A stretch of DNA of 64,000 nt from an uncultured Bacteroidales bacterium. GTDB lineage: Bacteria; Bacteroidota; Bacteroidia; Bacteroidales; FEN-979. The DNA lies in NCBI GenBank assembly GCA_903837605.1, contig CAILVF010000013.1, positions 1-64,000 on the forward strand, given 5' to 3'. The position numbers and the translations under genes were made by a program. Below the pieces are notes generated by a model, which was given only the letters and a program-made list of their open reading frames with translations, did not search any database and was not told where the DNA came from. Positions within the stretch are counted from its first letter, which is position 1; every line of letters starts with the position of its first letter. Of the stretch, positions 1-64,000 are shown piece after piece.

Positions 1-42
1 AAAAAATGTCAAAGTAAGTAACTTACATTAAAATTTACAATC

Positions 43-1434
43 ATGAAAATAAAGTATAGTGATCTGATTGAGCAGACGTTTGAATTTCCACAACCCGAAT
101 TTCAAGTCATTGAGAATGAGCTTTATTTTCATAAAGTTCCATTGATGGACATTATTAAACAATATGGAACGCCTGTACGTATTACATATCTTCCCAAGAT
201 CAGCCAGCAAATACAGAAGGCCAAGCGCCTTTTTAATGTGGCGATGGCAAAAGTTGATTACCAGGGTGACTACCATTATTGCTATTGCACAAAAAGCAGC
301 CATTTCAGTTTTATCCTTGAAGAAGTCCTTAAAAACGATATTCACATAGAAACGTCATCCGCATTTGACATGCCTATAATTGAAGATCTTTTTAAACGGG
401 GATTGATCAAAAAGGAAAATTACATCATTTGCAACGGGTTTAAGCGGCCTCAGTATATAGAACATATTATCAACCTTGTGCATGACGGGTTTATAAATAC
501 CGTGCCTGTCCTCGATAGTTTGCTCGAGATTGACAAATATGAACCCCACCTGAAGACAAAAATGAAAGTCGGTATAAGAATAGCTTCTGAAGAAGAACCG
601 AAATTTGATTTTTATACCTCAAGATTAGGGATAAGGTATAACGATATCGTCCCTTTTTACATGGACCGGCTCAGGAACAACCCTAAGTTCGAGCTTAAAA
701 TGCTTCATTTTTTTATCAATACCGGGATTAAGGATACCGCTTACTACTGGAACGAATTGAATAAATCGGTTTCGGTATACTGCGAACTGAAGAAAGTTTG
801 TCCGGAGCTTACAGGACTGAATATCGGGGGAGGGTTCCCGATTAAAAATTCCCTGGAATTTACTTACGACTATGAATACATGGCCGAAGAAATCACTGCA
901 CAGATCAAGAATATCTGCGAAAAGAACGAAGTTCCCGAACCTGATATTTTTACTGAATTCGGCTCATTCACTGTAGGAGAGTCGGGTGCCATTCTTTTCA
1001 GTGTCGTGGACCAGAAAAAGCAGAATGACCGGGAAGCCTGGGATATGATCGACAGCTCTTTCATAACAACTCTTCCCGATACCTGGGCAATTAACCAGAA
1101 ATTCATCCTACTTTCAATAAACAACTGGGATTCGGAATATGAAAGGGTCTTCCTGGGCGGGCTTACCTGCGACAGCGAAGATTATTACAATGCCGAGGGT
1201 CATACCAATGCTGTCTTCCTCCCTAAATTTTCCACCGATCCCCCGCTCTATATCGGGATGTTCCATACAGGGGCCTACCAGGAATCCCTGGGTGGGTATG
1301 GCGGGATCCAGCATTGCCTCATACCTGCGCCCAAGCATGTGCTCATCGACCTTGATGAAAATGATGAGACGTATACGAAATTGTTTTCCAAAGAGCAGAG
1401 TTATAAATCAATGCTGAAAATACTTGGGTATTGA
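43..1434 (+). CDS. PLP-dependent decarboxylase, arginine/carboxynorspermidine decarboxylase type
   Basis: A 463-residue enzyme of the alanine-racemase-fold (fold type III) basic amino acid decarboxylase family. The PLP Schiff-base lysine is most likely Lys84 in the strand motif YCYCTKSSH. The following HIETSSAFDM (about 101-110) fits the family motif after the lysine strand. The glycine-rich phosphate-binding segment NIGGGFP and a C-terminal GLTCDSEDYY match the GPTCDS-type active-site Cys loop. The family makes agmatine, putrescine or spermidine precursors from arginine, ornithine or carboxylated polyamines; the exact substrate cannot be read from sequence, but arginine is my preferred guess for Bacteroidota. 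It lies 46 bp upstream of a deoxyhypusine synthase-like gene on the same strand, so a shared polyamine operon is likely. A perfect 13-nt palindrome GTAAGTAACTTAC lies just upstream at 14-26. Confidence 0.8.
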   Translation: MKIKYSDLIEQTFEFPQPEFQVIENELYFHKVPLMDIIKQYGTPVRITYLPKISQQIQKAKRLFNVAMAKVDYQGDYHYCYCTKSSHFSFILEEVLKNDIHIETSSAFDMPIIEDLFKRGLIKKENYIICNGFKRPQYIEHIINLVHDGFINTVPVLDSLLEIDKYEPHLKTKMKVGIRIASEEEPKFDFYTSRLGIRYNDIVPFYMDRLRNNPKFELKMLHFFINTGIKDTAYYWNELNKSVSVYCELKKVCPELTGLNIGGGFPIKNSLEFTYDYEYMAEEITAQIKNICEKNEVPEPDIFTEFGSFTVGESGAILFSVVDQKKQNDREAWDMIDSSFITTLPDTWAINQKFILLSINNWDSEYERVFLGGLTCDSEDYYNAEGHTNAVFLPKFSTDPPLYIGMFHTGAYQESLGGYGGIQHCLIPAPKHVLIDLDENDETYTKLFSKEQSYKSMLKILGY

Positions 1435-1480
1435 TTAACTTTGCAAACTGAAACCAGGAATAATTAAAAATCACCATTTT

Positions 1481-2515
1481 ATGCCTAAGAAATCGAAACA
1501 AAAGAAGGAATACCTGAAGAATGTCATAAAGCATGTTGACATAAAATCATTTGATTCAACCGCTATCATTGATTCCATGCGTGAAATGTCTTTTACTTCC
1601 AGGGATACAGCTTCCTCGGCTGATATCCTCAACAGGATGATCAAGGACAAGGGCTGTACTATTTTTCTTACCATTGCCGGGAGTACCAGTGCCGGTGGCT
1701 GTATGCAGGTCTATGTAGACATGGTAAGGAACAATATGGTAGATGCCATCGTTGCAACAGGTGCATCCATTGTTGATATGGATTTCTTTGAAGCGCTCGG
1801 TTTTAAACACTATAAAGGAATCCCCACAGCCGATGACAAGGACCTGCGCAGGCATTACATCGACAGGATTTACGATACTTATATCGATGAGGAAGAGCTT
1901 CAGTATTGCGATATGGCGATCAAGAAAATCGCCGATACGCTTGAAAAAAGGCCTTATTCGTCAAGGGAATTTATCCGCGAAATGGGTAAATGGCTGGTAA
2001 AAAATTCAAAGAAAAAGGATAGCCTGGTCCAGGTTGCCTATGAACATAATGTCCCTATCTTCTGTCCGGCCTTCAGCGATTCAAGTGCAGGCTTCGGTCT
2101 TGTTGCCCACCAGTGGGAGAATCCCATTGAACATGTCTCCATTGATTCGGTTAAGGATTTCCTGGAGCTGACAAAAATCAAGATGGCGTCAAAAACATCG
2201 GGTTTGTTCATGATAGGAGGTGGGGTGCCTAAGAATTTCGTACAGGATACAGTGATTTGCGCTGAAGTCCTCGGCAAAGAAGTAGGCATGCACAAATATG
2301 CAGTCCAGATAACAGTGGCTGATCCCCGTGACGGGGCCTGTTCCAGTTCCACTCTCAAGGAAGCCTCATCCTGGGGCAAGGTTGATACAGTGTATGAGCA
2401 GATGGTATACGCCGAAGCAACCAGCGTGCTGCCCCTGATCGTCAGTTATGTTTACCACCAAAAGGACTGGAAAAAACGGGCGAAATACAAGTGGGCGAAA
2501 ATGCTGGACAAATAA
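1481..2515 (+). CDS. Deoxyhypusine synthase-family protein (probable polyamine-modifying enzyme)
   Basis: A 344-residue protein of the deoxyhypusine synthase (DHS) family, which is NAD-dependent and transfers the aminobutyl group of spermidine to a lysine or an amine. Visible motifs are the NAD-site strand LTIAGSTSAGG (about 63-73), GGGVPKNF (247-253) and ASSWGKV, whose Lys300 matches the catalytic lysine that forms the imine in eukaryotic DHS. Bacteria have no eIF5A, so a hypusine role is unlikely. Characterised bacterial homologues are homospermidine synthase-like, and the upstream decarboxylase supports a polyamine role. The N-terminus is lysine-rich. The start is the first ATG after the decarboxylase. 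The amine substrate is unknown. Confidence 0.8.
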   Translation: MPKKSKQKKEYLKNVIKHVDIKSFDSTAIIDSMREMSFTSRDTASSADILNRMIKDKGCTIFLTIAGSTSAGGCMQVYVDMVRNNMVDAIVATGASIVDMDFFEALGFKHYKGIPTADDKDLRRHYIDRIYDTYIDEEELQYCDMAIKKIADTLEKRPYSSREFIREMGKWLVKNSKKKDSLVQVAYEHNVPIFCPAFSDSSAGFGLVAHQWENPIEHVSIDSVKDFLELTKIKMASKTSGLFMIGGGVPKNFVQDTVICAEVLGKEVGMHKYAVQITVADPRDGACSSSTLKEASSWGKVDTVYEQMVYAEATSVLPLIVSYVYHQKDWKKRAKYKWAKMLDK

Positions 2516-2524
2516 CAGTGAATA

Positions 2525-2565
2525 GTGACTGGTTAACAGTTAAAATGTTTCTAGTCACCAGTCAC
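2525..2565. repeat. Inverted repeat between convergent genes, possible terminator
   Basis: GTGACTGGT at 2525-2533 pairs perfectly with ACCAGTCAC at 2557-2565. It fills the 55-bp gap between the convergent DHS-like and ABC permease genes. It has no U-run, so it may be a bidirectional factor-dependent stop or simply an intergenic palindrome. Confidence 0.55.
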
Positions 2566-2570
2566 CTTCA

Positions 2571-3947
2571 TTAATACCGCAGCCACTTCCAAAGTTCCTT
2601 ATAGCTGATTTTTTTACCGTACATCAGTATCCCGGTTCGGTATATTTTTGCAGCCATCCAGGTGGTCCCGAGAAAAGTCAGGACCAGCATCCCCATTGAA
2701 AGCGCCACCTGCCAGTACGGAACCCCGAATGGGATCCTGATCATCATGGCAACCGGGGATGTAAGCGGGAAGACCGAAAACCAGAACGCAACCTGCCCGG
2801 AAGGATCCATTATGAAAAACTGGGCCATCACCATAGAAAGTATCAGGGGGACCGTAATCGGCAGCATAAACTGCTGGGTGTCGGCTTCACTGTCAACAGC
2901 TCCTCCGATCGCCGCAAATAATGAGCCGTACATAAGGTAGCCGAAAATGAAGAAAAAGATAAACGCCCCTATCATAACGGGAAAATTTACTGAATCAAGT
3001 GCTTCAAATACAGCATTAACACCTTCATTCTGAGATTTTTTTTCAGGTGCTGCACTGGCCAGGGGGAGGTTGTCGGGATTGTACTTCGCTGCATTTTGCA
3101 GGATAGTCTGTTCGGCCGTATGCTTGCTGGTACCTTTACCGACAAAGGTCGAAGTGACCACGGTTACAATACCGAAAGTAAGGACCACCCATAGCAGGAA
3201 CTGAGTGAGGCCAACCATGCCGACTCCGACTATTTTTCCCATCATCAGTTCAAAGGGTTTTACCGATGATATGATGACTTCGATGATCCGGTTAGTCTTT
3301 TCTTCGATGACTCCCCTCATAACCTGTGAACCGAACATGAAAATGAAGAAATATATCAGAATGCCGGCAAACATTCCAAGTACCATACTGATCTCGGTAT
3401 AACTTTTTTCTTCCTTGCCTTCATCGGTGATCTTAATAGTATTGACGTCGATGGTCGTCTTGACCGAACGAAGGATATCTTCAACGTTCAGCGGATTTTT
3501 TTTATCAGTTTGCAGATCCCTGAGCTTGGCTTCAAGCTTCATGTCTTCGACCTGCTTGGTCATCACGTTCCTGATGTAACTGATTATATTGATTGATACG
3601 TTGCTTTCTCCATAGAGTATAGCATTCGTCGGGATACTGACTTCAGTTTTCGGGATGAACAAGAGAGCATAATCCCCGCTTTTGCGGAAACTTGACTTTG
3701 CTGCTGCTATATCACTGACCAGGTAATGAAATTTAATATTGTCAGTGTCCTTGAATTTCTCAAAAAATACCCCTGTCTGGTCTATTACCGCTACGGTTTT
3801 CAGTTCGTTCCCCCTGGTTGCCAGGAAAATGGGCACAATCACAATAGCCGCCATCATAAGGGGCCCCAGGATGGTCATAACGAGAAATGATTTTTTCCTG
3901 ACCCTGGTCAGGTATTCGCGCTTGATGATCAGAAAAATCTTATGCAT
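2571..3947 (-). CDS. ABC-2 type exporter permease, NatB-like
   Basis: A 458-residue membrane protein of the ABC-2 transporter permease family (NatB/YhaP type). An N-terminal membrane helix (about 22-44, the segment with MTILGPLMMAAIVIVP) is followed by an extracytoplasmic domain of about 150 residues with a mixed alpha/beta look, then a block of five or so membrane helices from about residue 185 to the end. The conserved EEKTNRIIEVIISSVKP motif is the family's coupling segment. The gene starts 4 bp after the ATPase gene ends, so the two form a two-gene exporter. The substrate cannot be deduced; NatAB-type homologues export sodium or act in stress resistance. Confidence 0.85.
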   Translation of the reverse strand: MHKIFLIIKREYLTRVRKKSFLVMTILGPLMMAAIVIVPIFLATRGNELKTVAVIDQTGVFFEKFKDTDNIKFHYLVSDIAAAKSSFRKSGDYALLFIPKTEVSIPTNAILYGESNVSINIISYIRNVMTKQVEDMKLEAKLRDLQTDKKNPLNVEDILRSVKTTIDVNTIKITDEGKEEKSYTEISMVLGMFAGILIYFFIFMFGSQVMRGVIEEKTNRIIEVIISSVKPFELMMGKIVGVGMVGLTQFLLWVVLTFGIVTVVTSTFVGKGTSKHTAEQTILQNAAKYNPDNLPLASAAPEKKSQNEGVNAVFEALDSVNFPVMIGAFIFFFIFGYLMYGSLFAAIGGAVDSEADTQQFMLPITVPLILSMVMAQFFIMDPSGQVAFWFSVFPLTSPVAMMIRIPFGVPYWQVALSMGMLVLTFLGTTWMAAKIYRTGILMYGKKISYKELWKWLRY

Positions 3948-3951
3948 ATCT

Positions 3952-4887
3952 CTAAAGCAAAACAGGTTCGGATTTCTTTTCGGTTACAACTCTTATAAAG
4001 ATGTCGTTCATACTGGGAATCAGTTCTATGAAAGAATGGATCGTCACAACCGGCAGCAAGGCCGAGATCAGATTGTTGGGAGTGGTATCGGCCGGGATTT
4101 GTATGTTTGCCAGCCTGAGTTCATGATCATTCCATTCTTTAATAATTCTGAATGCGGATGGGAGTATGCTTTCAAGTCTTCCATTGAAGCTGTTAAATGC
4201 GACCTCGAATGTATTTGTTTTATAGGTCTTCTTGATATCCCTCACAGGGCCATCCAGAACAACACGGGCATTGTTGATAAGGGCAATATGATCGCATAAC
4301 TCTTCCACCGAGGCCATATTGTGGGTTGAAAAGATCACCGTTGCCCCTTTGTCTTTCTGGGCGATGATCTCATCTTTAAGCATACTCGCGTTGATAGGGT
4401 CAAACCCGCTGAACGGTTCATCAAATATCAGTAGTTTGGGTTCATGGATGATGGTGATCAGGAACTGGACCTTCTGCTGCATCCCTTTTGAAAGCTCTTC
4501 AACTTTTTTATTCCACCATGATTTCATCTCGAATTTTTCAAACCAGTAGATCAGCCTCCTGTGGGCTTCCTGTTTGCTTAGCCCCTTTAGCTGGGCCAGG
4601 TACATAGCCTGCTCTCCAACGGTCATTTTTTTATATAATCCGCGTTCCTCCGGAAGGTAACCGATATTGTAGATGTCGTTTGGCTGAAGTTCCCGTCCAT
4701 TATAAAACAACTTCCCTTCATCAGGGGCAATGATTTGGTTTATAATGCGGATGAAAGTGGTTTTCCCGGCTCCGTTAGGTCCAAGCAATCCGAAGATGCT
4801 GCCCTCAGGAATTGCGATGCTCACCTGGTCAAGAGCTTTATGTAAGGAAAACTGCTTTGAGATGTTCTGGGCAGAAAAAATATCCAT
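3952..4887 (-). CDS. ABC transporter ATP-binding protein, NatA-like
   Basis: A 311-residue ABC ATPase. Walker A is GPNGAGKTT (37-45), the signature is LSKGMQQ (132-138), Walker B is LLIFDEP (152-158), and the switch histidine follows in FSTHNM. The last 80 or so residues fit the DUF4162-type C-terminal domain common in NatA/YhaQ exporters. It powers the permease encoded directly downstream and works at the cytoplasmic face of the inner membrane. Upstream lies a repeat-rich gap of about 210 bp that separates it from dnaJ. Confidence 0.88.
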   Translation of the reverse strand: MDIFSAQNISKQFSLHKALDQVSIAIPEGSIFGLLGPNGAGKTTFIRIINQIIAPDEGKLFYNGRELQPNDIYNIGYLPEERGLYKKMTVGEQAMYLAQLKGLSKQEAHRRLIYWFEKFEMKSWWNKKVEELSKGMQQKVQFLITIIHEPKLLIFDEPFSGFDPINASMLKDEIIAQKDKGATVIFSTHNMASVEELCDHIALINNARVVLDGPVRDIKKTYKTNTFEVAFNSFNGRLESILPSAFRIIKEWNDHELRLANIQIPADTTPNNLISALLPVVTIHSFIELIPSMNDIFIRVVTEKKSEPVLL

Positions 4888-4918
4888 GGGTTGTATGAGG
4901 TTGGGTGTTGAATGATTT

Positions 4919-5095
4919 GATGCGGGATACGGGATTTAGGACATAGGATGCCGGATCAGTGAATAAGGAATACAGGTCGTAAAATTAGATCATTTAGACG
5001 AAACCTGGTTACCCGTGTTACAACAATCTCACATTTCGTATCCCGCATCCTGCATCCTGCATCTTTTGCAAGGGTACAGCTCTTCATCCCGCATC
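4919..5095. repeat. Intergenic GCATCC-type low-complexity inverted and direct repeats
   Basis: GATGCGGGATAC at 4919-4930 is a perfect 12-bp inverted repeat of GTATCCCGCATC at 5038-5049; a further ATCCCGCATC lies at 5086-5095, and CATCCTGCATCCTGCATC gives short direct repeats at about 5046-5063. The stretch separates the ABC exporter genes from dnaJ and shows no coding potential. It looks like a dispersed Bacteroidota intergenic repeat. Confidence 0.7.
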
Positions 5096-5101
5096 ACTTC
5101 T

Positions 5102-6268
5102 TTACTCAAAAATATCTTTCATTTTTGAAAAGAATCCTTTTTCTTTTTCAGTAGGGCTGGGGTGAAAATTGGACGACTTTGCCAGTTTTTCCAATATGGC
5201 CTTTTCTTCCTTTGAAAGGGTTTTTGGGGTCCAAACGTGAATGGTGACCAAAAGGTCACCTTTGCCTTCGTATGAATTAACACTGGGAATTCCTTTTCCT
5301 TTAAGGCGGATGACCTTCCCACCCTGGGTGCCCGGCTCAACCTTAATCCTTATGGGGCCGTCCACCCCTGGTATTTCTGCCTGAGAACCCAAGGCAGCTT
5401 CAGGAACGGAAATATAATGGTTGTATAGGAGATTATTCCCATCCCTGACCAGCTCGGGATGTTTAATTTCTTCTATCTGGATAAGGAGGTCACCTGCAAC
5501 ACCTCCCCTGGCAGCAGCATTCCCTTTGCCGCTCATCGAAAGTTGCATGCCTTCGCCAACGCCTGCAGGGATCTTGATTGAAATAACTTCTTCACCTTTG
5601 ATTATGCCGTTGCCGGTACATTCAGGGCACTTATCGGTTATGACCTTCCCCTCTCCTCCGCAATGCGGACAGGTTGATGTGGTCTGCATCTGCCCGATAA
5701 AAGTTGATGTCACCCTTGTTACATGCCCGGAGCCCTTACAGGTTGAGCAGGTCTGGTAAGCACTTCCGCTTTTTGCACCGGTACCCCGGCAAATTGTGCA
5801 GGAAATATATTTGTTGACTTTGATCTTCTTCTCTACACCATGGGCAATCTCGTCGAGGCTGAGTTTTACCCTGACCCTGAGGTTGGACCCGCGGTTCACT
5901 GTTCGTCCGCCCCTGCGTCCGCCTCCTCCGAAAAAGGATGAGAACCCATCGTCGAATCCTCCGCCGAAGATATCGCCGAAATGCCGGAAAATATCTTCCA
6001 TATTCATTCCGCCCCCATATCCGCCAAAGCCGCCCCCATTTCCCAGGCCGGCATGGCCGAACTGGTCATAACGCTGCCGTTTGTCGGGGTCGCTGAGGAT
6101 CTCATAGGCTTCTGCAGCCTCCTTGAATTTTTCTTCGGATTCCTTATCACCCGGATTTTTGTCGGGATGAAAGCGGATTGCCTGCTTGCGGTAGGCTTTT
6201 TTAAGCTCCTCGGCTGAAGCAGTCTTGTTTACTTCAAGTATCTCGTAAAAATCCCGTTTTGTCGTCAT
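5102..6268 (-). CDS. dnaJ: Chaperone protein DnaJ
   Basis: A 388-residue type I DnaJ, the Hsp40 co-chaperone that delivers substrates to DnaK and stimulates its ATPase. The J domain occupies residues 1-70 with HPD at 34-36. A Gly/Phe-rich linker follows (about 73-128). Four zinc-binding repeats are visible as [24 protein letters not shown] and CPECTGNG, then the C-terminal substrate-binding domains. The start codon overlaps the stop of grpE in an ATGA, which implies translational coupling. dnaK is not adjacent. Confidence 0.98.
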
Positions 6269-6840
6269 GCTCCTACCACCACCTTTGCGTATCGTATCAC
6301 TTTGCCGTTCAGCAGATACCCTTTTTCAACCTCATCCACAACCTTGTTTTTCATTTCTTCGTGAGCAGCAGGGATGTTGGTAATGGCTTCATGGAAATCT
6401 GTATCGAATTTTTCCCCGACAGTTTTCATTTGTTCAAGGCCCAGGTTTGTGAGAATGGTCATGAATTTGTTGAAAATCAAAATGACCCCTTCCTTTAATG
6501 CCTGGGCATTGTCGGTTGAATCGAAGGCTTTTATTGCCCTTTCAAAATCATCAAGGACTGCCAGGAGTTTTACAACCACATCTTCTGAAGCATTTTTACG
6601 TATATCCCCAATCTCTTTCAGCGTACGCCGGCGGTAATTGTCAAAATCGGAATACAACCTGAGATATTTATCGTTGAGATCGTCAATTTCGTTGGTAAGA
6701 TCTTCTGGATCCTGGTGCTCTATTTTCTTTATGGGGACAGAAGTGTCAGGTGTTTCAGCGCCACTCCCGGGCATCGTAACGTCCTTCCCTTGCTCAGTTG
6801 TTCCCTGGATTTTTTCTTCTTTATGTTCTTTTTTAGACAT
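6265..6840 (-). CDS. grpE: Nucleotide exchange factor GrpE
   Basis: A 191-residue GrpE, which releases ADP from DnaK. The N-terminal 45 residues are charged and disordered, followed by a long coiled coil (about 45-120) and a C-terminal beta-wing with the family motif around [16 protein letters not shown]. It is the upstream partner of dnaJ (ATGA overlap). The 73-bp gap from murA carries two GCCAAA elements on the plus strand that could be part of its own heat-shock promoter. Confidence 0.97.
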
Positions 6841-6913
6841 AGTTATAGTATAATGAAACGGGGTGACCGGATTGTATCAAAAAATCTGCCAAAGAAATTT
6901 GTGCGCCAAAATG

Positions 6914-8221
6914 TCAGGAATTAATTCGTTTGATATCGGCGCCCAGGCTTTGAAGCCTGACATCAATATTCTGGTAACCCCTGTCGATTTGTTCAATGTT
7001 ATCGATGATGCTTTTACCCGGGGCTGAAAGTGCTGCAATGAGCAATGCCACACCGGCCCTGATGTCGGGGGATGACATCCGTATACCTCTTAAAGGGTAT
7101 TTATGGTCAAGGCCAATCACCGTCGCACGATGGGGATCACAAAGGATGATCTTTGCTCCCATATCGATAAGTTTGTCAACAAAAAACAACCTGCTTTCAA
7201 ACATCTTCTGATGGATGAGTACGCTGCCCCTTGCCTGGGTGGCGACAACAAGTACAATACTGATCAGGTCCGGAGTAAAGCCAGGCCATGGCGCATCAGC
7301 TATGGTCATGATTGAGCCGTCCATAAACGACTCGACCTCATAATGCTCCTGTTTGGGGATAAAAATATCATCCCCTTTGAATTCCATCCTGATACCCAGG
7401 TGGCTGAACACATCAGGGATCAAGCCAAGATGCTGAATACCTGCATCTTTAATTGTGATCTCTGATCCGGTCATTGCGGCAAGCCCGATGAAACTGCCTA
7501 CCTCAATCATGTCGGAAAGCAGCCTGTGTTCGCACCCTCCCAGGCTTTCCACACCTTCAATTGTAAGCAGGTTAGAACCTATGCCCCGTATTTTTGCACC
7601 CATCCTGGTAAGCATTGAACAGAGCTGGTATATATAGGGTTCACAGGCGGCATTAAAAATCGTTGTCGTGCCTTTCGCAAGCACCGAGGCCATAAGGATA
7701 TTGGCTGTGCCTGTAACCGAGGCTTCGTCCAGCAGCATGTAGGCGCCTTTAAGGTCGGGGGCTTCCACATTGTACAGGCCTTCATCGGCATTGTATGAGA
7801 ACCTGGCCCCCAGTTTGCCGAGACCGGAGAAATGTGTGTCAAGCCTCCTTCTGCCTATTTTATCACCCCCGGGAAGAAAAACAAATCCTTTCCCGAATCG
7901 TGCAAGCATAGGGCCAAGGATCATTATAGAGCCTCTCAGGCTGCCGACTTTTTCGCGAAAGTCTTTCGATCTCAGAAAATCAAAATGAATATGATCTGCT
8001 TCAAAGGTAACCGACGATCCTGATCTGGAAATTTTGACGCCCAGGGCCCCAAGGAGTTCAATCAGTTTATTGACATCCCTGATGTCGGGGATGTTGTGTA
8101 TGATCACTTTTTCACTGGTAAGAAGGCAGGCGCAGATTACCTGAAGGGCCTCGTTTTTTGCTCCCTGGGGAATAATCTCCCCCTGAAGCCGCATGCCTCC
8201 GGTTATCTCGAAAGAACTCAT
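6914..8221 (-). CDS. murA: UDP-N-acetylglucosamine 1-carboxyvinyltransferase MurA, Asp active-site form
   Basis: A 435-residue MurA, first committed enzyme of peptidoglycan synthesis (enolpyruvyl transfer from PEP to UDP-GlcNAc) in the cytoplasm. Lys22 in the motif GAKNEAL is the conserved substrate lysine. The mobile-loop motif reads PGGDKIGRRRLDTH, so the residue that is Cys115 in E. coli is Asp120 here. Asp variants are known as natural, active and fosfomycin-insensitive forms, so intrinsic resistance is expected. The start overlaps the stop of the DUF4290 gene by ATGA, indicating coupled translation. Confidence 0.96.
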   Translation of the reverse strand: MSSFEITGGMRLQGEIIPQGAKNEALQVICACLLTSEKVIIHNIPDIRDVNKLIELLGALGVKISRSGSSVTFEADHIHFDFLRSKDFREKVGSLRGSIMILGPMLARFGKGFVFLPGGDKIGRRRLDTHFSGLGKLGARFSYNADEGLYNVEAPDLKGAYMLLDEASVTGTANILMASVLAKGTTTIFNAACEPYIYQLCSMLTRMGAKIRGIGSNLLTIEGVESLGGCEHRLLSDMIEVGSFIGLAAMTGSEITIKDAGIQHLGLIPDVFSHLGIRMEFKGDDIFIPKQEHYEVESFMDGSIMTIADAPWPGFTPDLISIVLVVATQARGSVLIHQKMFESRLFFVDKLIDMGAKIILCDPHRATVIGLDHKYPLRGIRMSSPDIRAGVALLIAALSAPGKSIIDNIEQIDRGYQNIDVRLQSLGADIKRINS

Positions 8222-8850
8222 TGTTGTGGCCGGTTCTTGTTCCTGGGATTATATTTGCCGTTCGGACTCGGGCGGAAAGGTTTTCTTTTTTTATTTAAAC
8301 CAAGGATCTCGTTGGTATGCTGGAATTTGAAATCCTGCTTCAGTTTTGCCTTGCCTTTTGATAATTTATCAAGGTGCATCTCGATCAGCGTATCGTCAAC
8401 CGATTCACGGTTCCAGTTAAGATATGATTTTTTCATATGCTGGGCGATGGCGTGAACCAATGAGTCCTTCTCGGGGCCATCTTCATAATCTACGGCCTTT
8501 TCAAGCATCAGCGCGATATTCTTGCCGTAATGACGGAATTCAATATCCTTATCGTGGTATTGTAATTTCTCAGGTTTCAGGCTGGTTGACAAGGGAGGGG
8601 GCGGGGGATAGGGAGCATCCACATCAAGCTTGAAATCAGAAATGATGTACATATGGTCCCAGAGTTTATGTTTGAAGTCGGATGTCTCTTTCGCGGCCGG
8701 GTAAAGCTGCCCCATTACATTGATAACGAATTTAGCGGCTTTTGTCCTGCGATCCCGGTCATCAATGCTGCAGAGATACTGTATCATTTTCTGCACATTT
8801 CTTCCATATTCGGGAATGACCATCTGGTCACGGGCGGTATTGTATTCCAT
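8218..8850 (-). CDS. DUF4290 family protein
   Basis: A 210-residue protein that I recognise as DUF4290, a family restricted to Bacteroidota and of unknown function. No signal peptide or membrane helix is visible, so it should be cytoplasmic. A proline run (about residues 87-91 of the chosen start) splits two helical parts, and the last 30 residues are basic and Asn/Pro-rich, suggesting nucleic acid binding (inference). I chose the internal ATG at 8850 because it opens with MEYNTARDQMVIPEYGRN, the usual beginning of the family. It is placed between the helicase gene (27-bp gap) and murA (4-bp overlap). Confidence 0.8.
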   Translation of the reverse strand: MEYNTARDQMVIPEYGRNVQKMIQYLCSIDDRDRRTKAAKFVINVMGQLYPAAKETSDFKHKLWDHMYIISDFKLDVDAPYPPPPPLSTSLKPEKLQYHDKDIEFRHYGKNIALMLEKAVDYEDGPEKDSLVHAIAQHMKKSYLNWNRESVDDTLIEMHLDKLSKGKAKLKQDFKFQHTNEILGLNKKRKPFRPSPNGKYNPRNKNRPQQ

Positions 8851-8877
8851 TGTTAAAAATTTATGCAAAGATACAAC

Positions 8878-11227
8878 TTATTCAGCTATTCTTAGCTTGG
8901 CGAATTTCAGAAGCAGTTGTTTCTGGCCAATACCGGGGAAAAGCACCGTTGCTTTCTTATTCGGACCAACGCCTTCGATATTAACAACCTTGCCTCTTCC
9001 GAATCGTTCATGTTCAACATCCATGCCTGTGATAATGTCTTCCGTATTGGCAGGGGGAATAGCAGATATTGCAGGGTTCACAGGAGGAACAAGGGGCTTT
9101 TGAGGGGGCTTTCCCGGGCTGTTCACGGGGGCAGCATTGGCAGGTTTCTGGCTGCTGAACTTCCTTGGCGGAAGATTCAGCCCCTGCAGCATGGCCGAGA
9201 AATTCTCGGCAGAATTAAATCCTTCCTTTTTAGGCATGGACCTTGTGGGAAGATCGATCAGTTTTTCAGGAATCTCGCTTATAAACCTGCTGGGCTCACA
9301 CATGGTGAGGTTCCCCCAACGGTAGCGGTTTTCGGAATAGGCCAGTGTGAGCTTGACTTCTGCCCTGGTGATCGCAACATAAAACAACCTGCGCTCCTCT
9401 TCCAGGTCGGTTCTCGAATTCAGGGATTGTATCGAGGGAAACAGGTTTTCCTCAAGCCCTGTGACAAAGACATATGGAAATTCAAGTCCCTTGGCCTGGT
9501 GAACGGTCATCAGAACCACCCTGTCGGTATCGTCCTTGCTGGCCAGGTCCGAATCGGTCAGGAGTGCAATATCCTGGATAAATTCATCAAGGGTACGCAA
9601 AACATTCTCTTCTATTTCGCCGGTTTCGAGGTTGGTCTTTGGAGTATCGGTGAATTCCTTGATCGCATTCAGGAGTTCCTCCATGTTCTCAAAATGGCTT
9701 ACGCCTTCGGGCGTTTTATCTTCATGGAGCTCTTTTATGAGCCCTGATGATGCGGCAATATGCTTGGCCAGTTCAAAAGCATTTTTTGTCTTTAACAGGG
9801 CGCCGAAGCTTTTTATCATCGTAATAAACCCGCTTACTTTTGCCCAGGTATTTTCGGGGAACCTGGGAGTTGCAGGCGGGTTCTCTATGAGATCGAACAG
9901 GCTCTTCTTATGCTCATCAGCGAGGACTATCAGCTTTTCAACAGTTGTTTTCCCGATACCGCGGGCAGGATAGTTGATTACACGAAGGAGGGCATCTTCA
10001 TCCCTTGGATTTATAGCCAGCCTGAAATAAGCGAGCATGTCCTTGATCTCTTTTCTCTGGTAGAACGACAAGCCTCCGTAAATCCTGCAGGGAATATTCA
10101 GCCTTCTCAAAGCTTCCTCCATGACCCTCGACTGTGAGTTTGTCCTGTAAAGTATGGCAAAGGATGTGTTTGGAAGCTGGCTGTTCATTTTATGGCCGAA
10201 AATAGCCTGGGCAACAAGGTTTCCTTCTTCGTTATCGGTTGAGGCATGAAGCAGGGTGATTTTTGAACCTTCGTCATTATCAGTCCATATCTCTTTAAAA
10301 ATCTGATTTTTATTGTTGCTGATGACCTGGTTGGCTGCTTCAACGATGGTTTTGGTGGAACGGTAATTCTGTTCGAGCTTGAAAACCTTGTGATCGGGAT
10401 AATCGCTCCTGAAATTCAGGATGTTCTGAATGTTCGCTCCGCGGAAGGCGTAAATACTTTGAGCATCATCTCCCCACAACGCAGAGATTTTCGTTATTCG
10501 CTGCAAGTTTTTTGACGATGAGGTATTGGGCATAATTCGTGTCCTGGTACTCGTCGACAAGGATATACCTGAATTTCTGCTGGTATTTGTAGAGGACATC
10601 AGGAAAATCGCGAAGCAGGATATTCATGTTGTAGAGAAGGTCGTCAAAATCCATGGCCGAGGACCGCATAAGGCGGTTCTGGTATTGCTGGAAGATCTTT
10701 CCTGTGAGAGGCTTGCCCGCCGCGTTATCATATTCCTGGATCTCCGGGTTTGACTGGTACTCTTCGGAGGAGATCAGGCTGGTCTTTGCCGCCGAGATCC
10801 TTTGGGTGATATAGCCCGGCTGGTAGAGTTTCTCGTCCAGGCTGTTCTCTTTGATCAGGTTTCTGACAACCCTTTTCGAGTCGTCGGAATCATAAATAGT
10901 GTAATTGGAAGGATAACCGAGGCGGTGCCCTTCGATTCGGAGCACCCTTGCAAACACCGAATGGAATGTTCCCATCCACACATTTTTAGCTTCACTGTTG
11001 CCTACAATCGTGAGGATGCGCTCGGTCATCTCCCGGGCGGCCTTGTTTGTAAACGTCAGGGCCAGGATGTGGAAAGGGTCAACTCCCAGTTCCAGCAGGT
11101 AGGCCACCCTGAAAGTTAAAACCCTGGTCTTTCCTGAGCCCGCCCCGGCAATAACCATGACAGGCCCTTCAGTTTCAACAACCGCCTTGCGCTGTGATTC
11201 ATTTAAATTTTCAAGGATTTTCGACAT
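8878..11227 (-). pseudogene. UvrD/PcrA-type ATP-dependent DNA helicase, interrupted by one frameshift
   Basis: An SF1A helicase of about 780 residues encoded in two frames. The first frame (11227 down to about 10470) holds Walker A GAGSGKT (28-34) and the DExx box ILVDEYQDTN. It ends at a stop just after NLCVVG. The second frame resumes exactly there with GDDAQSIYAFRGA (motif III) and continues with motif IV-VI sequences such as VHQAKGLEFPYVF and a C-terminal Tudor-like module (FGRGKVV) typical of PcrA. One extra base in the C-run at 10472-10475 explains the break. It could be a sequencing error or a real lesion. I start at the ATG at 11227; upstream there is only a TTG. Confidence 0.85.
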
Positions 11228-11299
11228 AATTTGAAATCCGGGCAAAGGTAAAAGAATAGGACCTTAACCTCCTCTTTGTGAAAAACTATTTAATTATAT

Positions 11300-11416
11300 T
11301 CATTTACCAGATTCCTGTTTACGTTTACCTGCCATATGCTTACACTTACCAACTGAGAACCTAACACACTTACGTATTTTCCATCTACACTTACCAGTAT
11401 TTTATCAACACTTACC
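11300..11416 (+). promoter_or_regulatory. Phased ACACTTACC repeats upstream of lipoprotein operon (possible LytTR-type operator array)
   Basis: Six 9-bp elements start at 11300 (TCATTTACC), 11321 (ACGTTTACC), 11342 (ACACTTACC), 11366 (ACACTTACG), 11387 (ACACTTACC) and 11408 (ACACTTACC). Steps are 21, 21, 24, 21 and 21 bp, so nearly all lie on the same DNA face. The last copy starts 41 bp before the -7 box. Direct 9-bp repeats on a 21-22-bp pitch, with a core like ACAGTTA, are the known target form of LytTR response regulators. The regulator itself is not in the window. Confidence 0.7.
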
Positions 11417-11448
11417 AATTCCTGCTTCCCTTAAGCATTTGATAGCTA

Positions 11449-11456
11449 TAATTTTG
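11449..11456 (+). promoter_or_regulatory. Promoter -7 box TAATTTTG
   Basis: The sequence fits the Bacteroidota primary sigma factor consensus TAnnTTTG. It lies 36 bp before the ATG of the first lipoprotein gene and 41 bp after the start of the nearest ACACTTACC element. Confidence 0.7.
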
Positions 11457-11491
11457 CGAGCAGTGTAAAGTGTCCTTTAACCATTTTAGCG

Positions 11492-11875
11492 ATGAAAACA
11501 AACATATATAAGTTAGGGTCTACATTATTAATAATTTTATTATTAATAGTATTCAGCTGCAAGAAAGACATAAATTCCATTGCTCCTGACCAGGCCTCCG
11601 GGAAACTGAAATCCATGAGCGATTTAAAAGTCTCTTCCGACTTCAACTGGAAGACCACACAAAATATCGACATGGAACTCACTTCACCTGAAAAAGCTTC
11701 TTTGGTTGTTAAATCGGCTTCAGGTGTTGTTTTTCAGAAAGCCCTGCTCCAGGGAGGTGAAACATATAAGACATCAATAACCATCCCGAATTATATGAAG
11801 GAACTGACTTTTGTTGTAAACGGAGTTTCATCCGTCATTAATATACAAAACAACCGGGTTATCCATTCTTTTTAA
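11492..11875 (+). CDS. Small lipoprotein with the N-terminal module of LruC proteins
   Basis: A 127-residue predicted lipoprotein: charged start, hydrophobic stretch (about 10-21), then lipobox VFSC with Cys23. The mature part contains MSDLKVSSDFNWKTTQNI, which closely resembles the N-terminal module MKDLVVSSSFSWNTDHNV of the LruC lipoprotein at 17455-19524. It therefore looks like a free-standing version of that module, encoded 12 bp upstream of a LruC-domain gene. Function is unknown; outer-membrane or periplasmic location is likely. It is the first gene of the operon behind the phased repeats. Confidence 0.75.
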   Translation: MKTNIYKLGSTLLIILLLIVFSCKKDINSIAPDQASGKLKSMSDLKVSSDFNWKTTQNIDMELTSPEKASLVVKSASGVVFQKALLQGGETYKTSITIPNYMKELTFVVNGVSSVINIQNNRVIHSF

Positions 11876-11887
11876 ACCTGTGATACC

Positions 11888-13924
11888 ATGAAAAAGACAA
11901 TATTCTCCCGGGTTAAAAGCCTCTTAATGATCTTGATTGCGACGGTTTTGCTGCCATCAATGATTTTTGCACAAACCAAGTCGATTTGCGATATCTATAA
12001 AAATAACGGAGGTGGTTATTCCACAACGATAACTTCAGTTGTTTGCAATCAATCAGATCATTCCCATACAATAGTGCTGAGGGTCGAACATAATGGCTGC
12101 GACGGTATAAGTTGCCCTGCGATTTCCCGCTTCAGCATTCAGGCTGCAGCCGGCACGTATTCAAACGTGGCAATCAGTATCCTCTACGGAGGGATGTCAT
12201 TCACAGGGATCAATTACGGTCCTGTTCTTTCGGGCGACCCCTGGAACGGGTTCAGGATCGAAGGGATCAGCGGTATCGGCAACGGCGTTGCAGGCGTGTT
12301 TACGATCTCTTACAAACTTACAGGTCCTTTTCAGGATCAGCAGGTTTCGGCCAGGGCAGGAGCCCTGCTTCAGCTTGCATCGTTCACAGCAGCAGATTTT
12401 CAGAGTGTCATGACATGTTATAATACCGATTGTTCCGGCGGGGGTTTAACAGGCCCTACCGCTAACAACGACAATGCCACAACACCTCAGAATACGCCGG
12501 TGACCCTGAATGTACTGGCAAATGATGTTGCAGGATCAGGTGCATTGGTGCCATCTACTGTAGCTTTCATACCCGGGACCCAGCCAAATCCCGCAACTGT
12601 AGGGACCTTCACGGTAAATCCTGTTACGGGTGCTGTCACCTTTACACCGGTCGCAACTTATACCGGCCTGGCTTCAATACAGTATAAAGTTTGCGATGTG
12701 AACAGCTTATGCAGCACTGCAACCATTACAGTGAATATCACAGCCTCTCTGATTCCTCCAACTGCCATGAATGACAATGCCACAACTTCATTGAATACAC
12801 CCGTTAATATCAGTATCCTCACGAATGATATCCAGGGGTCAGGCGCACTGGTACCTGCCTCGGTAACATTTGTTCCCGGTACGGCTCCGCCGGTTTCTAA
12901 AGGGGTTTTTACAAAAAACAACCTGGGCGTGGTAACATTTACTCCTGCAAACGGATACACTGGGACCGCCACGATTCAATACACGGTTTGCGATGTTAAT
13001 GCCTTATGCAGTTCAGCGACCATCACCGTTACGGTAAGCGGAGGTGGCGGCGACACTGATGGAGACGGCTGCCCTGATGATGTGGATGATTATCCTAATG
13101 ATCCCACCAGGTGTTTCGACAATTATTTCCCGGCAGGGGGCAATGGAACTCTCGCTTATGAAGACCTCTGGCCTTCAAAGGGGGATTATGATTTCAATGA
13201 TGTCGTTCTGGATTACCGCTTCAAAACTGTAACCAATTCCTCCAATAAAGTTGTTGAAATCTTTGCAACTTTCATCCTCAAAGCTTCAGGTGCTGAATTC
13301 CATAATGGTTTCGGCTTCCAGCTGCCAACAATAAATGTAGATCCTTCCACTATGACGGTGACAGGATCCCATTTATCACATTCCATTGTTTCACTTAACA
13401 ACCATGGACTTGAAAACTCTCAGGCCAAACCGACAATCATCGTGTTTGATGATTTCTTTGACCTGATGCCGAACCCTGGTTGCGGAATAGGGGTGAACAC
13501 CACTCCCGGTTGTGCTTATGTTGACCCGGTCACAATTTCCCTGCATATTTCATTCAGCAGCCCGGTTTATACAATGACCCAAACCAACGTTGAAAATTTC
13601 AACCCCTTCATTTTCGTAGGGCTTGACAGGGCACATGAAGTGCACCTTCCCGATTACGTGCCCACAAGCCTTGCAAACCAGGGCTTCTTCGGCACCTACG
13701 ACGATATGACCAATATTGCAACGAACAAATATTATAAAACGGTGAATAACCTGCCTTGGGCGATAAACCTGATCGAAAGCTTTGCATACCCCAATGAGAT
13801 GGTCGACATCATACACACTTACAACCATTTCGTGGAATGGGCAACCAGCGGAGGCTTGTTATACCAGGACTGGTATATGGATAAGCCCGCCTACCGTAAT
13901 GCTTCGAATATCTATATTCATTGA
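11888..13924 (+). CDS. Secreted cadherin-like repeat and LruC (DUF4842) domain protein
   Basis: A 678-residue exported protein with a Sec signal peptide ending near MIFAQ (about residue 29). After a beta-rich region (30-185) come two Ig/cadherin-like repeats of about 95 residues, each with NDNATT, LxNDxxGSGAL and TIQYxVCDVNxLCS signatures (about 190-285 and 288-383). A thrombospondin type 3-like calcium loop DTDGDGCPDDVDDYP follows, then a LruC/DUF4842 domain beginning with YEDLWPSKGDYDFNDVV. No sorting domain of T9SS type is evident at the C-terminus. Probably a cell-surface protein; ligand unknown. It is the second gene of a three-gene unit. Confidence 0.82.
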   Translation: MKKTIFSRVKSLLMILIATVLLPSMIFAQTKSICDIYKNNGGGYSTTITSVVCNQSDHSHTIVLRVEHNGCDGISCPAISRFSIQAAAGTYSNVAISILYGGMSFTGINYGPVLSGDPWNGFRIEGISGIGNGVAGVFTISYKLTGPFQDQQVSARAGALLQLASFTAADFQSVMTCYNTDCSGGGLTGPTANNDNATTPQNTPVTLNVLANDVAGSGALVPSTVAFIPGTQPNPATVGTFTVNPVTGAVTFTPVATYTGLASIQYKVCDVNSLCSTATITVNITASLIPPTAMNDNATTSLNTPVNISILTNDIQGSGALVPASVTFVPGTAPPVSKGVFTKNNLGVVTFTPANGYTGTATIQYTVCDVNALCSSATITVTVSGGGGDTDGDGCPDDVDDYPNDPTRCFDNYFPAGGNGTLAYEDLWPSKGDYDFNDVVLDYRFKTVTNSSNKVVEIFATFILKASGAEFHNGFGFQLPTINVDPSTMTVTGSHLSHSIVSLNNHGLENSQAKPTIIVFDDFFDLMPNPGCGIGVNTTPGCAYVDPVTISLHISFSSPVYTMTQTNVENFNPFIFVGLDRAHEVHLPDYVPTSLANQGFFGTYDDMTNIATNKYYKTVNNLPWAINLIESFAYPNEMVDIIHTYNHFVEWATSGGLLYQDWYMDKPAYRNASNIYIH

Positions 13925-13987
13925 GATTATTTTAACTGAGGATATTAACAATCAAGAAATTAATCATTAATCAAAACAATTAGCAAA

Positions 13988-15466
13988 ATGAAAAAATTAG
14001 CGTTAATCTTAACAGTTCTTGGCCTGGTGTTCGCATTTGCAGCCTGCAACAAGTTCAGAACTACGGAACCTGCTTCACAACAGGCCGCACAGGGGGTTAG
14101 TTTCACTATTGCTCCGGGGCAGACAGGCGGACTGAAATCCACGGCCAGCACTGACTGTTTCTTGCAGACGGCAAACTATGCAAAAATCACTATTGACAGC
14201 AAGCATTATGTAAGGGCTATATTCTACGTGGATGGCAAACCATACACAAACACCCTTCAGCTTGGGACCGGATTGCATAGCTTGCAGGAATTTACCATTT
14301 GGAGTGACAACCAGACTCCAAACGATTCCACCGATGATGCAATGCTTTCGGCTGTGCCTCATACAGGATCGGCGTATTCACCATATGTAAGCTCACCATT
14401 GGATATTACATTCACGGTAGAAGCATTTAAAAAGACACAGCTCCCTGTTGAAGCAATATGTTATCAGCCCAGCAACTATACCGATTTCGGCTTCACTTTC
14501 TTCCAGATTGAACAGGTCACTGTTCGCGAACAGCCATTTTTTGGTGACCTCTGTATTAAAAGCATCGCAGAATATTCCATTACGGGTTCGCCATACCTTG
14601 CACAATCCAATGGTATACAATTGGACCTTCCGGCAATCTTTAAAATTGAGGTATACAGGAATAATGTACTGAAGAACACCTTCAATAATGAGGCATGGAA
14701 TGGTGAAGGCCAGCCGCTGAAGGTGTTGTATGCCGACAGGCAGGGAGTTGCCGATAATTTCGAGTTCAAACTCTATGTTAAAGTCAGGAAAGGCCCGGGA
14801 TTTGATTATGTATATTTCAAGAGCTGGACCATTTCCGATGCCCAGGTGATCCCGCAGAACAGCGATGGAGTCTGTGACTTCTCCATTGGTTATTGTAATC
14901 CGAATGCTGATTATGTTCTTCCTCCATGGATCAATCTGCCGAATACCGCTACCTACACCATTACCGGCGCTTACGGCCCGGGTTCACTGGGTGGCTATGT
15001 AGATGCAAGCCTAACGAATGTGCTTTCAGGATATGAAATTGTAAACGGGACGTTTGCTTCATGGTGCTGCGATCATCAGACAACCATTAATGTGGGAACA
15101 GCATACAACATGGACGTGTATTCTTCGCTGTATCCCGCACTGCTTCCCGCTTTCGGACAAACTATACCCTGGGATAAGATCAACTGGCTGCTTAACCACC
15201 TTGATTGGTACCCCGGTTATCATTGGTATGATTTACAGGGAGCAATCTGGTTATTTGACAATCCTGCATGGGACGGCGTAGCCCATAGCAGTGTCCCCAA
15301 CCTTACTGCAATGATGACCCAGATGCATAACGATGCAAACGCTTATGGAGCCAATTACAAGGTTCCTACAGGCGGATGGGCTGCAGTTGTCTTCATCCCG
15401 ACAGGCACTCCTCCCAACGCACCGACCCCTACAATCCAGACCATGTTTATTAAACTTGACCCCTGA
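13988..15466 (+). CDS. Lipoprotein with putative internal thioester domain (paralogue 1)
   Basis: A 492-residue predicted lipoprotein (lipobox FAAC, Cys20). The first 300 residues are beta-rich and unassigned. From about 320 to 470 the sequence fits thioester adhesin-type domains: SWCCDHQTTI with Cys360, then KINWLLNHLDW, then YDLQGAIW with Gln417. In known thioester domains the Cys side chain and the Gln in a xQxAIW motif form an internal bond used for covalent attachment. This assignment is from motifs only. It follows the LruC gene by 63 bp with no terminator between, so it is probably the third operon gene. A close full-length paralogue of the same length lies at 15698. Confidence 0.8.
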   Translation: MKKLALILTVLGLVFAFAACNKFRTTEPASQQAAQGVSFTIAPGQTGGLKSTASTDCFLQTANYAKITIDSKHYVRAIFYVDGKPYTNTLQLGTGLHSLQEFTIWSDNQTPNDSTDDAMLSAVPHTGSAYSPYVSSPLDITFTVEAFKKTQLPVEAICYQPSNYTDFGFTFFQIEQVTVREQPFFGDLCIKSIAEYSITGSPYLAQSNGIQLDLPAIFKIEVYRNNVLKNTFNNEAWNGEGQPLKVLYADRQGVADNFEFKLYVKVRKGPGFDYVYFKSWTISDAQVIPQNSDGVCDFSIGYCNPNADYVLPPWINLPNTATYTITGAYGPGSLGGYVDASLTNVLSGYEIVNGTFASWCCDHQTTINVGTAYNMDVYSSLYPALLPAFGQTIPWDKINWLLNHLDWYPGYHWYDLQGAIWLFDNPAWDGVAHSSVPNLTAMMTQMHNDANAYGANYKVPTGGWAAVVFIPTGTPPNAPTPTIQTMFIKLDP

Positions 15467-15495
15467 TAAAGTAAGGATAAGATTATCAATTTATT

Positions 15496-15532
15496 AAAAG
15501 GAGGCTGTCCCATATGGACGGCCTCCTTTTTT
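15496..15532 (+). terminator. Rho-independent terminator
   Basis: A perfect 10-bp stem AAAAGGAGGC/GCCTCCTTTT (15496-15505 with 15521-15530), an inner GTCC/GGAC pairing and a T-run. It ends the first three-gene unit. Confidence 0.9.
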
Positions 15533-15560
15533 AATATACCCGGATACCTTTTATTATAGT

Positions 15561-15590
15561 ACACTTACTAAGAATAGAACCACACTTACT
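15561..15590 (+). promoter_or_regulatory. Two ACACTTACT elements 21 bp apart (operator copy 2)
   Basis: ACACTTACT starts at 15561 and at 15582, a 21-bp step. The second copy starts exactly 41 bp before the -7 box TATATTTG, the same geometry as at 11408/11449. It is followed by TTATCGCTT, also found in operator copy 3. Confidence 0.7.
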
Positions 15591-15622
15591 TGTTATCGCT
15601 TTTCCTCGCCACAGGGTAGTCA

Positions 15623-15630
15623 TATATTTG
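15623..15630 (+). promoter_or_regulatory. Promoter -7 box TATATTTG
   Basis: The sequence matches TAnnTTTG and lies about 67 bp before the chosen ATG of the second thioester lipoprotein gene. Confidence 0.7.
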
Positions 15631-15697
15631 TACTTCATTGAATAAAAGGAATTTAATCGCATCAGGCATGAAACCATTAATCCAAAAAATAAAGACC

Positions 15698-17176
15698 ATG
15701 AAAAAGCTAATGCTTATTTTAACAATTCTTGGGTTAGTCTTTGTTTTTGCAAGTTGTAACAAGCAGAAAACAGAGACCCCCGGCACCCAGCAATCCAACC
15801 AGGGTGTTAGCTTCTCAATTGCCCCCGGCCAAACCGGAGGGCTGAAATCTACCGCAAGTACTGACTGTTTTTCACAAACAGCCAATTATGCGAAAATCAC
15901 AATTGACGGTAAACATTATCTCAGGGCAATATTTTATGTCGATGGGGTTCCTTACACCAATACTCTGCAATTAGGCACCGGCTTGCATACTTTGCAGGAA
16001 TTTACCATCTGGAGTGATCACCAGACACCGAATGATTCTACCGATGATGTGATGCTTTCGGCAGTTCCTCACAGCGGTTCAACTTATTCACCTTATGTGT
16101 CTTCCCCTCTGGATATTGCTTTCTCGGTTGAGGCTTTCAAAAAGACACAGGTGCCGGTTGAGGCATTATGTTATCAGCCAAGCAATTATACCGATTTTGG
16201 ATTTACATTTTTCCAGATTGAGGAGGTTACCCTTCGCGAACAGCCTTTCTTTGGTGACCTTTGTATTAAGAGCATAGCTGATTATTCAATACCGGGTTCA
16301 CCATACCTTGCACAGTCAAACGGCATCCAAATTGACCTTCCTGCAATCTTTAAAATTGATGTTTACAGGAACAATGTTCTGGTCAACTCATTCAGCAATG
16401 CCGCATGGCATGGTGAAGGGCAGCCGTTAAAAGTACAGTATGCCGACAGAAAAGGCATTCCCGATAATTTCGAGTTCAAACTCTATGTGATGGTCAGAAA
16501 AGGACCCGGCTTTGATTATGTTTATTTTAAAAGCTGGACATTTGCTGATGCACAGGTGATTCCGCAGAATGCCGACGGCGTTTGCGACTTTTCCATAGGA
16601 TATTGCAATCCCAATGCCGACTATGTTCTTCCTCCGTGGATCAACCTGCCGGCCACGTCAACATATACAATAACAGGAGCTTATGCTCCCGGTTCACAAG
16701 GCGGTTATGTCGATGCAAACCTGACAAACATTTCAGGCGGATATGAAGTAGCAAACGGGCTTTATGCTTCATGGTGCTGTGACCACCAGACCAATATCAC
16801 TGTGGGCCAAAGCTACAATATGAACGTGTTTTCATCATTATATCCTGACTTGCTCCCGGCTTTTGCGCAAAGCAGGCCCTGGGACAAATACAACTGGCTG
16901 TTAAATCATTTAGACTGGTATGCAGGATATCATTGGTACGATCTCCAGGGTGCATTATGGCTGCTTGAATCCCCGGCATGGAATGGTGTTGCCGAAGGCG
17001 GTGTGCCTAATGTTACAGCTTTGATGACCCAAATGAAAAACGATGCCAATGCCTATGGCAGCGGATATAAAGTCCCTACCGGCGGATGGGCGGCAGTTGT
17101 ATTCATTCCGGTTGGAACCCCGGGTAATGCTCCGAACCCGACCATACAGACCATGTTTATCAAACTGGATCCGTAA
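15698..17176 (+). CDS. Lipoprotein with putative internal thioester domain (paralogue 2)
   Basis: A 492-residue lipoprotein, the same length as the product of 13988-15466 and strongly similar over its whole length, so a tandem duplication is clear. The lipobox is FASC (Cys20). The thioester-type motifs are conserved: ASWCCDHQT with Cys360, YNWLLNHLDW, and YDLQGALW with Gln417. I chose the ATG at 15698, which opens the signal peptide MKKLMLILTILG; in-frame codons further upstream (ATG at 15668) would put 10 polar residues before it. It is alone between a promoter with phased repeats and a terminator. Confidence 0.8.
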   Translation: MKKLMLILTILGLVFVFASCNKQKTETPGTQQSNQGVSFSIAPGQTGGLKSTASTDCFSQTANYAKITIDGKHYLRAIFYVDGVPYTNTLQLGTGLHTLQEFTIWSDHQTPNDSTDDVMLSAVPHSGSTYSPYVSSPLDIAFSVEAFKKTQVPVEALCYQPSNYTDFGFTFFQIEEVTLREQPFFGDLCIKSIADYSIPGSPYLAQSNGIQIDLPAIFKIDVYRNNVLVNSFSNAAWHGEGQPLKVQYADRKGIPDNFEFKLYVMVRKGPGFDYVYFKSWTFADAQVIPQNADGVCDFSIGYCNPNADYVLPPWINLPATSTYTITGAYAPGSQGGYVDANLTNISGGYEVANGLYASWCCDHQTNITVGQSYNMNVFSSLYPDLLPAFAQSRPWDKYNWLLNHLDWYAGYHWYDLQGALWLLESPAWNGVAEGGVPNVTALMTQMKNDANAYGSGYKVPTGGWAAVVFIPVGTPGNAPNPTIQTMFIKLDP

Positions 17177-17201
17177 TTAAGTACAGCAGAAAAATTCAGA
17201 T

Positions 17202-17239
17202 GGAGGGACGCTATGGATAACATGGCGTCCCTCCTTTTT
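17202..17239 (+). terminator. Rho-independent terminator
   Basis: A 10-bp stem GGAGGGACGC/GCGTCCCTCC (17202-17211 with 17225-17234) followed by TTTTT. It ends the single-gene unit of paralogue 2. Confidence 0.9.
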
Positions 17240-17329
17240 GATTGTAAATACACTCATTTCAACAATAAAAGCGATAATCTGCTAAATTAAACAGACACGC
17301 AGCAGCAGGTTGTAAATGCTTACTGTGCG

Positions 17330-17380
17330 ACAGTTCGGGCAAATTTTAGAACACTTGCTAATCCGTCCTTCACACCTGCT
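17330..17380 (+). promoter_or_regulatory. Three phased elements 21 bp apart (operator copy 3)
   Basis: ACAGTTCGG at 17330, ACACTTGCT at 17351 and ACACCTGCT at 17372 step by exactly 21 bp. The last copy starts 42 bp before the -7 box. ACAGTT is the core of classical LytTR sites, which supports the same type of regulator. The copies are more diverged than in the other two regions. Confidence 0.6.
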
Positions 17381-17413
17381 TATTATCGCTTGATTCAACC
17401 ACTTGCCTGGATG

Positions 17414-17421
17414 TATTTTTG
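17414..17421 (+). promoter_or_regulatory. Promoter -7 box TATTTTTG
   Basis: The sequence fits TAnnTTTG. The expected transcript start is near 17428, which excludes TTG at 17419 as the translation start of the next gene and favours ATG at 17455. Confidence 0.65.
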
Positions 17422-17454
17422 CATGTAACCATGAGACCAAAAAATCAGAAAACA

Positions 17455-19524
17455 ATGAAAAAGCCAATAAATACAATCAAGGGATATATATCAGGTTTAA
17501 TTATCCTGATAATGATACCCGTTCTGATCACTTCCTGTAAAAAGGATTATTCGAACGGGCAGACTCCGGTTGACAATACGAAGCATATGAAAGACCTTGT
17601 GGTCTCTTCTTCCTTCAGCTGGAATACCGATCATAACGTAACCTTTGACATCTACGCAAAGGATAATCAGAACGGTCCGATCAGCAAAGTGCGTTTTGAT
17701 GTATATACAAAACAACCCACCGATGGTGGCGAATTGCTTTTCAGCGGCATTACAGGTGATGACGGGCTGTTTCATTTTATCCGTCCTATCCCCGGTTCAC
17801 TTAAACAGGTGACCGTAACCACTAAATTCTTAGGGATCGGCCGTTACAGGACCCTGGATGTTTCGGGTGATAATGCAGTTTGCATCTTCGGAGGCAAATT
17901 CCCCGATCCGGTAAGGACTAAAGCATCAATGGGTTTTACACCGGTACCCGGCATGCCCAGGGTTTATTATATGGGAACGTTTGACGGATCAGGCGTGCCA
18001 AACTATTTTGAACCGGTCAATGATGTAATTCCGGCCTCTCTTCTGTCGGATATCAATGCTTCGCTCCCCGAAGGTGTTTCAGTACCTGTTCATCATCCTG
18101 AATACCTCACTAATACGGCTCCTACGCAACTTGTTCTCCAGGAATTATGCGATGTTTATGTAACCTTTGTTTCCGAAGGCGCCGGATTCAGGAACTGTAT
18201 TGGGTTCTATACCTTTAATACAGGCACACCCCCGGCCAATGCAAGCCAGATAGATTCCATTAAAATTGTTTTCCCGAATGCATCTTCATCAGGCAGTGGC
18301 GGAGGTTTGCATGCAGGGAATAAAGTAAAGATAGGCCGTTTCCCCGCTGGCAAGACCATAGGATGGGTTGTATTTTCTGATGGATGGAACGGTAGTAATG
18401 TTACGGCAGGAAGATGGACGGTATATTCAACAAACAGCCTGAACCCGGAATCCAGTGCCAGCGAACAACGTCATATTGTATTGTTACGCAATCCAAGTCT
18501 TCATAATATCCTTTTTGGTGTTGAGGACTGGCGCAGGGATGATCATGGATCATGCGACAACGATTTTAATGATGTGGTACTGAACCTTGTATCTAACCCG
18601 GTAGAAGCTGTCGACCAGACAGATTATCCCCCGATGACACCTTCGAGCCCCGATGCTGATGGAGACGGGGTACCAGATAATCTAGATGATTATCCTCATG
18701 ACGCTTCGAAGGCCTTTAATAATTATTATCCCTCCGCAACAGGACTGGGAACCCTTGCTTTTGAAGATCTCTGGCCGCAGAAAGGTGATTATGATATGAA
18801 TGACCTGGTCGTTAATTACCGTTTTAACCAGATCACAAATTCTAGTAATAAAGTAGCAGAAATCACTGCAAAACTTATTCCGATTGCCCAGGGCGCCGGT
18901 TTGCAGAACGGTTTTGCAATCCAGATCGGAACTGCTGCAGCAAATGTTATCAGTGTGAGTGGTCATGACCTCCGTCATTCCCTGTTCACAATGTCGGGCA
19001 ACGGAACGGAAAGCGGGCAAACCAAGGCTGTCGTCCCGGTATTTGATAATGCCTACGATCAGCTTCCTTACCCGGGATCAGGGATTGGAACAAACACAAC
19101 CATTGGTGTTGTGTATGTTACTCCTCCCGAACTTAACCTTGATATTGTAATGAAGTCGGGTGGCGTGTCTATACTCGAAACCGGAACACCTCCCTATAAT
19201 CCGTTTATAGTGGTAAACCAGGTAAGAGGCCTCGAAGTGCATTTACCTGATAAAGCCCCGACGGATAAGGCCGATAACAACTATTTCGGAACTGCTGACG
19301 ATAACAGTATCCCGTCCTCAGGCAGGTACTATAAATCATCGACCAACCTGCCATGGGCGATTAATATCGGCTCGCAGTTCGCCTATCCTTCAGAAAAAAG
19401 CGAAATCACCCAGGCCTATTTGAAGTTTGCAGGATGGGCCGAGTCTTCAGGTGCTCTGAATGCCGACTGGTACAGCAATACAGGCAGCGGGTACAGGAAT
19501 AACGCCCTGATCTATACCCATTGA
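17455..19524 (+). CDS. LruC (DUF4842) domain lipoprotein
   Basis: A 689-residue predicted lipoprotein with signal peptide and lipobox LITSC. The N-terminal module starts MKDLVVSSSFSWNTDHNV and is followed by a carboxypeptidase-regulatory-like beta fold (GELLFSGITGDDGLFHF). The middle part contains a DUF4114-type segment ending FGVEDWRRDDHGSCDNDFND. A calcium-type loop DADGDGVPDNLDDYPHD then leads into the LruC/DUF4842 domain starting FEDLWPQKGDYDMNDLVV. It joins in one chain what the first unit encodes as two proteins. The start is the ATG at 17455, giving a normal signal peptide and a short leader from the predicted promoter. Surface or periplasmic location is inferred. Confidence 0.82.
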   Translation: MKKPINTIKGYISGLIILIMIPVLITSCKKDYSNGQTPVDNTKHMKDLVVSSSFSWNTDHNVTFDIYAKDNQNGPISKVRFDVYTKQPTDGGELLFSGITGDDGLFHFIRPIPGSLKQVTVTTKFLGIGRYRTLDVSGDNAVCIFGGKFPDPVRTKASMGFTPVPGMPRVYYMGTFDGSGVPNYFEPVNDVIPASLLSDINASLPEGVSVPVHHPEYLTNTAPTQLVLQELCDVYVTFVSEGAGFRNCIGFYTFNTGTPPANASQIDSIKIVFPNASSSGSGGGLHAGNKVKIGRFPAGKTIGWVVFSDGWNGSNVTAGRWTVYSTNSLNPESSASEQRHIVLLRNPSLHNILFGVEDWRRDDHGSCDNDFNDVVLNLVSNPVEAVDQTDYPPMTPSSPDADGDGVPDNLDDYPHDASKAFNNYYPSATGLGTLAFEDLWPQKGDYDMNDLVVNYRFNQITNSSNKVAEITAKLIPIAQGAGLQNGFAIQIGTAAANVISVSGHDLRHSLFTMSGNGTESGQTKAVVPVFDNAYDQLPYPGSGIGTNTTIGVVYVTPPELNLDIVMKSGGVSILETGTPPYNPFIVVNQVRGLEVHLPDKAPTDKADNNYFGTADDNSIPSSGRYYKSSTNLPWAINIGSQFAYPSEKSEITQAYLKFAGWAESSGALNADWYSNTGSGYRNNALIYTH

Positions 19525-19541
19525 GATAAAACAATATCAAT

Positions 19542-19570
19542 AAAAGCCCGGCACACTCCGGGCTTTTTTT
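19542..19570 (+). terminator. Rho-independent terminator
   Basis: Stem AAAGCCCGG/CCGGGCTTT with a six-base loop and a long T-run, directly after the LruC lipoprotein gene. Confidence 0.9.
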
Positions 19571-19634
19571 ATTGGCTGGTTTGCAGTTTATATATATTTT
19601 TACATTGATTTGAAGATATCCATCTCAACACCTT

Positions 19635-20378
19635 ATGAAAATAACCGTATTCCAGGTCCTGAATTATTCACTGATCCTTTTTGCCGCAGTACTTTTTATA
19701 AGGTATATATGGGATCTGATTTTTAATCCTGATTACCAGCCGGCTGCCTGGAAGGAAGCTAAAAATAAAGGAAAGCTGGCCGGTATCCTTCTAAGGATTG
19801 AAAAAAACTACAGGGATAAGGTAAGGTTTTTCAATTTCTGGTTCCAGGTCGAACGGCTCAGGAAAGAACAGGTACCGGGGGCTTTTGCCGAACTTGGTGT
19901 ATACCAGGGCGAAAGCGCCAGGGCTTTGCACCACATGGACCCTGATCGGAGGTTTTACCTTTTTGATACCTTCGAAGGGTTTAAGGACCAGGATCTTGCG
20001 TTTGAAAAAGGGGAAGCTGCAAGCTATACCCCAGGCAGTTTTGCCGACACTAATATTAATAAGGTATTATCAACAATTGGCGGGAACCGCAATATTCTGA
20101 TCCAGCCGGGGTATTTCCCCCAATCGGCCTTAAAGCTTGTCCAGGAGAGGTTTGCCCTGGTGAACATCGATGCCGACTTATATAACCCGACAAAGGCAGG
20201 ACTTGAATTTTTTTATCCCCGGCTGAGTCCCGGAGGGGTCATTCTGGTTCATGATTACAATTATAAATGGGAGGGTGTTTTAAAAGCGGTCGATGATTTT
20301 TGCAAAACAATACCCGAAGCCATGGTAATTATCCCCGACAGGGAGGGTACAGTAATGATCATCCGCAGTAAATTCTGA
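19635..20378 (+). CDS. TylF/MycF-type O-methyltransferase family protein, membrane-anchored
   Basis: A 247-residue protein with one N-terminal membrane helix (about 5-26) and a SAM-dependent methyltransferase domain of the macrocin O-methyltransferase (TylF) type. The SAM-site motif is FAELGVYQGESA (about 84-95), followed by FYLFDTFEGF, VNIDADLYNPT and GGVILVHDYNYKWEGV, all typical of the family. Such proteins in Bacteroidota usually methylate sugars in glycan gene sets, but nothing glycan-related adjoins this gene, so the substrate is unknown. Confidence 0.82.
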   Translation: MKITVFQVLNYSLILFAAVLFIRYIWDLIFNPDYQPAAWKEAKNKGKLAGILLRIEKNYRDKVRFFNFWFQVERLRKEQVPGAFAELGVYQGESARALHHMDPDRRFYLFDTFEGFKDQDLAFEKGEAASYTPGSFADTNINKVLSTIGGNRNILIQPGYFPQSALKLVQERFALVNIDADLYNPTKAGLEFFYPRLSPGGVILVHDYNYKWEGVLKAVDDFCKTIPEAMVIIPDREGTVMIIRSKF

Positions 20379-20397
20379 TAGCTGGAAAACAGGATCA

Positions 20398-20433
20398 CTG
20401 GATAATTGGATTACCAGATATCAAGTTATCCAG
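20398..20433. repeat. Intergenic palindrome CTGGATAA/TTATCCAG
   Basis: Perfect 8-bp arms at 20398-20405 and 20426-20433 after the methyltransferase gene, with TGG/CCA inside. No T-run follows. The gap 20379-20804 otherwise holds the rpsL promoter and leader. Confidence 0.5.
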
Positions 20434-20569
20434 ATTTCAAGTCATCTGCGCGCAGCGCAATCCTCCATCAATCATCACTGATAATCAGTATAAAAAGGGA
20501 CTTTGAGATTTTTTTTCATTCAGTTTGTAAAAAAAACATCAAATCTCTTGTTTGAAAGAAAATAAATTG

Positions 20570-20577
20570 TAATTTTG
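20570..20577 (+). promoter_or_regulatory. Promoter -7 box TAATTTTG of the ribosomal superoperon
   Basis: It matches TAnnTTTG, with a TTG 19 bp upstream that fits the -33 element. It is about 230 bp before rpsL, leaving a long leader. Confidence 0.75.
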
Positions 20578-20579
20578 CA

Positions 20580-20773
20580 CCCTCGAAAACCAGATTTGGT
20601 TTTTGAGGGGATACTAAGCCGAAATTAGTAAGGAAACCTGACAAAGCGAGACATCTATAGGTTTCAACAGCAGCCGGAACGACGGTTGCAGTGAAAAAGT
20701 CTCTCTGAAGCACAGCTCTCCTTTTATATTTCAAAGCCAATATCCTTCTTTACCAGGCGCCGGTTTTAGCGCC
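20580..20773 (+). ncRNA. Structured 5' leader of the rpsL operon (unassigned RNA element)
   Basis: Five local hairpins can be drawn. (1) 20580-20592 with 20597-20609, a 13-bp stem including one G-U and a four-base loop. (2) TACTAA/TTAGTA at 20612-20617 and 20625-20630. (3) GAAACCT/AGGTTTC at 20633-20639 and 20659-20665. (4) GCAGCCG/CGGTTGC at 20670-20676 and 20683-20689 with one G-U. (5) GGCGC/GCGCC at 20756-20760 and 20769-20773. GAGAC in loop 3 (20648-20652) can pair with GTCTC at 20699-20703, a possible pseudoknot. No poly-T follows hairpin 1, so it is not a terminator. A ribosomal protein-binding autoregulatory leader is the simplest idea, not shown. Confidence 0.6.
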
Positions 20774-20804
20774 ACAAACTTGAAAAGAATTTAAACATTT
20801 CAAT

Positions 20805-21188
20805 ATGCCAACAATTTCGCAATTGGTTCGTAAAGGAAGACACAAATTGACGGACAAGAGTAAAGCTCCTGCCCTTGATTCATGTCCCCAGCGCCGCGGT
20901 GTTTGCGTGAGGGTTTACACAACCACTCCTAAAAAGCCTAACTCAGCAATGCGTAAAGTAGCACGTGTTCGCCTGACCAACGGTAAGGAAGTGAACGCTT
21001 ACATCCCCGGTGAAGGCCACAATCTCCAGGAACACTCCATCGTGATGATCCGCGGGGGCCGTGTTAAGGACCTTCCCGGTGTTCGTTACCATATTATACG
21101 TGGTGCCCTCGATACATCAGGTGTTGAAGGACGCAAGCAGCGCCGTTCGAAATATGGCGCCAAGAGGCCTAAAGAAAAGAAAGCATAA
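20805..21188 (+). CDS. rpsL: 30S ribosomal protein S12
   Basis: S12 of 127 residues, at the decoding centre of the small subunit. It starts with [12 protein letters not shown] and contains the conserved [18 protein letters not shown] stretch and the [10 protein letters not shown] loop. Lysines at the classical streptomycin-resistance positions (TPKKPNS and a later Lys-containing loop) look wild type. First gene of the superoperon, about 230 nt after its promoter. Confidence 0.98.
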
Positions 21189-21211
21189 TCACAGCTGTTA
21201 TTTAAGCGCAT

Positions 21212-21679
21212 ATGAGAAAATCAAGACCAAAGAAAAGGCTCATCATTCCCGACCCAAGGTTCAGCGACACGCTGGTGACCAAGTTCGTGAATAACATGAT
21301 GTTCAGCGGCAAAAAGAACCAGTCATACGACATCTTTTATGAAGCAATTGACATCGTGAGCGAAAAGACCAAGGAAGACGGGCTGGAGGTTTTCAAGAAA
21401 GCCCTGGCAAACGTCACTCCTTCGGTGGAGGTACGCAGCCGCCGAATCGGTGGTGCCACTTTCCAGATCCCCTCGGAAATCAGGCCTACCCGCAAGAGTT
21501 CAATCGGTATGAAATCACTGGTTGGATTTGCAAGGAAACGCCACGAGAAAAGCATGGCTCATAAACTTGCTTCCGAGATCCTTGCTGCTTACAAGGAAGA
21601 AGGTGCCGCTTTCAAAAGGAAAGAAGACACTCACCGTATGGCAGAAGCCAACAAAGCTTTTTCACATTTCAGATTTTAA
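21212..21679 (+). CDS. rpsG: 30S ribosomal protein S7
   Basis: S7 of 155 residues, a primary 16S rRNA binder that nucleates the small-subunit head. It opens with MRKSRPKKR and keeps the family segment [16 protein letters not shown]. It lies 23 bp after rpsL. In E. coli S7 represses the str operon by binding between rpsL and rpsG; here that gap is very short, so if S7 control exists it would have to use another site such as the leader (inference). Confidence 0.98.
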
Positions 21680-21713
21680 CAATAAACCCGAACCCGGAAC
21701 AATATATTAATTA

Positions 21714-23819
21714 ATGCCCGAGCAAACAAAACATACGCGCAACATTGGCATTATGGCTCATATCGACGCCGGTAAGACGACGACGACCGAGCGTATATTG
21801 TATTATACCGGGAGCAATTATAAGATGGGCGAGGTGCACGACGGTACTGCTACTATGGACTGGATGGTCCAGGAGCAGGAACGCGGGATCACCATCACCT
21901 CGGCCGCTACAACCGTATATTGGGATTTTAACAACCAGCAGTACCGGATCAATATCATTGATACTCCCGGTCATGTGGATTTTACTGTTGAGGTAGAGAG
22001 GTCGCTCAGGGTTCTCGACGGCGCTGTCGCTTTATTCTGCGCTGTAGGCGGAGTGGAACCCCAGAGTGAAACGGTTTGGAAACAGGCCGACAAATACCAT
22101 GTTCCCCGCCTGAGCTATGTTAATAAAATGGACCGTACCGGTGCCGATTTCTTTAAGGTTGTTGACCAGATAAAGGATAAACTTGGCGCCAAACCAATTC
22201 CCGTTCAGCTTCCGATAGGAGCTGAGGAGGATTTTCTGGGTATTGTCGACCTGATCTCCGCAAAAGCCTATTCCTGGGACGAAACTTCCCTGGGTAAGGA
22301 ATATTTTGAGATCCCCGTTCCCGAAGATATGAAGGAAATTGTTGCCGAATACCGCAGCAAACTTATAGAAGGCGCCGCTGAGGAAAGCGAGGAACTTCTC
22401 CATAAATTCCTGGAAAACCCTGAATCGATCACCGAAGAAGAAATTGTTGCCCAGATTCGCAAAGCTACCATCCAGAACAGGATCACCCCTGTTATCTGCG
22501 GGGCATCCTTTAAAAATAAAGGCGTTCAGACCCTGATCGACAGTATTGTCAGGTTCCTCCCTTCTCCATATGATATGCCTCCAATCAAAGGCATCAACCC
22601 TTTTACCGGAAAAGAAGAAGAACGCCATCCCGATCCGGAAGAACCGTTCTCGGCACTTGCTTTCAAGATCGCAACTGATCCCTTTGTGGGCAGGATTGCT
22701 TTTTTTCGCGTTTACTCGGGTGCGCTCAATGCCGGTGAAGTGGTGTTGAATGCCAATACAGATAAAAAAGAACGACTGCTTCGTATCATGCAGATGCATG
22801 CCAACAAACAGATACCCCTCAAGCGCATTGAAGCCGGGGAGATCGGGGCTGCAGTCGGTTTTAAAGAAATTCGTACGGGCGACACCCTTTGCGACCTCAA
22901 GCATCCTGTCATGCTCGAGACCATGAGTTTTCCCGAACCTGTCATCAATATGGCCATTGAGCCAAAAACACAGGATGACGTTGAAAAATTAGCCATCTGT
23001 CTTAAAAAGATGGCCGAAGAGGATCCTACTTTCCGTGTAAAAATTGATGAAGAGACCGGCCAGACCGTCATCAGCGGTATGGGTGAACTTCACCTCGATA
23101 TCATTGCCGACAGGATGAGACGTGAGTTTAACATTGATGTGAACCGCGGTAATCCCCAGGTAGCCTATAAGGAAGCTGTGGTCAATTCGGTCATGCACCA
23201 TGAAGTGTATAAGAAACAGACCGGTGGAAAAGGCCGTTTTGCAGATCTTTCAATTGAAATCTCTCCTGCCGACAAGGGTGTGAAGGGGCTTCAGTTCATC
23301 AATGATGTCAAGGGAGGGAATATTCCCCGGGAATTTATCCCTGCTATTGAAAAAGGGCTGAAATCGGGTATGTCAAACGGTCCGGTTATCGGGTTCCCGA
23401 TAGAAAGTATTAAGGTGCGTTTGCTCGACGGTGCCTTTCACAGTGTTGACTCTGATGCTTTATCGTTCCAGATCGCTGCCGGTATAGCTTTCAGGGAAGC
23501 TACCAAAAAAGCAAAAGCTGTGATTATGGAACCGGTCATGCGCTTTGAGATCATCACCCCGAATGAGAGTATGGGTGAAGTTACCAGCGATTTGCATAAA
23601 CGCCGCGGGCATGTCGAAAGTATCGAATCCCGCATTGGAAATGCCGTTATTCATGGCAGGGTACCCCTCGCAGAAATGTTCGGGTACGTCACTACGCTTA
23701 GAAGCATTACCAGTGGAAGGGCAACTTGCATGCTTGAGTTTTTGCAATATTCGCCTGCTCCTCAGGAGGTTATGGATGAAGTATTATTTAAAATCAGAGG
23801 CTACGTGCCTGTATATTAA
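21714..23819 (+). CDS. fusA: Elongation factor G
   Basis: EF-G of 701 residues, the GTPase that drives translocation. G1 is [13 protein letters not shown]3 is [11 protein letters not shown]4 is NKMDR; the effector region has [10 protein letters not shown]. Domains II-V follow to the usual length. It lies 34 bp after rpsG and 8 bp before rpsJ, so it links the str and S10 parts of the superoperon. A tuf gene is not found here. Confidence 0.98.
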
Positions 23820-23827
23820 TCATTTAT

Positions 23828-24133
23828 ATGAGCCAGAGAATTAGAATAAAACTGAAGTCTTACGATTACAACCTTGTTGATAAGTCAGCAGAGAAGATCG
23901 TAAAAACAGTTAAGGCTACCGGTGCCGTGGTTAGCGGTCCGATTCCTTTGCCCACTGACAAGAAGATCTTCACTGTTTTGCGCTCGACTTTTGTGAACAA
24001 GAAATCCAGGGAACAGTTCCAGCTCTGCACTTATAAACGCATGCTGGATATTTACAGCACGACATCGAAAACAATCGATGCACTGATGAAACTGGAGCTT
24101 CCTTCAGGAGTGGAAGTGGAGATCAAAGTTTGA
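23828..24133 (+). CDS. rpsJ: 30S ribosomal protein S10
   Basis: S10 of 101 residues, part of the small-subunit head (and the partner of NusB in antitermination). [20 protein letters not shown] and the exposed loop region with GPIPLPT are typical. It begins only 8 bp after fusA. Confidence 0.98.
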
Positions 24134-24176
24134 TCAAGGTGTAATTGTATTTGAACTAACGAAAAAATCGTAAGAA

Positions 24177-24806
24177 ATGTCTGGATTAATTGGAAAAAAA
24201 GTCGGGATGACCAGCATCTATGATGCAAACGGGAAGAATATTCCCTGTACTGTCATTGAAGCAGGTCCCTGTGTTGTAACACAGATCCGATCCAAGGAAA
24301 AAGAAGGTTATGATGCCATCCAGCTTGCTTTTGAGGATAAGAAAGAAAAGCATACCACAAAAGCAATGATGGGCCATTTTAAGAAAGCCGGGATAACCCC
24401 GAAGAAAGTCATTGCCGAATTTACCCGTTTTGAAGCTGACCATCAGAAGCAATTCGGGGATATTGTCAAGGTTGATATCTTTCAGGAAGGCGAATACATC
24501 GATGTGGTTGGTGTATCCAAAGGCAAGGGTTTCCAGGGTGTTGTCAAAAGGCATCATTTTCATGGTGTCGGAGAAGCGACCCATGGTCAGCATGACCGTC
24601 TCAGAGCCCCCGGTTCGGTTGGCGCATCATCATGGCCTTCAAGAGTATGGCCCGGATTAAGAATGGCCGGCCGCATGGGTGGAAAACGTGTTAAGGTGAT
24701 AAACCTTCAGATATTAAAGATAATCCTGGAAAGGAACCTTGTTCTTGTTAAAGGTGCTATTCCCGGACCTACTGGTGCATATGTAATAATTGAGAGATGG
24801 AAATAA
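24177..24806 (+). CDS. rplC: 50S ribosomal protein L3
   Basis: L3 of 209 residues, an early assembly protein near the peptidyl transferase centre. [10 protein letters not shown] at the start and the long [13 protein letters not shown] loop with a Gln that is the methylation target in E. coli are present. Its 3' end overlaps rplD by 10 bp. Confidence 0.98.
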
Positions 24807-25426
24807 AAGTTTTTAATATTAAAGGAACAGAAACCGGCCGTAAAGTCAAGCTGGACGATACGGTTTTCGGGATTGAGCCCAATGATCATGCCATTTACCT
24901 GGATGTTAAGCAGCATATGGCAAACGCTCGCCAGGGTACTCATGCAACTCTCGAAAAGTCACTGGTTTCGGGCAGTACCAAGAAACTGCACAAGCAGAAA
25001 GGAACCGGCGGTTCCCGTAAGGGCAGCATCAAGAGTCCTTTGTTCCGCGGCGGAGCCCGTGTTTTCGGACCCCAGCCCAGGGATTATAATTTTAAACTGA
25101 ACAAGAAACTTAAAAAGCTTGCTCGTATCTCGGCCCTCAGCTATAAAGTTAAGGAAAGCAACCTGGTAGTGCTTGAGGATTTCACCTTTGACACCCCAAG
25201 AACCAAGAATGTAACTGAGCTACTGAAAAATTTTCAGCTCAGTGGTAAAAAGACTTTGGTGGTCGTGAACACCCCGGATGACAATCTTCTGCTTGCTGCA
25301 AGGAATCTGAAGCGGGTAAAGATCGTCCGCACTGCCGACCTGAATACTTATGAAATTCTCGACGCAAAGCAGATTTTAATGTGCGAGAGTTCGATTCCGG
25401 AAATTGTAAAGATTCATCAGAATTAA
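24797..25426 (+). CDS. rplD: 50S ribosomal protein L4
   Basis: L4 of 209 residues, lining the exit tunnel. The tunnel-loop motif [12 protein letters not shown] and FGPQPRDY are conserved. The start overlaps the end of rplC by 10 bp, suggesting translational coupling. Confidence 0.98.
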
Positions 25427-25445
25427 CAATTTATTCTATAATCCG

Positions 25446-25736
25446 ATGAGAATTATTATTAAGCCTATCATTACAGAGAAAATGACCCAGCAGGGAGAAC
25501 GCCTGAACAGGTATGGGTTCTTTGTAGACCGCAAGGCAAACAAACTTCAGATCAAGCAGGCGATCAAAGACCTGTACGGAGTTGAAGTTGAAGCGATCAG
25601 TACAATGATCGTATTTGGCAAGAAAAAAAGCCGTTACACAAAAAGTGGCGTAATTTCAGGAAGGGCGACTTCCAGGAAGAAAGCCATAGTAACATTGGCA
25701 AAAGGCGAAACTATTGATTTTTACAGCAATATTTAA
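25446..25736 (+). CDS. rplW: 50S ribosomal protein L23
   Basis: L23 of 96 residues, at the tunnel exit where trigger factor and SRP dock. The start RIIIKPIITEKMT and NKLQIKQAIKDLYGVEV are diagnostic. 3 bp before rplB. Confidence 0.97.
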   Translation: MRIIIKPIITEKMTQQGERLNRYGFFVDRKANKLQIKQAIKDLYGVEVEAISTMIVFGKKKSRYTKSGVISGRATSRKKAIVTLAKGETIDFYSNI

Positions 25737-25739
25737 AAA

Positions 25740-26564
25740 ATGGCGCTTAAGAAATACAAACCAACAACACCCGGTCAGAGGTTCAAGGTTATCAGCTCAT
25801 ATGATGAGGTAACCACCATGACCCCTGAGAAGAGCCTGTTGACACCTTCAAGGAAAACCGGCGGAAGAAACAACCAGGGAAGAATGACCATGCGTTACAT
25901 GGGCGGTGGTCACAAACAGATGTACCGGCTTATTGATTTCAAGAGGGACAAGGATGACATTCCCGGTTTGGTGAAGAGTATCGAATATGATCCTAACCGG
26001 ACCGCGAGGATTGCCCTTATCACTTACAAAGACGGTGAGAAACGGTATATTGTTGCCCCTCATGGTTTAAAGGTAGGCCAGACCATCCTTTCAGGGAAAG
26101 GAGCTGCTCCCGAAATCGGGAACACTTTATTCCTCAGTGAGATTCCTTTCGGTACCGTGATCCACAATGTGGAGCTGCGTCCCGGACAGGGAGCCAAGAT
26201 GGTACGTTCGGCAGGAGCTTATGCCCAGCTGATGTCACGTGACGGCAAGTTTGCCATCATCAAGATGCCATCGGGTGAAACACGTATGATATTGCAGACA
26301 TGCAAAGCCACTATCGGCATGGTTTCGAACACCGACCACAGCCTTGAGAAGCATGGTAAAGCCGGCCGTAAACGCTGGCTGGGCCGCAGGCCGAGGAACC
26401 GTGGCGTTGCCATGAACCCGGTTGACCATCCAATGGGTGGTGGTGAAGGCCGTGCTTCAGGCGGGCACCCGCGTTCACGCAAGGGTATGCCGGCTAAGGG
26501 ATACAAGACCCGTTCGAAAAAGAAGCAGTCGAACCAGTACATCATTGAAAAACGGAAAAAGTAA
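25740..26564 (+). CDS. rplB: 50S ribosomal protein L2
   Basis: L2 of 274 residues, needed for subunit association and peptidyl transfer. [16 protein letters not shown] near the start and the highly conserved [18 protein letters not shown] close to the C-terminus (with the critical His) are visible. Confidence 0.98.
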
Positions 26565-26582
26565 CAGCAAATCAATCAGATT

Positions 26583-26861
26583 ATGAGCAGATCGCTTAAA
26601 AAAGGCCCTTTTATCCACTATAAGCTGGAAAAGAAAGTTATAGATGCTGTGGAAACCAAGAAAAAGACCGTCATAAAGACCTGGTCGAGGGGTTCCGTAA
26701 TTTCTCCGGATTTTGTGGGGCTGACCATTGCCGTCCATAACGGGAACAAATTCATCCCTGTTTATGTCACCGAGAACATGGTTGGCCACAAACTTGGCGA
26801 GTTCGCCCCGACCCGTATATTCAGGGGGCATGCCGGTAATAAAGATAAAGGAAAGAAATAA
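26583..26861 (+). CDS. rpsS: 30S ribosomal protein S19
   Basis: S19 of 92 residues, in the head of the small subunit with S13. [10 protein letters not shown] and [14 protein letters not shown] are the family signatures. Confidence 0.98.
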
Positions 26862-26878
26862 AGGAAATTTTATAGATT

Positions 26879-27325
26879 ATGGGAGTCAAAAGTCGTACGA
26901 GAGCTGAGAACCGAAAGGAAGCTAAAAAGAAGACCGCTGTTGCAAGTCTTCAGAATAATCCTACCTCTCCGCGTAAAGCAAGATTAGTTGCTGACCTGGT
27001 CCGCGGAAAACGAGTGGAACTGGCCCTGAATATCCTGAAAAACACCAGCAAACAGCCGTCAGAGAAAATGCGGAAGCTTCTGCTTTCGGCAATTTCCAAC
27101 TGGCAGTTGAAAAACGAAGGATTGCGAATTGAAGATGCCGACCTGTTCGTCCAGGAGATTAAAGTAGATGTCGGACGTACACTGAAGCGTATCAATACTG
27201 CTCCTCAGGGACGTGCCCACAGGATCCGCAAGCGTTCAAACCATATCACCATCACCCTTGGCTCAAAAAGCCAGCAGGTTGAGGAGAATGTTGCAGAAGA
27301 AACAAAAGAAAGTAACAAGGAATAA
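26879..27325 (+). CDS. rplV: 50S ribosomal protein L22
   Basis: L22 of 148 residues, longer than the usual 110. The core begins around residue 22 (NNPTSPRKARLVADLVRGK), and the tunnel beta-hairpin region GRTLKRINTAPQGRAHRI is clear. A basic N-terminal extension of about 20 residues and an acidic tail (QQVEENVAEETKESNKE) are additions typical of Bacteroidota. Confidence 0.97.
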   Translation: MGVKSRTRAENRKEAKKKTAVASLQNNPTSPRKARLVADLVRGKRVELALNILKNTSKQPSEKMRKLLLSAISNWQLKNEGLRIEDADLFVQEIKVDVGRTLKRINTAPQGRAHRIRKRSNHITITLGSKSQQVEENVAEETKESNKE

Positions 27326-27342
27326 TTTAAAGGGAATTTTTA

Positions 27343-28110
27343 ATGGGACAAAAAACCAATCCGATTGCTAACCGTCTAGGCATAATCCGCGGCTGGGATT
27401 CCAACTGGTTTGGCGGAAAAACCTTCGAGAGCAAATTAGTCGAAGATGATAAGATCCGCAAGTATCTGCATGCACGTCTTTCAAAGGCCGGCATCTCGAA
27501 GATCGTTATCGAGCGCACCCTGAAGCTTGTGACTGTGACTATCCATACTGCAAGGCCGGGGATTATCATCGGTAAAGGCGGGCAGGAAGTTGACAAGTTG
27601 AAGGAAGAGCTGAAAAAGATCACCAAGAAGGAGATCCAGATCAATATATCCGAGATCAAGCGGCCTGAACTGGATGCAGTTATTGTAGCCAATACAGTTG
27701 CCAGCCAGATTGAAGGGCGTATTTCGTATCGCAGGGCGATAAAAACTTCTATAGCATCAGCTATACGTATCGGTGCCGAAGGGATCAAGGTTATGATCTC
27801 CGGCCGTTTGGGCGGAGCTGAAATGGCCCGCCGGGAACAGTATAAAGAAGGACGAATTCCTTTACATACTTTCCGTGCCGACATTGATTATGCTACTGCT
27901 GAAGCGCATACTACCTACGGGCGTATCGGGATCAAAGTCTGGATATGCAAAGGCGAGATCTACGGGAAACCCGAACTGGTTCCCAGCACTTCAACTGCCA
28001 AGCTGAAACCTTCCCAGCAACGTCCGAAAGGCGGCAGCCCCAGGCCCGACAGGGACAGGGACAGAGGCAGGGACAGGGACAGAAATGACAAACCCCGTTT
28101 CAGAAAATAA
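27343..28110 (+). CDS. rpsC: 30S ribosomal protein S3
   Basis: S3 of 255 residues, part of the mRNA entry helicase. The KH motif [16 protein letters not shown] and the C-terminal IGIKVWI are present. The last 33 residues are an added tail with alternating Asp-Arg pairs, encoded by a GACAGG microsatellite at about 28049-28086, which may vary in length between strains. Confidence 0.98.
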
Positions 28111-28140
28111 CAGAAAGAACAACAATAATATATCTGAATA

Positions 28141-28569
28141 ATGTTACAGCCAAAGAAGACTAAGTACAGGAAACAGCAGAAGGGTAAGATGAAAGGTAAC
28201 GCACAGCGCGGCCATCAGATTGCATTCGGCTCTTTCGGTCTCAAAACTCTTGACGAAGCATGGATCACCGGCCGCCAGATAGAAGCAGCCCGTCAGGCAA
28301 TCACGCGTCATATGAAACGTGAAGGGCAGATGTGGATCCGGATCTTCCCCGATAAACCGGTAACCAAGAAACCGGCGGAAGTGCGTATGGGTAAAGGAAA
28401 AGGAGCACCCGAGTATTTTGTAGCCAGGGTAAACCCCGGCCGCATCATGTTCGAAATCGATGGAGTATCCGAAGTCATAGCAAAGGAAGCTTTGCGCCTT
28501 GGAGCCCAGAAAATGCCCGTCCATTGTAAGATAGTAATGCGCCGCGATTTCGCCGAAGGTCAAGCATAA
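28141..28569 (+). CDS. rplP: 50S ribosomal protein L16
   Basis: L16 of 142 residues, at the A-site tRNA corridor. [16 protein letters not shown] and the [14 protein letters not shown] loop are diagnostic. Confidence 0.98.
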
Positions 28570-28611
28570 ATTGTTTTAGCCAGAAGCTATCGCAGATTAA
28601 AACAGAAAGAA

Positions 28612-28833
28612 ATGGAACAAAAAGTAATCAGAGAGTTCACCACCGGTGAGATCGTCGAAAGACTGGACGAGGAAAAAAGGCAGCTGTCGAAGCTGAAGCT
28701 CAACCACGCCGTTTCACCACTGGAAAATCCCAATAAGATCAAGGCTTATCGCAAAACCATAGCACGCCTTGAAACCGAATTGCGCCGCCGCGTTCTTGGT
28801 GGTGAAAAAATCGTAAAGCCTGTAAAGCATTAA
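28612..28833 (+). CDS. rpmC: 50S ribosomal protein L29
   Basis: L29 of 73 residues, a two-helix protein at the tunnel exit next to L23. REFTTGEIVERLDEEKRQLSKL then KLNHAVSPLENPNKIKAYRK fit the family. Confidence 0.95.
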   Translation: MEQKVIREFTTGEIVERLDEEKRQLSKLKLNHAVSPLENPNKIKAYRKTIARLETELRRRVLGGEKIVKPVKH

Positions 28834-28836
28834 TTT

Positions 28837-29094
28837 ATGGAAAGCAGAAAACTCAGAAAGGAAAAGATCGGGGTGGTGATCAGCAATAAAATGGAAAAGT
28901 CCATTGTTGTTGAGGTCGAGAGAAAAGTAAAGCACCCGAAATACGGAAAGTTCGTAAAGAAGTCGTCAAGCTTTATGGCTCATGATGAGAAGGGGGAATG
29001 CAGCGAAGGTGATAAAGTGCGTATCGCAGAAACCCGTCCGTTAAGCAAGAATAAGTGTTGGAGACTTGTCGAAATCATTGAAAAGGTTAAATAG
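28837..29094 (+). CDS. rpsQ: 30S ribosomal protein S17
   Basis: S17 of 85 residues, a primary 16S rRNA binder. [18 protein letters not shown] and [18 protein letters not shown] are family signatures. 3 bp after rpmC. Confidence 0.97.
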
Positions 29095-29096
29095 CC

Positions 29097-29465
29097 ATGA
29101 TACAGCAAGAGTCAAGATTAACAGTAGCAGATAACAGCGGCGCAAAGGAAGTACTTTGTATAAAGGTACTTGGCGGAACGCGTAAACGTTATGCCTCGGT
29201 AGGCGACAGGATTATCGTGACCGTAAAAAATGCTCTGCCTTCAGGCAACATTAAAAAAGGGACCGTATCCAAAGCCGTGGTCGTTCGCACCACCAAGGAA
29301 ATACGCCGGGCCGATGGTTCATACATCAGCTTCGATGATAATGCAGTAGTACTGCTGAATAATACCGGAGAACTGATAGGCACCCGTATCTTCGGACCGG
29401 TTGCCCGCGAACTCCGTGAAAAACAATTTATGAAAATAGTTTCATTGGCACCCGAAGTGCTATAA
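29097..29465 (+). CDS. rplN: 50S ribosomal protein L14
   Basis: L14 of 122 residues, at the intersubunit face. [19 protein letters not shown] and the [13 protein letters not shown]-terminal motif are diagnostic. It starts 2 bp after the rpsQ stop codon. Confidence 0.98.
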
Positions 29466-29477
29466 CAGAATTCAACC

Positions 29478-29801
29478 ATGCAGAAGAGATTACATATCCG
29501 CAAAGGTGATACAGTGATGGTCATTGCAGGCGATTCCAAAGGCCAGCAGGGCAAGGTGCTGAATGTCAACATCGATAAAGAGTTGGCCATTGTGGAAAGC
29601 GTAAATATGGTTTCAAAACACACGAAACCAAACGCAAAGAGCCCACAGGGCGGTATCGTTAAGAAGGAAGCTCCGGTCAATGTTTCAAACCTGAAAGTTA
29701 TTGATAACACCGGGAAACCTGCCCGTACAGGAAAGAAAATCGACAGCAAGACCGGAAAATTGGTTCGTTATTCTAAAAAATCAGGGGAGGTAATAAAGTA
29801 A
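29478..29801 (+). CDS. rplX: 50S ribosomal protein L24
   Basis: L24 of 107 residues with a KOW motif ([19 protein letters not shown]), an assembly initiator of the large subunit. The stop shares one base with the start of rplE (TAATG). Confidence 0.97.
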
Positions 29802-30352
29802 TGGCTTACATACCGAGATTAAAGGAAAAGTATCAGAAGGAAGTTGTTCCTGCATTAATGAGTCAGTTCAGTTATAAGAACCATATGCAGGTTCCCAGGA
29901 TCACCAAGATCTGTCTGAACCAGGGTTTGGGTATCGCCAACACCGACCGTAAATTCATTGATAACGGCCTGAGTGAAATGACCTTGATCACAGGTCAGAA
30001 GGCAGTTCCCACGAAATCCAGGAAAGATATTTCAAACTTCAAGTTGAGAAAAGGAAATGCTATCGGAGTCAGGGTTACCCTGAGAGGAGAACGCATGTAT
30101 GAATTCCTCGATCGCCTCGTAGCTGTTGCTCTTCCGCGTGTTCGCGATTTCCGCGGAGTGAATGACAAAGGTTTCGACGGAAGGGGCAATTATACAGTCG
30201 GCATCACCGAACAGATCATCTTTCCGGAGATCGATATCGACAAGGTGACCAAGATCAACGGTCTTGACATCACTTTCGTGACTACTGCGAATACCGACCG
30301 CGAAGCCCTGGCACTGTTAAAAGAATTCGGGATACCATTTAAAACAAGATAA
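29801..30352 (+). CDS. rplE: 50S ribosomal protein L5
   Basis: L5 of 183 residues, binds 5S rRNA in the central protuberance. The family segments [15 protein letters not shown] and [14 protein letters not shown] are present. It overlaps rplX by one base. Confidence 0.98.
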
Positions 30353-30356
30353 TATC

Positions 30357-30626
30357 ATGGCAAAAGAATCCATTAAATCCAGGGAAGTTAAAAGAGAGCG
30401 CCTTGTAGCAAAATTTGCTGAAAAGCGGAAAGCTCTGAAAGAAGCAGGCGATTATACCGCACTTCAGAAACTTCCGAAGAACGCTTCCCCGGTACGTCTG
30501 CACAATCGTTGCAAACTCACCGGAAGGCCTAAAGGCTATATGAGACTCTTCGGGATTTCGCGTATCAACTTCCGCGAAATGGCCAACAACGGCCTCATCC
30601 CAGGCGTTAAGAAAGCCAGCTGGTAA
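30357..30626 (+). CDS. rpsN: 30S ribosomal protein S14, zinc-free form
   Basis: S14 of 89 residues, the long form lacking the four zinc Cys. Only one Cys remains, in [12 protein letters not shown]. The C-terminal [18 protein letters not shown] is typical. It starts 4 bp after rplE. Confidence 0.97.
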
Positions 30627-30662
30627 TTTGAATAGATTATTAACAAACAGATACAGAATAAA

Positions 30663-31061
30663 ATGGTTACTGATCCCATTGCAGATTATTTGACGAGAAT
30701 AAGGAATGCCGTGATGGCAAACCACCGGGTCGTAGAAATCCCGAAATCCAAAATCAAGGAAGATATCACCCGCATTCTTTTCGAAAAAGGTTATATCCTG
30801 AATTTCAAGGTTGAAAACGAACCCCGTCCGGGAATTATAAAAATTGCTTTGAAGTACCATCCGGTCACAAAGCTTTCAGCTCTCAACTCATTGGTAAGGG
30901 TCTCCAAGCCCGGTCTGAGGAAGTATGTCGACAGCGACAGCCTGCCACGTGTACTGAACGGACTTGGAATAGCAATCCTTTCCACTTCTCAGGGAGTAAT
31001 GACGGATAAAGAAGCGCGTACCAAGAGAATTGGCGGCGAAGTATTATGTTACATTAGTTAA
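30663..31061 (+). CDS. rpsH: 30S ribosomal protein S8
   Basis: S8 of 132 residues, a primary binder of 16S rRNA helix 21 and the autoregulator of the spc operon in E. coli. VTDPIADYLTRIRNA and GIAILSTSQGVMTD are family signatures. Confidence 0.98.
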   Translation: MVTDPIADYLTRIRNAVMANHRVVEIPKSKIKEDITRILFEKGYILNFKVENEPRPGIIKIALKYHPVTKLSALNSLVRVSKPGLRKYVDSDSLPRVLNGLGIAILSTSQGVMTDKEARTKRIGGEVLCYIS

Positions 31062-31063
31062 TC

Positions 31064-31069
31064 AGGAGG
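31064..31069 (+). promoter_or_regulatory. rplF: Strong Shine-Dalgarno AGGAGG deciding the rplF start
   Basis: AGGAGG ends 8 bp before the ATG at 31078. Such a strong site is unusual in this window and excludes an in-frame upstream start inside rpsH. Confidence 0.75.
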
Positions 31070-31077
31070 TTCAGTAT

Positions 31078-31635
31078 ATGTCAAGAATTGGAAAACTTCC
31101 CATTGCAATACCAGGCGGTGTTAAGGTAACGGTATCTGATACCAACCTGGTGACCGTGACAGGTAAGCTTGGTGAACTAACCCAGCAGATCGACCCGAAA
31201 ATCACGATCAAAATTGAAGAAAACACGGTATTTGTTCAGCGGAATTCCGACGCAAAGGACGACCGTTCAAAGCATGGCCTTTACAGGTCACTTCTGTCAA
31301 ACATGATCAAAGGTGTAAGCGAGGGGTTTACCATTGTCCAGGAAATGGTTGGTGTGGGTTATAAAGCTACGTCGACCGGACAGTTACTGGAGCTCTCTCT
31401 GGGTTTTTCACATAACCTGATGCTTGAGCTTCCAATAGAAGTATCTGTACAGACCACCGCGGAAAAAGGTAAAAACCCGACCATAATCCTGAAGTCTCAC
31501 GACAAGCAGCTTATCGGCCAGGTAGCCTCCAAGATCCGCTCATTCCGCAAACCGGAGCCATACAAAGGCAAGGGTATCCGCTTCCAGGGAGAAGAGATCA
31601 AGAAGAAAGCAGGGAAATCCGCTGCAGGAGCATAA
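31078..31635 (+). CDS. rplF: 50S ribosomal protein L6
   Basis: L6 of 185 residues, near the sarcin-ricin loop. It starts MSRIGKLPIAIPGGV, the normal L6 N-terminus; the C-terminal motif KPEPYKGKGIRF is conserved. An in-frame start 48 bp upstream would overlap rpsH and add non-homologous residues, so it is rejected. Confidence 0.98.
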   Translation: MSRIGKLPIAIPGGVKVTVSDTNLVTVTGKLGELTQQIDPKITIKIEENTVFVQRNSDAKDDRSKHGLYRSLLSNMIKGVSEGFTIVQEMVGVGYKATSTGQLLELSLGFSHNLMLELPIEVSVQTTAEKGKNPTIILKSHDKQLIGQVASKIRSFRKPEPYKGKGIRFQGEEIKKKAGKSAAGA

Positions 31636-31665
31636 TATTCATCATAAGATTAAATTCAGAACAGA

Positions 31666-32028
31666 ATGATTACCAGTAGAAAAAAAGATTTTCGCAGGTT
31701 CAGGATCAAGAAAAGGATACGCAAAGTCGTAGAAGGGACACCTGACAGGCCTCGCATGACGGTATTCAGAAGCACCAAGTCAATCTACGTCCAGCTTATT
31801 GATGATCTGGCAAAGAAGACATTGCTTTCTGCATCATCTGCCGAAAAGGCGGTGAAAAGTGCCAAGGGTACCAAAACGGAGATTGCCAAGCTGGTCGGTA
31901 AAAGTATTGCCGAAAAAGCGATTCAGGCAGGGATCTCCTCGGTAGTTTTTGACAGAAACGGATATTTATATCATGGCAGGGTGAAAGCTTTGGCTGATGC
32001 AGCCAGAGAAGGCGGCCTTAAATTCTAA
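31666..32028 (+). CDS. rplR: 50S ribosomal protein L18
   Basis: L18 of 120 residues, binds 5S r[22 protein letters not shown] and the final [19 protein letters not shown] are diagnostic. Confidence 0.98.
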
Positions 32029-32034
32029 TCAGGT

Positions 32035-32553
32035 ATGACAAACGTTAACGTAAAGAGAGTAAAATCAAGCGAAATTGAGTTCAAAGACCGCCTGGTCAGC
32101 ATCCAGAGGGTGACAAAAGTGACCAAGGGCGGGCGTACATTCAGTTTCTCGGCCATCGTAGTGGTGGGTAATGAAAACGGTGTAGTCGGTTACGGACTTG
32201 GAAAAGCAAAGGAAGTAACAGCTGCGATCGCCAAAGGTATCGACGATGCAAAGAAGAACCTGATTAAAGTTCCGATTCTTAAAAGTACTATTCCCCACGA
32301 ACAACTCGGGAAATACAGCGGAGCACTGGTTTTTCTGAAACCTGCAGCCCCTGGTACAGGAGTAATCGCAGGTGGTGCAATGCGTGCCGTACTCGAAAGT
32401 GTCGGTATTAAAGATGTGCTGGCTAAATCAAAGGGTTCATCGAATCCCCACAGTGTTGTAAAAGCCACTATCAATGCATTGATCAAGATGCGCGATCCAT
32501 ACACTATTGCCCAGCTGCGTGGTATCGATATGGATAAAGTATTTAACGGTTAA
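32035..32553 (+). CDS. rpsE: 30S ribosomal protein S5
   Basis: S5 of 172 residues, involved in fidelity and mRNA unwinding. [30 protein letters not shown] and [14 protein letters not shown] are conserved. 6 bp after rplR. Confidence 0.98.
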
Positions 32554-32575
32554 GAAATTGCAAAGCATAGAAGCA

Positions 32576-32755
32576 ATGAAGAAGATCAAAATAACACAGG
32601 TTCGCAGTGGCATCGGACACACCTTACGCCAGAAACGTACTCTTGAAGCACTCGGGCTTAAGCGTATCCGCCATTCTGTGGAACATGAAGCAACCCCCCA
32701 GATCCTGGGCATGGTTGAAAAAGTGAAACATCTCGTAAAATTTGAAGAAGTTTAA
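32576..32755 (+). CDS. rpmD: 50S ribosomal protein L30
   Basis: L30 of 59 residues. The start MKKIKITQVRSGIG at 32576 is the normal N-terminus; an upstream in-frame extension overlapping rpsE is rejected. LEALGLKRIRHSVEH is the family motif. Confidence 0.96.
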   Translation: MKKIKITQVRSGIGHTLRQKRTLEALGLKRIRHSVEHEATPQILGMVEKVKHLVKFEEV

Positions 32756-32775
32756 TCTCTGATAAGTATAATAAC

Positions 32776-33222
32776 ATGGATTTAAGTAATCTTAAACCGG
32801 CAGAAGGTTCTATAAAGAAAGAAAAGCGTATCGGCAGGGGCCAGGGTTCAGGCCATGGCGGAACATCAACCCGTGGTCATAAAGGCGCAAAATCCCGTTC
32901 CGGTTACTCAAAGAAACTGGGTTATGAAGGCGGACAGATGTCTCTGGTACGCCGTGTCCCCAAGTTCGGATTCAAGAATTTCAACCGCGTTGAATATAAA
33001 GGGATCAACCTGGATACACTGCAGCAACTCAGCGAAAAGAAAAACATCCTGGTTATGGGCGTAGATACCCTCATTGAGGCAGGATTCATTTCCAAGAGAG
33101 ATAAAGTGAAGATCCTCGGGCGCGGAGAACTGAAAGCCAAACTGGAAATTACAGCTCATGCTTTCTCTGCAACAGCAAAGAAAGCCATTGAAGATTTAGG
33201 CGGAATAGCAAACACACTTTAA
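32776..33222 (+). CDS. rplO: 50S ribosomal protein L15
   Basis: L15 of 148 residues, a late assembly protein. RIGRGQGSGHGGTSTRGHKG and YEGGQMSLVRRVPKFGF are diagnostic. 10 bp before secY. Confidence 0.98.
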   Translation: MDLSNLKPAEGSIKKEKRIGRGQGSGHGGTSTRGHKGAKSRSGYSKKLGYEGGQMSLVRRVPKFGFKNFNRVEYKGINLDTLQQLSEKKNILVMGVDTLIEAGFISKRDKVKILGRGELKAKLEITAHAFSATAKKAIEDLGGIANTL

Positions 33223-33232
33223 ACCTGTTTGA

Positions 33233-34600
33233 ATGAAAAAACTGATTCAAACCATCAGGAACATCTGGAAAATTGACGATCTGCGAAAGAGGATCTTGTA
33301 TACCATTGGTATCCTGCTGATCTATCGTTTCGGAGCTCATGTCGTACTTCCCGGTGTAGACCCCGGCATGCTGCAAAACCTTCAGAACCAGTCGAAGCAG
33401 GGTTTACTCGGGCTTCTGAATATGTTCTCGGGTGGTGCCTTCGCAAATGCATCTATTTTTGCACTCGGTATCATGCCTTACATCTCGGCATCAATCGTAA
33501 TGCAGTTACTCGGTATGGCAATCCCGTACTTCCAGAAACTTCAGAAAGAAGGTGAAAGCGGGAGGAAGAAAATAAACCAGATCACACGTTACCTTACCGT
33601 GGTCATCCTTATCCTCCAGTCACCTGCATACATAGCAAATCTCGTTTCCCAGCTTCCGTCTGAGGCTGTCTATCCTTTCAGTCCGAACTTCTCCCATCAT
33701 TCGGTCTTCTCATTTTTCGGTATCATGTCCATCATGATCCTGACTGCCGGTTCCATGTTTATCATGTGGCTGGGAGAGAGGATCACCGATAAGGGGATCG
33801 GAAACGGTATTTCACTGATCATCATGATCGGTATCATCGCAAGGTTGCCATTCTCCCTGGTTGGGGAACTTGTTTCAAGAATGGAACAGAAAGGCGGCGG
33901 GCTTGTCTTCTTTGTAGTCGAACTTGCCTTCCTTGTTCTGGTTATCCTTGTTACAATACTCCTGGTGCAGGGAACGAGGAAGATTCCCGTGCAGTATGCC
34001 AAAAGAATTGTCGGCAACAAACAATACGGTGGGGTCAGGCAGTATATACCCTTAAAAGTCAATGCTGCAGGTGTCATGCCAATCATTTTTGCGCAGGCAA
34101 TCATGTTCCTGCCGCTTACCATAGCCGGTTTTGCCAGCAGTGAAACACTTACAGGCTTTGCCAGGGTCTTTACCGACTATAACAGCCTGGCCTATAATGC
34201 CACTTTCTTTGTTCTGATCATTTTCTTCACCTATTTCTATACCGCTATTACGATCAATCCAAACCAGATGGCTGAGGATATGAAGAAGAACGGCGGATTT
34301 ATTCCCGGGGTAAAACCCGGAAAGAAAACCGGAGAGTTTATCGACAATGTGATGTCGAGGATAGTGCTCCCGGGATCTATTTTCCTTGGCTTTGTAGCCA
34401 TTATGCCCTACTTTGTAAGAACAATCGGTGTTACCAGTCAGTTCGCCCAGTTCTATGGCGGAACTTCACTGCTGATCTTAGTAGGTGTTGTACTGGATAC
34501 TTTGCAGCAGATCGAAAGCCACCTGTTGATGCGCCATTACGATGGTCTCACAAAATCGGGACGTATCAAAGGCAGGTCTTCCTATAATGTTGCAAGCTGA
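33233..34600 (+). CDS. secY: Protein translocase subunit SecY
   Basis: SecY of 455 residues, the channel of the Sec translocon in the inner membrane, with about ten hydrophobic helices. The N-terminal RFGAHVVLPGVDP, the plug-proximal GLLNMFSGGAFANASIFALG and the cytoplasmic loop around NPNQMAEDMKKNGGFIPG (contact site for SecA and the ribosome) are conserved. It lies within the spc part, 10 bp after rplO. Confidence 0.98.
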   Translation: MKKLIQTIRNIWKIDDLRKRILYTIGILLIYRFGAHVVLPGVDPGMLQNLQNQSKQGLLGLLNMFSGGAFANASIFALGIMPYISASIVMQLLGMAIPYFQKLQKEGESGRKKINQITRYLTVVILILQSPAYIANLVSQLPSEAVYPFSPNFSHHSVFSFFGIMSIMILTAGSMFIMWLGERITDKGIGNGISLIIMIGIIARLPFSLVGELVSRMEQKGGGLVFFVVELAFLVLVILVTILLVQGTRKIPVQYAKRIVGNKQYGGVRQYIPLKVNAAGVMPIIFAQAIMFLPLTIAGFASSETLTGFARVFTDYNSLAYNATFFVLIIFFTYFYTAITINPNQMAEDMKKNGGFIPGVKPGKKTGEFIDNVMSRIVLPGSIFLGFVAIMPYFVRTIGVTSQFAQFYGGTSLLILVGVVLDTLQQIESHLLMRHYDGLTKSGRIKGRSSYNVAS

Positions 34601-34620
34601 GAAACTAAATAGTAAACTGA

Positions 34621-35400
34621 ATGATATTAAAGACTGCGGAAGAAGTCGAATACCTGAGGGAAAATGCTTTAATTGTCAGCAGGACCTTAGCCGCAGTTGC
34701 GAAAGAGATCAAACCGGGTGTACAGACCAAGACACTCGATAAAATAGCCGAAGAATATATTCGGTCAGAAGGGGCGGTACCAGGTTTTAAAGGGTACCGG
34801 GGGTTTCCGGGAACCTTGTGCATCTCCCTCAATGAAGAAGTGGTGCACGGAATACCGGGAGAGAGAGTTCTTTTAAATGGTGATATTGTTTCGATCGACT
34901 GCGGATGCATGAAGCACGGTTTTTATGGCGATTCTGCCTACACTTTTCCGGTGGGGGAGATCAGCCCGGAAGTCAGACTGCTGCTTGAAAGGACGAAAGA
35001 ATCCCTGTTCAGGGCGCTTGAAGTTGCTGTTACAGGGAAACGCGTTGGAGATATAGGCGCAGCTGTCCAGGATTATGTGGAGAGCTTCGGTTATTCGGTT
35101 GTGAGAGAGCTTGTGGGGCATGGAATTGGGAAGGCCCTGCACGAGAAACCCGATATACCCAATTACGGGAAAAGGGGATCCGGGCAGAAGCTTCCTGAAG
35201 GCCTGAGCATATGTATTGAACCTATGATCAACCTGGGAACAAAAAATGTGGTGCAGGCGAGCGATGGATGGACAATACGAACCGCCGACCGAATGCCTTC
35301 AGCCCATTTTGAGCTGACTGTTGTTATCAGGAAGGAGAAAGCGGATGTACTTTCCACGTTTAAATATATTGAAGAAGTTCTAGGACCTCAACTTATATAA
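34621..35400 (+). CDS. map: Methionine aminopeptidase, type I
   Basis: Type I methionine aminopeptidase of 259 residues, removing the initiator Met from nascent proteins. The metal ligands appear in [19 protein letters not shown] (two Asp), [12 protein letters not shown] (His), and the C-terminal Glu residues in CIEPMIN and HFELTVV. It follows secY by 20 bp and ends 1 bp before infA. Confidence 0.97.
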
Positions 35401-35401
35401 A

Positions 35402-35620
35402 ATGTCAAAACAAGCGTCAATTCAGCAGGACGGCACTGTCGTCGAATCCCTGGGAAATGCAATGTTCAGGGTGGAACTCGAGAACGGACATGTTATAACT
35501 GCACATATCTCAGGTAAAATGAGGATGCATTACATCAAGATCCTCCCGGGCGATAAAGTCCGCATTGAAATGTCACCGTATGATTTGACTAAAGGAAGAA
35601 TAACATTCCGCTATCAATAG
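35402..35620 (+). CDS. infA: Translation initiation factor IF-1
   Basis: IF-1 of 72 residues, an OB-fold factor that binds the A site during initiation. [15 protein letters not shown]-like segment (here [15 protein letters not shown]) and [16 protein letters not shown]-like C-terminus are typical. One base separates it from map. Confidence 0.97.
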
Positions 35621-35637
35621 AAAAAAAGAAAAGTAAA

Positions 35638-35754
35638 ATGAAAGTCAGAACATCAATTAAGAAAAGGTCGGCCGACTGCAAGATCGTCCGTCGAAAAGGG
35701 GTCTTGTACGTGATCAACAAGAAGAACCCTAAATTCAAGCAAAGACAAGGATAA
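35638..35754 (+). CDS. rpmJ: 50S ribosomal protein L36, zinc-free form
   Basis: L36 of 38 residues, starting [20 protein letters not shown] and ending NPKFKQRQG. Only one Cys is present, so this is the zinc-free form; the usual CxxC, Cys and His ligands are lost. It is too short for many gene finders but is in its normal place between infA and rpsM. Confidence 0.95.
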
Positions 35755-35775
35755 TTAAAATTAAATAAAGCATAT

Positions 35776-36156
35776 ATGGCCAGAATTGCAGGTATTGATT
35801 TACCTAAACAAAAAAGGGGAGAAATTGGTCTAACCTATATTTATGGTATCGGCAGAAGCACGGCCCAGAGCATTCTTACTGAGGCTGGTGTTGACTGGAA
35901 TAAAAAGGTTCAGGACTGGAATGATGATGAGCAGAATAAAATCCGTGCCATCATCAATGATAAATACAAGATCGAGGGTGCACTTCGTTCGGAAGTCCAG
36001 ATGAACATTAAGCGGCTAATGGATATCGGCAGTTACCGTGGCATCCGCCACCGTATCGGCCTGCCAGTGCGCGGGCAAAGTACCAAGAACAACGCCCGTA
36101 CCCGTAAAGGCCGCAAAAAGACTGTTGCCAACAAGAAAAAGGCAACCAAGGGTTAA
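35776..36156 (+). CDS. rpsM: 30S ribosomal protein S13
   Basis: S13 of 126 residues, contacts the large subunit from the head. [20 protein letters not shown] and [20 protein letters not shown] are diagnostic. Confidence 0.98.
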
Positions 36157-36201
36157 TGGTTAATCCTTCATGGTTTTTAAGAATTGAAGTAATAGTGTAA
36201 T

Positions 36202-36591
36202 ATGGCAAAGACTGAAAAAAGTTCAAAGAAAAGGGTTGTAAAGGTAGATGCAATAGGCAGGGCTTATATTAATGCCTCCTTTAACAATCTCATAATTTCA
36301 TTAACCAATAATGCCGGTCAGGTGATTTCCTGGTCGTCGGCCGGTAAAATGGGTTTCAAGGGTTCGAAGAAGAACACCCCGTATGCTGCCCAGATGGCTG
36401 CAACAGATGCTGCAAAGACTGCTTATGACCTGGGTCTTCGCAAGGTGAAGGTGTTTATTAAAGGACCCGGAGCCGGGCGTGAATCAGCCATGCGTACCAT
36501 CCATGCTGCAGGCATTGAAGTAACGGAGATCATGGATATCACTCCGCTTCCTCATAACGGTTGCCGCCCTCCAAAACGCAGGCGTGTATAA
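36202..36591 (+). CDS. rpsK: 30S ribosomal protein S11
   Basis: S11 of 129 residues, on the platform. [19 protein letters not shown] and the C-terminal [20 protein letters not shown] end (here [16 protein letters not shown]) are conserved. Confidence 0.98.
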
Positions 36592-36622
36592 TCTGAATTA
36601 ATCATAAATAACATTCGATACC

Positions 36623-37228
36623 ATGGCAAGATATATTGGGCCGAAATCAAGAATTGCAAGAAAGTTCCGGGATCCTATCTACGGACCTGACAAAAGTTAC
36701 GAAAAGAAAAATTACCCTCCGGGGATGCACGGCCAAACCAAACGGCGCGCAAAGGCTTCAGAATATGGAACCCAGCTGATGGAGAAGCAGAAAGCCAAAT
36801 ATACGTACGGTATCCTGGAAAGACAATTCAGGAATATCTTTAACAAAGCTTCTCATAAAGGTGGTATTACAGGCGAAGTACTGCTTCAGCTTATTGAATC
36901 ACGGCTTGACAATACGGTATACCGCCTGGGTATCGCGCCTACCAGGGATGGTGCCCGCCAGCTTATCGGTCACAGGCATATCATGGTTAACGGTAAAGTC
37001 GTTAATATTCCTTCTTATGAACTTCGCCCCGGCGATTTAATCGCTGTTCGCGAACGCTCAAAATCCATGGAAGTGATTACCGACTCACTCAGCGGCAGAG
37101 GCAGCCAGTATCCCTGGCTTGAATGGGATGCAAATCTTATGACCGGAAAATTTATGAACTACCCTGAACGTTCGCAGATCCCTGAAAATATCAAGGAACA
37201 GCTGATCGTCGAATTGTATTCGAAGTAA
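36623..37228 (+). CDS. rpsD: 30S ribosomal protein S4
   Basis: S4 of 201 residues, an assembly initiator and repressor of the alpha operon in E. coli. The S4 RNA-binding domain has [20 protein letters not shown] and [20 protein letters not shown]. The N-terminus lacks the zinc-type Cys cluster. Confidence 0.98.
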
Positions 37229-37268
37229 CGGGAATTCATTTTGATATAAACCTTTTAAACAAAGTATT

Positions 37269-38261
37269 ATGGCTATTTTACCGTTCCAGAAACCTGACAA
37301 GGTGATCATGCTTGAATCGGATGATCGCCGCGGAATATTTGAATTTCGTCCGCTTGAGCCTGGTTTTGGTATTACCATTGGAAATGCACTGAGAAGAATC
37401 CTCCTGTCTTCATTGGAAGGATTTGCCATTACTTCAGTAAAAATTGAAGGTGTGGACCAGGAATTTTCAACTATCAAAGGTGTCATTGAAGATGTCACCG
37501 AGATCATCCTTAACCTGAAACAAATCCGTTTCAAACGTCTTATTGAGACTGAGAGCTCTGAAAAGGTGACAGTGATCATCGCACAGCAGAAAGAATTCAA
37601 AGCTGGCGATATCAACAAATTCCTGTCGGTTTTCCAGGTTTTAAACCCTGAAATCGTGGTTTGTCATATGGAACCCTCGGTCAAACTCACCGTGGAACTT
37701 TCAGTTGACAAGGGGAGAGGTTATGTTCCGGCCGATGAAAACAAAGCTCTCAGCACTTCACTGGGCAGGATCGCAATCGACTCTATTCATACACCGATAA
37801 AAAATGTTACTTATAACATTGAGAATTATCGCGTGGAGCAAAAGACCGACTATGAGAAACTGGTGATGGAGATTGTTACCGACGGTTCAATCGCTCCTAA
37901 GAATGCCTTGAAGGAATCGGCCAAGATACTGATCCATCATTTCATGCTGTTCTCCGACGAAAAGATCACCCTCGATACAGCAGAGAAAACTGTTACCGAA
38001 GAATTCGACGAGACTTCATTACACATCCGCCAGCTTTTAAAAACGAAGCTGGTCGACATGGATCTCTCGGTGCGCGCCCTCAATTGCCTGAAGGCGGCCG
38101 ACGTTGAGACACTCGGTGACCTGGTAGCTTTTAACAAGAATGACCTTCTGAAGTTCAGGAACTTCGGAAAAAAATCCCTTACGGAACTTGAAGAGCTTGT
38201 AAAATCAAAAGGCCTGGAGTTCGGGATGAATACTTCGAAATATAAATTAGATAAGGATTAA
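37269..38261 (+). CDS. rpoA: DNA-directed RNA polymerase subunit alpha
   Basis: Alpha subunit of 330 residues. The N-terminal dimerisation domain has [20 protein letters not shown]; the C-terminal domain (about 250-320) has the helix-hairpin-helix segment [19 protein letters not shown] that binds UP elements and activators. It lies in the alpha part between rpsD and rplQ. Confidence 0.98.
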
Positions 38262-38266
38262 TAGCG

Positions 38267-38842
38267 ATGAGACATCAAAAGAAAATCAATCATTTAGGCA
38301 GGACCAGTGCGCACAGGAAGGCAATGCTTTCAAATATGGCATCTTCGCTCATTCTGCATAAACGTATATCTACCACCCTGGCAAAGGCAAAAGCGCTTAG
38401 ATCCTATGTTGAGCCTTTGATCACCAGAGCAAAAGACGATTCCACTCATTCCCGCCGTATAGCGTTCAGCTACCTGCAGAATAAGGAAGCTGTCTCGGAA
38501 CTCTTCCGTGAAATATCCAAGAAGATCATGGAGAGACCAGGAGGCTACACACGCATACTGAAGACCGGGATGCGCGCAGGCGACAATGCCGATATGTGTT
38601 TTATCGAACTTGTTGACTATAACGAGGTAATGCTGGGCGGAAAAAAGGAAGAAGCAAAGGCAAAAACAACCCGCAGAGGCCGCAGGGGAGGAAAAAAAGA
38701 GGATGAAACCGAAAAAAAATCCCCCGCTCCCAAGGATGAAAAGGAAGTAAAAAAGCCTAAAAAAGCTGCTAAGAAAGCCGAAGATGCCGAAGGCCCTGCG
38801 GAAGCAAAACCTGAGGAAAACCCTGAAACAAAAGAAAGTTAG
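38267..38842 (+). CDS. rplQ: 50S ribosomal protein L17 with a long charged tail
   Basis: L17 of 191 residues, compared with the usual 115-130. The core (1-122) starts [20 protein letters not shown]. The tail from about 125 to 191 is rich in Lys, Glu, Ala and Arg and appears disordered. Last gene of the superoperon; a terminator follows. Confidence 0.97.
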
Positions 38843-38873
38843 TCTTTAAACCAAAATATAAATGAATCCATCG

Positions 38874-38909
38874 AAAAGGATAATGTACATTGTTACGTTA
38901 TCCTTTTTT
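38874..38909 (+). terminator. Rho-independent terminator after rplQ
   Basis: Stem AAAAGGATAA/TTATCCTTTT (38874-38883 with 38898-38907) followed by T-rich sequence. It separates the ribosomal superoperon from eno. Confidence 0.88.
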
Positions 38910-38911
38910 AA

Positions 38912-40225
<1,314 letters not shown>

Positions 40226-40288
40226 ACTTTGTTAACAATTTGTAGTAAGTAAGGCTTTATTACTGCTATTTAAGAACAGAGGCTGTTA

Positions 40289-40296
40289 TATATTTG
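40289..40296 (+). promoter_or_regulatory. Promoter -7 box TATATTTG
   Basis: It matches TAnnTTTG and lies 18 bp before the ATG at 40315. The short leader supports ATG over the TTG inside the box. Confidence 0.65.
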
Positions 40297-40314
40297 GGGT
40301 TCCTAATTCAGGCT

Positions 40315-41427
40315 ATGCAGCAATACCTCAGATATACAGCCTTTGTTTTTGTATTGGTTCTACTCCACATCAGCCTTTTTGCACAAACCCTTAGTAATTA
40401 CGGAGGTTCCAGCCCTGTATCCAGTCCCGGGAAAAAAGTAAAAATGGGCAGTATGGCAGGTACCTGGGAAGCAGGTGTAATGCTGGGCCCCGACTTCTAT
40501 TACGGAGACCTGAATATTAATAAATTTCTTCCGAACCGGAGCATCAGCTTTGCAGGAGGCGTGTTTGGAATGAGGCAATTCACCAATGTGATCGGTTTAA
40601 AGGCACAGTTGCTTGCGGGTGGTATTCATGGAAGCAAGGACGGGCAGGAAGGTTCCAAATCGGTAAACTGGACAGCCAGGGGGACTTTTATTGATTTTAC
40701 GATCAATTCGGTATTTAACCTTTCAAACCTGTTTTCCTCTTATCATGAAGGGCGTAAGGTCTTCGTATACGGAACTATAGGTATTGGTGTCAATGCCTGG
40801 AATACAAAGCTCACCAAGGGGATCAGCGGGGAGCTGACCAGCCCTGACCAGGTTAACGGCTTCCAGGCGGCATTGGTGTTGCCCTTTGGCCTGGGCTTGC
40901 AATATGCCATAACAAATAAAATAAATGCCGGTGTTGAATATACCGTCAGGACGATATTTTCAGACATGGTGGATCAGACGGTTGGAGGGTATAAAGGTGA
41001 TTTCATTAACATTCTGGCATTTACCGCATCATACAGGTTCGGCACTCCGAAAAAGAAACTAAACGTGCAGGAATACGGGTATTCTGTGCCAGTTACATAC
41101 CAGCCGGCCCCTGTGCCTCCTCCACAGGAAAAAGCCGCGGAAAAGATTCCGGTTCCCCAGGCCTCTGAAATTTATGATTATGTTGTACAGATCTGTGCTT
41201 TTTCTCAGCATAATTACACCGTAGACTGGGTAAAAAAGCACTATCATGTGAGCATGCCTGTGATCAAGGAAAGCGAGAACGGACTGAACCGTTATATCAT
41301 CGGGCATTATTACAAGGATATCAATTCAGCCAAAGAACTCTGTGACCGGATGCGCAAACAGGGCATACATGATGCATGGGTTATTGCCTACCAGAACGGG
41401 GTAAGGCACCATGTTGTGGTATACTAG
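40315..41427 (+). CDS. Beta-barrel outer-membrane-type protein with C-terminal SPOR domain
   Basis: A 370-residue exported protein with a signal peptide ending SLFAQ. Residues about 45-250 are a small outer-membrane beta-barrel of the DUF6089/OmpA-like kind (WEAGVMLGPDFYYGDL, ending YRFGTPKKK). A Pro-rich linker follows, then a C-terminal SPOR-like domain (about 285-370, YDYVVQICAFSQHN to WVIAYQNGVRHH). SPOR domains bind denuded glycan strands of peptidoglycan, so the protein may tether the outer membrane to the wall at division sites. The domain calls are from pattern, not search. The start is ATG at 40315. Confidence 0.72.
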   Translation: MQQYLRYTAFVFVLVLLHISLFAQTLSNYGGSSPVSSPGKKVKMGSMAGTWEAGVMLGPDFYYGDLNINKFLPNRSISFAGGVFGMRQFTNVIGLKAQLLAGGIHGSKDGQEGSKSVNWTARGTFIDFTINSVFNLSNLFSSYHEGRKVFVYGTIGIGVNAWNTKLTKGISGELTSPDQVNGFQAALVLPFGLGLQYAITNKINAGVEYTVRTIFSDMVDQTVGGYKGDFINILAFTASYRFGTPKKKLNVQEYGYSVPVTYQPAPVPPPQEKAAEKIPVPQASEIYDYVVQICAFSQHNYTVDWVKKHYHVSMPVIKESENGLNRYIIGHYYKDINSAKELCDRMRKQGIHDAWVIAYQNGVRHHVVVY

Positions 41428-41438
41428 TCACCTTCCCT

Positions 41439-43103
41439 CTACTTACACACCTGATTCATGAAATCAACCGACTCGGGGGTATTCATGCCTGCACTTTTCG
41501 CTTTCTGGAAGTCGCTGCAGGCCATGGCATAATTTCCAAGCATGTAATTTGCCATTCCATGATTGTAATAAACGGATTTCATCATGGAAGCATCGCCCTG
41601 GTTACTGGCGTTAAATGCGAGAGACATATCGAGGTCGGTAAGCGCGCCTCCAAAGTCTGATAGTTTGAGTTTACAGCTTCCCCTGTAGTAATAGACCATG
41701 AAAGCTTTATCCTGGGGCCTTAATTCGATGGCACGGTTGAAATACCTGAGCGCCTCCTGGAAGTTTCCATGTTCGTATTTCCATACACCTTCCCAGTATA
41801 CTTTATAATAATCGGTCATGGATTCCGGTCCGCCCGCTTCCGTAAAATTTGTAGAAACGCTTTGCGTCATGACTACCGATGGCCCTGTAAATCGATAACC
41901 ACGGCAATGGTCCTTGATAGCCTGGTCATTGGCAACATCTTTAAGCCCGAACTGCAAGGCCGTATTCCAATCGGCACATGCTCCGTCCCTGTCTTTGTTA
42001 TTGAATCTGGCCACGCCCCGGTTATAAATTACAGTAAGCCATGCCGAGTAATAATTTTGTTCGGCAGGTTTTAATGAAATCGCTTTGTCAAAGTCCATCA
42101 TCGCGGCAGCATTGTCCCCGACTTTCTGGCGGGCATTGGCCCGGTAGGCATAGGTAAGGAAGAACGTTGAATAAGGTGGGTATTTAGAAGCTTCAGTGAG
42201 GTTCGAGATAGCCTGTATGTAATTCCCGGATGCATAGTCAGACAGGCCGCGCTTATAATATTCATCCGACGATTTAGGCACACCTGTAAACGCCTGGATA
42301 TATGACCCCCCGCTATAATTGATCAAGGACCGGAAACTGCCGAAATCACATTCGTAATAGGATCCTTTGAAAAGTTTGTCCCTGTTTTTGGCATCCAGGT
42401 ATGGGCCATAGAATTTTTCCTTGTTCATAACCTGGATCAATCTGAACCTTGCCGTGGTCTGGCCCCCGGCCTGCACACCCGAAAAAGCGATCAGCAGGTT
42501 ATGAGGTGTGATTGTTTTAAGTGTCAGTATCTCGTGAATATTATAGGCGATGGTCGAGTTCAGGTAACGTTCGTCAAAGCCGATGATGGTATTATCACAT
42601 AATGCGTCAAGGTTCTGAATATAGAACTTGTTGAATTCCATTTTTTCCGGGATCACATTCTGGAATTTTGACAGCTTGCACACGAAGTACGTGACGCCGA
42701 TTTGTTTATGCCAGTCTTCCATCAGCATCGGGAACTCATACCAGCCGGTTTTAAAGCGCATAATGAATACCACGAACATTTCATTATTGACAAGGACGTC
42801 ACGAACTTCAAGGTTAATGAAGTTTTCCTTACCGAGTTTGTAGGACGGCTTGGATGATTTGTTCAGGGACTGGTCTTTCCAGGGAATACTGTTTTCTTTC
42901 GACAACCACTCCCCATTGTCCTGCAATGTCCATCCGGTGGCTAATTCAAGCAATGACCTGGTTTCGCTGATCATCGGCAAATCGGCCATTGACCTTGTAA
43001 GGTCAGCGGAATTTTGTTCGATCCTCCCCGGCTGAACCGGGTATTGTGCAAAACCCCCTGCTGCAATCAGCAATCCGAACAAAAGAAAAATGTATTGCTT
43101 CAT
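41439..43103 (-). CDS. Secreted tetratricopeptide repeat protein
   Basis: A 554-residue exported protein with a signal peptide (MKQYIFLLFGLLIAAGGFAQ). The N-terminal half is not recognised. From about residue 285 there are TPR-type repeats, for example KRGLSDYASGNYIQAISNL, then ARFNNKDRDGACADWNTALQFG, and WKYEHGNFQEALRYFNRAIE and MANYMLGNYAMACSDFQKA near the C-terminus, typical of protein-binding scaffolds. It is 10 bp downstream of the MTA phosphorylase gene, but a functional link is not evident. I use ATG at 43103 instead of a TTG two codons earlier. Confidence 0.78.
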   Translation of the reverse strand: MKQYIFLLFGLLIAAGGFAQYPVQPGRIEQNSADLTRSMADLPMISETRSLLELATGWTLQDNGEWLSKENSIPWKDQSLNKSSKPSYKLGKENFINLEVRDVLVNNEMFVVFIMRFKTGWYEFPMLMEDWHKQIGVTYFVCKLSKFQNVIPEKMEFNKFYIQNLDALCDNTIIGFDERYLNSTIAYNIHEILTLKTITPHNLLIAFSGVQAGGQTTARFRLIQVMNKEKFYGPYLDAKNRDKLFKGSYYECDFGSFRSLINYSGGSYIQAFTGVPKSSDEYYKRGLSDYASGNYIQAISNLTEASKYPPYSTFFLTYAYRANARQKVGDNAAAMMDFDKAISLKPAEQNYYSAWLTVIYNRGVARFNNKDRDGACADWNTALQFGLKDVANDQAIKDHCRGYRFTGPSVVMTQSVSTNFTEAGGPESMTDYYKVYWEGVWKYEHGNFQEALRYFNRAIELRPQDKAFMVYYYRGSCKLKLSDFGGALTDLDMSLAFNASNQGDASMMKSVYYNHGMANYMLGNYAMACSDFQKAKSAGMNTPESVDFMNQVCK

Positions 43104-43113
43104 CCGCAATGAT

Positions 43114-43866
43114 TTATACTTTAAAATTTTGTAAAACGTTAATAAGCAGTGCTGTTACGTGCCTGACATTTTCTTCGAAGACTTTCAGGATTTCAGCCCA
43201 GGTCACAGCTTGCTCATCATGTTTCCAGGCATCGTAATCTGTTGACAGGGCAATCACGGCATAAGGTATCCCGGCTTCATTGGCCAGGGCGGCCTCAGGT
43301 GCAACGCTCATGTTTATAATATCGGCGCCGAGTATTCGGAACATGCGTGATTCGGCCCTTGTTGAGAACCTTGGACCTTCAATTGTGACGACAGTTCCCC
43401 TTGGTTTGTATTGCAATTTGAGGGTTTCAGCCCCCTGTATAAGCATTGTTCTCAGCTCTTCCGAAAATGGGTCGGCCATGGCGACATGACCCGTAATGTC
43501 GGGTACAAAGTGGTCATGAAAGGTATTGATCCTGTGTTTTGTAAAGTCAATAAACTGGTCGGGAAAGACTATATCCCCCCTCCGGATCTCATCCCTCAGG
43601 CTGCCGCAGGCCGTGGTAGCCAGGATATGTGTACATCCGAAATCCTTAAAGGCTGAAATGTTTGCCCGGTTATTGACATGCGTGGGAGTTATTGAATGGT
43701 CCCTCGCATGCCTCGAGAGGATATATACCTCGTTATCGGATATTTTACCGTAGAAAAACGAGGAACTGGGAGATCCGAAAGGAGTCTCAGCAACTACCTC
43801 CCTGGTATCCCTGAGAATGTTTAACTTCTCAAGCCCGGATCCACCTATTAATCCAATCTTTGCCAC
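43114..43866 (-). CDS. S-methyl-5'-thioadenosine phosphorylase family protein
   Basis: A 250-residue phosphorylase of the MTAP/PNP family, splitting methylthioadenosine (or a related nucleoside) into base and sugar phosphate. GGSGLEKL (phosphate site), RHARDHSITPTHVNNRAN, EGPRFSTRAESRMFR and NMSVAPEAALANEAGI with STDYDAW are characteristic of MTAP. It clears the by-product of aminopropyl transfer and acyl-homoserine-lactone chemistry. The only credible start codon is GTG at 43866. Confidence 0.85.
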   Translation of the reverse strand: MAKIGLIGGSGLEKLNILRDTREVVAETPFGSPSSSFFYGKISDNEVYILSRHARDHSITPTHVNNRANISAFKDFGCTHILATTACGSLRDEIRRGDIVFPDQFIDFTKHRINTFHDHFVPDITGHVAMADPFSEELRTMLIQGAETLKLQYKPRGTVVTIEGPRFSTRAESRMFRILGADIINMSVAPEAALANEAGIPYAVIALSTDYDAWKHDEQAVTWAEILKVFEENVRHVTALLINVLQNFKV

Positions 43867-44018
43867 AAAATAAATTTAAGCGAATTTAATGGAAATAGCG
43901 GCCTGATGCAATCCCAGAAAATTTTGTTAATAACAAATTGCAGGGAGTTTTCAACACATTCCTGTGAGCCTATCATGCGAAATACCTGCGAAGCAACTCA
44001 GTGTAAGGGTGAATAATG

Positions 44019-44026
44019 TATCTTTG
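44019..44026 (+). promoter_or_regulatory. Promoter -7 box TATCTTTG
   Basis: It matches TAnnTTTG, 28 bp before the ccmF start, and supports the ATG at 44054 over an in-frame upstream start at 43964. Confidence 0.65.
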
Positions 44027-44053
44027 CCGGCTCAAACCAAGACCCCTTTTTTC

Positions 44054-46114
44054 ATGAATTTTGCAGGAGAACACTTAATATACAAGTCAATCGGGAGTTC
44101 ACTGATCTGGATGAGTTTTGCAGCCTCCCTGATTTCCACCGTTTTATTCTTATTCCATTTCTCACACAAAGGAAACCCGCTTAAACTGGTCAGGGGTATT
44201 GCAAGGAGTTTTTACATCCTGCATGTTGCCTCCCTGCTTGCAGTGATCATAGTCCTCTACATCCTCATATTCAACCATTATTTTGAATATACATACGTAT
44301 GGCAATATTCTTCCATTACCCTTCCGGTCAAATACATTATTTCGTGTTTCTGGGCAGGGCAGGAGGGGAGTTTCCTTGTATGGGGTATTTGCCAGGCCAT
44401 TCTCGGATTATTCCTGATTCGAAAGTCAGGCGAATGGGAATCGCCAGTCATGGGCATTGTTTCACTATCACAGGTTTTTGTTACTTCCATGCTCCTGGGA
44501 ATCAGTTTATTCAGTTATAAAATAGGGAGCAACCCTTTTGTCCTGCTGAGAGAAACCTATGCCGGTCAGCCGGGAACTATCTTCGAACATCCCGATTATC
44601 TCCAGTTTGTAAACGACGGGAACGGTTTGAACCCCCTGCTTGAAAATATATGGATGACCATCCATCCACCGATTCTTTTCATCGGTTATGCTCTTGCCCT
44701 TATCCCGTTTGCCTATGCGATCTCCGCGTTGATGAAAAAGGATTTTACCGGCTGGATACGTCCGGCCCTGCCCTGGGTCCTGCTTTCGCTATTCTTCCTT
44801 GGAGCCGGGATTTTGCTGGGTGGGGCATGGGCCTATGTCTCACTGACATTCGGGGGATTCTGGGCCTGGGATCCTGTAGAGAATTCCTCACTGGTACCCT
44901 GGCTTACTCTGGTTGCCACACTTCATTTCATGATCATCTCAAAACGACAGCATTTCGGTATCCTTTCGGCTTTTCTCTTCAGTCTTCTCTCATACATACT
45001 TGTATTATATGCAACTTTCCTGACCCGAAGCGGGGTGCTTTCCGAAACTTCCGCACATTCATTCGGCGACAATGGCCTCACCAGCCAGCTCCTGGTATAC
45101 CTCATGGTTTTTATCGCCCTGATGCTTGTTTATATTATATTGAATGTCAGGAAATTAACTGACAATTTAAAGGACAGGGTTCTTTCCAGGGAATTCTGGA
45201 TGTTCATTGGCTCGCTTATAGTTGCCCTTGCTGCTTTCCAGGTTATCTTTACCACATCCCTTCCTGTATTTAACAAGGTTTTCGGAACACATGTAGCTCC
45301 TCCCACCGACAATGTCGGATTTTATAACCGCTGGCAACTACCCTATGCATTGCTTGTTGCAGCTTTCATCGGTTTAAGCCAGTTTCTGAATTATTCCTCA
45401 AACCATTGGAAAGAGACCCTGAAAAAGCTTGCCCTGCCGGCCTTGCTGGCCCTGCTGGGAACTCTTCCATTTATGATTTCAGGAATAGTCACCAGGTTTA
45501 CCTTTGTCTTACTGCTTTTCTTCATTCTCTTTGGTTTATTTGCCACCCTGTCAAATATCCTTTTCAGGACTTCTTTTCCCAGGAATACAGGAGGAGTTTT
45601 AACCCACCTGGGTTTTCTTATATTCCTTCTGGGTACTCTGATCACATTTTCCAATTCAAGGGTTATTTCAACCAATACCTCAAGATATGACCTTGGAGAT
45701 GTTAAGAACAATACCGAAAACCTAATGCTGGTCAGGGGTGACACCCTTTTTATGTCAGGATTTTATGTCACTTATGTAAATAACTCCAGGCTTGAAAATA
45801 CGACCACTTACCGTGTTGACTTTCTGCGGATGAATGAGGGGAAAATGACCAGGCAATTCAGCTTGTATCCCTCAGTGAATGTGCATCCGCGGATGGGAGC
45901 CGTTTATAACCCGGCTACAAGGCATTACCCCATGATGGATTATTATACATACATCGCCCAAGTAGGTGAGAAACCCGATTACATAGTCATTAAAGCGATC
46001 ATGAACCCGTTTATAAATGTTCTCTGGGCAGGTGCGTTGCTGATGGTTTTCGGGCTGGGATATTCAACGGTCAGAAGGATACGGCTACGCATGGCCGCAG
46101 GGATAGCTGGATAG
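44054..46114 (+). CDS. ccmF: Cytochrome c-type biogenesis protein CcmF-like
   Basis: A 686-residue polytopic membrane protein of the CcmF/CcsA haem-handling family, which attaches haem to apocytochrome c. The WWD-like loop reads GGFWAWDPVENSSLVPW, and conserved WAGQEGSFLVWG and NPLLENIWMTIHPPILF segments with a His ligand are visible. About 14-15 hydrophobic helices are counted by eye. The rest of a Ccm set (ccmE, ccmC) is not nearby. Its 3' end is 3 bp from the converging pcm gene. Confidence 0.88.
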   Translation: MNFAGEHLIYKSIGSSLIWMSFAASLISTVLFLFHFSHKGNPLKLVRGIARSFYILHVASLLAVIIVLYILIFNHYFEYTYVWQYSSITLPVKYIISCFWAGQEGSFLVWGICQAILGLFLIRKSGEWESPVMGIVSLSQVFVTSMLLGISLFSYKIGSNPFVLLRETYAGQPGTIFEHPDYLQFVNDGNGLNPLLENIWMTIHPPILFIGYALALIPFAYAISALMKKDFTGWIRPALPWVLLSLFFLGAGILLGGAWAYVSLTFGGFWAWDPVENSSLVPWLTLVATLHFMIISKRQHFGILSAFLFSLLSYILVLYATFLTRSGVLSETSAHSFGDNGLTSQLLVYLMVFIALMLVYIILNVRKLTDNLKDRVLSREFWMFIGSLIVALAAFQVIFTTSLPVFNKVFGTHVAPPTDNVGFYNRWQLPYALLVAAFIGLSQFLNYSSNHWKETLKKLALPALLALLGTLPFMISGIVTRFTFVLLLFFILFGLFATLSNILFRTSFPRNTGGVLTHLGFLIFLLGTLITFSNSRVISTNTSRYDLGDVKNNTENLMLVRGDTLFMSGFYVTYVNNSRLENTTTYRVDFLRMNEGKMTRQFSLYPSVNVHPRMGAVYNPATRHYPMMDYYTYIAQVGEKPDYIVIKAIMNPFINVLWAGALLMVFGLGYSTVRRIRLRMAAGIAG

Positions 46115-46117
46115 CTT

Positions 46118-46783
46118 TTAATGATCCTTTGCTTTGTCTTCAAGCATGGGAACGAACCTGAAATGTCCATGCTCCTCTTTACGCATCTCCGTTTCTGAGA
46201 TTTTATGTATGGTTGTCATAATCTGCACATCATCCCCTACAGGCACAACGAGTATACCTCCGGGTTTAAGCTGCCGGATGAGGGGCTCGGGGATATATGG
46301 CGCTGCGGCAGTTACGAGCACCTTGTCAAACGGGGCGAATGCAGTCAAACCTTTATAGCCATCCCCGTAAAACAGCTTGATCCTCTGGTATCCCATCTCC
46401 GTGAGAAGGTTCCTGGTCCTGTCGTATAAGGTTTTCTGGCGTTCAATACTATAAACTTTCGCGCCGAGTTCTGCAAGTATGCAAGCCTGGTAACCGCTCC
46501 CTGTTCCAATCTCGAGCACTTTTTCCCCCTTGCTGATTTTCAGTAAAAAAGTCTGGAATGCTACAGTATATGGCTGTGAAATAGTCTGGCCGGCACCAAT
46601 CGGGAAAGGCTGGTCTTCATATGCGTACTCAAGAAAGGACGAATCGAAGAAGAAATGTCTCGGCACTTTCTCCATCGCAGCAAGAATGGCCGGATCGGAA
46701 ATTCCTTTTTCCCGGATCGACCTGATCAGCTGGTTTCTAAGTCCCTGGTGGCGGTAAGTATCTTGTCTTTGAGAGTGTTTCAT
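46118..46783 (-). CDS. pcm: Protein-L-isoaspartate O-methyltransferase
   Basis: A 221-residue SAM-dependent methyltransferase that starts repair of isoaspartyl residues in aged proteins. SAM motif I is VLEIGTGSGYQACILAEL; the family motif GAGQTISQPYTVAFQ and KVLVTAAAPYIPEPLI are diagnostic. I use the ATG at 46783 (MKHSQRQDTYRHQ), not the GTG nine codons earlier. Confidence 0.93.
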   Translation of the reverse strand: MKHSQRQDTYRHQGLRNQLIRSIREKGISDPAILAAMEKVPRHFFFDSSFLEYAYEDQPFPIGAGQTISQPYTVAFQTFLLKISKGEKVLEIGTGSGYQACILAELGAKVYSIERQKTLYDRTRNLLTEMGYQRIKLFYGDGYKGLTAFAPFDKVLVTAAAPYIPEPLIRQLKPGGILVVPVGDDVQIMTTIHKISETEMRKEEHGHFRFVPMLEDKAKDH

Positions 46784-46840
46784 AGTTTGTTTGCCCGGGA
46801 AATTTTTCACGAAAATAGTAATTTCAAAATCTTAAAAGAC

Positions 46841-46848
46841 TAACTTTG
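46841..46848 (+). promoter_or_regulatory. Promoter -7 box TAACTTTG
   Basis: It matches TAnnTTTG, 16 bp before the oxidoreductase ATG. Confidence 0.65.
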
Positions 46849-46864
46849 CAAAAAAATACCCGGT

Positions 46865-47851
46865 ATGCTTAAAATCGGAGTTCTGGGAGCAGGTCACCTG
46901 GGCAAAATCCATATTAAATGCATTAAAGAAATTCCTGAGTTCAACCTCTGTGGTTTTTATGATCCCGATATGGTCATTGCACAAAAGGTGGAAGATGAGT
47001 TCGGTGTTAAAAAATTCGCTTCCCTGGATGAACTTGTTGATGCGGTTGATGTGGTTGATATAGTTACTCCGACAATTTCTCATTTTGACTGTGCTTCAAA
47101 ATCTCTTTTGAAAAGCAGGCATGTGTTTATTGAAAAACCTGTTGTGACTACTCTGGAACAGGCCAGGGAACTTATTAAGATAGCATCTGAGACTAAAGTT
47201 AAAGTGCAGGTTGGCCATGTTGAACGTTTCAATCCTGCGTTCCTGGCTGCAGAGCCTTTCTTCACAAGCCCTATGTTCATCGAAGGGCACAGGCTCTCAC
47301 AGTTCAATCCCCGGGGGACCGATGTGCCTGTGATTCTTGACCTGATGATACACGACATCGATATTATCCTGTCGGTCGTAAAGAGCGGAATACGCAGCAT
47401 AAGCGCTTCGGGAGTAGCCGTTGTAAGCGATACCCCCGATATTGCCAATGCCCGCATTGAATTTGAGAACGGCTGTGTGGCCAATCTTACCGCAAGCAGG
47501 ATTTCGGTAAAAAATATGCGCAAGTCACGTTTCTTTCAAAGAGACGCCTATATTTCCATCGATTTCCTGAAAAAGGAAATGGAAGTCATACGTATTGAAG
47601 AACCGGGAAACACAAGTTCGGGATTCGGGATGCCGTTAGACCTTGGGCCGGGAAAAGGGATCAGGCAAATTTCTTTTATCAAGCCTGAAGTAAAACCGAA
47701 CAATGCAATAAAAACCGAGCTGGAAAGTTTTTGTTCCGCTATTGTGAACAACACCGTTCCCCCTGTCACCATTGAGGATGGTTATCGTGCCCTTGAAGTG
47801 GCATACATGATCATCGATGAAATAAACCATTCAGTTAAGCGGCTCGTATAA
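46865..47851 (+). CDS. Gfo/Idh/MocA family oxidoreductase
   Basis: A 328-residue NAD(P)-dependent oxidoreductase. The Rossmann motif is GVLGAGHLGKIHIKCI (about 4-19), with EKPVVTTLEQAREL (about 91-104) as the family's EKP motif and a C-terminal Gfo/Idh alpha/beta domain containing DLMIHDIDIIL. Such enzymes act on sugars or cyclitols and often belong to surface glycan pathways. Two genes downstream is a glycan-initiating phosphotransferase, but the intervening lipoprotein makes a pathway link uncertain. Confidence 0.88.
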   Translation: MLKIGVLGAGHLGKIHIKCIKEIPEFNLCGFYDPDMVIAQKVEDEFGVKKFASLDELVDAVDVVDIVTPTISHFDCASKSLLKSRHVFIEKPVVTTLEQARELIKIASETKVKVQVGHVERFNPAFLAAEPFFTSPMFIEGHRLSQFNPRGTDVPVILDLMIHDIDIILSVVKSGIRSISASGVAVVSDTPDIANARIEFENGCVANLTASRISVKNMRKSRFFQRDAYISIDFLKKEMEVIRIEEPGNTSSGFGMPLDLGPGKGIRQISFIKPEVKPNNAIKTELESFCSAIVNNTVPPVTIEDGYRALEVAYMIIDEINHSVKRLV

Positions 47852-47956
47852 TTTCCGCGTTAATGTTAGTTTCTTTTGTAAGAATTATTGACAATATTCA
47901 TGCGGAAACAACGTTTTGAGATCAGAGTTTTTTTGTTGAACATTCCGGGTACAAGG

Positions 47957-48820
47957 ATGGTAAAAAATTTATGCTTGTTATTTCTGGGTATAGTTTTCCT
48001 GGCCTCTTGTGAGAAGTTCAAGGGCGACCAGGAAGTTCCCGCATACCTGAGCATTGATTCCATTTACATTTATACAGATTATGCTATTCAGGGCTCCGCT
48101 TCCCAGAATATCTGCGATTCATGGGTCTATGTCGACGGTCAGTTGATCGGCGCCTTTCAGAATCCTTCAAAATTCCCGGTTCTTCAGAAAGGGACGCATA
48201 AGGTTACCATTATGCCCGGGATCAAAAAAAACGGGATATCCAGTACAAGGGCCACATATGATTTTTACGCACCCATCAGTTACAATGTTAAGTTCGGGAT
48301 GGACAGCGTGACCAGGTTAAAAACCCTTAAAACCACTTATGCTTCCAATACCAATTTCTTATGGAAGGAGGACTTCGAAGGGACTTCGATAAAACTTGAT
48401 ACGACAAACCGGAGTACGGTGCCTGTAAAAGTTACTCCTGAAGGCTCCTCTTTTACGATAGAAGGCCTTCATTCGGCAATTATGATAACCGATACCGTGA
48501 ATAACTTTGCTGAAGCGCAGTCACACGATTCATTCGTGATCCCTTATTCACCGGTTTACCTGGAGCTGAATTATAATATCAACACAGTTTTGACGGTAGG
48601 TGTGATACTTACCGGCCCTTCTGCGTTTATACAGACACCTGTGGTAAACCTGAATGTGACCAATAACAAGTCAAAAAAGATCTATATTGAACTCACCCCC
48701 GCTCTGAATTCAACTACGGGGATCGATCATTTCAGGGTCTATTTTGGGGCATTTATGGATGCCAGCCTAACCAAAGGGATCATCGTTTTAGATAACATTA
48801 AAGTAGTCACAACCAAATAG
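47957..48820 (+). CDS. Lipoprotein of unknown function
   Basis: A 287-residue predicted lipoprotein: MVKNLCLLFLGIVFLASC with lipobox LASC at Cys18. The mature part is beta-rich, with a segment CDSWVYVDGQLIGAFQNPSKF and PVLQKGTHKVTIMPGI that looks like a PEGA-like or Ig-like fold, and a second half resembling a carbohydrate-binding or jelly-roll domain. I do not recognise the family. ATG at 47957 with AAGG just upstream is preferred over longer in-frame starts because it directly opens the signal peptide. 7 bp before the next gene, so probably cotranscribed. Confidence 0.72.
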   Translation: MVKNLCLLFLGIVFLASCEKFKGDQEVPAYLSIDSIYIYTDYAIQGSASQNICDSWVYVDGQLIGAFQNPSKFPVLQKGTHKVTIMPGIKKNGISSTRATYDFYAPISYNVKFGMDSVTRLKTLKTTYASNTNFLWKEDFEGTSIKLDTTNRSTVPVKVTPEGSSFTIEGLHSAIMITDTVNNFAEAQSHDSFVIPYSPVYLELNYNINTVLTVGVILTGPSAFIQTPVVNLNVTNNKSKKIYIELTPALNSTTGIDHFRVYFGAFMDASLTKGIIVLDNIKVVTTK

Positions 48821-48827
48821 TACCAAG

Positions 48828-50243
48828 ATGAATAAACGGGCTCAGGTAATAAAATATGTAGTGGCCGATTTTCTTGCTGCCATCTTCGCCTGGACCTTAT
48901 TCTTTATTTACCGGAAATACAGGGTTGATCATGATGTTATGGATCATTTCAGGGTAGTGCTGAACGATCCGAAACTGTATTACGGCGTTGTTGTTATTGG
49001 CCTCTTCTGGCTGGCCTTATACGCTCTGATAGGTACTTACCGCCAGATATACCGGAAAGCGCGTTTACGTGAATTTGCACAAACCTTTCTTATCAGCCTG
49101 TTAGGGGTGACCATAATCTTTTTCGCCCTTATCCTTGACGACATGATAATTACTCAGCGCACCTATATCGAGTTCTTTTTTGTGCTGCTCCTTCTGCATA
49201 TTTTCTTTACAGCTATTTTCAGGTTTTTACTTACTTCAAGAACAGCCTACAAGATCCACAATAAGCTCATCGGGTTCAACACCATCATTGTCGGGAGTAA
49301 CGGGAATGCACTATCCATCTACAAAGAGATCGAGAACCAGGAAAAATCATCAGGGAACAAATTTGTAGGATTTGTCAATGTTGAGGGGTACACTAATTAC
49401 AAGCTAGCCGAGTTCCTTCCTCACATCGGTGAAACGAAAGACCTGAGTTCTTTGGTAAAGCAATACAACATCGAGGAGGTGATCATTGCAATAGAGCATT
49501 CAGAGAATCACACTATAGAAAATATCATAACCCAGCTTGAAGACACCGATGTTGTCATTAAGATAATTCCTGCGATGCAGGATATTCTTATGGGATCGGT
49601 AAAAACAACCTCTATTTTTCATGCCCCCCTCATACAGATCTATCCTGATCTTATGCCCGACTGGCAGTTGTCGCTGAAACGGATCTTCGACATAGCCTTC
49701 TCTTTCATTGCGTTGATTTTGCTGTTGCCGGTGATCTTTATTACAGGCCTGATCATTAAACTGACTACTTCGGGGCCGGTGTTTTTCAAACAGGAAAGGA
49801 TAGGCCTGAGGGGGAAACCCTTTATCATGTATAAATTCAGGACCATGATACAGGATGCAGAAAAAAACGGCCCCCAGCTTTCTTCAAAGGATGATCCGAG
49901 GATAACCCGTGTAGGTAAAGTTTTACGCCAGTTCCGTATTGATGAGATACCCCAGTTTTACACTGTGTTAAAGGGTGAGATGAGCATTGTTGGTCCCCGT
50001 CCCGAGAGGCAGTATTACATTAACCTGGTTACACAGAGAGCCCCTCACTACAAACTTCTGCACAAGGTAAAACCCGGGATTACTTCCTGGGGCCAGGTAA
50101 AGTACGGGTACGCCGAGAACCTGGAACAAATGATAGAACGTCTTAAATTCGACCTTCTTTATATTGAGAATATGTCACTTGCCATGGACTTCAAAATTCT
50201 CATTTATACCATCCTTATCATCATCCAGGGACGCGGTAAATAA
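48828..50243 (+). CDS. Polyprenyl glycosylphosphotransferase (sugar transferase, WbaP/CpsE type)
   Basis: A 471-residue membrane enzyme that starts glycan assembly by moving a sugar-phosphate from a nucleotide sugar to undecaprenyl phosphate. Four N-terminal membrane helices (to about 125), a CoA-binding-like Rossmann domain (about 140-260), a re-entrant or fifth helix after KRIFDIAFSF, and the catalytic bacterial sugar transferase domain with QERIGLRGKPFIMYKFRTM, DELPQ-type motif (here DEIPQF) and SIVGPRPERQYY. The final 69 bp overlap the converging sirtuin gene. Confidence 0.92.
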   Translation: MNKRAQVIKYVVADFLAAIFAWTLFFIYRKYRVDHDVMDHFRVVLNDPKLYYGVVVIGLFWLALYALIGTYRQIYRKARLREFAQTFLISLLGVTIIFFALILDDMIITQRTYIEFFFVLLLLHIFFTAIFRFLLTSRTAYKIHNKLIGFNTIIVGSNGNALSIYKEIENQEKSSGNKFVGFVNVEGYTNYKLAEFLPHIGETKDLSSLVKQYNIEEVIIAIEHSENHTIENIITQLEDTDVVIKIIPAMQDILMGSVKTTSIFHAPLIQIYPDLMPDWQLSLKRIFDIAFSFIALILLLPVIFITGLIIKLTTSGPVFFKQERIGLRGKPFIMYKFRTMIQDAEKNGPQLSSKDDPRITRVGKVLRQFRIDEIPQFYTVLKGEMSIVGPRPERQYYINLVTQRAPHYKLLHKVKPGITSWGQVKYGYAENLEQMIERLKFDLLYIENMSLAMDFKILIYTILIIIQGRGK

Positions 50244-50972
50244 TTCAGCTGCCAGTTTCTGCATTACCTCCCCGGCTTTACCCCTGATAAAGACATCTGT
50301 GATGCTCCCGGTAAAGTTTGATGGTTCCGTATTGATCTCTATTATCTTACTTCCGGCCGATTTGGCCATAAATGGGATCTGGTTTGCAGGCATTACTTCA
50401 CCTGTAGTCCCGATAACGATAAAAACATCAGAGAGGCTTACTGCTTCGTATGAGGCTCCCAGTGCTTTCTGGGGAATGCCTTCGCCGAAAAAAACAAAAT
50501 CAGGTTTCAGTAAGCCCCCGCATTCCCTGCAGGTTGGAGGCAGGTGATCCAGGCTGATCTCCCTGGCAGGGTATAGCCTGTGGCATCCCAGGCAGATAAG
50601 TCTTTGGGAATTTCCATGGAACTCATAAACTTCTCTGGACCCGGCTTCCTGGTGCAGGTTGTCAATGTTCTGGGTAATAATCCTTCCGAGCAGGGCGCGC
50701 TTCTCCATTTCAGCCATAACCAGATGTGCATTGTTTGGCTTTGCCTCAGCAAAGAAATCGTAGAACAGTTCTTTTATTACGGTCCACGACTCCCGGGGGT
50801 GGCTCATAAAATAAGATATTTCGAGGAAATGCGGATCGTATTTGCCCCATATGCCATCGTTTCCCCTGAAAGGGGGGATGCCGCTTTCGACCGATATCCC
50901 TGCCCCGGTAAATGCAGTTGTGAAGCGCGATTTTAACAGCAGTTCCGCGGCTTTCTTTATCTCATCTCCCAT
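50175..50972 (-). CDS. NAD-dependent protein deacylase, SIR2 family
   Basis: A 265-residue sirtuin removing acyl groups from lysines with NAD. GAGISVESGIPPFRG (NAD site), TQNIDNLH, catalytic His119 in EFHGN, a four-Cys zinc site (CLGC and CREC) and GTTGEVMPANQIP are visible. The Tyr-x-x-Arg pair that marks desuccinylases is not obvious in FYDFFAEAK, so deacetylation is more likely. The C-terminal about 20 residues extend beyond the usual end and lie over the 3' end of the opposite gene (69 bp). Confidence 0.9.
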   Translation of the reverse strand: MGDEIKKAAELLLKSRFTTAFTGAGISVESGIPPFRGNDGIWGKYDPHFLEISYFMSHPRESWTVIKELFYDFFAEAKPNNAHLVMAEMEKRALLGRIITQNIDNLHQEAGSREVYEFHGNSQRLICLGCHRLYPAREISLDHLPPTCRECGGLLKPDFVFFGEGIPQKALGASYEAVSLSDVFIVIGTTGEVMPANQIPFMAKSAGSKIIEINTEPSNFTGSITDVFIRGKAGEVMQKLAAELFTASLDDDKDGINENFEVHGK

Positions 50973-50977
50973 CGGGT

Positions 50978-53071
50978 TTATTTTAACCAGTGGTCAAGCC
51001 AGTTAAAGAAAGTCCGCTGCCAGAGAATGCCATTCTGGGGTTTAAGCACCCAATGGTTCTCGTTCGGAAAGAACAGGAACTCTGCAGGAATTCCCTTCAG
51101 CAGGGCAGCGTCGAAGGCCTGCATCCCCTGGGTATATGAAATCCGGAAGTCAAGACCTCCGTGGATCACAAGAATGGGAGTATCCCAGTTCTGAATGAAT
51201 TTATGCGGAGAAGTGGCATAGGTGCGCTGGGCGGTCTTATTATTCTTATCCCAGAAGGGCCCGCCAAGGTCCCAGTTCGCAAACCACATTTCTTCAGTTT
51301 CAAGATATTGCGCCTCAAGGTTGAACATCCCGTCATGGGCGATAAAGGCTTTAAACCTTTTATTATGGTTCCCTGCAAGCCAGTAAACCGAGAATCCCCC
51401 GTAACTTGCTCCCACGCAGCCCAGTTTGTCCTTGTTAATGTACTTCTCCTTGCATAGCGCATCAATTGCGGTAAGGTAGTCTTTCATATTCTGCCCGCCA
51501 TAGTCCCCGCTGATCTGTTCATTCCATTCCTTTCCGAAGCCAGGCAGGCCACGGCGGTTGGGGGCTACGATGATATACCCGTTAGCGGCCATCATCTGGA
51601 AGTTCCAGCGGAACGACCAGAACTGGCTGACCGTGCTTTGAGGCCCACCTTCGCAGTAGAGCAGGGCAGGGTACACCTTCGTTGAATCAAAATGAGGCGG
51701 GTAAATAACCCATGTCTGCATCATCTTGTTATCGGTTGTTTTGAGCCATCTCTGTGTGACTTTGCCAAAGGTAAGCTGGTCGAGTATTTCCTTGTTCTCA
51801 AAACTCAGCTGGCTGTCTTTTCCGTTGGCCGGATCCACCGAATAGATCTCCGGGGGAGAAGACATGGATACCCTGGTGGCGATTAATTTGTCACCTGCAG
51901 GTATGACACCGGTATAGTTGTGGATGCCTTCGGTGATCTTGCGAATCTTCCCGTCGGCAACAGTAAGCTGGTAAATTTCGTCGGTAGCATGAAAATCGCT
52001 GATGAAAAAGACAGACTTGCTGTCGTCGCTCCAGGCCAGGCCTTCGGAACTCTGGTCGAAGCTTTTCGAATAATCAGTTTTGGTTTTACTATTGAAATCA
52101 TAAACGAACAGGCGGTTTTTATCCGACTCGTAGCCATCCCTCTCCATACTCTGCCAGGCCAGTTTTGTACCATCGGGTGAATAAAGGGGTGCGACGTCAT
52201 ACCCCATCATACCTTCGGTAAGGTTGGTGGTTGACCCGTTATCGATCTGGTACAGGTAAATGTCGGAATTAGTCGAAAGGGTATAGGCAAGACCTTTCTT
52301 CTTGCGGCAGGTATAGGCGATGGTTTTACTATCGGGGCTCCATGTGATCTGTTCCATCCCGCCGAAAGGCTGAAGAGGGCATTCATACGGCTCGGCTTTG
52401 AGAATATCGGTGCCGCTTGTAATCATCGTCTTGTTATAATCAGCTACGAAAACATGGCTGTATGACTCCACCCAGGTATCCCAATGCCTGTACATGAAAT
52501 CATTATAGATCTTCCCGGTAGCTTTCGGAAGATCCTTGTAAAGGTCCTGCAATGGCTTATCGGCGGCGACATCCGCAGTATAAAGAAGCTTTTTTTCGTC
52601 TGGAGAGAAGCGGTAGCCGCTGATCCCGTCGGGGACGTCGGTCATCTGCAACCTGTCGCTGCCGTCGGTGTTCATCTCCCAGAGCTGCATGGAACCGCTT
52701 TCGGAGCATAGGAAGCGGATCTTTTTGCCGTCGGATGACCATTCGGCCTGGTTTTCACCGAAAGGGGTATGTGTGATCTGGCGGTTGTTTTTCCCGTCAA
52801 TATCCATCAGGAAAAGTTCCCGGTTGCCTTTGTTCTGTTCGACATTGTAATAACTGACACCGTAGAGTATCTGTTTTTTGTCGGGGGAAACGGCAGGCTC
52901 GGATATTCTTCCGAAGGCCCACAGGACTTCAGGAGTCATAAGGTCGCTCAGGACTTTAACGGTATTTTTTGCAATGAGGGGGGCTTTTTCTCCGGCTGCC
53001 GGTTTTTCCCTTTTACAGGATCCTGCAGCGATGGTTGCCATAACGAGAAGCAGAATTGTAATTTTTTTCAT
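50978..53071 (-). CDS. S9 family peptidase lipoprotein (dipeptidyl peptidase 5-like)
   Basis: A 697-residue secreted serine peptidase of the prolyl oligopeptidase family. The signal peptide ends with lipobox AAGSC (Cys19). An N-terminal beta-propeller with repeated WSxDxK blades (about 60-420) precedes an alpha/beta hydrolase domain: nucleophile in GASYGGFS, Asp in HGGLDFRIS, His in NENHWVL. It likely releases dipeptides from oligopeptides in the periplasm. It is 5 bp downstream of the sirtuin start, in a minus-strand cluster. Confidence 0.9.
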   Translation of the reverse strand: MKKITILLLVMATIAAGSCKREKPAAGEKAPLIAKNTVKVLSDLMTPEVLWAFGRISEPAVSPDKKQILYGVSYYNVEQNKGNRELFLMDIDGKNNRQITHTPFGENQAEWSSDGKKIRFLCSESGSMQLWEMNTDGSDRLQMTDVPDGISGYRFSPDEKKLLYTADVAADKPLQDLYKDLPKATGKIYNDFMYRHWDTWVESYSHVFVADYNKTMITSGTDILKAEPYECPLQPFGGMEQITWSPDSKTIAYTCRKKKGLAYTLSTNSDIYLYQIDNGSTTNLTEGMMGYDVAPLYSPDGTKLAWQSMERDGYESDKNRLFVYDFNSKTKTDYSKSFDQSSEGLAWSDDSKSVFFISDFHATDEIYQLTVADGKIRKITEGIHNYTGVIPAGDKLIATRVSMSSPPEIYSVDPANGKDSQLSFENKEILDQLTFGKVTQRWLKTTDNKMMQTWVIYPPHFDSTKVYPALLYCEGGPQSTVSQFWSFRWNFQMMAANGYIIVAPNRRGLPGFGKEWNEQISGDYGGQNMKDYLTAIDALCKEKYINKDKLGCVGASYGGFSVYWLAGNHNKRFKAFIAHDGMFNLEAQYLETEEMWFANWDLGGPFWDKNNKTAQRTYATSPHKFIQNWDTPILVIHGGLDFRISYTQGMQAFDAALLKGIPAEFLFFPNENHWVLKPQNGILWQRTFFNWLDHWLK

Positions 53072-53091
53072 ACCTGTTTAATTATATATGT

Positions 53092-53499
53092 TTATCTGAT
53101 TACTGATGAGGTGCTGAAGAAAACAAGAATATATTTGGTGAAAACGATAAGCCCGGCTGCCGCTGCGAGGATAGCTGCCACAAGCACTGCAGCGGCGGCA
53201 AGGTCCTTGATCCTGCCGGCTTTCTCCTGGTATTGGGGGGATACCATGTCAACGAGGAATTCGAAGGCAGTATTGACGATCTCAAGGCTTAATACCAGGG
53301 CTGAGGCAAGTAATACAATGCACCATTCAAACGGGCTTATGCCGAAGATGACAGCAGCTGCGATCACGAGTACAAAAGCAACAAGGTGTATCCTGAAGTT
53401 ATGCTGTGTGCTCACTGCGGTTGCAATCCCTTTGAATGCAAAAGAGAAACTGCACATTCTCTCCCTGAGGGAGAATCTTTTCCCTGCGGGGGCCTGCAT
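53092..53499 (-). CDS. Diacylglycerol kinase family protein (DgkA type)
   Basis: A 135-residue integral membrane kinase with three helices after a short amphipathic start. The family core SFAFKGIATAVSTQHNFRIHL and ALVLSLEIVNTAFEFLVDMV (catalytic Glu, Asn, Glu) is clear. In Bacteroidota and Gram-positives these enzymes may phosphorylate undecaprenol or diacylglycerol. The start is 1 bp after the upstream histidine kinase gene, so cotranscribed. Confidence 0.9.
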   Translation of the reverse strand: MQAPAGKRFSLRERMCSFSFAFKGIATAVSTQHNFRIHLVAFVLVIAAAVIFGISPFEWCIVLLASALVLSLEIVNTAFEFLVDMVSPQYQEKAGRIKDLAAAAVLVAAILAAAAGLIVFTKYILVFFSTSSVIR

Positions 53500-53500
53500 G

Positions 53501-55906
53501 TTATTTTTCGGGTTTAATAAACCTGATTATTGTTTCAAGAAATTCTTTCGGGTCAATGGGCTTGGAGATATAGCCGTCACAACCTGCGGCTTTGCTCCTC
53601 TCTTTTTCGCCTTTTAAGGCGTAAGCCGTTTGGGCGATTATTGGGATCGTTTTATTGAATTTGCGGATCTCTCCCGTCGCCTCATAACCATCCATCACAG
53701 GCATCCTCACATCCATCAGTACCAGGTCTGTATTGCCTTTCCCTGCCATCTCGATTGCATCAATGCCGTTCTTTGCCCACAAAACGTTTGCTGCAGTTCG
53801 TTTCAATATTCTTTCCAGCAGGAAATAATTTGATTCCTCATCTTCAACGACCAGGATTGTCTTGCCTGTAAGGATACCCGAGAACTCAGGTATTTGTTTT
53901 GGAGCGGGATTAGGAACGCTCTTACTTGCAATAGTGGTGAGGGGCAGTGAAACATAAAATGTAGCGCCGTGGCCTTGTTCCGACTCAAGCCTGATATCCC
54001 CGTTAAGCAGGCTCATCAGGTTTTTGCAAATGGTAAGGCCCAGGCCTGTTCCTCCGTACTTCCTGGTACTGGTATCATCGGCCTGTCGGAACCTTTCAAA
54101 AATTACCTGTTGTTTGTCTTTTGGTATGCCTATTCCTGAATCACTGACAAAAAATTCAATGACAGGTCCCGATTTATCGTCGGTTTTAAACGTATAGCCG
54201 AATTCGACAAATCCCTGTTCTGTGAATTTGAACGAATTTTCAATGAGATTGCTAAGGACCTGCCTTAAACGGTTACCGTCGGTAAGGATGGTGAAATCCT
54301 TATCAGGTGAAAAAGGTTTGAATCTCAGTTCGACATGCGTTTTCAGGAGTTTTTTCCTGACTTCATTCATGGTAGCGAACAGTGAAGAAAGCAAGGTGTT
54401 AACGGGGCATTCCCTTATCTCTATTTTAACCTGTCCAGCTTCGATCTTCGCTATGTCAATAATGTCATCCATGATCCTCATCAGGTCATTGCCCCTTTCC
54501 TTGATGATCCTGATAAATTCCTGCCTTTCCTCATCAGTAACAGTGGGGTCCGACAGCAGGGTCGAGAACCCGATGATAGCGTTCATGGGAGTTCTGATCT
54601 CATGCGACATATTAGACAGAAAAGCTGATTTCAGGCGGTCCGACTCCTCTGCTCTTTCTTTTGCGGCTACCATGTTCTTTTCAATTTTTTTCCTGTCGGT
54701 AATATCCCTGTATATGCCGTATGCACCCACTATTTCGCCCTGCAGGCTTATAGGAGTGACAATGATTGAAACATCGATAAGCCGTCCGTCTTTATGAGCC
54801 CTCCGGGTTTCCATTTCAGAAACACCCCCCGTTGTTGCTTTCCGTGTTACTGCAAGAGCTTCGTCCAGGATCTCCTGGTTGGTAATTTTTTCGTCAACGT
54901 TGGCGCCGATGATCTCTTCGGGCATGTACCCGAACATTCTTGTAAATTCGGAGTTAACCGTTTGTACGATACCGTCGTTGTTGATCGTGATGATCGCTTC
55001 CATGCTGGCCTCGAAAAGCTGTTCAAGATAAGCTTTCTGCCGGGCTACATCATCTTCGGCTGCCCTCCGGGAGATCATGGTTGAGATCTGTCCGGCCACG
55101 ATGTTGAGCAGATCGAGTTCCCTGTCGGTAAACTGATCCGGGTCGGTATAACTCTGAACGGCCATAACCCCGAATACTTTTTCATTTACTATCAATGGGA
55201 CTCCCATCCATACCTTAGCCGGTGTTCCCACTATTTCAATATCTCCCCTTGCATTGAGGGCTGCAAGTTCACTTTCATTCGCTAGCAATGGCTTTTTTGT
55301 ACGGATAACATATCCCGTAAGGCCTTTCCCCAGGGGGCTTGAAGTGAACTTATCCTTACGGTCTATATGATAGGGGAAAGAAATAGTATTGGATGCTTCG
55401 TTATAAATTGCAATGTAGAAATTCTGAACGTCAATAATATGGCCCAGTTCATGATGAAGGGTTGAATACAGTTCTCCCAGGGAGGAGGCGTTAAGGGCGG
55501 CTTTGGAGACCTCGAAAACCACATGCTGAAGCATATCTGAATGCTTCTGCTCTGTGATATCGTTAATAAATCCTTCCAGGTAATCCACTTCTCCGTTTGA
55601 AGAATAAACTGCCTTGCCTTTTTCCCACACCCATTTTATTTTCCCCTCAGCAGTTTTAATGCGGTATTCAAGAGTGTAAGACTTCCTGCCTTCAATGCCC
55701 AGGTCAACATATTTCCACACATAATCGCGATCTTCCGGAAGGATTATATCGTTATACGAAAGCCTTGCATTATTGAGCAGGTCAGTGACCTGGTAACCCG
55801 TTAGTTCAAAGCAGCCAACGCTTATGAATTCCATTGTCCAGTTGCGGTCGTTGCGGCATCTGTAAACAATCCCGGGAAGGTTGTCTAACAGCCCAGTAAA
55901 TTCCAT
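53501..55906 (-). CDS. PAS-GAF-PAS hybrid sensor histidine kinase
   Basis: An 801-residue soluble hybrid kinase without membrane helices. Order: PAS (about 1-120), GAF (130-280), PAS (290-405), HisKA with His435 in SNMSHEIRTP, HATPase with Asn557 and GIGIPKDKQ, then a receiver domain with Asp732 in LMDVRMPVMDG and acidic pair EDEE. It is expected to sense a cytoplasmic signal and pass phosphate through His-Asp to an unknown HPt or regulator. No partner is adjacent; it is only coupled to the dgkA-type gene. Confidence 0.93.
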   Translation of the reverse strand: MEFTGLLDNLPGIVYRCRNDRNWTMEFISVGCFELTGYQVTDLLNNARLSYNDIILPEDRDYVWKYVDLGIEGRKSYTLEYRIKTAEGKIKWVWEKGKAVYSSNGEVDYLEGFINDITEQKHSDMLQHVVFEVSKAALNASSLGELYSTLHHELGHIIDVQNFYIAIYNEASNTISFPYHIDRKDKFTSSPLGKGLTGYVIRTKKPLLANESELAALNARGDIEIVGTPAKVWMGVPLIVNEKVFGVMAVQSYTDPDQFTDRELDLLNIVAGQISTMISRRAAEDDVARQKAYLEQLFEASMEAIITINNDGIVQTVNSEFTRMFGYMPEEIIGANVDEKITNQEILDEALAVTRKATTGGVSEMETRRAHKDGRLIDVSIIVTPISLQGEIVGAYGIYRDITDRKKIEKNMVAAKERAEESDRLKSAFLSNMSHEIRTPMNAIIGFSTLLSDPTVTDEERQEFIRIIKERGNDLMRIMDDIIDIAKIEAGQVKIEIRECPVNTLLSSLFATMNEVRKKLLKTHVELRFKPFSPDKDFTILTDGNRLRQVLSNLIENSFKFTEQGFVEFGYTFKTDDKSGPVIEFFVSDSGIGIPKDKQQVIFERFRQADDTSTRKYGGTGLGLTICKNLMSLLNGDIRLESEQGHGATFYVSLPLTTIASKSVPNPAPKQIPEFSGILTGKTILVVEDEESNYFLLERILKRTAANVLWAKNGIDAIEMAGKGNTDLVLMDVRMPVMDGYEATGEIRKFNKTIPIIAQTAYALKGEKERSKAAGCDGYISKPIDPKEFLETIIRFIKPEK

Positions 55907-55980
55907 ATCTTGTAGTTGAGGATGTGATTAGATGATGTAAAGGTAGAAAAACAATTTACGTGTTGTTATTACACCCCGGC

Positions 55981-57438
55981 TTATTTTTCCTTTGAACGGT
56001 TCTCGGCACAAAGCCTTTCGATTTCATCCACTGTAAGTTTGTCGTTACAGCAGAAGGCTTCAGCCATCTGGTGTTCGGCGCAGAAATTGATTTTGCGGTA
56101 TGCAATGCGCTGAATATTCAGTAAATGCCGTGTGGATATATTGTCGGTGGTAAAATTTTTACCTCCCGAACCGCAGGCAAGCACCATTGAAGGAACCAGG
56201 GAATTGTAAAGCCCGCCGAGAGCCCCCTGGGATGAAGGTGTATTCACAACAATCCTGCCTGCATTCAAGGCCTGGGCGAAATACCTTATTTTCTCATCGT
56301 CGTTTGAAAAGATGCTGACGGTATGGCCCAGCCCCCCATGCTCATTGATCTTCTTACACATAGAAATTCCTTCATCGAAAGTTTCAACCCGGTAAAAAGC
56401 CAAAACAGGGGCGAGGATTTCAAGCGAAATGGGGTATTTAAGTCCAACCTGGTCAGGGTTGAACTCTGCGATCAGGAGATTGGTTTTTGCAGGGACTTTG
56501 ATACCGGCTATTCCGGCAATGAAAACAGCCGGTTTGCCAATGATTTCAGCATTCATCGAACGGGTATAGGTGTTTATGCATACTTTTCCGACTTTTTCTG
56601 CTTCTTCATTGCTCAGAAAATATGCGCCTTTCTTTATAAACACCCTTTTAACCTCATCAGCATTGTATTTTGATGCAATAACAGCTTGTTCACTGGCGCA
56701 TATGGTCCCGTTGTCAAATAATTTTGACATCAGTATCTGGTCTACGGCGAAATTCACATCGGCACTTTTTCCAATATATACAGGTACGTTTCCCGGACCA
56801 ACCCCGATGGCAGGGTTCCCTGAGCTATAAGCTGCCCTGACCAGGCTTACCGAACCTGTAGCCATTACGAGGGCTGTAAAGTGGTTGCTCATAAAACCAA
56901 GCACCTGTTCACGGCTTGCTTTGGGTATCCATTGTATGCAATTTTCAGGCGCTCCAGCCGCCAGGGCAGCCTCATAGCATATCCTTGCCGTTTCTATTGT
57001 GCTTTTTCGGGCAGCCCCATGGGGGTAAATCACCAGGGGGTTCCTGGTTTTAAGGGCGATCAGGATTTTAAACAGGGCTGTAGATGTGGGGTTTGTTATG
57101 GGTGTAACGGCGAAAATCGGCCCCATGGGCTTGGCGACTTCCACAATTCCTGTTTTCAGGTCTTCGGAGATGATTCCAACCGTTTTCTGGTCCCTGATAT
57201 CCCTGTATACAAAGCGGGTTGCGATGATGTTCTTAATGGTTTTATCATGTACATTCCCAATGCCTGTTTCATTATAAGCCATTTCAGCCAGCCGTTTCCT
57301 GTGCTCAAATCCTGCCGCATAGGCAGCCCTGACGATACCGTCGGTCTGCCCCTGGTCAAGTTTGGCAAAGTGGTGGCTGGCAATCCTTGCTTTATGCATG
57401 GTTTCTTCAACCATGCTTACCGCAATATCCTTCTCCAT
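55981..57438 (-). CDS. CoA-acylating aldehyde dehydrogenase (acetaldehyde dehydrogenase type)
   Basis: A 485-residue member of the EutE/AdhE N-terminal ALDH branch that converts acyl-CoA to aldehyde or the reverse with NAD. The family motif VTPITNPTSTALFK, PGNVPVYIG and the catalytic Cys247 in FDNGTICASEQ are visible. The alcohol dehydrogenase half of AdhE is missing, and the C-terminus carries an extra 36-residue tail with Cys residues. No microcompartment shell genes are nearby. Confidence 0.88.
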   Translation of the reverse strand: MEKDIAVSMVEETMHKARIASHHFAKLDQGQTDGIVRAAYAAGFEHRKRLAEMAYNETGIGNVHDKTIKNIIATRFVYRDIRDQKTVGIISEDLKTGIVEVAKPMGPIFAVTPITNPTSTALFKILIALKTRNPLVIYPHGAARKSTIETARICYEAALAAGAPENCIQWIPKASREQVLGFMSNHFTALVMATGSVSLVRAAYSSGNPAIGVGPGNVPVYIGKSADVNFAVDQILMSKLFDNGTICASEQAVIASKYNADEVKRVFIKKGAYFLSNEEAEKVGKVCINTYTRSMNAEIIGKPAVFIAGIAGIKVPAKTNLLIAEFNPDQVGLKYPISLEILAPVLAFYRVETFDEGISMCKKINEHGGLGHTVSIFSNDDEKIRYFAQALNAGRIVVNTPSSQGALGGLYNSLVPSMVLACGSGGKNFTTDNISTRHLLNIQRIAYRKINFCAEHQMAEAFCCNDKLTVDEIERLCAENRSKEK

Positions 57439-57501
57439 TCAGTAAATGTTAATAAAGCAGGATGCCAAAGGTAAGGGATTTGAATATATTATGATTTTTA
57501 T

Positions 57502-57509
57502 TACTTTTG
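57502..57509 (+). promoter_or_regulatory. Promoter -7 box TACTTTTG for the tRNA
   Basis: It matches TAnnTTTG and lies 13 bp before the tRNA 5' end. Confidence 0.65.
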
Positions 57510-57521
57510 CGGCACAAAACC

Positions 57522-57594
57522 GCGGTAATAGCTCAGTTGGTAGAGCACTAGCTTCCCAAGCTGGGGGTCGTGGGTTCGAGTCCCATTTACCGCT
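57522..57594 (+). tRNA. tRNA-Gly (anticodon CCC)
   Basis: A full cloverleaf: acceptor GCGGTAA/TTACCGC (7 bp), D arm with AGTTGGTA, anticodon loop TTCCCAA giving CCC, variable loop and T arm GTGGG-TTCGAGT-CCCAT, discriminator T. CCA is not encoded. The integrase gene directly downstream suggests that the 3' part is an attachment site. Confidence 0.95.
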
Positions 57595-57625
57595 CACAGC
57601 AAATTGCACCCGATTTCTTCACAAA

Positions 57626-57669
57626 AGCCCCGTAAACCTAAGGAAAACAAGGTTGACGGGGCTCTTTTT
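57626..57669 (+). terminator. Rho-independent terminator after the tRNA
   Basis: Stem AGCCCCGT/ACGGGGCT (57626-57633 with 57656-57663) followed by CTTTTT. It would end tRNA transcription and lies on the element side. Confidence 0.8.
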
Positions 57670-57726
57670 ATGCCCCATCCAAAAAATATATTTTGCAATC
57701 AAAAGCAAAAAAAAGAAAGAAAATGC

Positions 57727-57734
57727 TATATTTG
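57727..57734 (+). promoter_or_regulatory. Promoter -7 box TATATTTG of the integrase gene
   Basis: It matches TAnnTTTG, 28 bp before the integrase ATG. It abuts the direct repeats at 57734-57756. Confidence 0.65.
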
Positions 57735-57756
57735 TTAGGCAAATCGTTAGGCAAAT
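57734..57756 (+). repeat. Two direct repeats GTTAGGCAAAT over the integrase transcript start
   Basis: Identical 11-bp copies at 57734-57744 and 57746-57756 (12-bp step) at the expected transcript start. They could be an autoregulatory operator or arm-type recombinase sites. Confidence 0.6.
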
Positions 57757-57761
57757 AATCC

Positions 57762-58976
57762 ATGAAAACAACAACAAAAATCATTCTGGATAAACGCCGT
57801 GCAAAGAACGACGGCACATATCCTTTGTCCCTGCGAATCACTCATAAGCGTAAGCCTCAATACATTACGCTTGAATATTCGGTAGATGAGAAACAGTGGG
57901 ACCCTGCAAGTCAAACCATAATGGCTGAATGTAAAAGATACAAAAACCTCTCCCGGGTTAATAACAGCATTCAGCATTCACGCATAGAGGCAGATCAAAT
58001 CATTGATATCCTTTCAGTTACCGGTGAGTTGGATCGCTTGTCACCCTCAGAACTTAAAAGTAAGATTCAAAACAAATCAGCAAGGGTCACAGTTAAGACC
58101 TTCACTAATGAAATTATCGCCCAGCTGAAATTTGCAAAGAAGCTTGGCAATGCATCCGCCTATCAACAATCACTGTCTTTTCTGCTTCGCCATTCTAAAC
58201 AACCCAATATCACATTTGAAGAACTCAACTTCAATATGATCAAAAAATTAGAAGCTGGTCATCTTGCCGAAGGGAATGCATTAAATGGATTGAGCTTTTA
58301 CCTTCGCACGATCCGTGCAATTTATAACAGAGCTATAAAAGCAGGGGTGGTGAGTCGGGATTTATACCCATTTGCCAATTATTCCATAAAGGAAACCAAA
58401 ACCATTAAGAGGGCAATAAGCAGAGCCGATATAAAAAAAATAATCAAAAAAGAATTCGCGCCCAATACACCGATGTGGCATTCCCGGAATTACTTCCTGT
58501 TCAGCTTTTATAATATGGGTATGAATTTTATGGATATTGCATTGCTGAAAAAGTCAAATCTTATTGGAGATCGCCTTGAATATGTGCGTGCAAAAACTGG
58601 CAAGACATATTCAATAAAGCTTCAGGGACCATCCCTGAAAATCCTGAAACTTTATATCAAGGACCAGAAACCTGATGATTTCATCTTCCCGATTGTAAAA
58701 AGGGTTGAATTGGCCGATCAGCTTAAGGATATCCAAAATGAACGTAAGACGAACAATAAATATCTCAAACTGATGGCCGAAAAATGTGAAATCAATGCTA
58801 AAATAACTTCTTATGTTGCCCGCCATTCATGGGCTACCATCGCCAAAAATCTGGATGTCCCTATAAGTGTGATCTCAGAAGGCCTTGGGCATGAAGATAT
58901 AAAGACAACCCAGATTTACCTGGAAAGTTTCGAGGTCGATGTGCTGGATAAGGCAAACAAACTTATAATTCGTTAA
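57762..58976 (+). CDS. Tyrosine recombinase/integrase, Bacteroidota type
   Basis: A 404-residue phage-type integrase: N-terminal arm-binding region (1-105), SAM-like core-binding domain (about 108-200) and catalytic domain (215-395). Arg354 in YVARHSWAT, His377 in EGLGHEDI and nucleophile Tyr386 in TTQIYLESF are present. The first catalytic Arg, often seen as FSFYxRGM, reads FSFYNMGM with Met252, so Arg I is either shifted or lost. It stands directly after tRNA-Gly, as expected for an enzyme using the tRNA 3' end as attB. Confidence 0.9.
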   Translation: MKTTTKIILDKRRAKNDGTYPLSLRITHKRKPQYITLEYSVDEKQWDPASQTIMAECKRYKNLSRVNNSIQHSRIEADQIIDILSVTGELDRLSPSELKSKIQNKSARVTVKTFTNEIIAQLKFAKKLGNASAYQQSLSFLLRHSKQPNITFEELNFNMIKKLEAGHLAEGNALNGLSFYLRTIRAIYNRAIKAGVVSRDLYPFANYSIKETKTIKRAISRADIKKIIKKEFAPNTPMWHSRNYFLFSFYNMGMNFMDIALLKKSNLIGDRLEYVRAKTGKTYSIKLQGPSLKILKLYIKDQKPDDFIFPIVKRVELADQLKDIQNERKTNNKYLKLMAEKCEINAKITSYVARHSWATIAKNLDVPISVISEGLGHEDIKTTQIYLESFEVDVLDKANKLIIR

Positions 58977-59327
58977 GGCTAATAAATTGAACGCATTTCA
59001 ATTTTCGTCATTTCCCGTCCCCTGATGAACAATTATGGTCGATTGTTAGTAATTTTTCCAAATATTGGCTGGTTTACCTTTTTTACCACTAAACAGCTTT
59101 ATCTTTCATAAATACCTCATGTGTAGTATGATATGAATAATGTCAGCGATTTTTTCTGCCCTTGCTATGTTAAATCTTTGCCTTACCTAAAAAAAACTTT
59201 ACAAAATCGTATCACTTTTTCAAGTTCGCCGGATTAAGTAAAGTGATAGGCTCAATGCATAAAGTTTTAGTAAAGTTTTTAACCATGGCAAACCTTCCAT
59301 TTTTTTCATACTCATTCCCGGCTGTTT
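58977..59327. other. Non-coding gap with nested inverted repeats
   Basis: This 351-bp AT-rich stretch has no credible gene. Its right third holds nested palindromes (given separately). The left part shows no repeat or promoter that I can support. Confidence 0.6.
59192..59280. repeat. Nested inverted repeats upstream of the RteC-like gene
   Basis: Outer arms AAAAACTTTAC (59192-59202) and GTAAAGTTTTT (59270-59280) are perfect complements; inside them TATCACTTT (59210-59218) pairs with AAAGTGATA (59240-59248). The spacers are unequal (7 and 21 nt). The structure may act as an operator, an RNA regulator or a replication/transfer site. Confidence 0.65.
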
Positions 59328-60230
59328 ATGAATCAAAAACAACAGAGAAAACTCCCTGCAGTCTCCAGGCAGTTTCTGCACTCCATGCCTCTCAACATGT
59401 TCGAGGATATGTTCGAACCTCTTATCGAACAAAGCAAGAACATTACAATCAGATATCATTTTCAGGAAGACAAGTCCCAGAGTACATTTTCCGGGAGCAT
59501 TGTCGTTTACTCGGTGAATGATACCTTGTGTCCCGATGACTTTAGGGTCAAATTGATTAACCTGGTTGAATCATCAATGCAGAAGTTTGGAGATTTCCTC
59601 GAGAGCCTGGATGCTCTCCAGGTAGAGCCATACATAGATTATTTTATTGGAAAGCTGAAGGGTCTGCACTCCCTGGTAGGCAATGAGTCCTTGTTTGTTC
59701 GAGGAGTAGGGGAGGATTGCACTTTGCAGTGCCAATTCAGGACTTTCAAGCGTTACCGCTTAGTCGGACCGGATACAGGCGATTGCCGGCTATTCAGTCA
59801 GGCTATTTGTTATAAGGCTGAAGTATATGCAGATGTCTGGCTCCAGGTGATCGATGCAGCACTGGATCATTTGGAGCTTATCAGAAATATGTATAAACAA
59901 TCGTTAGCGGATGAAGTATCGGGGAATTCAAAGATTTCGGATTCGAAAAACCAATTCAGTTTAAAGTTCAATATGTCAGTTTCACATGTGGGTTGCATGT
60001 TTCATTTGCTTTATAAATCTGAACTTATAGATGTTCCGGATCGTTGTATCCCGTCACTTATTGAATGGATGACTGGTAATTTTCAGTCCAAAAACAAGGA
60101 AAACAGCAGCTCATCTTCCCTTAGGAATAAATTTTTCACACCCGATCTCGCATCACTGGATTTTTGGGAACAAAAACTCCAGGACGGTATAAAACGCATT
60201 CGTGATATCAGAGAACGATTGATAAAATAA
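59328..60230 (+). CDS. RteC-like protein of a mobile element
   Basis: A 300-residue cytoplasmic protein, with helical content throughout and no membrane segments. The order, an N-terminal region with repeated amphipathic helices and a C-terminal segment SLKFNMSVSHVGCMFHLLYK-like followed by a helix-turn-helix-like part and a final coiled segment IKRIRDIRERLIK, resembles RteC and related Bacteroidota element proteins. RteC in CTnDOT activates excision genes. The similarity is from layout only, so the name is provisional. It lies between the integrase and the CBASS module. Confidence 0.5.
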   Translation: MNQKQQRKLPAVSRQFLHSMPLNMFEDMFEPLIEQSKNITIRYHFQEDKSQSTFSGSIVVYSVNDTLCPDDFRVKLINLVESSMQKFGDFLESLDALQVEPYIDYFIGKLKGLHSLVGNESLFVRGVGEDCTLQCQFRTFKRYRLVGPDTGDCRLFSQAICYKAEVYADVWLQVIDAALDHLELIRNMYKQSLADEVSGNSKISDSKNQFSLKFNMSVSHVGCMFHLLYKSELIDVPDRCIPSLIEWMTGNFQSKNKENSSSSSLRNKFFTPDLASLDFWEQKLQDGIKRIRDIRERLIK

Positions 60231-60284
60231 GGAGAACATTATGTTGCCCCATTAATAGATTACAAATGGTTCATCTTTATATGT

Positions 60285-60854
60285 TTACGTCTTTCTTAAT
60301 ATTGTTGGTAAGAAATTGTCAATTTCAGTATCAGTGAATGTCAACTCTTCATTTATTTTTAATGCTTTTTGAGCAGTAGTGTATGCTTTACTAAATGTTC
60401 GCGGAGATCCCTTATAAGTTTTTGATAGTTTCTCCTGTAACTCATCTCTTTTTGTGATTATTTCAGTCGGTAAAATTAACCTTGCTTTTAAGTCTGTTAT
60501 TAACGAGAGATATTGTTCTCTAATATCAAGCAATTCTAAAGCTGCTGTTGTGTGTTTTTGGATTGTCTCGCCAAGGTTATATTCTTTTAGAAAGCTTGTT
60601 AGTGCAAATTGAATTGCCGATAATATTGTGCTAACGATTAAAGGCCATTCTTGTCCCTGGAAAATTCGAATTAATAATCCTGTTGTAATTAAGGCTGCAA
60701 GGATTATTTGTCCATTTTTAATACAATTATTTCTTTTGGTCAAAATATCAGCACATTTTTCTTGTGTCTTGTGAGAATATACAATTTTACCATAGTTTTC
60801 TCTTAATTGAGATTCTAAGAGTTCATATTCTTTATAATGGGAATTTTGTTCCAT
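60285..60854 (-). CDS. SLATT domain two-TM membrane protein, probable CBASS effector
   Basis: A 189-residue protein with two adjacent membrane helices (about 47-64 and 70-88) followed by a long helical cytoplasmic tail, the layout of SLATT (SMODS and SLOG-associating 2TM effector) proteins. SLATT proteins are predicted pore-forming effectors gated by cyclic nucleotides. It is encoded directly downstream of the CD-NTase and overlaps its 3' end by 23 bp, so the two are cotranscribed. The start at ATG 60854 (MEQNSHYKEYELL) removes ten residues of an in-frame upstream extension. Ends with a polar C-terminus. Confidence 0.75.
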   Translation of the reverse strand: MEQNSHYKEYELLESQLRENYGKIVYSHKTQEKCADILTKRNNCIKNGQIILAALITTGLLIRIFQGQEWPLIVSTILSAIQFALTSFLKEYNLGETIQKHTTAALELLDIREQYLSLITDLKARLILPTEIITKRDELQEKLSKTYKGSPRTFSKAYTTAQKALKINEELTFTDTEIDNFLPTILRKT

Positions 60855-61713
60855 ATATTTCTCTCCATTTCTTTTTAGATTCAACTGAAGCAGATTTTTG
60901 ATTGTCTATTGCTTCTATTGAAATGTTATAACATCGTTTTGCTTTATATTCAAATGGTCCTTTTCGATAAGCATATTGATTACTTCCAAGTGCATACCAA
61001 TACTCCTGAATTGGATTTTGTTCTGAAAGATATTTAAAAAAATCACGAGATATCCAATCATAGTAAACGGTAGATTTGTCTCTATACTCGTAATTTTCAA
61101 GAAATTTATATACTAAAGTATCAATTAATAATCCCCCAATAGAAACATCCCATTCATATTTCCACGCACGAATCATACGAGATAAGGCTTTCATATTTCC
61201 GTTCGTCGATTTATTCCTATCATTCACAGCTTTAATCTCTGGCCGAGGATCTGTTTTTTTCCAGCTGCCACCATTATTTGTATCCGGATGCATGAAACTC
61301 CCATCAGTATTCTCGAAGCAAGGAACAAGTTCAAAGTTTATATTATCTTCAAATGGTATTTGAATTACTTGACCATCAGCTTTTAAATATGTTTTTGAGT
61401 ATGTCTTTTCAATAGAAGTTTTTATAGCTTGTAAAAGTGATGATTGCCCGTTATAGAGATATCTGTCATATTGTTGCTTAATACTATAAGGCAAAATGAA
61501 AAGCCAATCAACGTCGCTTGTAACAATATCAGTATCTCGTCCATATGAACCTACGTATAGACTGTTTCTGATGTCACTTTCTAAATTCCAAAAATCTTCA
61601 TTCAATTGTCTAGTCATTCGATTATAACGGTAGCGAATTTTATCAACCTTATCTTTTTCAATTTTAAGATTATCATTGAAAGTCTGAAATGTTTGTGAAA
61701 TATCTAATTCCAT
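60832..61713 (-). CDS. SMODS/CD-NTase nucleotidyltransferase, CBASS cyclase
   Basis: A 293-residue nucleotidyltransferase of the cGAS/DncV-like (CD-NTase) family. The active site reads VGSYGRDTDIVTSDVDWLF: Gly55-Ser56 and the metal ligands Asp67 and Asp69, with the third carboxylate probably Glu128 in NFELVP. The C-terminal half forms the helical part with KALSRMIRAWKYE. In CBASS such enzymes make a cyclic di- or tri-nucleotide on phage infection and switch on the neighbouring effector. No Cap2/Cap3 or HORMA/TRIP13 genes adjoin, so this is a type I-like two-gene set. The nucleotide product cannot be predicted. Confidence 0.82.
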   Translation of the reverse strand: MELDISQTFQTFNDNLKIEKDKVDKIRYRYNRMTRQLNEDFWNLESDIRNSLYVGSYGRDTDIVTSDVDWLFILPYSIKQQYDRYLYNGQSSLLQAIKTSIEKTYSKTYLKADGQVIQIPFEDNINFELVPCFENTDGSFMHPDTNNGGSWKKTDPRPEIKAVNDRNKSTNGNMKALSRMIRAWKYEWDVSIGGLLIDTLVYKFLENYEYRDKSTVYYDWISRDFFKYLSEQNPIQEYWYALGSNQYAYRKGPFEYKAKRCYNISIEAIDNQKSASVESKKKWREIYGTKFPL

Positions 61714-61736
61714 GGCGATTTTATATGAATTTTAAA

Positions 61737-61744
61737 CAAATATA
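61737..61744 (-). promoter_or_regulatory. Promoter -7 box TATATTTG of the CBASS module (minus strand)
   Basis: On the minus strand TATATTTG lies 23 bp before the CD-NTase ATG, fitting TAnnTTTG. Confidence 0.6.
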
Positions 61745-61878
61745 AGTATTTCGAACTTTCTTATTTATATTCTAATCATCTTTATACTGGGGTTACTCTC
61801 CGGTTACTAACCCACCCCCTCTAAATCCCTTGGGGGTTGCTAATCAATCGCAACTACCGAAGCCCTATCTCACGAACA

Positions 61879-61886
61879 TATTTTTG
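61879..61886 (+). promoter_or_regulatory. Promoter -7 box TATTTTTG
   Basis: It matches TAnnTTTG, 29 bp before the HTH gene. Confidence 0.6.
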
Positions 61887-61915
61887 CTTCCATAAACTTC
61901 AAAATTCATTCATTT

Positions 61916-62203
61916 ATGGAAAGCATCACAATCCCCACCACCGACTTCGCCCGCCTCCTCGACAAAATCGAAAACATCGGCCGCAAACTCGAAAAACCAA
62001 CCCCCGCCAACCCACTCACCGAAGTTTGGCTCGACATTCAGGAAACCTGCAGCCTCCTCAAAATCTCAAAACGCACCCTCCAGTCATACCGTGACAACGG
62101 CATCCTTGCCTTCAGCCAGATAGGAGGGAAGATCTATTTCCGGGCCCAGGACATCGAGGAACATCTCAAGAGCCATTACAACAAAGCCTTCAACAAGAAA
62201 TAA
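61916..62203 (+). CDS. Helix-turn-helix (excisionase/MerR-type) domain protein
   Basis: A 95-residue protein with a winged HTH of the HTH_17 kind in its second half: LDIQETCSLLKISKRTLQSY then DNGILAFSQIGGKIYFR. The N-terminal 40 residues form a coiled helix. In Bacteroidota mobile elements such proteins sit before replication genes and act as excisionase or transcription factor. It is 8 bp upstream of the replication protein gene. The first half uses C-rich codons unlike the second half. Confidence 0.82.
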   Translation: MESITIPTTDFARLLDKIENIGRKLEKPTPANPLTEVWLDIQETCSLLKISKRTLQSYRDNGILAFSQIGGKIYFRAQDIEEHLKSHYNKAFNKK

Positions 62204-62211
62204 TCCCTGCC

Positions 62212-64000
62212 ATGAAAGTCTCGTTATTTCGGAACTTTAACCAGGTTGAGGAGAATCTTGAGATTAGCGTAATCCTGGAACAGATCCACTCTGGCAAATA
62301 CAAAGCCCGGGTGCAGGCGCTGAGGGAACTCCTCCGACAGGGCAAATCCGAAGAATATGATTCTGCCAAACGATCCCTGCCGGCATTCACTCCTTCTGGT
62401 TTATTTGATGGCGGACGAAAACTGGAGTTTCTCAAAGAGTATTCCGGCTTGATCATCCTCGATCTGGACGACCTTCAGCAAGAGCAATTGATTGTAGCCC
62501 GTCAGAAGATCCAGGAGTGCACCTATACTTTTGCCTGTTTCATCAGTCCCAGCGGACAGGGTCTTAAGGTCCTGGTCAAGGTGTTCTCCCGTCCCGTGCT
62601 GCATAAGCGCACCTTCAACCAAGTTAAATCATTCTACGAAGATCTGCTGAAGCTTGAGGTGGATCCTTCCGGTAAGGATATCACCCGTCTTTGTTTCGTT
62701 TCCTGGGATGAGGTCCTTTATCTGAACCCTGCGGCTGCTTGTTTTAAGACATATATTAATATGGTGGAGGATGATATCGATAAACTTACTGCTACAATAG
62801 AGCTTCGCCATCTTGACTTGACAAAGAATTATGAGGATTGGGTGCGGATTGCATTTGCCTTAATTGATGCGATCGGGGAGGAGGGACGTTCATACTTTCA
62901 TCGTATCAGCCAGTATTATCCAGCTTACGATGCTTCCCAATGCGATTCCCAGTTTGATAAATGCCTCCACTCCGGAAATACTGGGGTTACCATCGGCACC
63001 TTATATTATTTGGCCCGGGATAATGGAATAGATATCTCCAAACTCCAAACTGCTCCAAAACCATCTCCTCCATCACCACAATTGACCCTGCTGCCTAATG
63101 ATACTCCGGAATCCCCGGAACCCAAAAAGAAACGCAAGAAAAACCATATCGACACCATCGAGAAATTCATCTCCGAACGCTACCAACTTCGCTTCAACAT
63201 CGTCACCAACAAACTCGAACTCCGAAAACTCGACGTTTCTAATCCCAATGACCTGACCCCTAATGCCCAGTACTCTGAACCCAGTACCCAGTACCTAGAG
63301 CCTAGGACCTGGCACCCCCTCACCGACTATGCCGAAAACTCCCTCCTCCGCGAAATCCTTAAAAACAACCTAAAATGCTCTGCCTCCCTCCTCCGCAGCA
63401 TCCTCTTTTCCGATTACTGCGACTTCTTCGACCCATTCCGGGATTATTTTACTCACCTCCCTTCTTGGGACAGTGAAACCGACCACATTCGCCAGCTCTC
63501 CGAAACCGTCCAAACCACGTCCGGCGATCTCTGGCATCTTTGTTTTAAAAAATGGCTCATTGCTTCTGTTGCCTCTGTTCTGGACCGGACTACCGTCAAC
63601 CACACAGCCATCATCCTTTCCGGTCCCCAGGGCGTTGGCAAAACCACATGGATGCTCAACCTATGCCCGCCGGAACTTGCCGACTATCTCTTTTCCGGGA
63701 CTATCAACCCCAATAATAAAGACACCCTCATCCATCTGGCCGAATGCATGTTCATCAATATGGATGAGCTTGAAAATATGAACCGTACCGAAATCGGCAC
63801 GTTTAAAGAAATTATCACAAAGTCAGCCATCCGGATCCGCCGGGCCTACGGCCATCACATCGAAGCCCTCACCCGCCGGGCTTCATTCATGGGATCTGTC
63901 AACTCCAGCCAATTCCTCACCGACACAACCGGCTCCCGCCGGTTTCTGTGTTTTGAGGCTACCACAATAAATTATCAGCATAACCTTGACCTGAAACAAA
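62212..64000 (+). CDS. BT4734-type primase-polymerase and VapE helicase replication protein, truncated by window end
   Basis: An open reading frame of at least 596 codons without a stop in the window. The N-terminal part fits the BT4734/BF3469-like archaeo-eukaryotic primase domain, with LIILDLDDL (Asp84, Asp86 catalytic type) and SPSGQGLKVLVKV. A PriCT-like middle (about 180-270) follows. From about 310 it is VapE/virulence-associated E (DUF5906-like) helicase with Walker A GPQGVGKT (471-478) and a motif around MDELENMNR. It likely starts replication of the excised element. A Pro/Gln/Tyr-rich linker (about 343-365) is encoded by CCCAGTAC repeats. The codon style changes near 63.1 kb. Confidence 0.85.
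   Translation, partial: MKVSLFRNFNQVEENLEISVILEQIHSGKYKARVQALRELLRQGKSEEYDSAKRSLPAFTPSGLFDGGRKLEFLKEYSGLIILDLDDLQQEQLIVARQKIQECTYTFACFISPSGQGLKVLVKVFSRPVLHKRTFNQVKSFYEDLLKLEVDPSGKDITRLCFVSWDEVLYLNPAAACFKTYINMVEDDIDKLTATIELRHLDLTKNYEDWVRIAFALIDAIGEEGRSYFHRISQYYPAYDASQCDSQFDKCLHSGNTGVTIGTLYYLARDNGIDISKLQTAPKPSPPSPQLTLLPNDTPESPEPKKKRKKNHIDTIEKFISERYQLRFNIVTNKLELRKLDVSNPNDLTPNAQYSEPSTQYLEPRTWHPLTDYAENSLLREILKNNLKCSASLLRSILFSDYCDFFDPFRDYFTHLPSWDSETDHIRQLSETVQTTSGDLWHLCFKKWLIASVASVLDRTTVNHTAIILSGPQGVGKTTWMLNLCPPELADYLFSGTINPNNKDTLIHLAECMFINMDELENMNRTEIGTFKEIITKSAIRIRRAYGHHIEALTRRASFMGSVNSSQFLTDTTGSRRFLCFEATTINYQHNLDLKQ

Follow-up and report, generated by a model that had tools for sequence, protein, structure and literature searches.

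The window, a 64,000-nt stretch at the start of contig CAILVF010000013.1 of an uncultured Bacteroidales bacterium (source genome of 4.15 Mb in 93 contigs), carries three transcription units in which genes for lipoproteins and LruC/DUF4842 proteins stand behind arrays of a short direct repeat (Table 1). The initial annotation had described all three as lipoprotein units. The units are present, but unit 1 additionally encodes an LruC protein that is apparently secreted and not lipidated. The gene at 13988-15466 is probably transcribed from the unit 1 promoter as well. Its product and that of the gene at 15698-17176 are close tandem paralogues, matched by no Pfam or NCBIfam family, and GLKST is possibly an undescribed family of surface lipoproteins. 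A third GLKST member, on contig C49, has a C-terminal Fib_succ_major domain. On the minus strand ahead of unit 1 (8878-11245), a UvrD/Rep-type helicase gene is broken into two ORFs that overlap in different frames (10466-11245 and 8878-10599); the break, at CVVG/GDDAQS, looks like a frameshift that reflects either an assembly error or damage to the gene.

Table 1. Operators, promoter elements and genes of the three units, with the candidate regulator gene.
Feature	Position	Strand	Detail
Distal operator triplet, unit 1	11300..11350	+	From sequence; copies at 11300 (TCATTTACC), 11321 (ACGTTTACC), 11342 (ACACTTACC); distal triplet shared with G001 and G005
Proximal operator triplet, unit 1	11366..11416	+	Copies at 11366 (ACACTTACG), 11387 (ACACTTACC), 11408 (ACACTTACC); 24 bp past distal triplet
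Weak -33 element CTTC, unit 1	11425..11428	+	Position of the conserved CTTG in the promoter alignment
-7 box TAATTTTG, unit 1	11449..11456	+	
127-aa lipoprotein, companion of LruC protein	11492..11875	+	ORF; same partner in relatives
678-aa LruC/DUF4842 protein, Big_9 domains	11888..13924	+	PF16130 3e-54, TIGR04456 2e-74
492-aa lipoprotein (GLKST family)	13988..15466	+	ORF
Operator pair, unit 2	15561..15590	+	Exact pair, profile E=2e-11; copies at 15561 and 15582 (both ACACTTACT)
-33 element CTTT, unit 2	15599..15602	+	Promoter alignment
-7 box TATATTTG, unit 2	15623..15630	+	
Second 492-aa GLKST lipoprotein	15698..17176	+	ORF from internal ATG
Operator copies, unit 3	17330..17380	+	From sequence, profile E=5e-7; copies at 17330 (ACAGTTCGG, weak), 17351 (ACACTTGCT), 17372 (ACACCTGCT, weak)
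-33 element CTTG, unit 3	17389..17392	+	Promoter alignment
-7 box TATTTTTG, unit 3	17414..17421	+	
689-aa LruC/DUF4842 lipoprotein with DUF4114	17455..19524	+	PF16130 2e-56, TIGR04456 7e-77
Orphan LytTR response regulator C3	G000:C3:64934-65695		Beside hydE and ychF

The repeat positions, the 21-bp phasing and the fixed promoter distance of the initial annotation were all reproduced. Copies were found at each position; every step is 21 bp except that from 11342 to 11366 (24 bp), and a TAnnTTTG box follows the start of the nearest copy at 41, 41 and 42 bp. The copies at 11300, 11321, 17330 and 17372 are degenerate, and the remaining window copies are exact or one letter off. The element had been taken as 9 bp long. 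The repeats are there, but the promoter alignment gives a conserved element longer than that, with the proximal copy reading ACANTTACTTATT.

Pairs at this spacing are far above chance. On the plus strand of the window, five 21-bp pairs match ACACTTAC at 13 or more of 16 positions, against a mean of 0.09 and a maximum of 1 in 100 simulated first-order Markov sequences; at spacings of 20 and 22 bp, the same strand and threshold gave none. The promoter box is likewise enriched: in 0.34 Mb of stretches from the same genome, TAnnTTTG lies at exactly +41/+42 in 8 of 17 pairs, where the background rate predicts about 0.01.

We aligned 21 promoters from the source genome and its relatives. Two copies of ACANTTAC, a TTATT 3' of the proximal copy, CTTG at -33 and TAnnTTTG are conserved, and the DNA between repeats, -33 and -7 is not. 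The layout is ACANTTAC-N13-ACANTTACTTATT, CTTG (-33), 20 nt, TAnnTTTG (-7), which places the proximal copy 41-42 nt ahead of the -7 box, an intact -33 element lying between the two. The relatives' promoters had been chosen by their match to ACACTTAC, which biases the repeat columns and leaves the -33 and -7 columns unselected by that score.

Genome-wide, exact ACACTTAC-N13-ACACTTAC pairs are confined to the window, where they include the unit 1 proximal triplet and the unit 2 pair, and to contig C39, where they stand ahead of the gene for a 1004-aa protein that ends in a type IX sorting tail, an LruC lipoprotein gene, and a GNAT gene with a type IX secretion system (T9SS) plug gene behind it. 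We then ran on the whole genome a sequence-only profile made from 20 aligned promoters, which recovers its training promoters by construction. Outside training it found the promoter of the third 492-aa-type lipoprotein gene (C49, E=1e-7) and three LruC promoters, at C4:48307 (E=8e-4), C30:4036 (0.02) and C48:3193 (0.07). The genome has 11 LruC-domain genes, several with degenerate pairs visible on direct reading of the upstream DNA; by the profile, 10 of the 11 have a site, three of these promoters being outside training, and the LruC gene on C85 is the sole exception. The genome scan that the initial annotation had called for thus returned non-random matches at a fixed promoter distance, ahead of LruC, lipoprotein and T9SS-related genes. 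Two-mismatch pair matches on C45 and C59 fall within coding regions and were regarded as chance, and profile matches on C73 (E=0.05) and C1 (E=1.7) were too weak to accept.

The sites extend well beyond the source genome, with profile matches at E<=0.01 in 23 of 43 genomes of the family. At least 55 of the 90 matches outside the source genome, in 19 relatives, precede an LruC domain (E below about 1e-3, domain within 3.5 kb downstream on the same strand, some promoters belonging to the training set). The other targets are GNAT/plug genes, the small LruC-companion lipoprotein, T9SS-tailed proteins and DUF4402 proteins, the last with signal peptides in G004 and G034 (L397, L385, L390). In several relatives the operator stands ahead of a short ORF followed by htpG (L208, L209, L211, L377, L379); the ORF, read in L208, encodes about 40 aa with one membrane segment. 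In those relatives, this last arrangement connects htpG, a chaperone gene, with the surface regulon. Taken together, a target set of surface lipoproteins, T9SS cargo, the T9SS plug and, in some relatives, the htpG-linked ORF suggests a coordinated change of the cell surface.

Several targets are paralogous, namely the LruC genes and the 492-aa lipoproteins (two in the window, one on C49), and the repeats could in principle be non-regulatory leftovers of duplication, copied along with the genes. Conservation, though, is restricted to the repeats, -33 and -7, with dissimilar spacers and flanks; the layout recurs at unrelated genes (GNAT/plug, DUF4402, the small ORF before htpG, T9SS-tailed proteins), and its geometry is retained across genera. 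Because the spacers diverge and unrelated genes carry sites, we reject duplication leftovers as a wholly implausible account.

The number of copies varies among promoters. Two is usual and several promoters have three, while six occur only at unit 1 in the source genome. Six-copy unit-1 arrays recur in two other species, with steps of 21, 21, 24, 21 and 21 bp in G001 and 21, 21, 23, 21 and 21 bp in G005, so the 24-bp exception is a conserved junction of two triplets and not a slip in a single genome. At least the proximal three copies are retained in G003, G006, G024 and G034. The unit-1 array may therefore be read as a promoter-phased triplet to which a distal triplet was added.

What kind of protein would read such an element? 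LytTR operators consist of direct repeats of 9 bp separated by 12 bp (PMC2766830); the LytTR Regulatory System (LRS) operator of Streptococcus anginosus is ACCACTTAC-12 bp-ACCACTTAC, and LRS repeats are strongly biased to a position 10 bp before -35 (PMC6193735). Set in the ACCACTTAC register, our element reads (N)ACACTTAC, with a 12-bp spacer and an end 10 bp before the TTG of -33, and its 21-bp period (repeats of about 9 bp, spacer of about 12 bp) is that of a LytTR operator. Its CACTTAC core is identical to the core of ACCACTTAC. The classical LytTR core is ACAGTTA, from which CACTTAC differs at the fourth base.

The operator type is also physically tied to LytTR proteins, because variant sites adjoin LytTR genes in two genomes without a C3 orthologue (G027:C20, G018:C206 and G018:C248). 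There, among the few profile matches left in these genomes, a variant 21-bp pair with a promoter lies about 36-145 bp 3' of the LytTR gene on the same strand, ahead of the next gene, with repeats that include CCAGTTACA, CCGGTTACC and CCGACTACC (L222, L380, L215/L371); the G018 sites are weak (E=0.002 and 0.09). These variant pairs are probably related LytTR operators with targets of their own. A scan of 828 kb around LytTR genes turned up one convincing operator, in G027, and the element is therefore not typical of LytTR loci as a class.

Same-face direct repeats 5' of a -33/-7 promoter would suit several activator families, and our survey of regulators covered LytTR proteins only; an activator of, for example, the OmpR/PhoB type might use the sites instead. 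OmpR-type sites repeat about every 11 bp, whereas no ACANTTAC-like half site lies in the middle of the 21-bp period here. Core, repeat length, spacer and -35 distance all agree with LytTR sites, beside whose genes the variants lie, and we regard a regulator from outside the LytTR family as improbable. The LytTR-type regulator proposed by the initial annotation gains support from the fixed architecture, which resembles published operators, and from a candidate protein: judged by sequence, the sites very likely belong to such a regulator, with binding as the prediction. The operator type is known; the regulon, as far as can be told, is new.

The genome encodes 11 LytTR response regulators, none of them near the targets; the initial annotation had named the absence of any such regulator as a refuting result, and this check too favours its reading. 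A LytTR gene stands beside an LruC gene in only 3 of 80 loci (flanks up to 10 kb), and linkage therefore fails to name the regulator. We turned to co-inheritance, comparing the complete set of LytTR proteins (118) from 13 relatives, of which seven have sites and six were scored as lacking them. For C3 alone, each of the seven site-bearing genomes contains a reciprocal orthologue (65-94% identity), and the five clearly site-less, LruC-bearing ones have none (best match at most 37% identity). The sixth genome scored as site-less, G039, has a C3 orthologue too, along with an LruC gene preceded by a weak site (E=0.04). Co-occurrence with sites gave p=0.005 for C3, followed by C93 (p=0.12) and C76 (p=0.18), and C3 is the only one of the 11 that tracks the sites in this panel.

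The association extends to the larger set. Among 43 genomes, at least two sites occur in 17 of the 21 with a C3 orthologue (60% identity or more) and in 1 of the 22 without (p=2e-7, phylogeny ignored), so that 17 genomes have both, four the orthologue only, one the sites only (G001) and 21 neither. Restricted to LruC-bearing genomes, the association holds at p=1.4e-5, again with phylogeny ignored; within genus g2, sites are present in 6 of 6 genomes with C3 and 0 of 13 without. On a tree of the plug protein, about three changes account for the distribution of the C3 gene, and the two or three independent pairs, most of them in agreement and none contrary, are too few for significance. With only some three independent changes to draw on, the co-inheritance is suggestive and not conclusive. 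G042 has a 60%-identical orthologue with neither sites nor LruC genes, and G036, G039 and G040 have an orthologue but no more than a single site, of weak to moderate strength.

With 11 LytTR response regulators in the genome, related repeats right behind other LytTR genes in G018 and G027, and sites but no C3 orthologue found in G001 (80% complete), the operators might belong to a different LytTR regulator or to several paralogues. Against this, the remaining ten LytTR genes fail to follow the sites in the 13-genome panel, and we judge it unlikely. C3 is probably the regulator of the sites, a prediction from co-inheritance.

C3 joins a receiver domain (PF00072, 2e-16) to a C-terminal LytTR domain (PF04397, 2e-12), both over the curated cut-off; a PDB sequence search matched solved receiver domains and added nothing to the LytTR assignment. 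The gene is unlinked to any target, and the orthologous loci read contain no adjacent kinase. An adjacent cognate kinase is usual in the AgrA/LytR/AlgR family and is not a strict requirement. The gene ychF adjoins C3 in 20 of 20 orthologous loci read, with a HydE-type gene on the opposite side in 16, an unusually stable neighbourhood for a kinase-less regulator (L342; orthologous loci L343-L361). No operator was seen upstream of C3, which leaves autoregulation unsupported, and no membrane protein gene lies beside it; for both reasons we do not class C3 as an LRS.

We propose, at a probability of roughly 70%, that a C3-type LytTR activator acts on these operators and drives a surface-protein regulon. 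C3 would be phosphorylated in response to a signal by an unlinked histidine kinase. A dimer would contact a pair of ACANTTAC repeats that lie on one face of the DNA at a distance of two helical turns and, bound just 5' of the -33 element, would aid RNA polymerase at the TAnnTTTG promoter, activating and not repressing it. Further in-phase copies, three or six, might load more dimers and raise output. C3 would in this way jointly turn on LruC surface proteins, GLKST lipoproteins, T9SS-tailed proteins and the GNAT/T9SS-plug operon. A bolder version, which we hold with slightly more doubt than confidence, is that a dedicated orphan LytTR regulator coordinates a surface programme across a Bacteroidales family (LruC, GLKST, DUF4402, T9SS cargo, plug), and that three- and six-copy arrays with their conserved phase break may serve as graded amplifiers at chosen promoters.

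In the open-access literature we found no paper on the regulation of LruC/DUF4842 genes in Bacteroidota, on a LytTR regulon connected with type IX secretion, or on LytTR direct-repeat sites in Bacteroidetes. For LruC/DUF4842 surface proteins, the analysis offers a specific hypothesis of regulator, operator and targets, and it links LruC to type IX secretion. It also indicates that sequence allows LytTR operators to be recognised in Bacteroidota and that co-inheritance can match them to a regulator; the strategy could be applied again to the phylum's many orphan LytTR regulators.

Among known systems, the sites resemble the HdrR/BrsR LRS operators of Streptococcus mutans and relatives, which share the 9-bp repeats, 12-bp spacer and CACTTAC core (S. 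anginosus), lie about 10 bp before -35 and activate their promoters (PMC6193735). LRS operons are autoregulated and have an inhibitory membrane protein beside the regulator (PMC6193735), whereas our candidate is an orphan two-component-type regulator with no operator of its own, predicted to act on unlinked genes from Bacteroidota-type -33/-7 promoters with arrays of up to six copies. In its receiver and LytTR domains C3 resembles AgrA/LytR/AlgR regulators such as SilA, which bind as a dimer to two direct repeats 5' of target promoters (PMC2766830), as proposed here; those regulators are encoded with a kinase, while C3 has none adjacent, and the targets here are LruC and T9SS-related surface proteins. 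Within the phylum, LRS-like operons of Bacteroides thetaiotaomicron and B. ovatus carry repeats just 5' of a -33/TATCTTTG promoter under a LytTR regulator (PMC6193735), the family predicted here. Their 11-bp repeats with 11-bp spacer have an unrelated sequence (TCCGGTATTCA), and their regulator, unlike C3, is membrane-anchored and autoregulated (PMC6193735). PorXY-SigP of Porphyromonas gingivalis likewise places type IX secretion genes of a Bacteroidota member under two-component control, but it acts by way of PorX and an ECF sigma factor, with neither a LytTR domain nor a direct-repeat array (PMC4800418).
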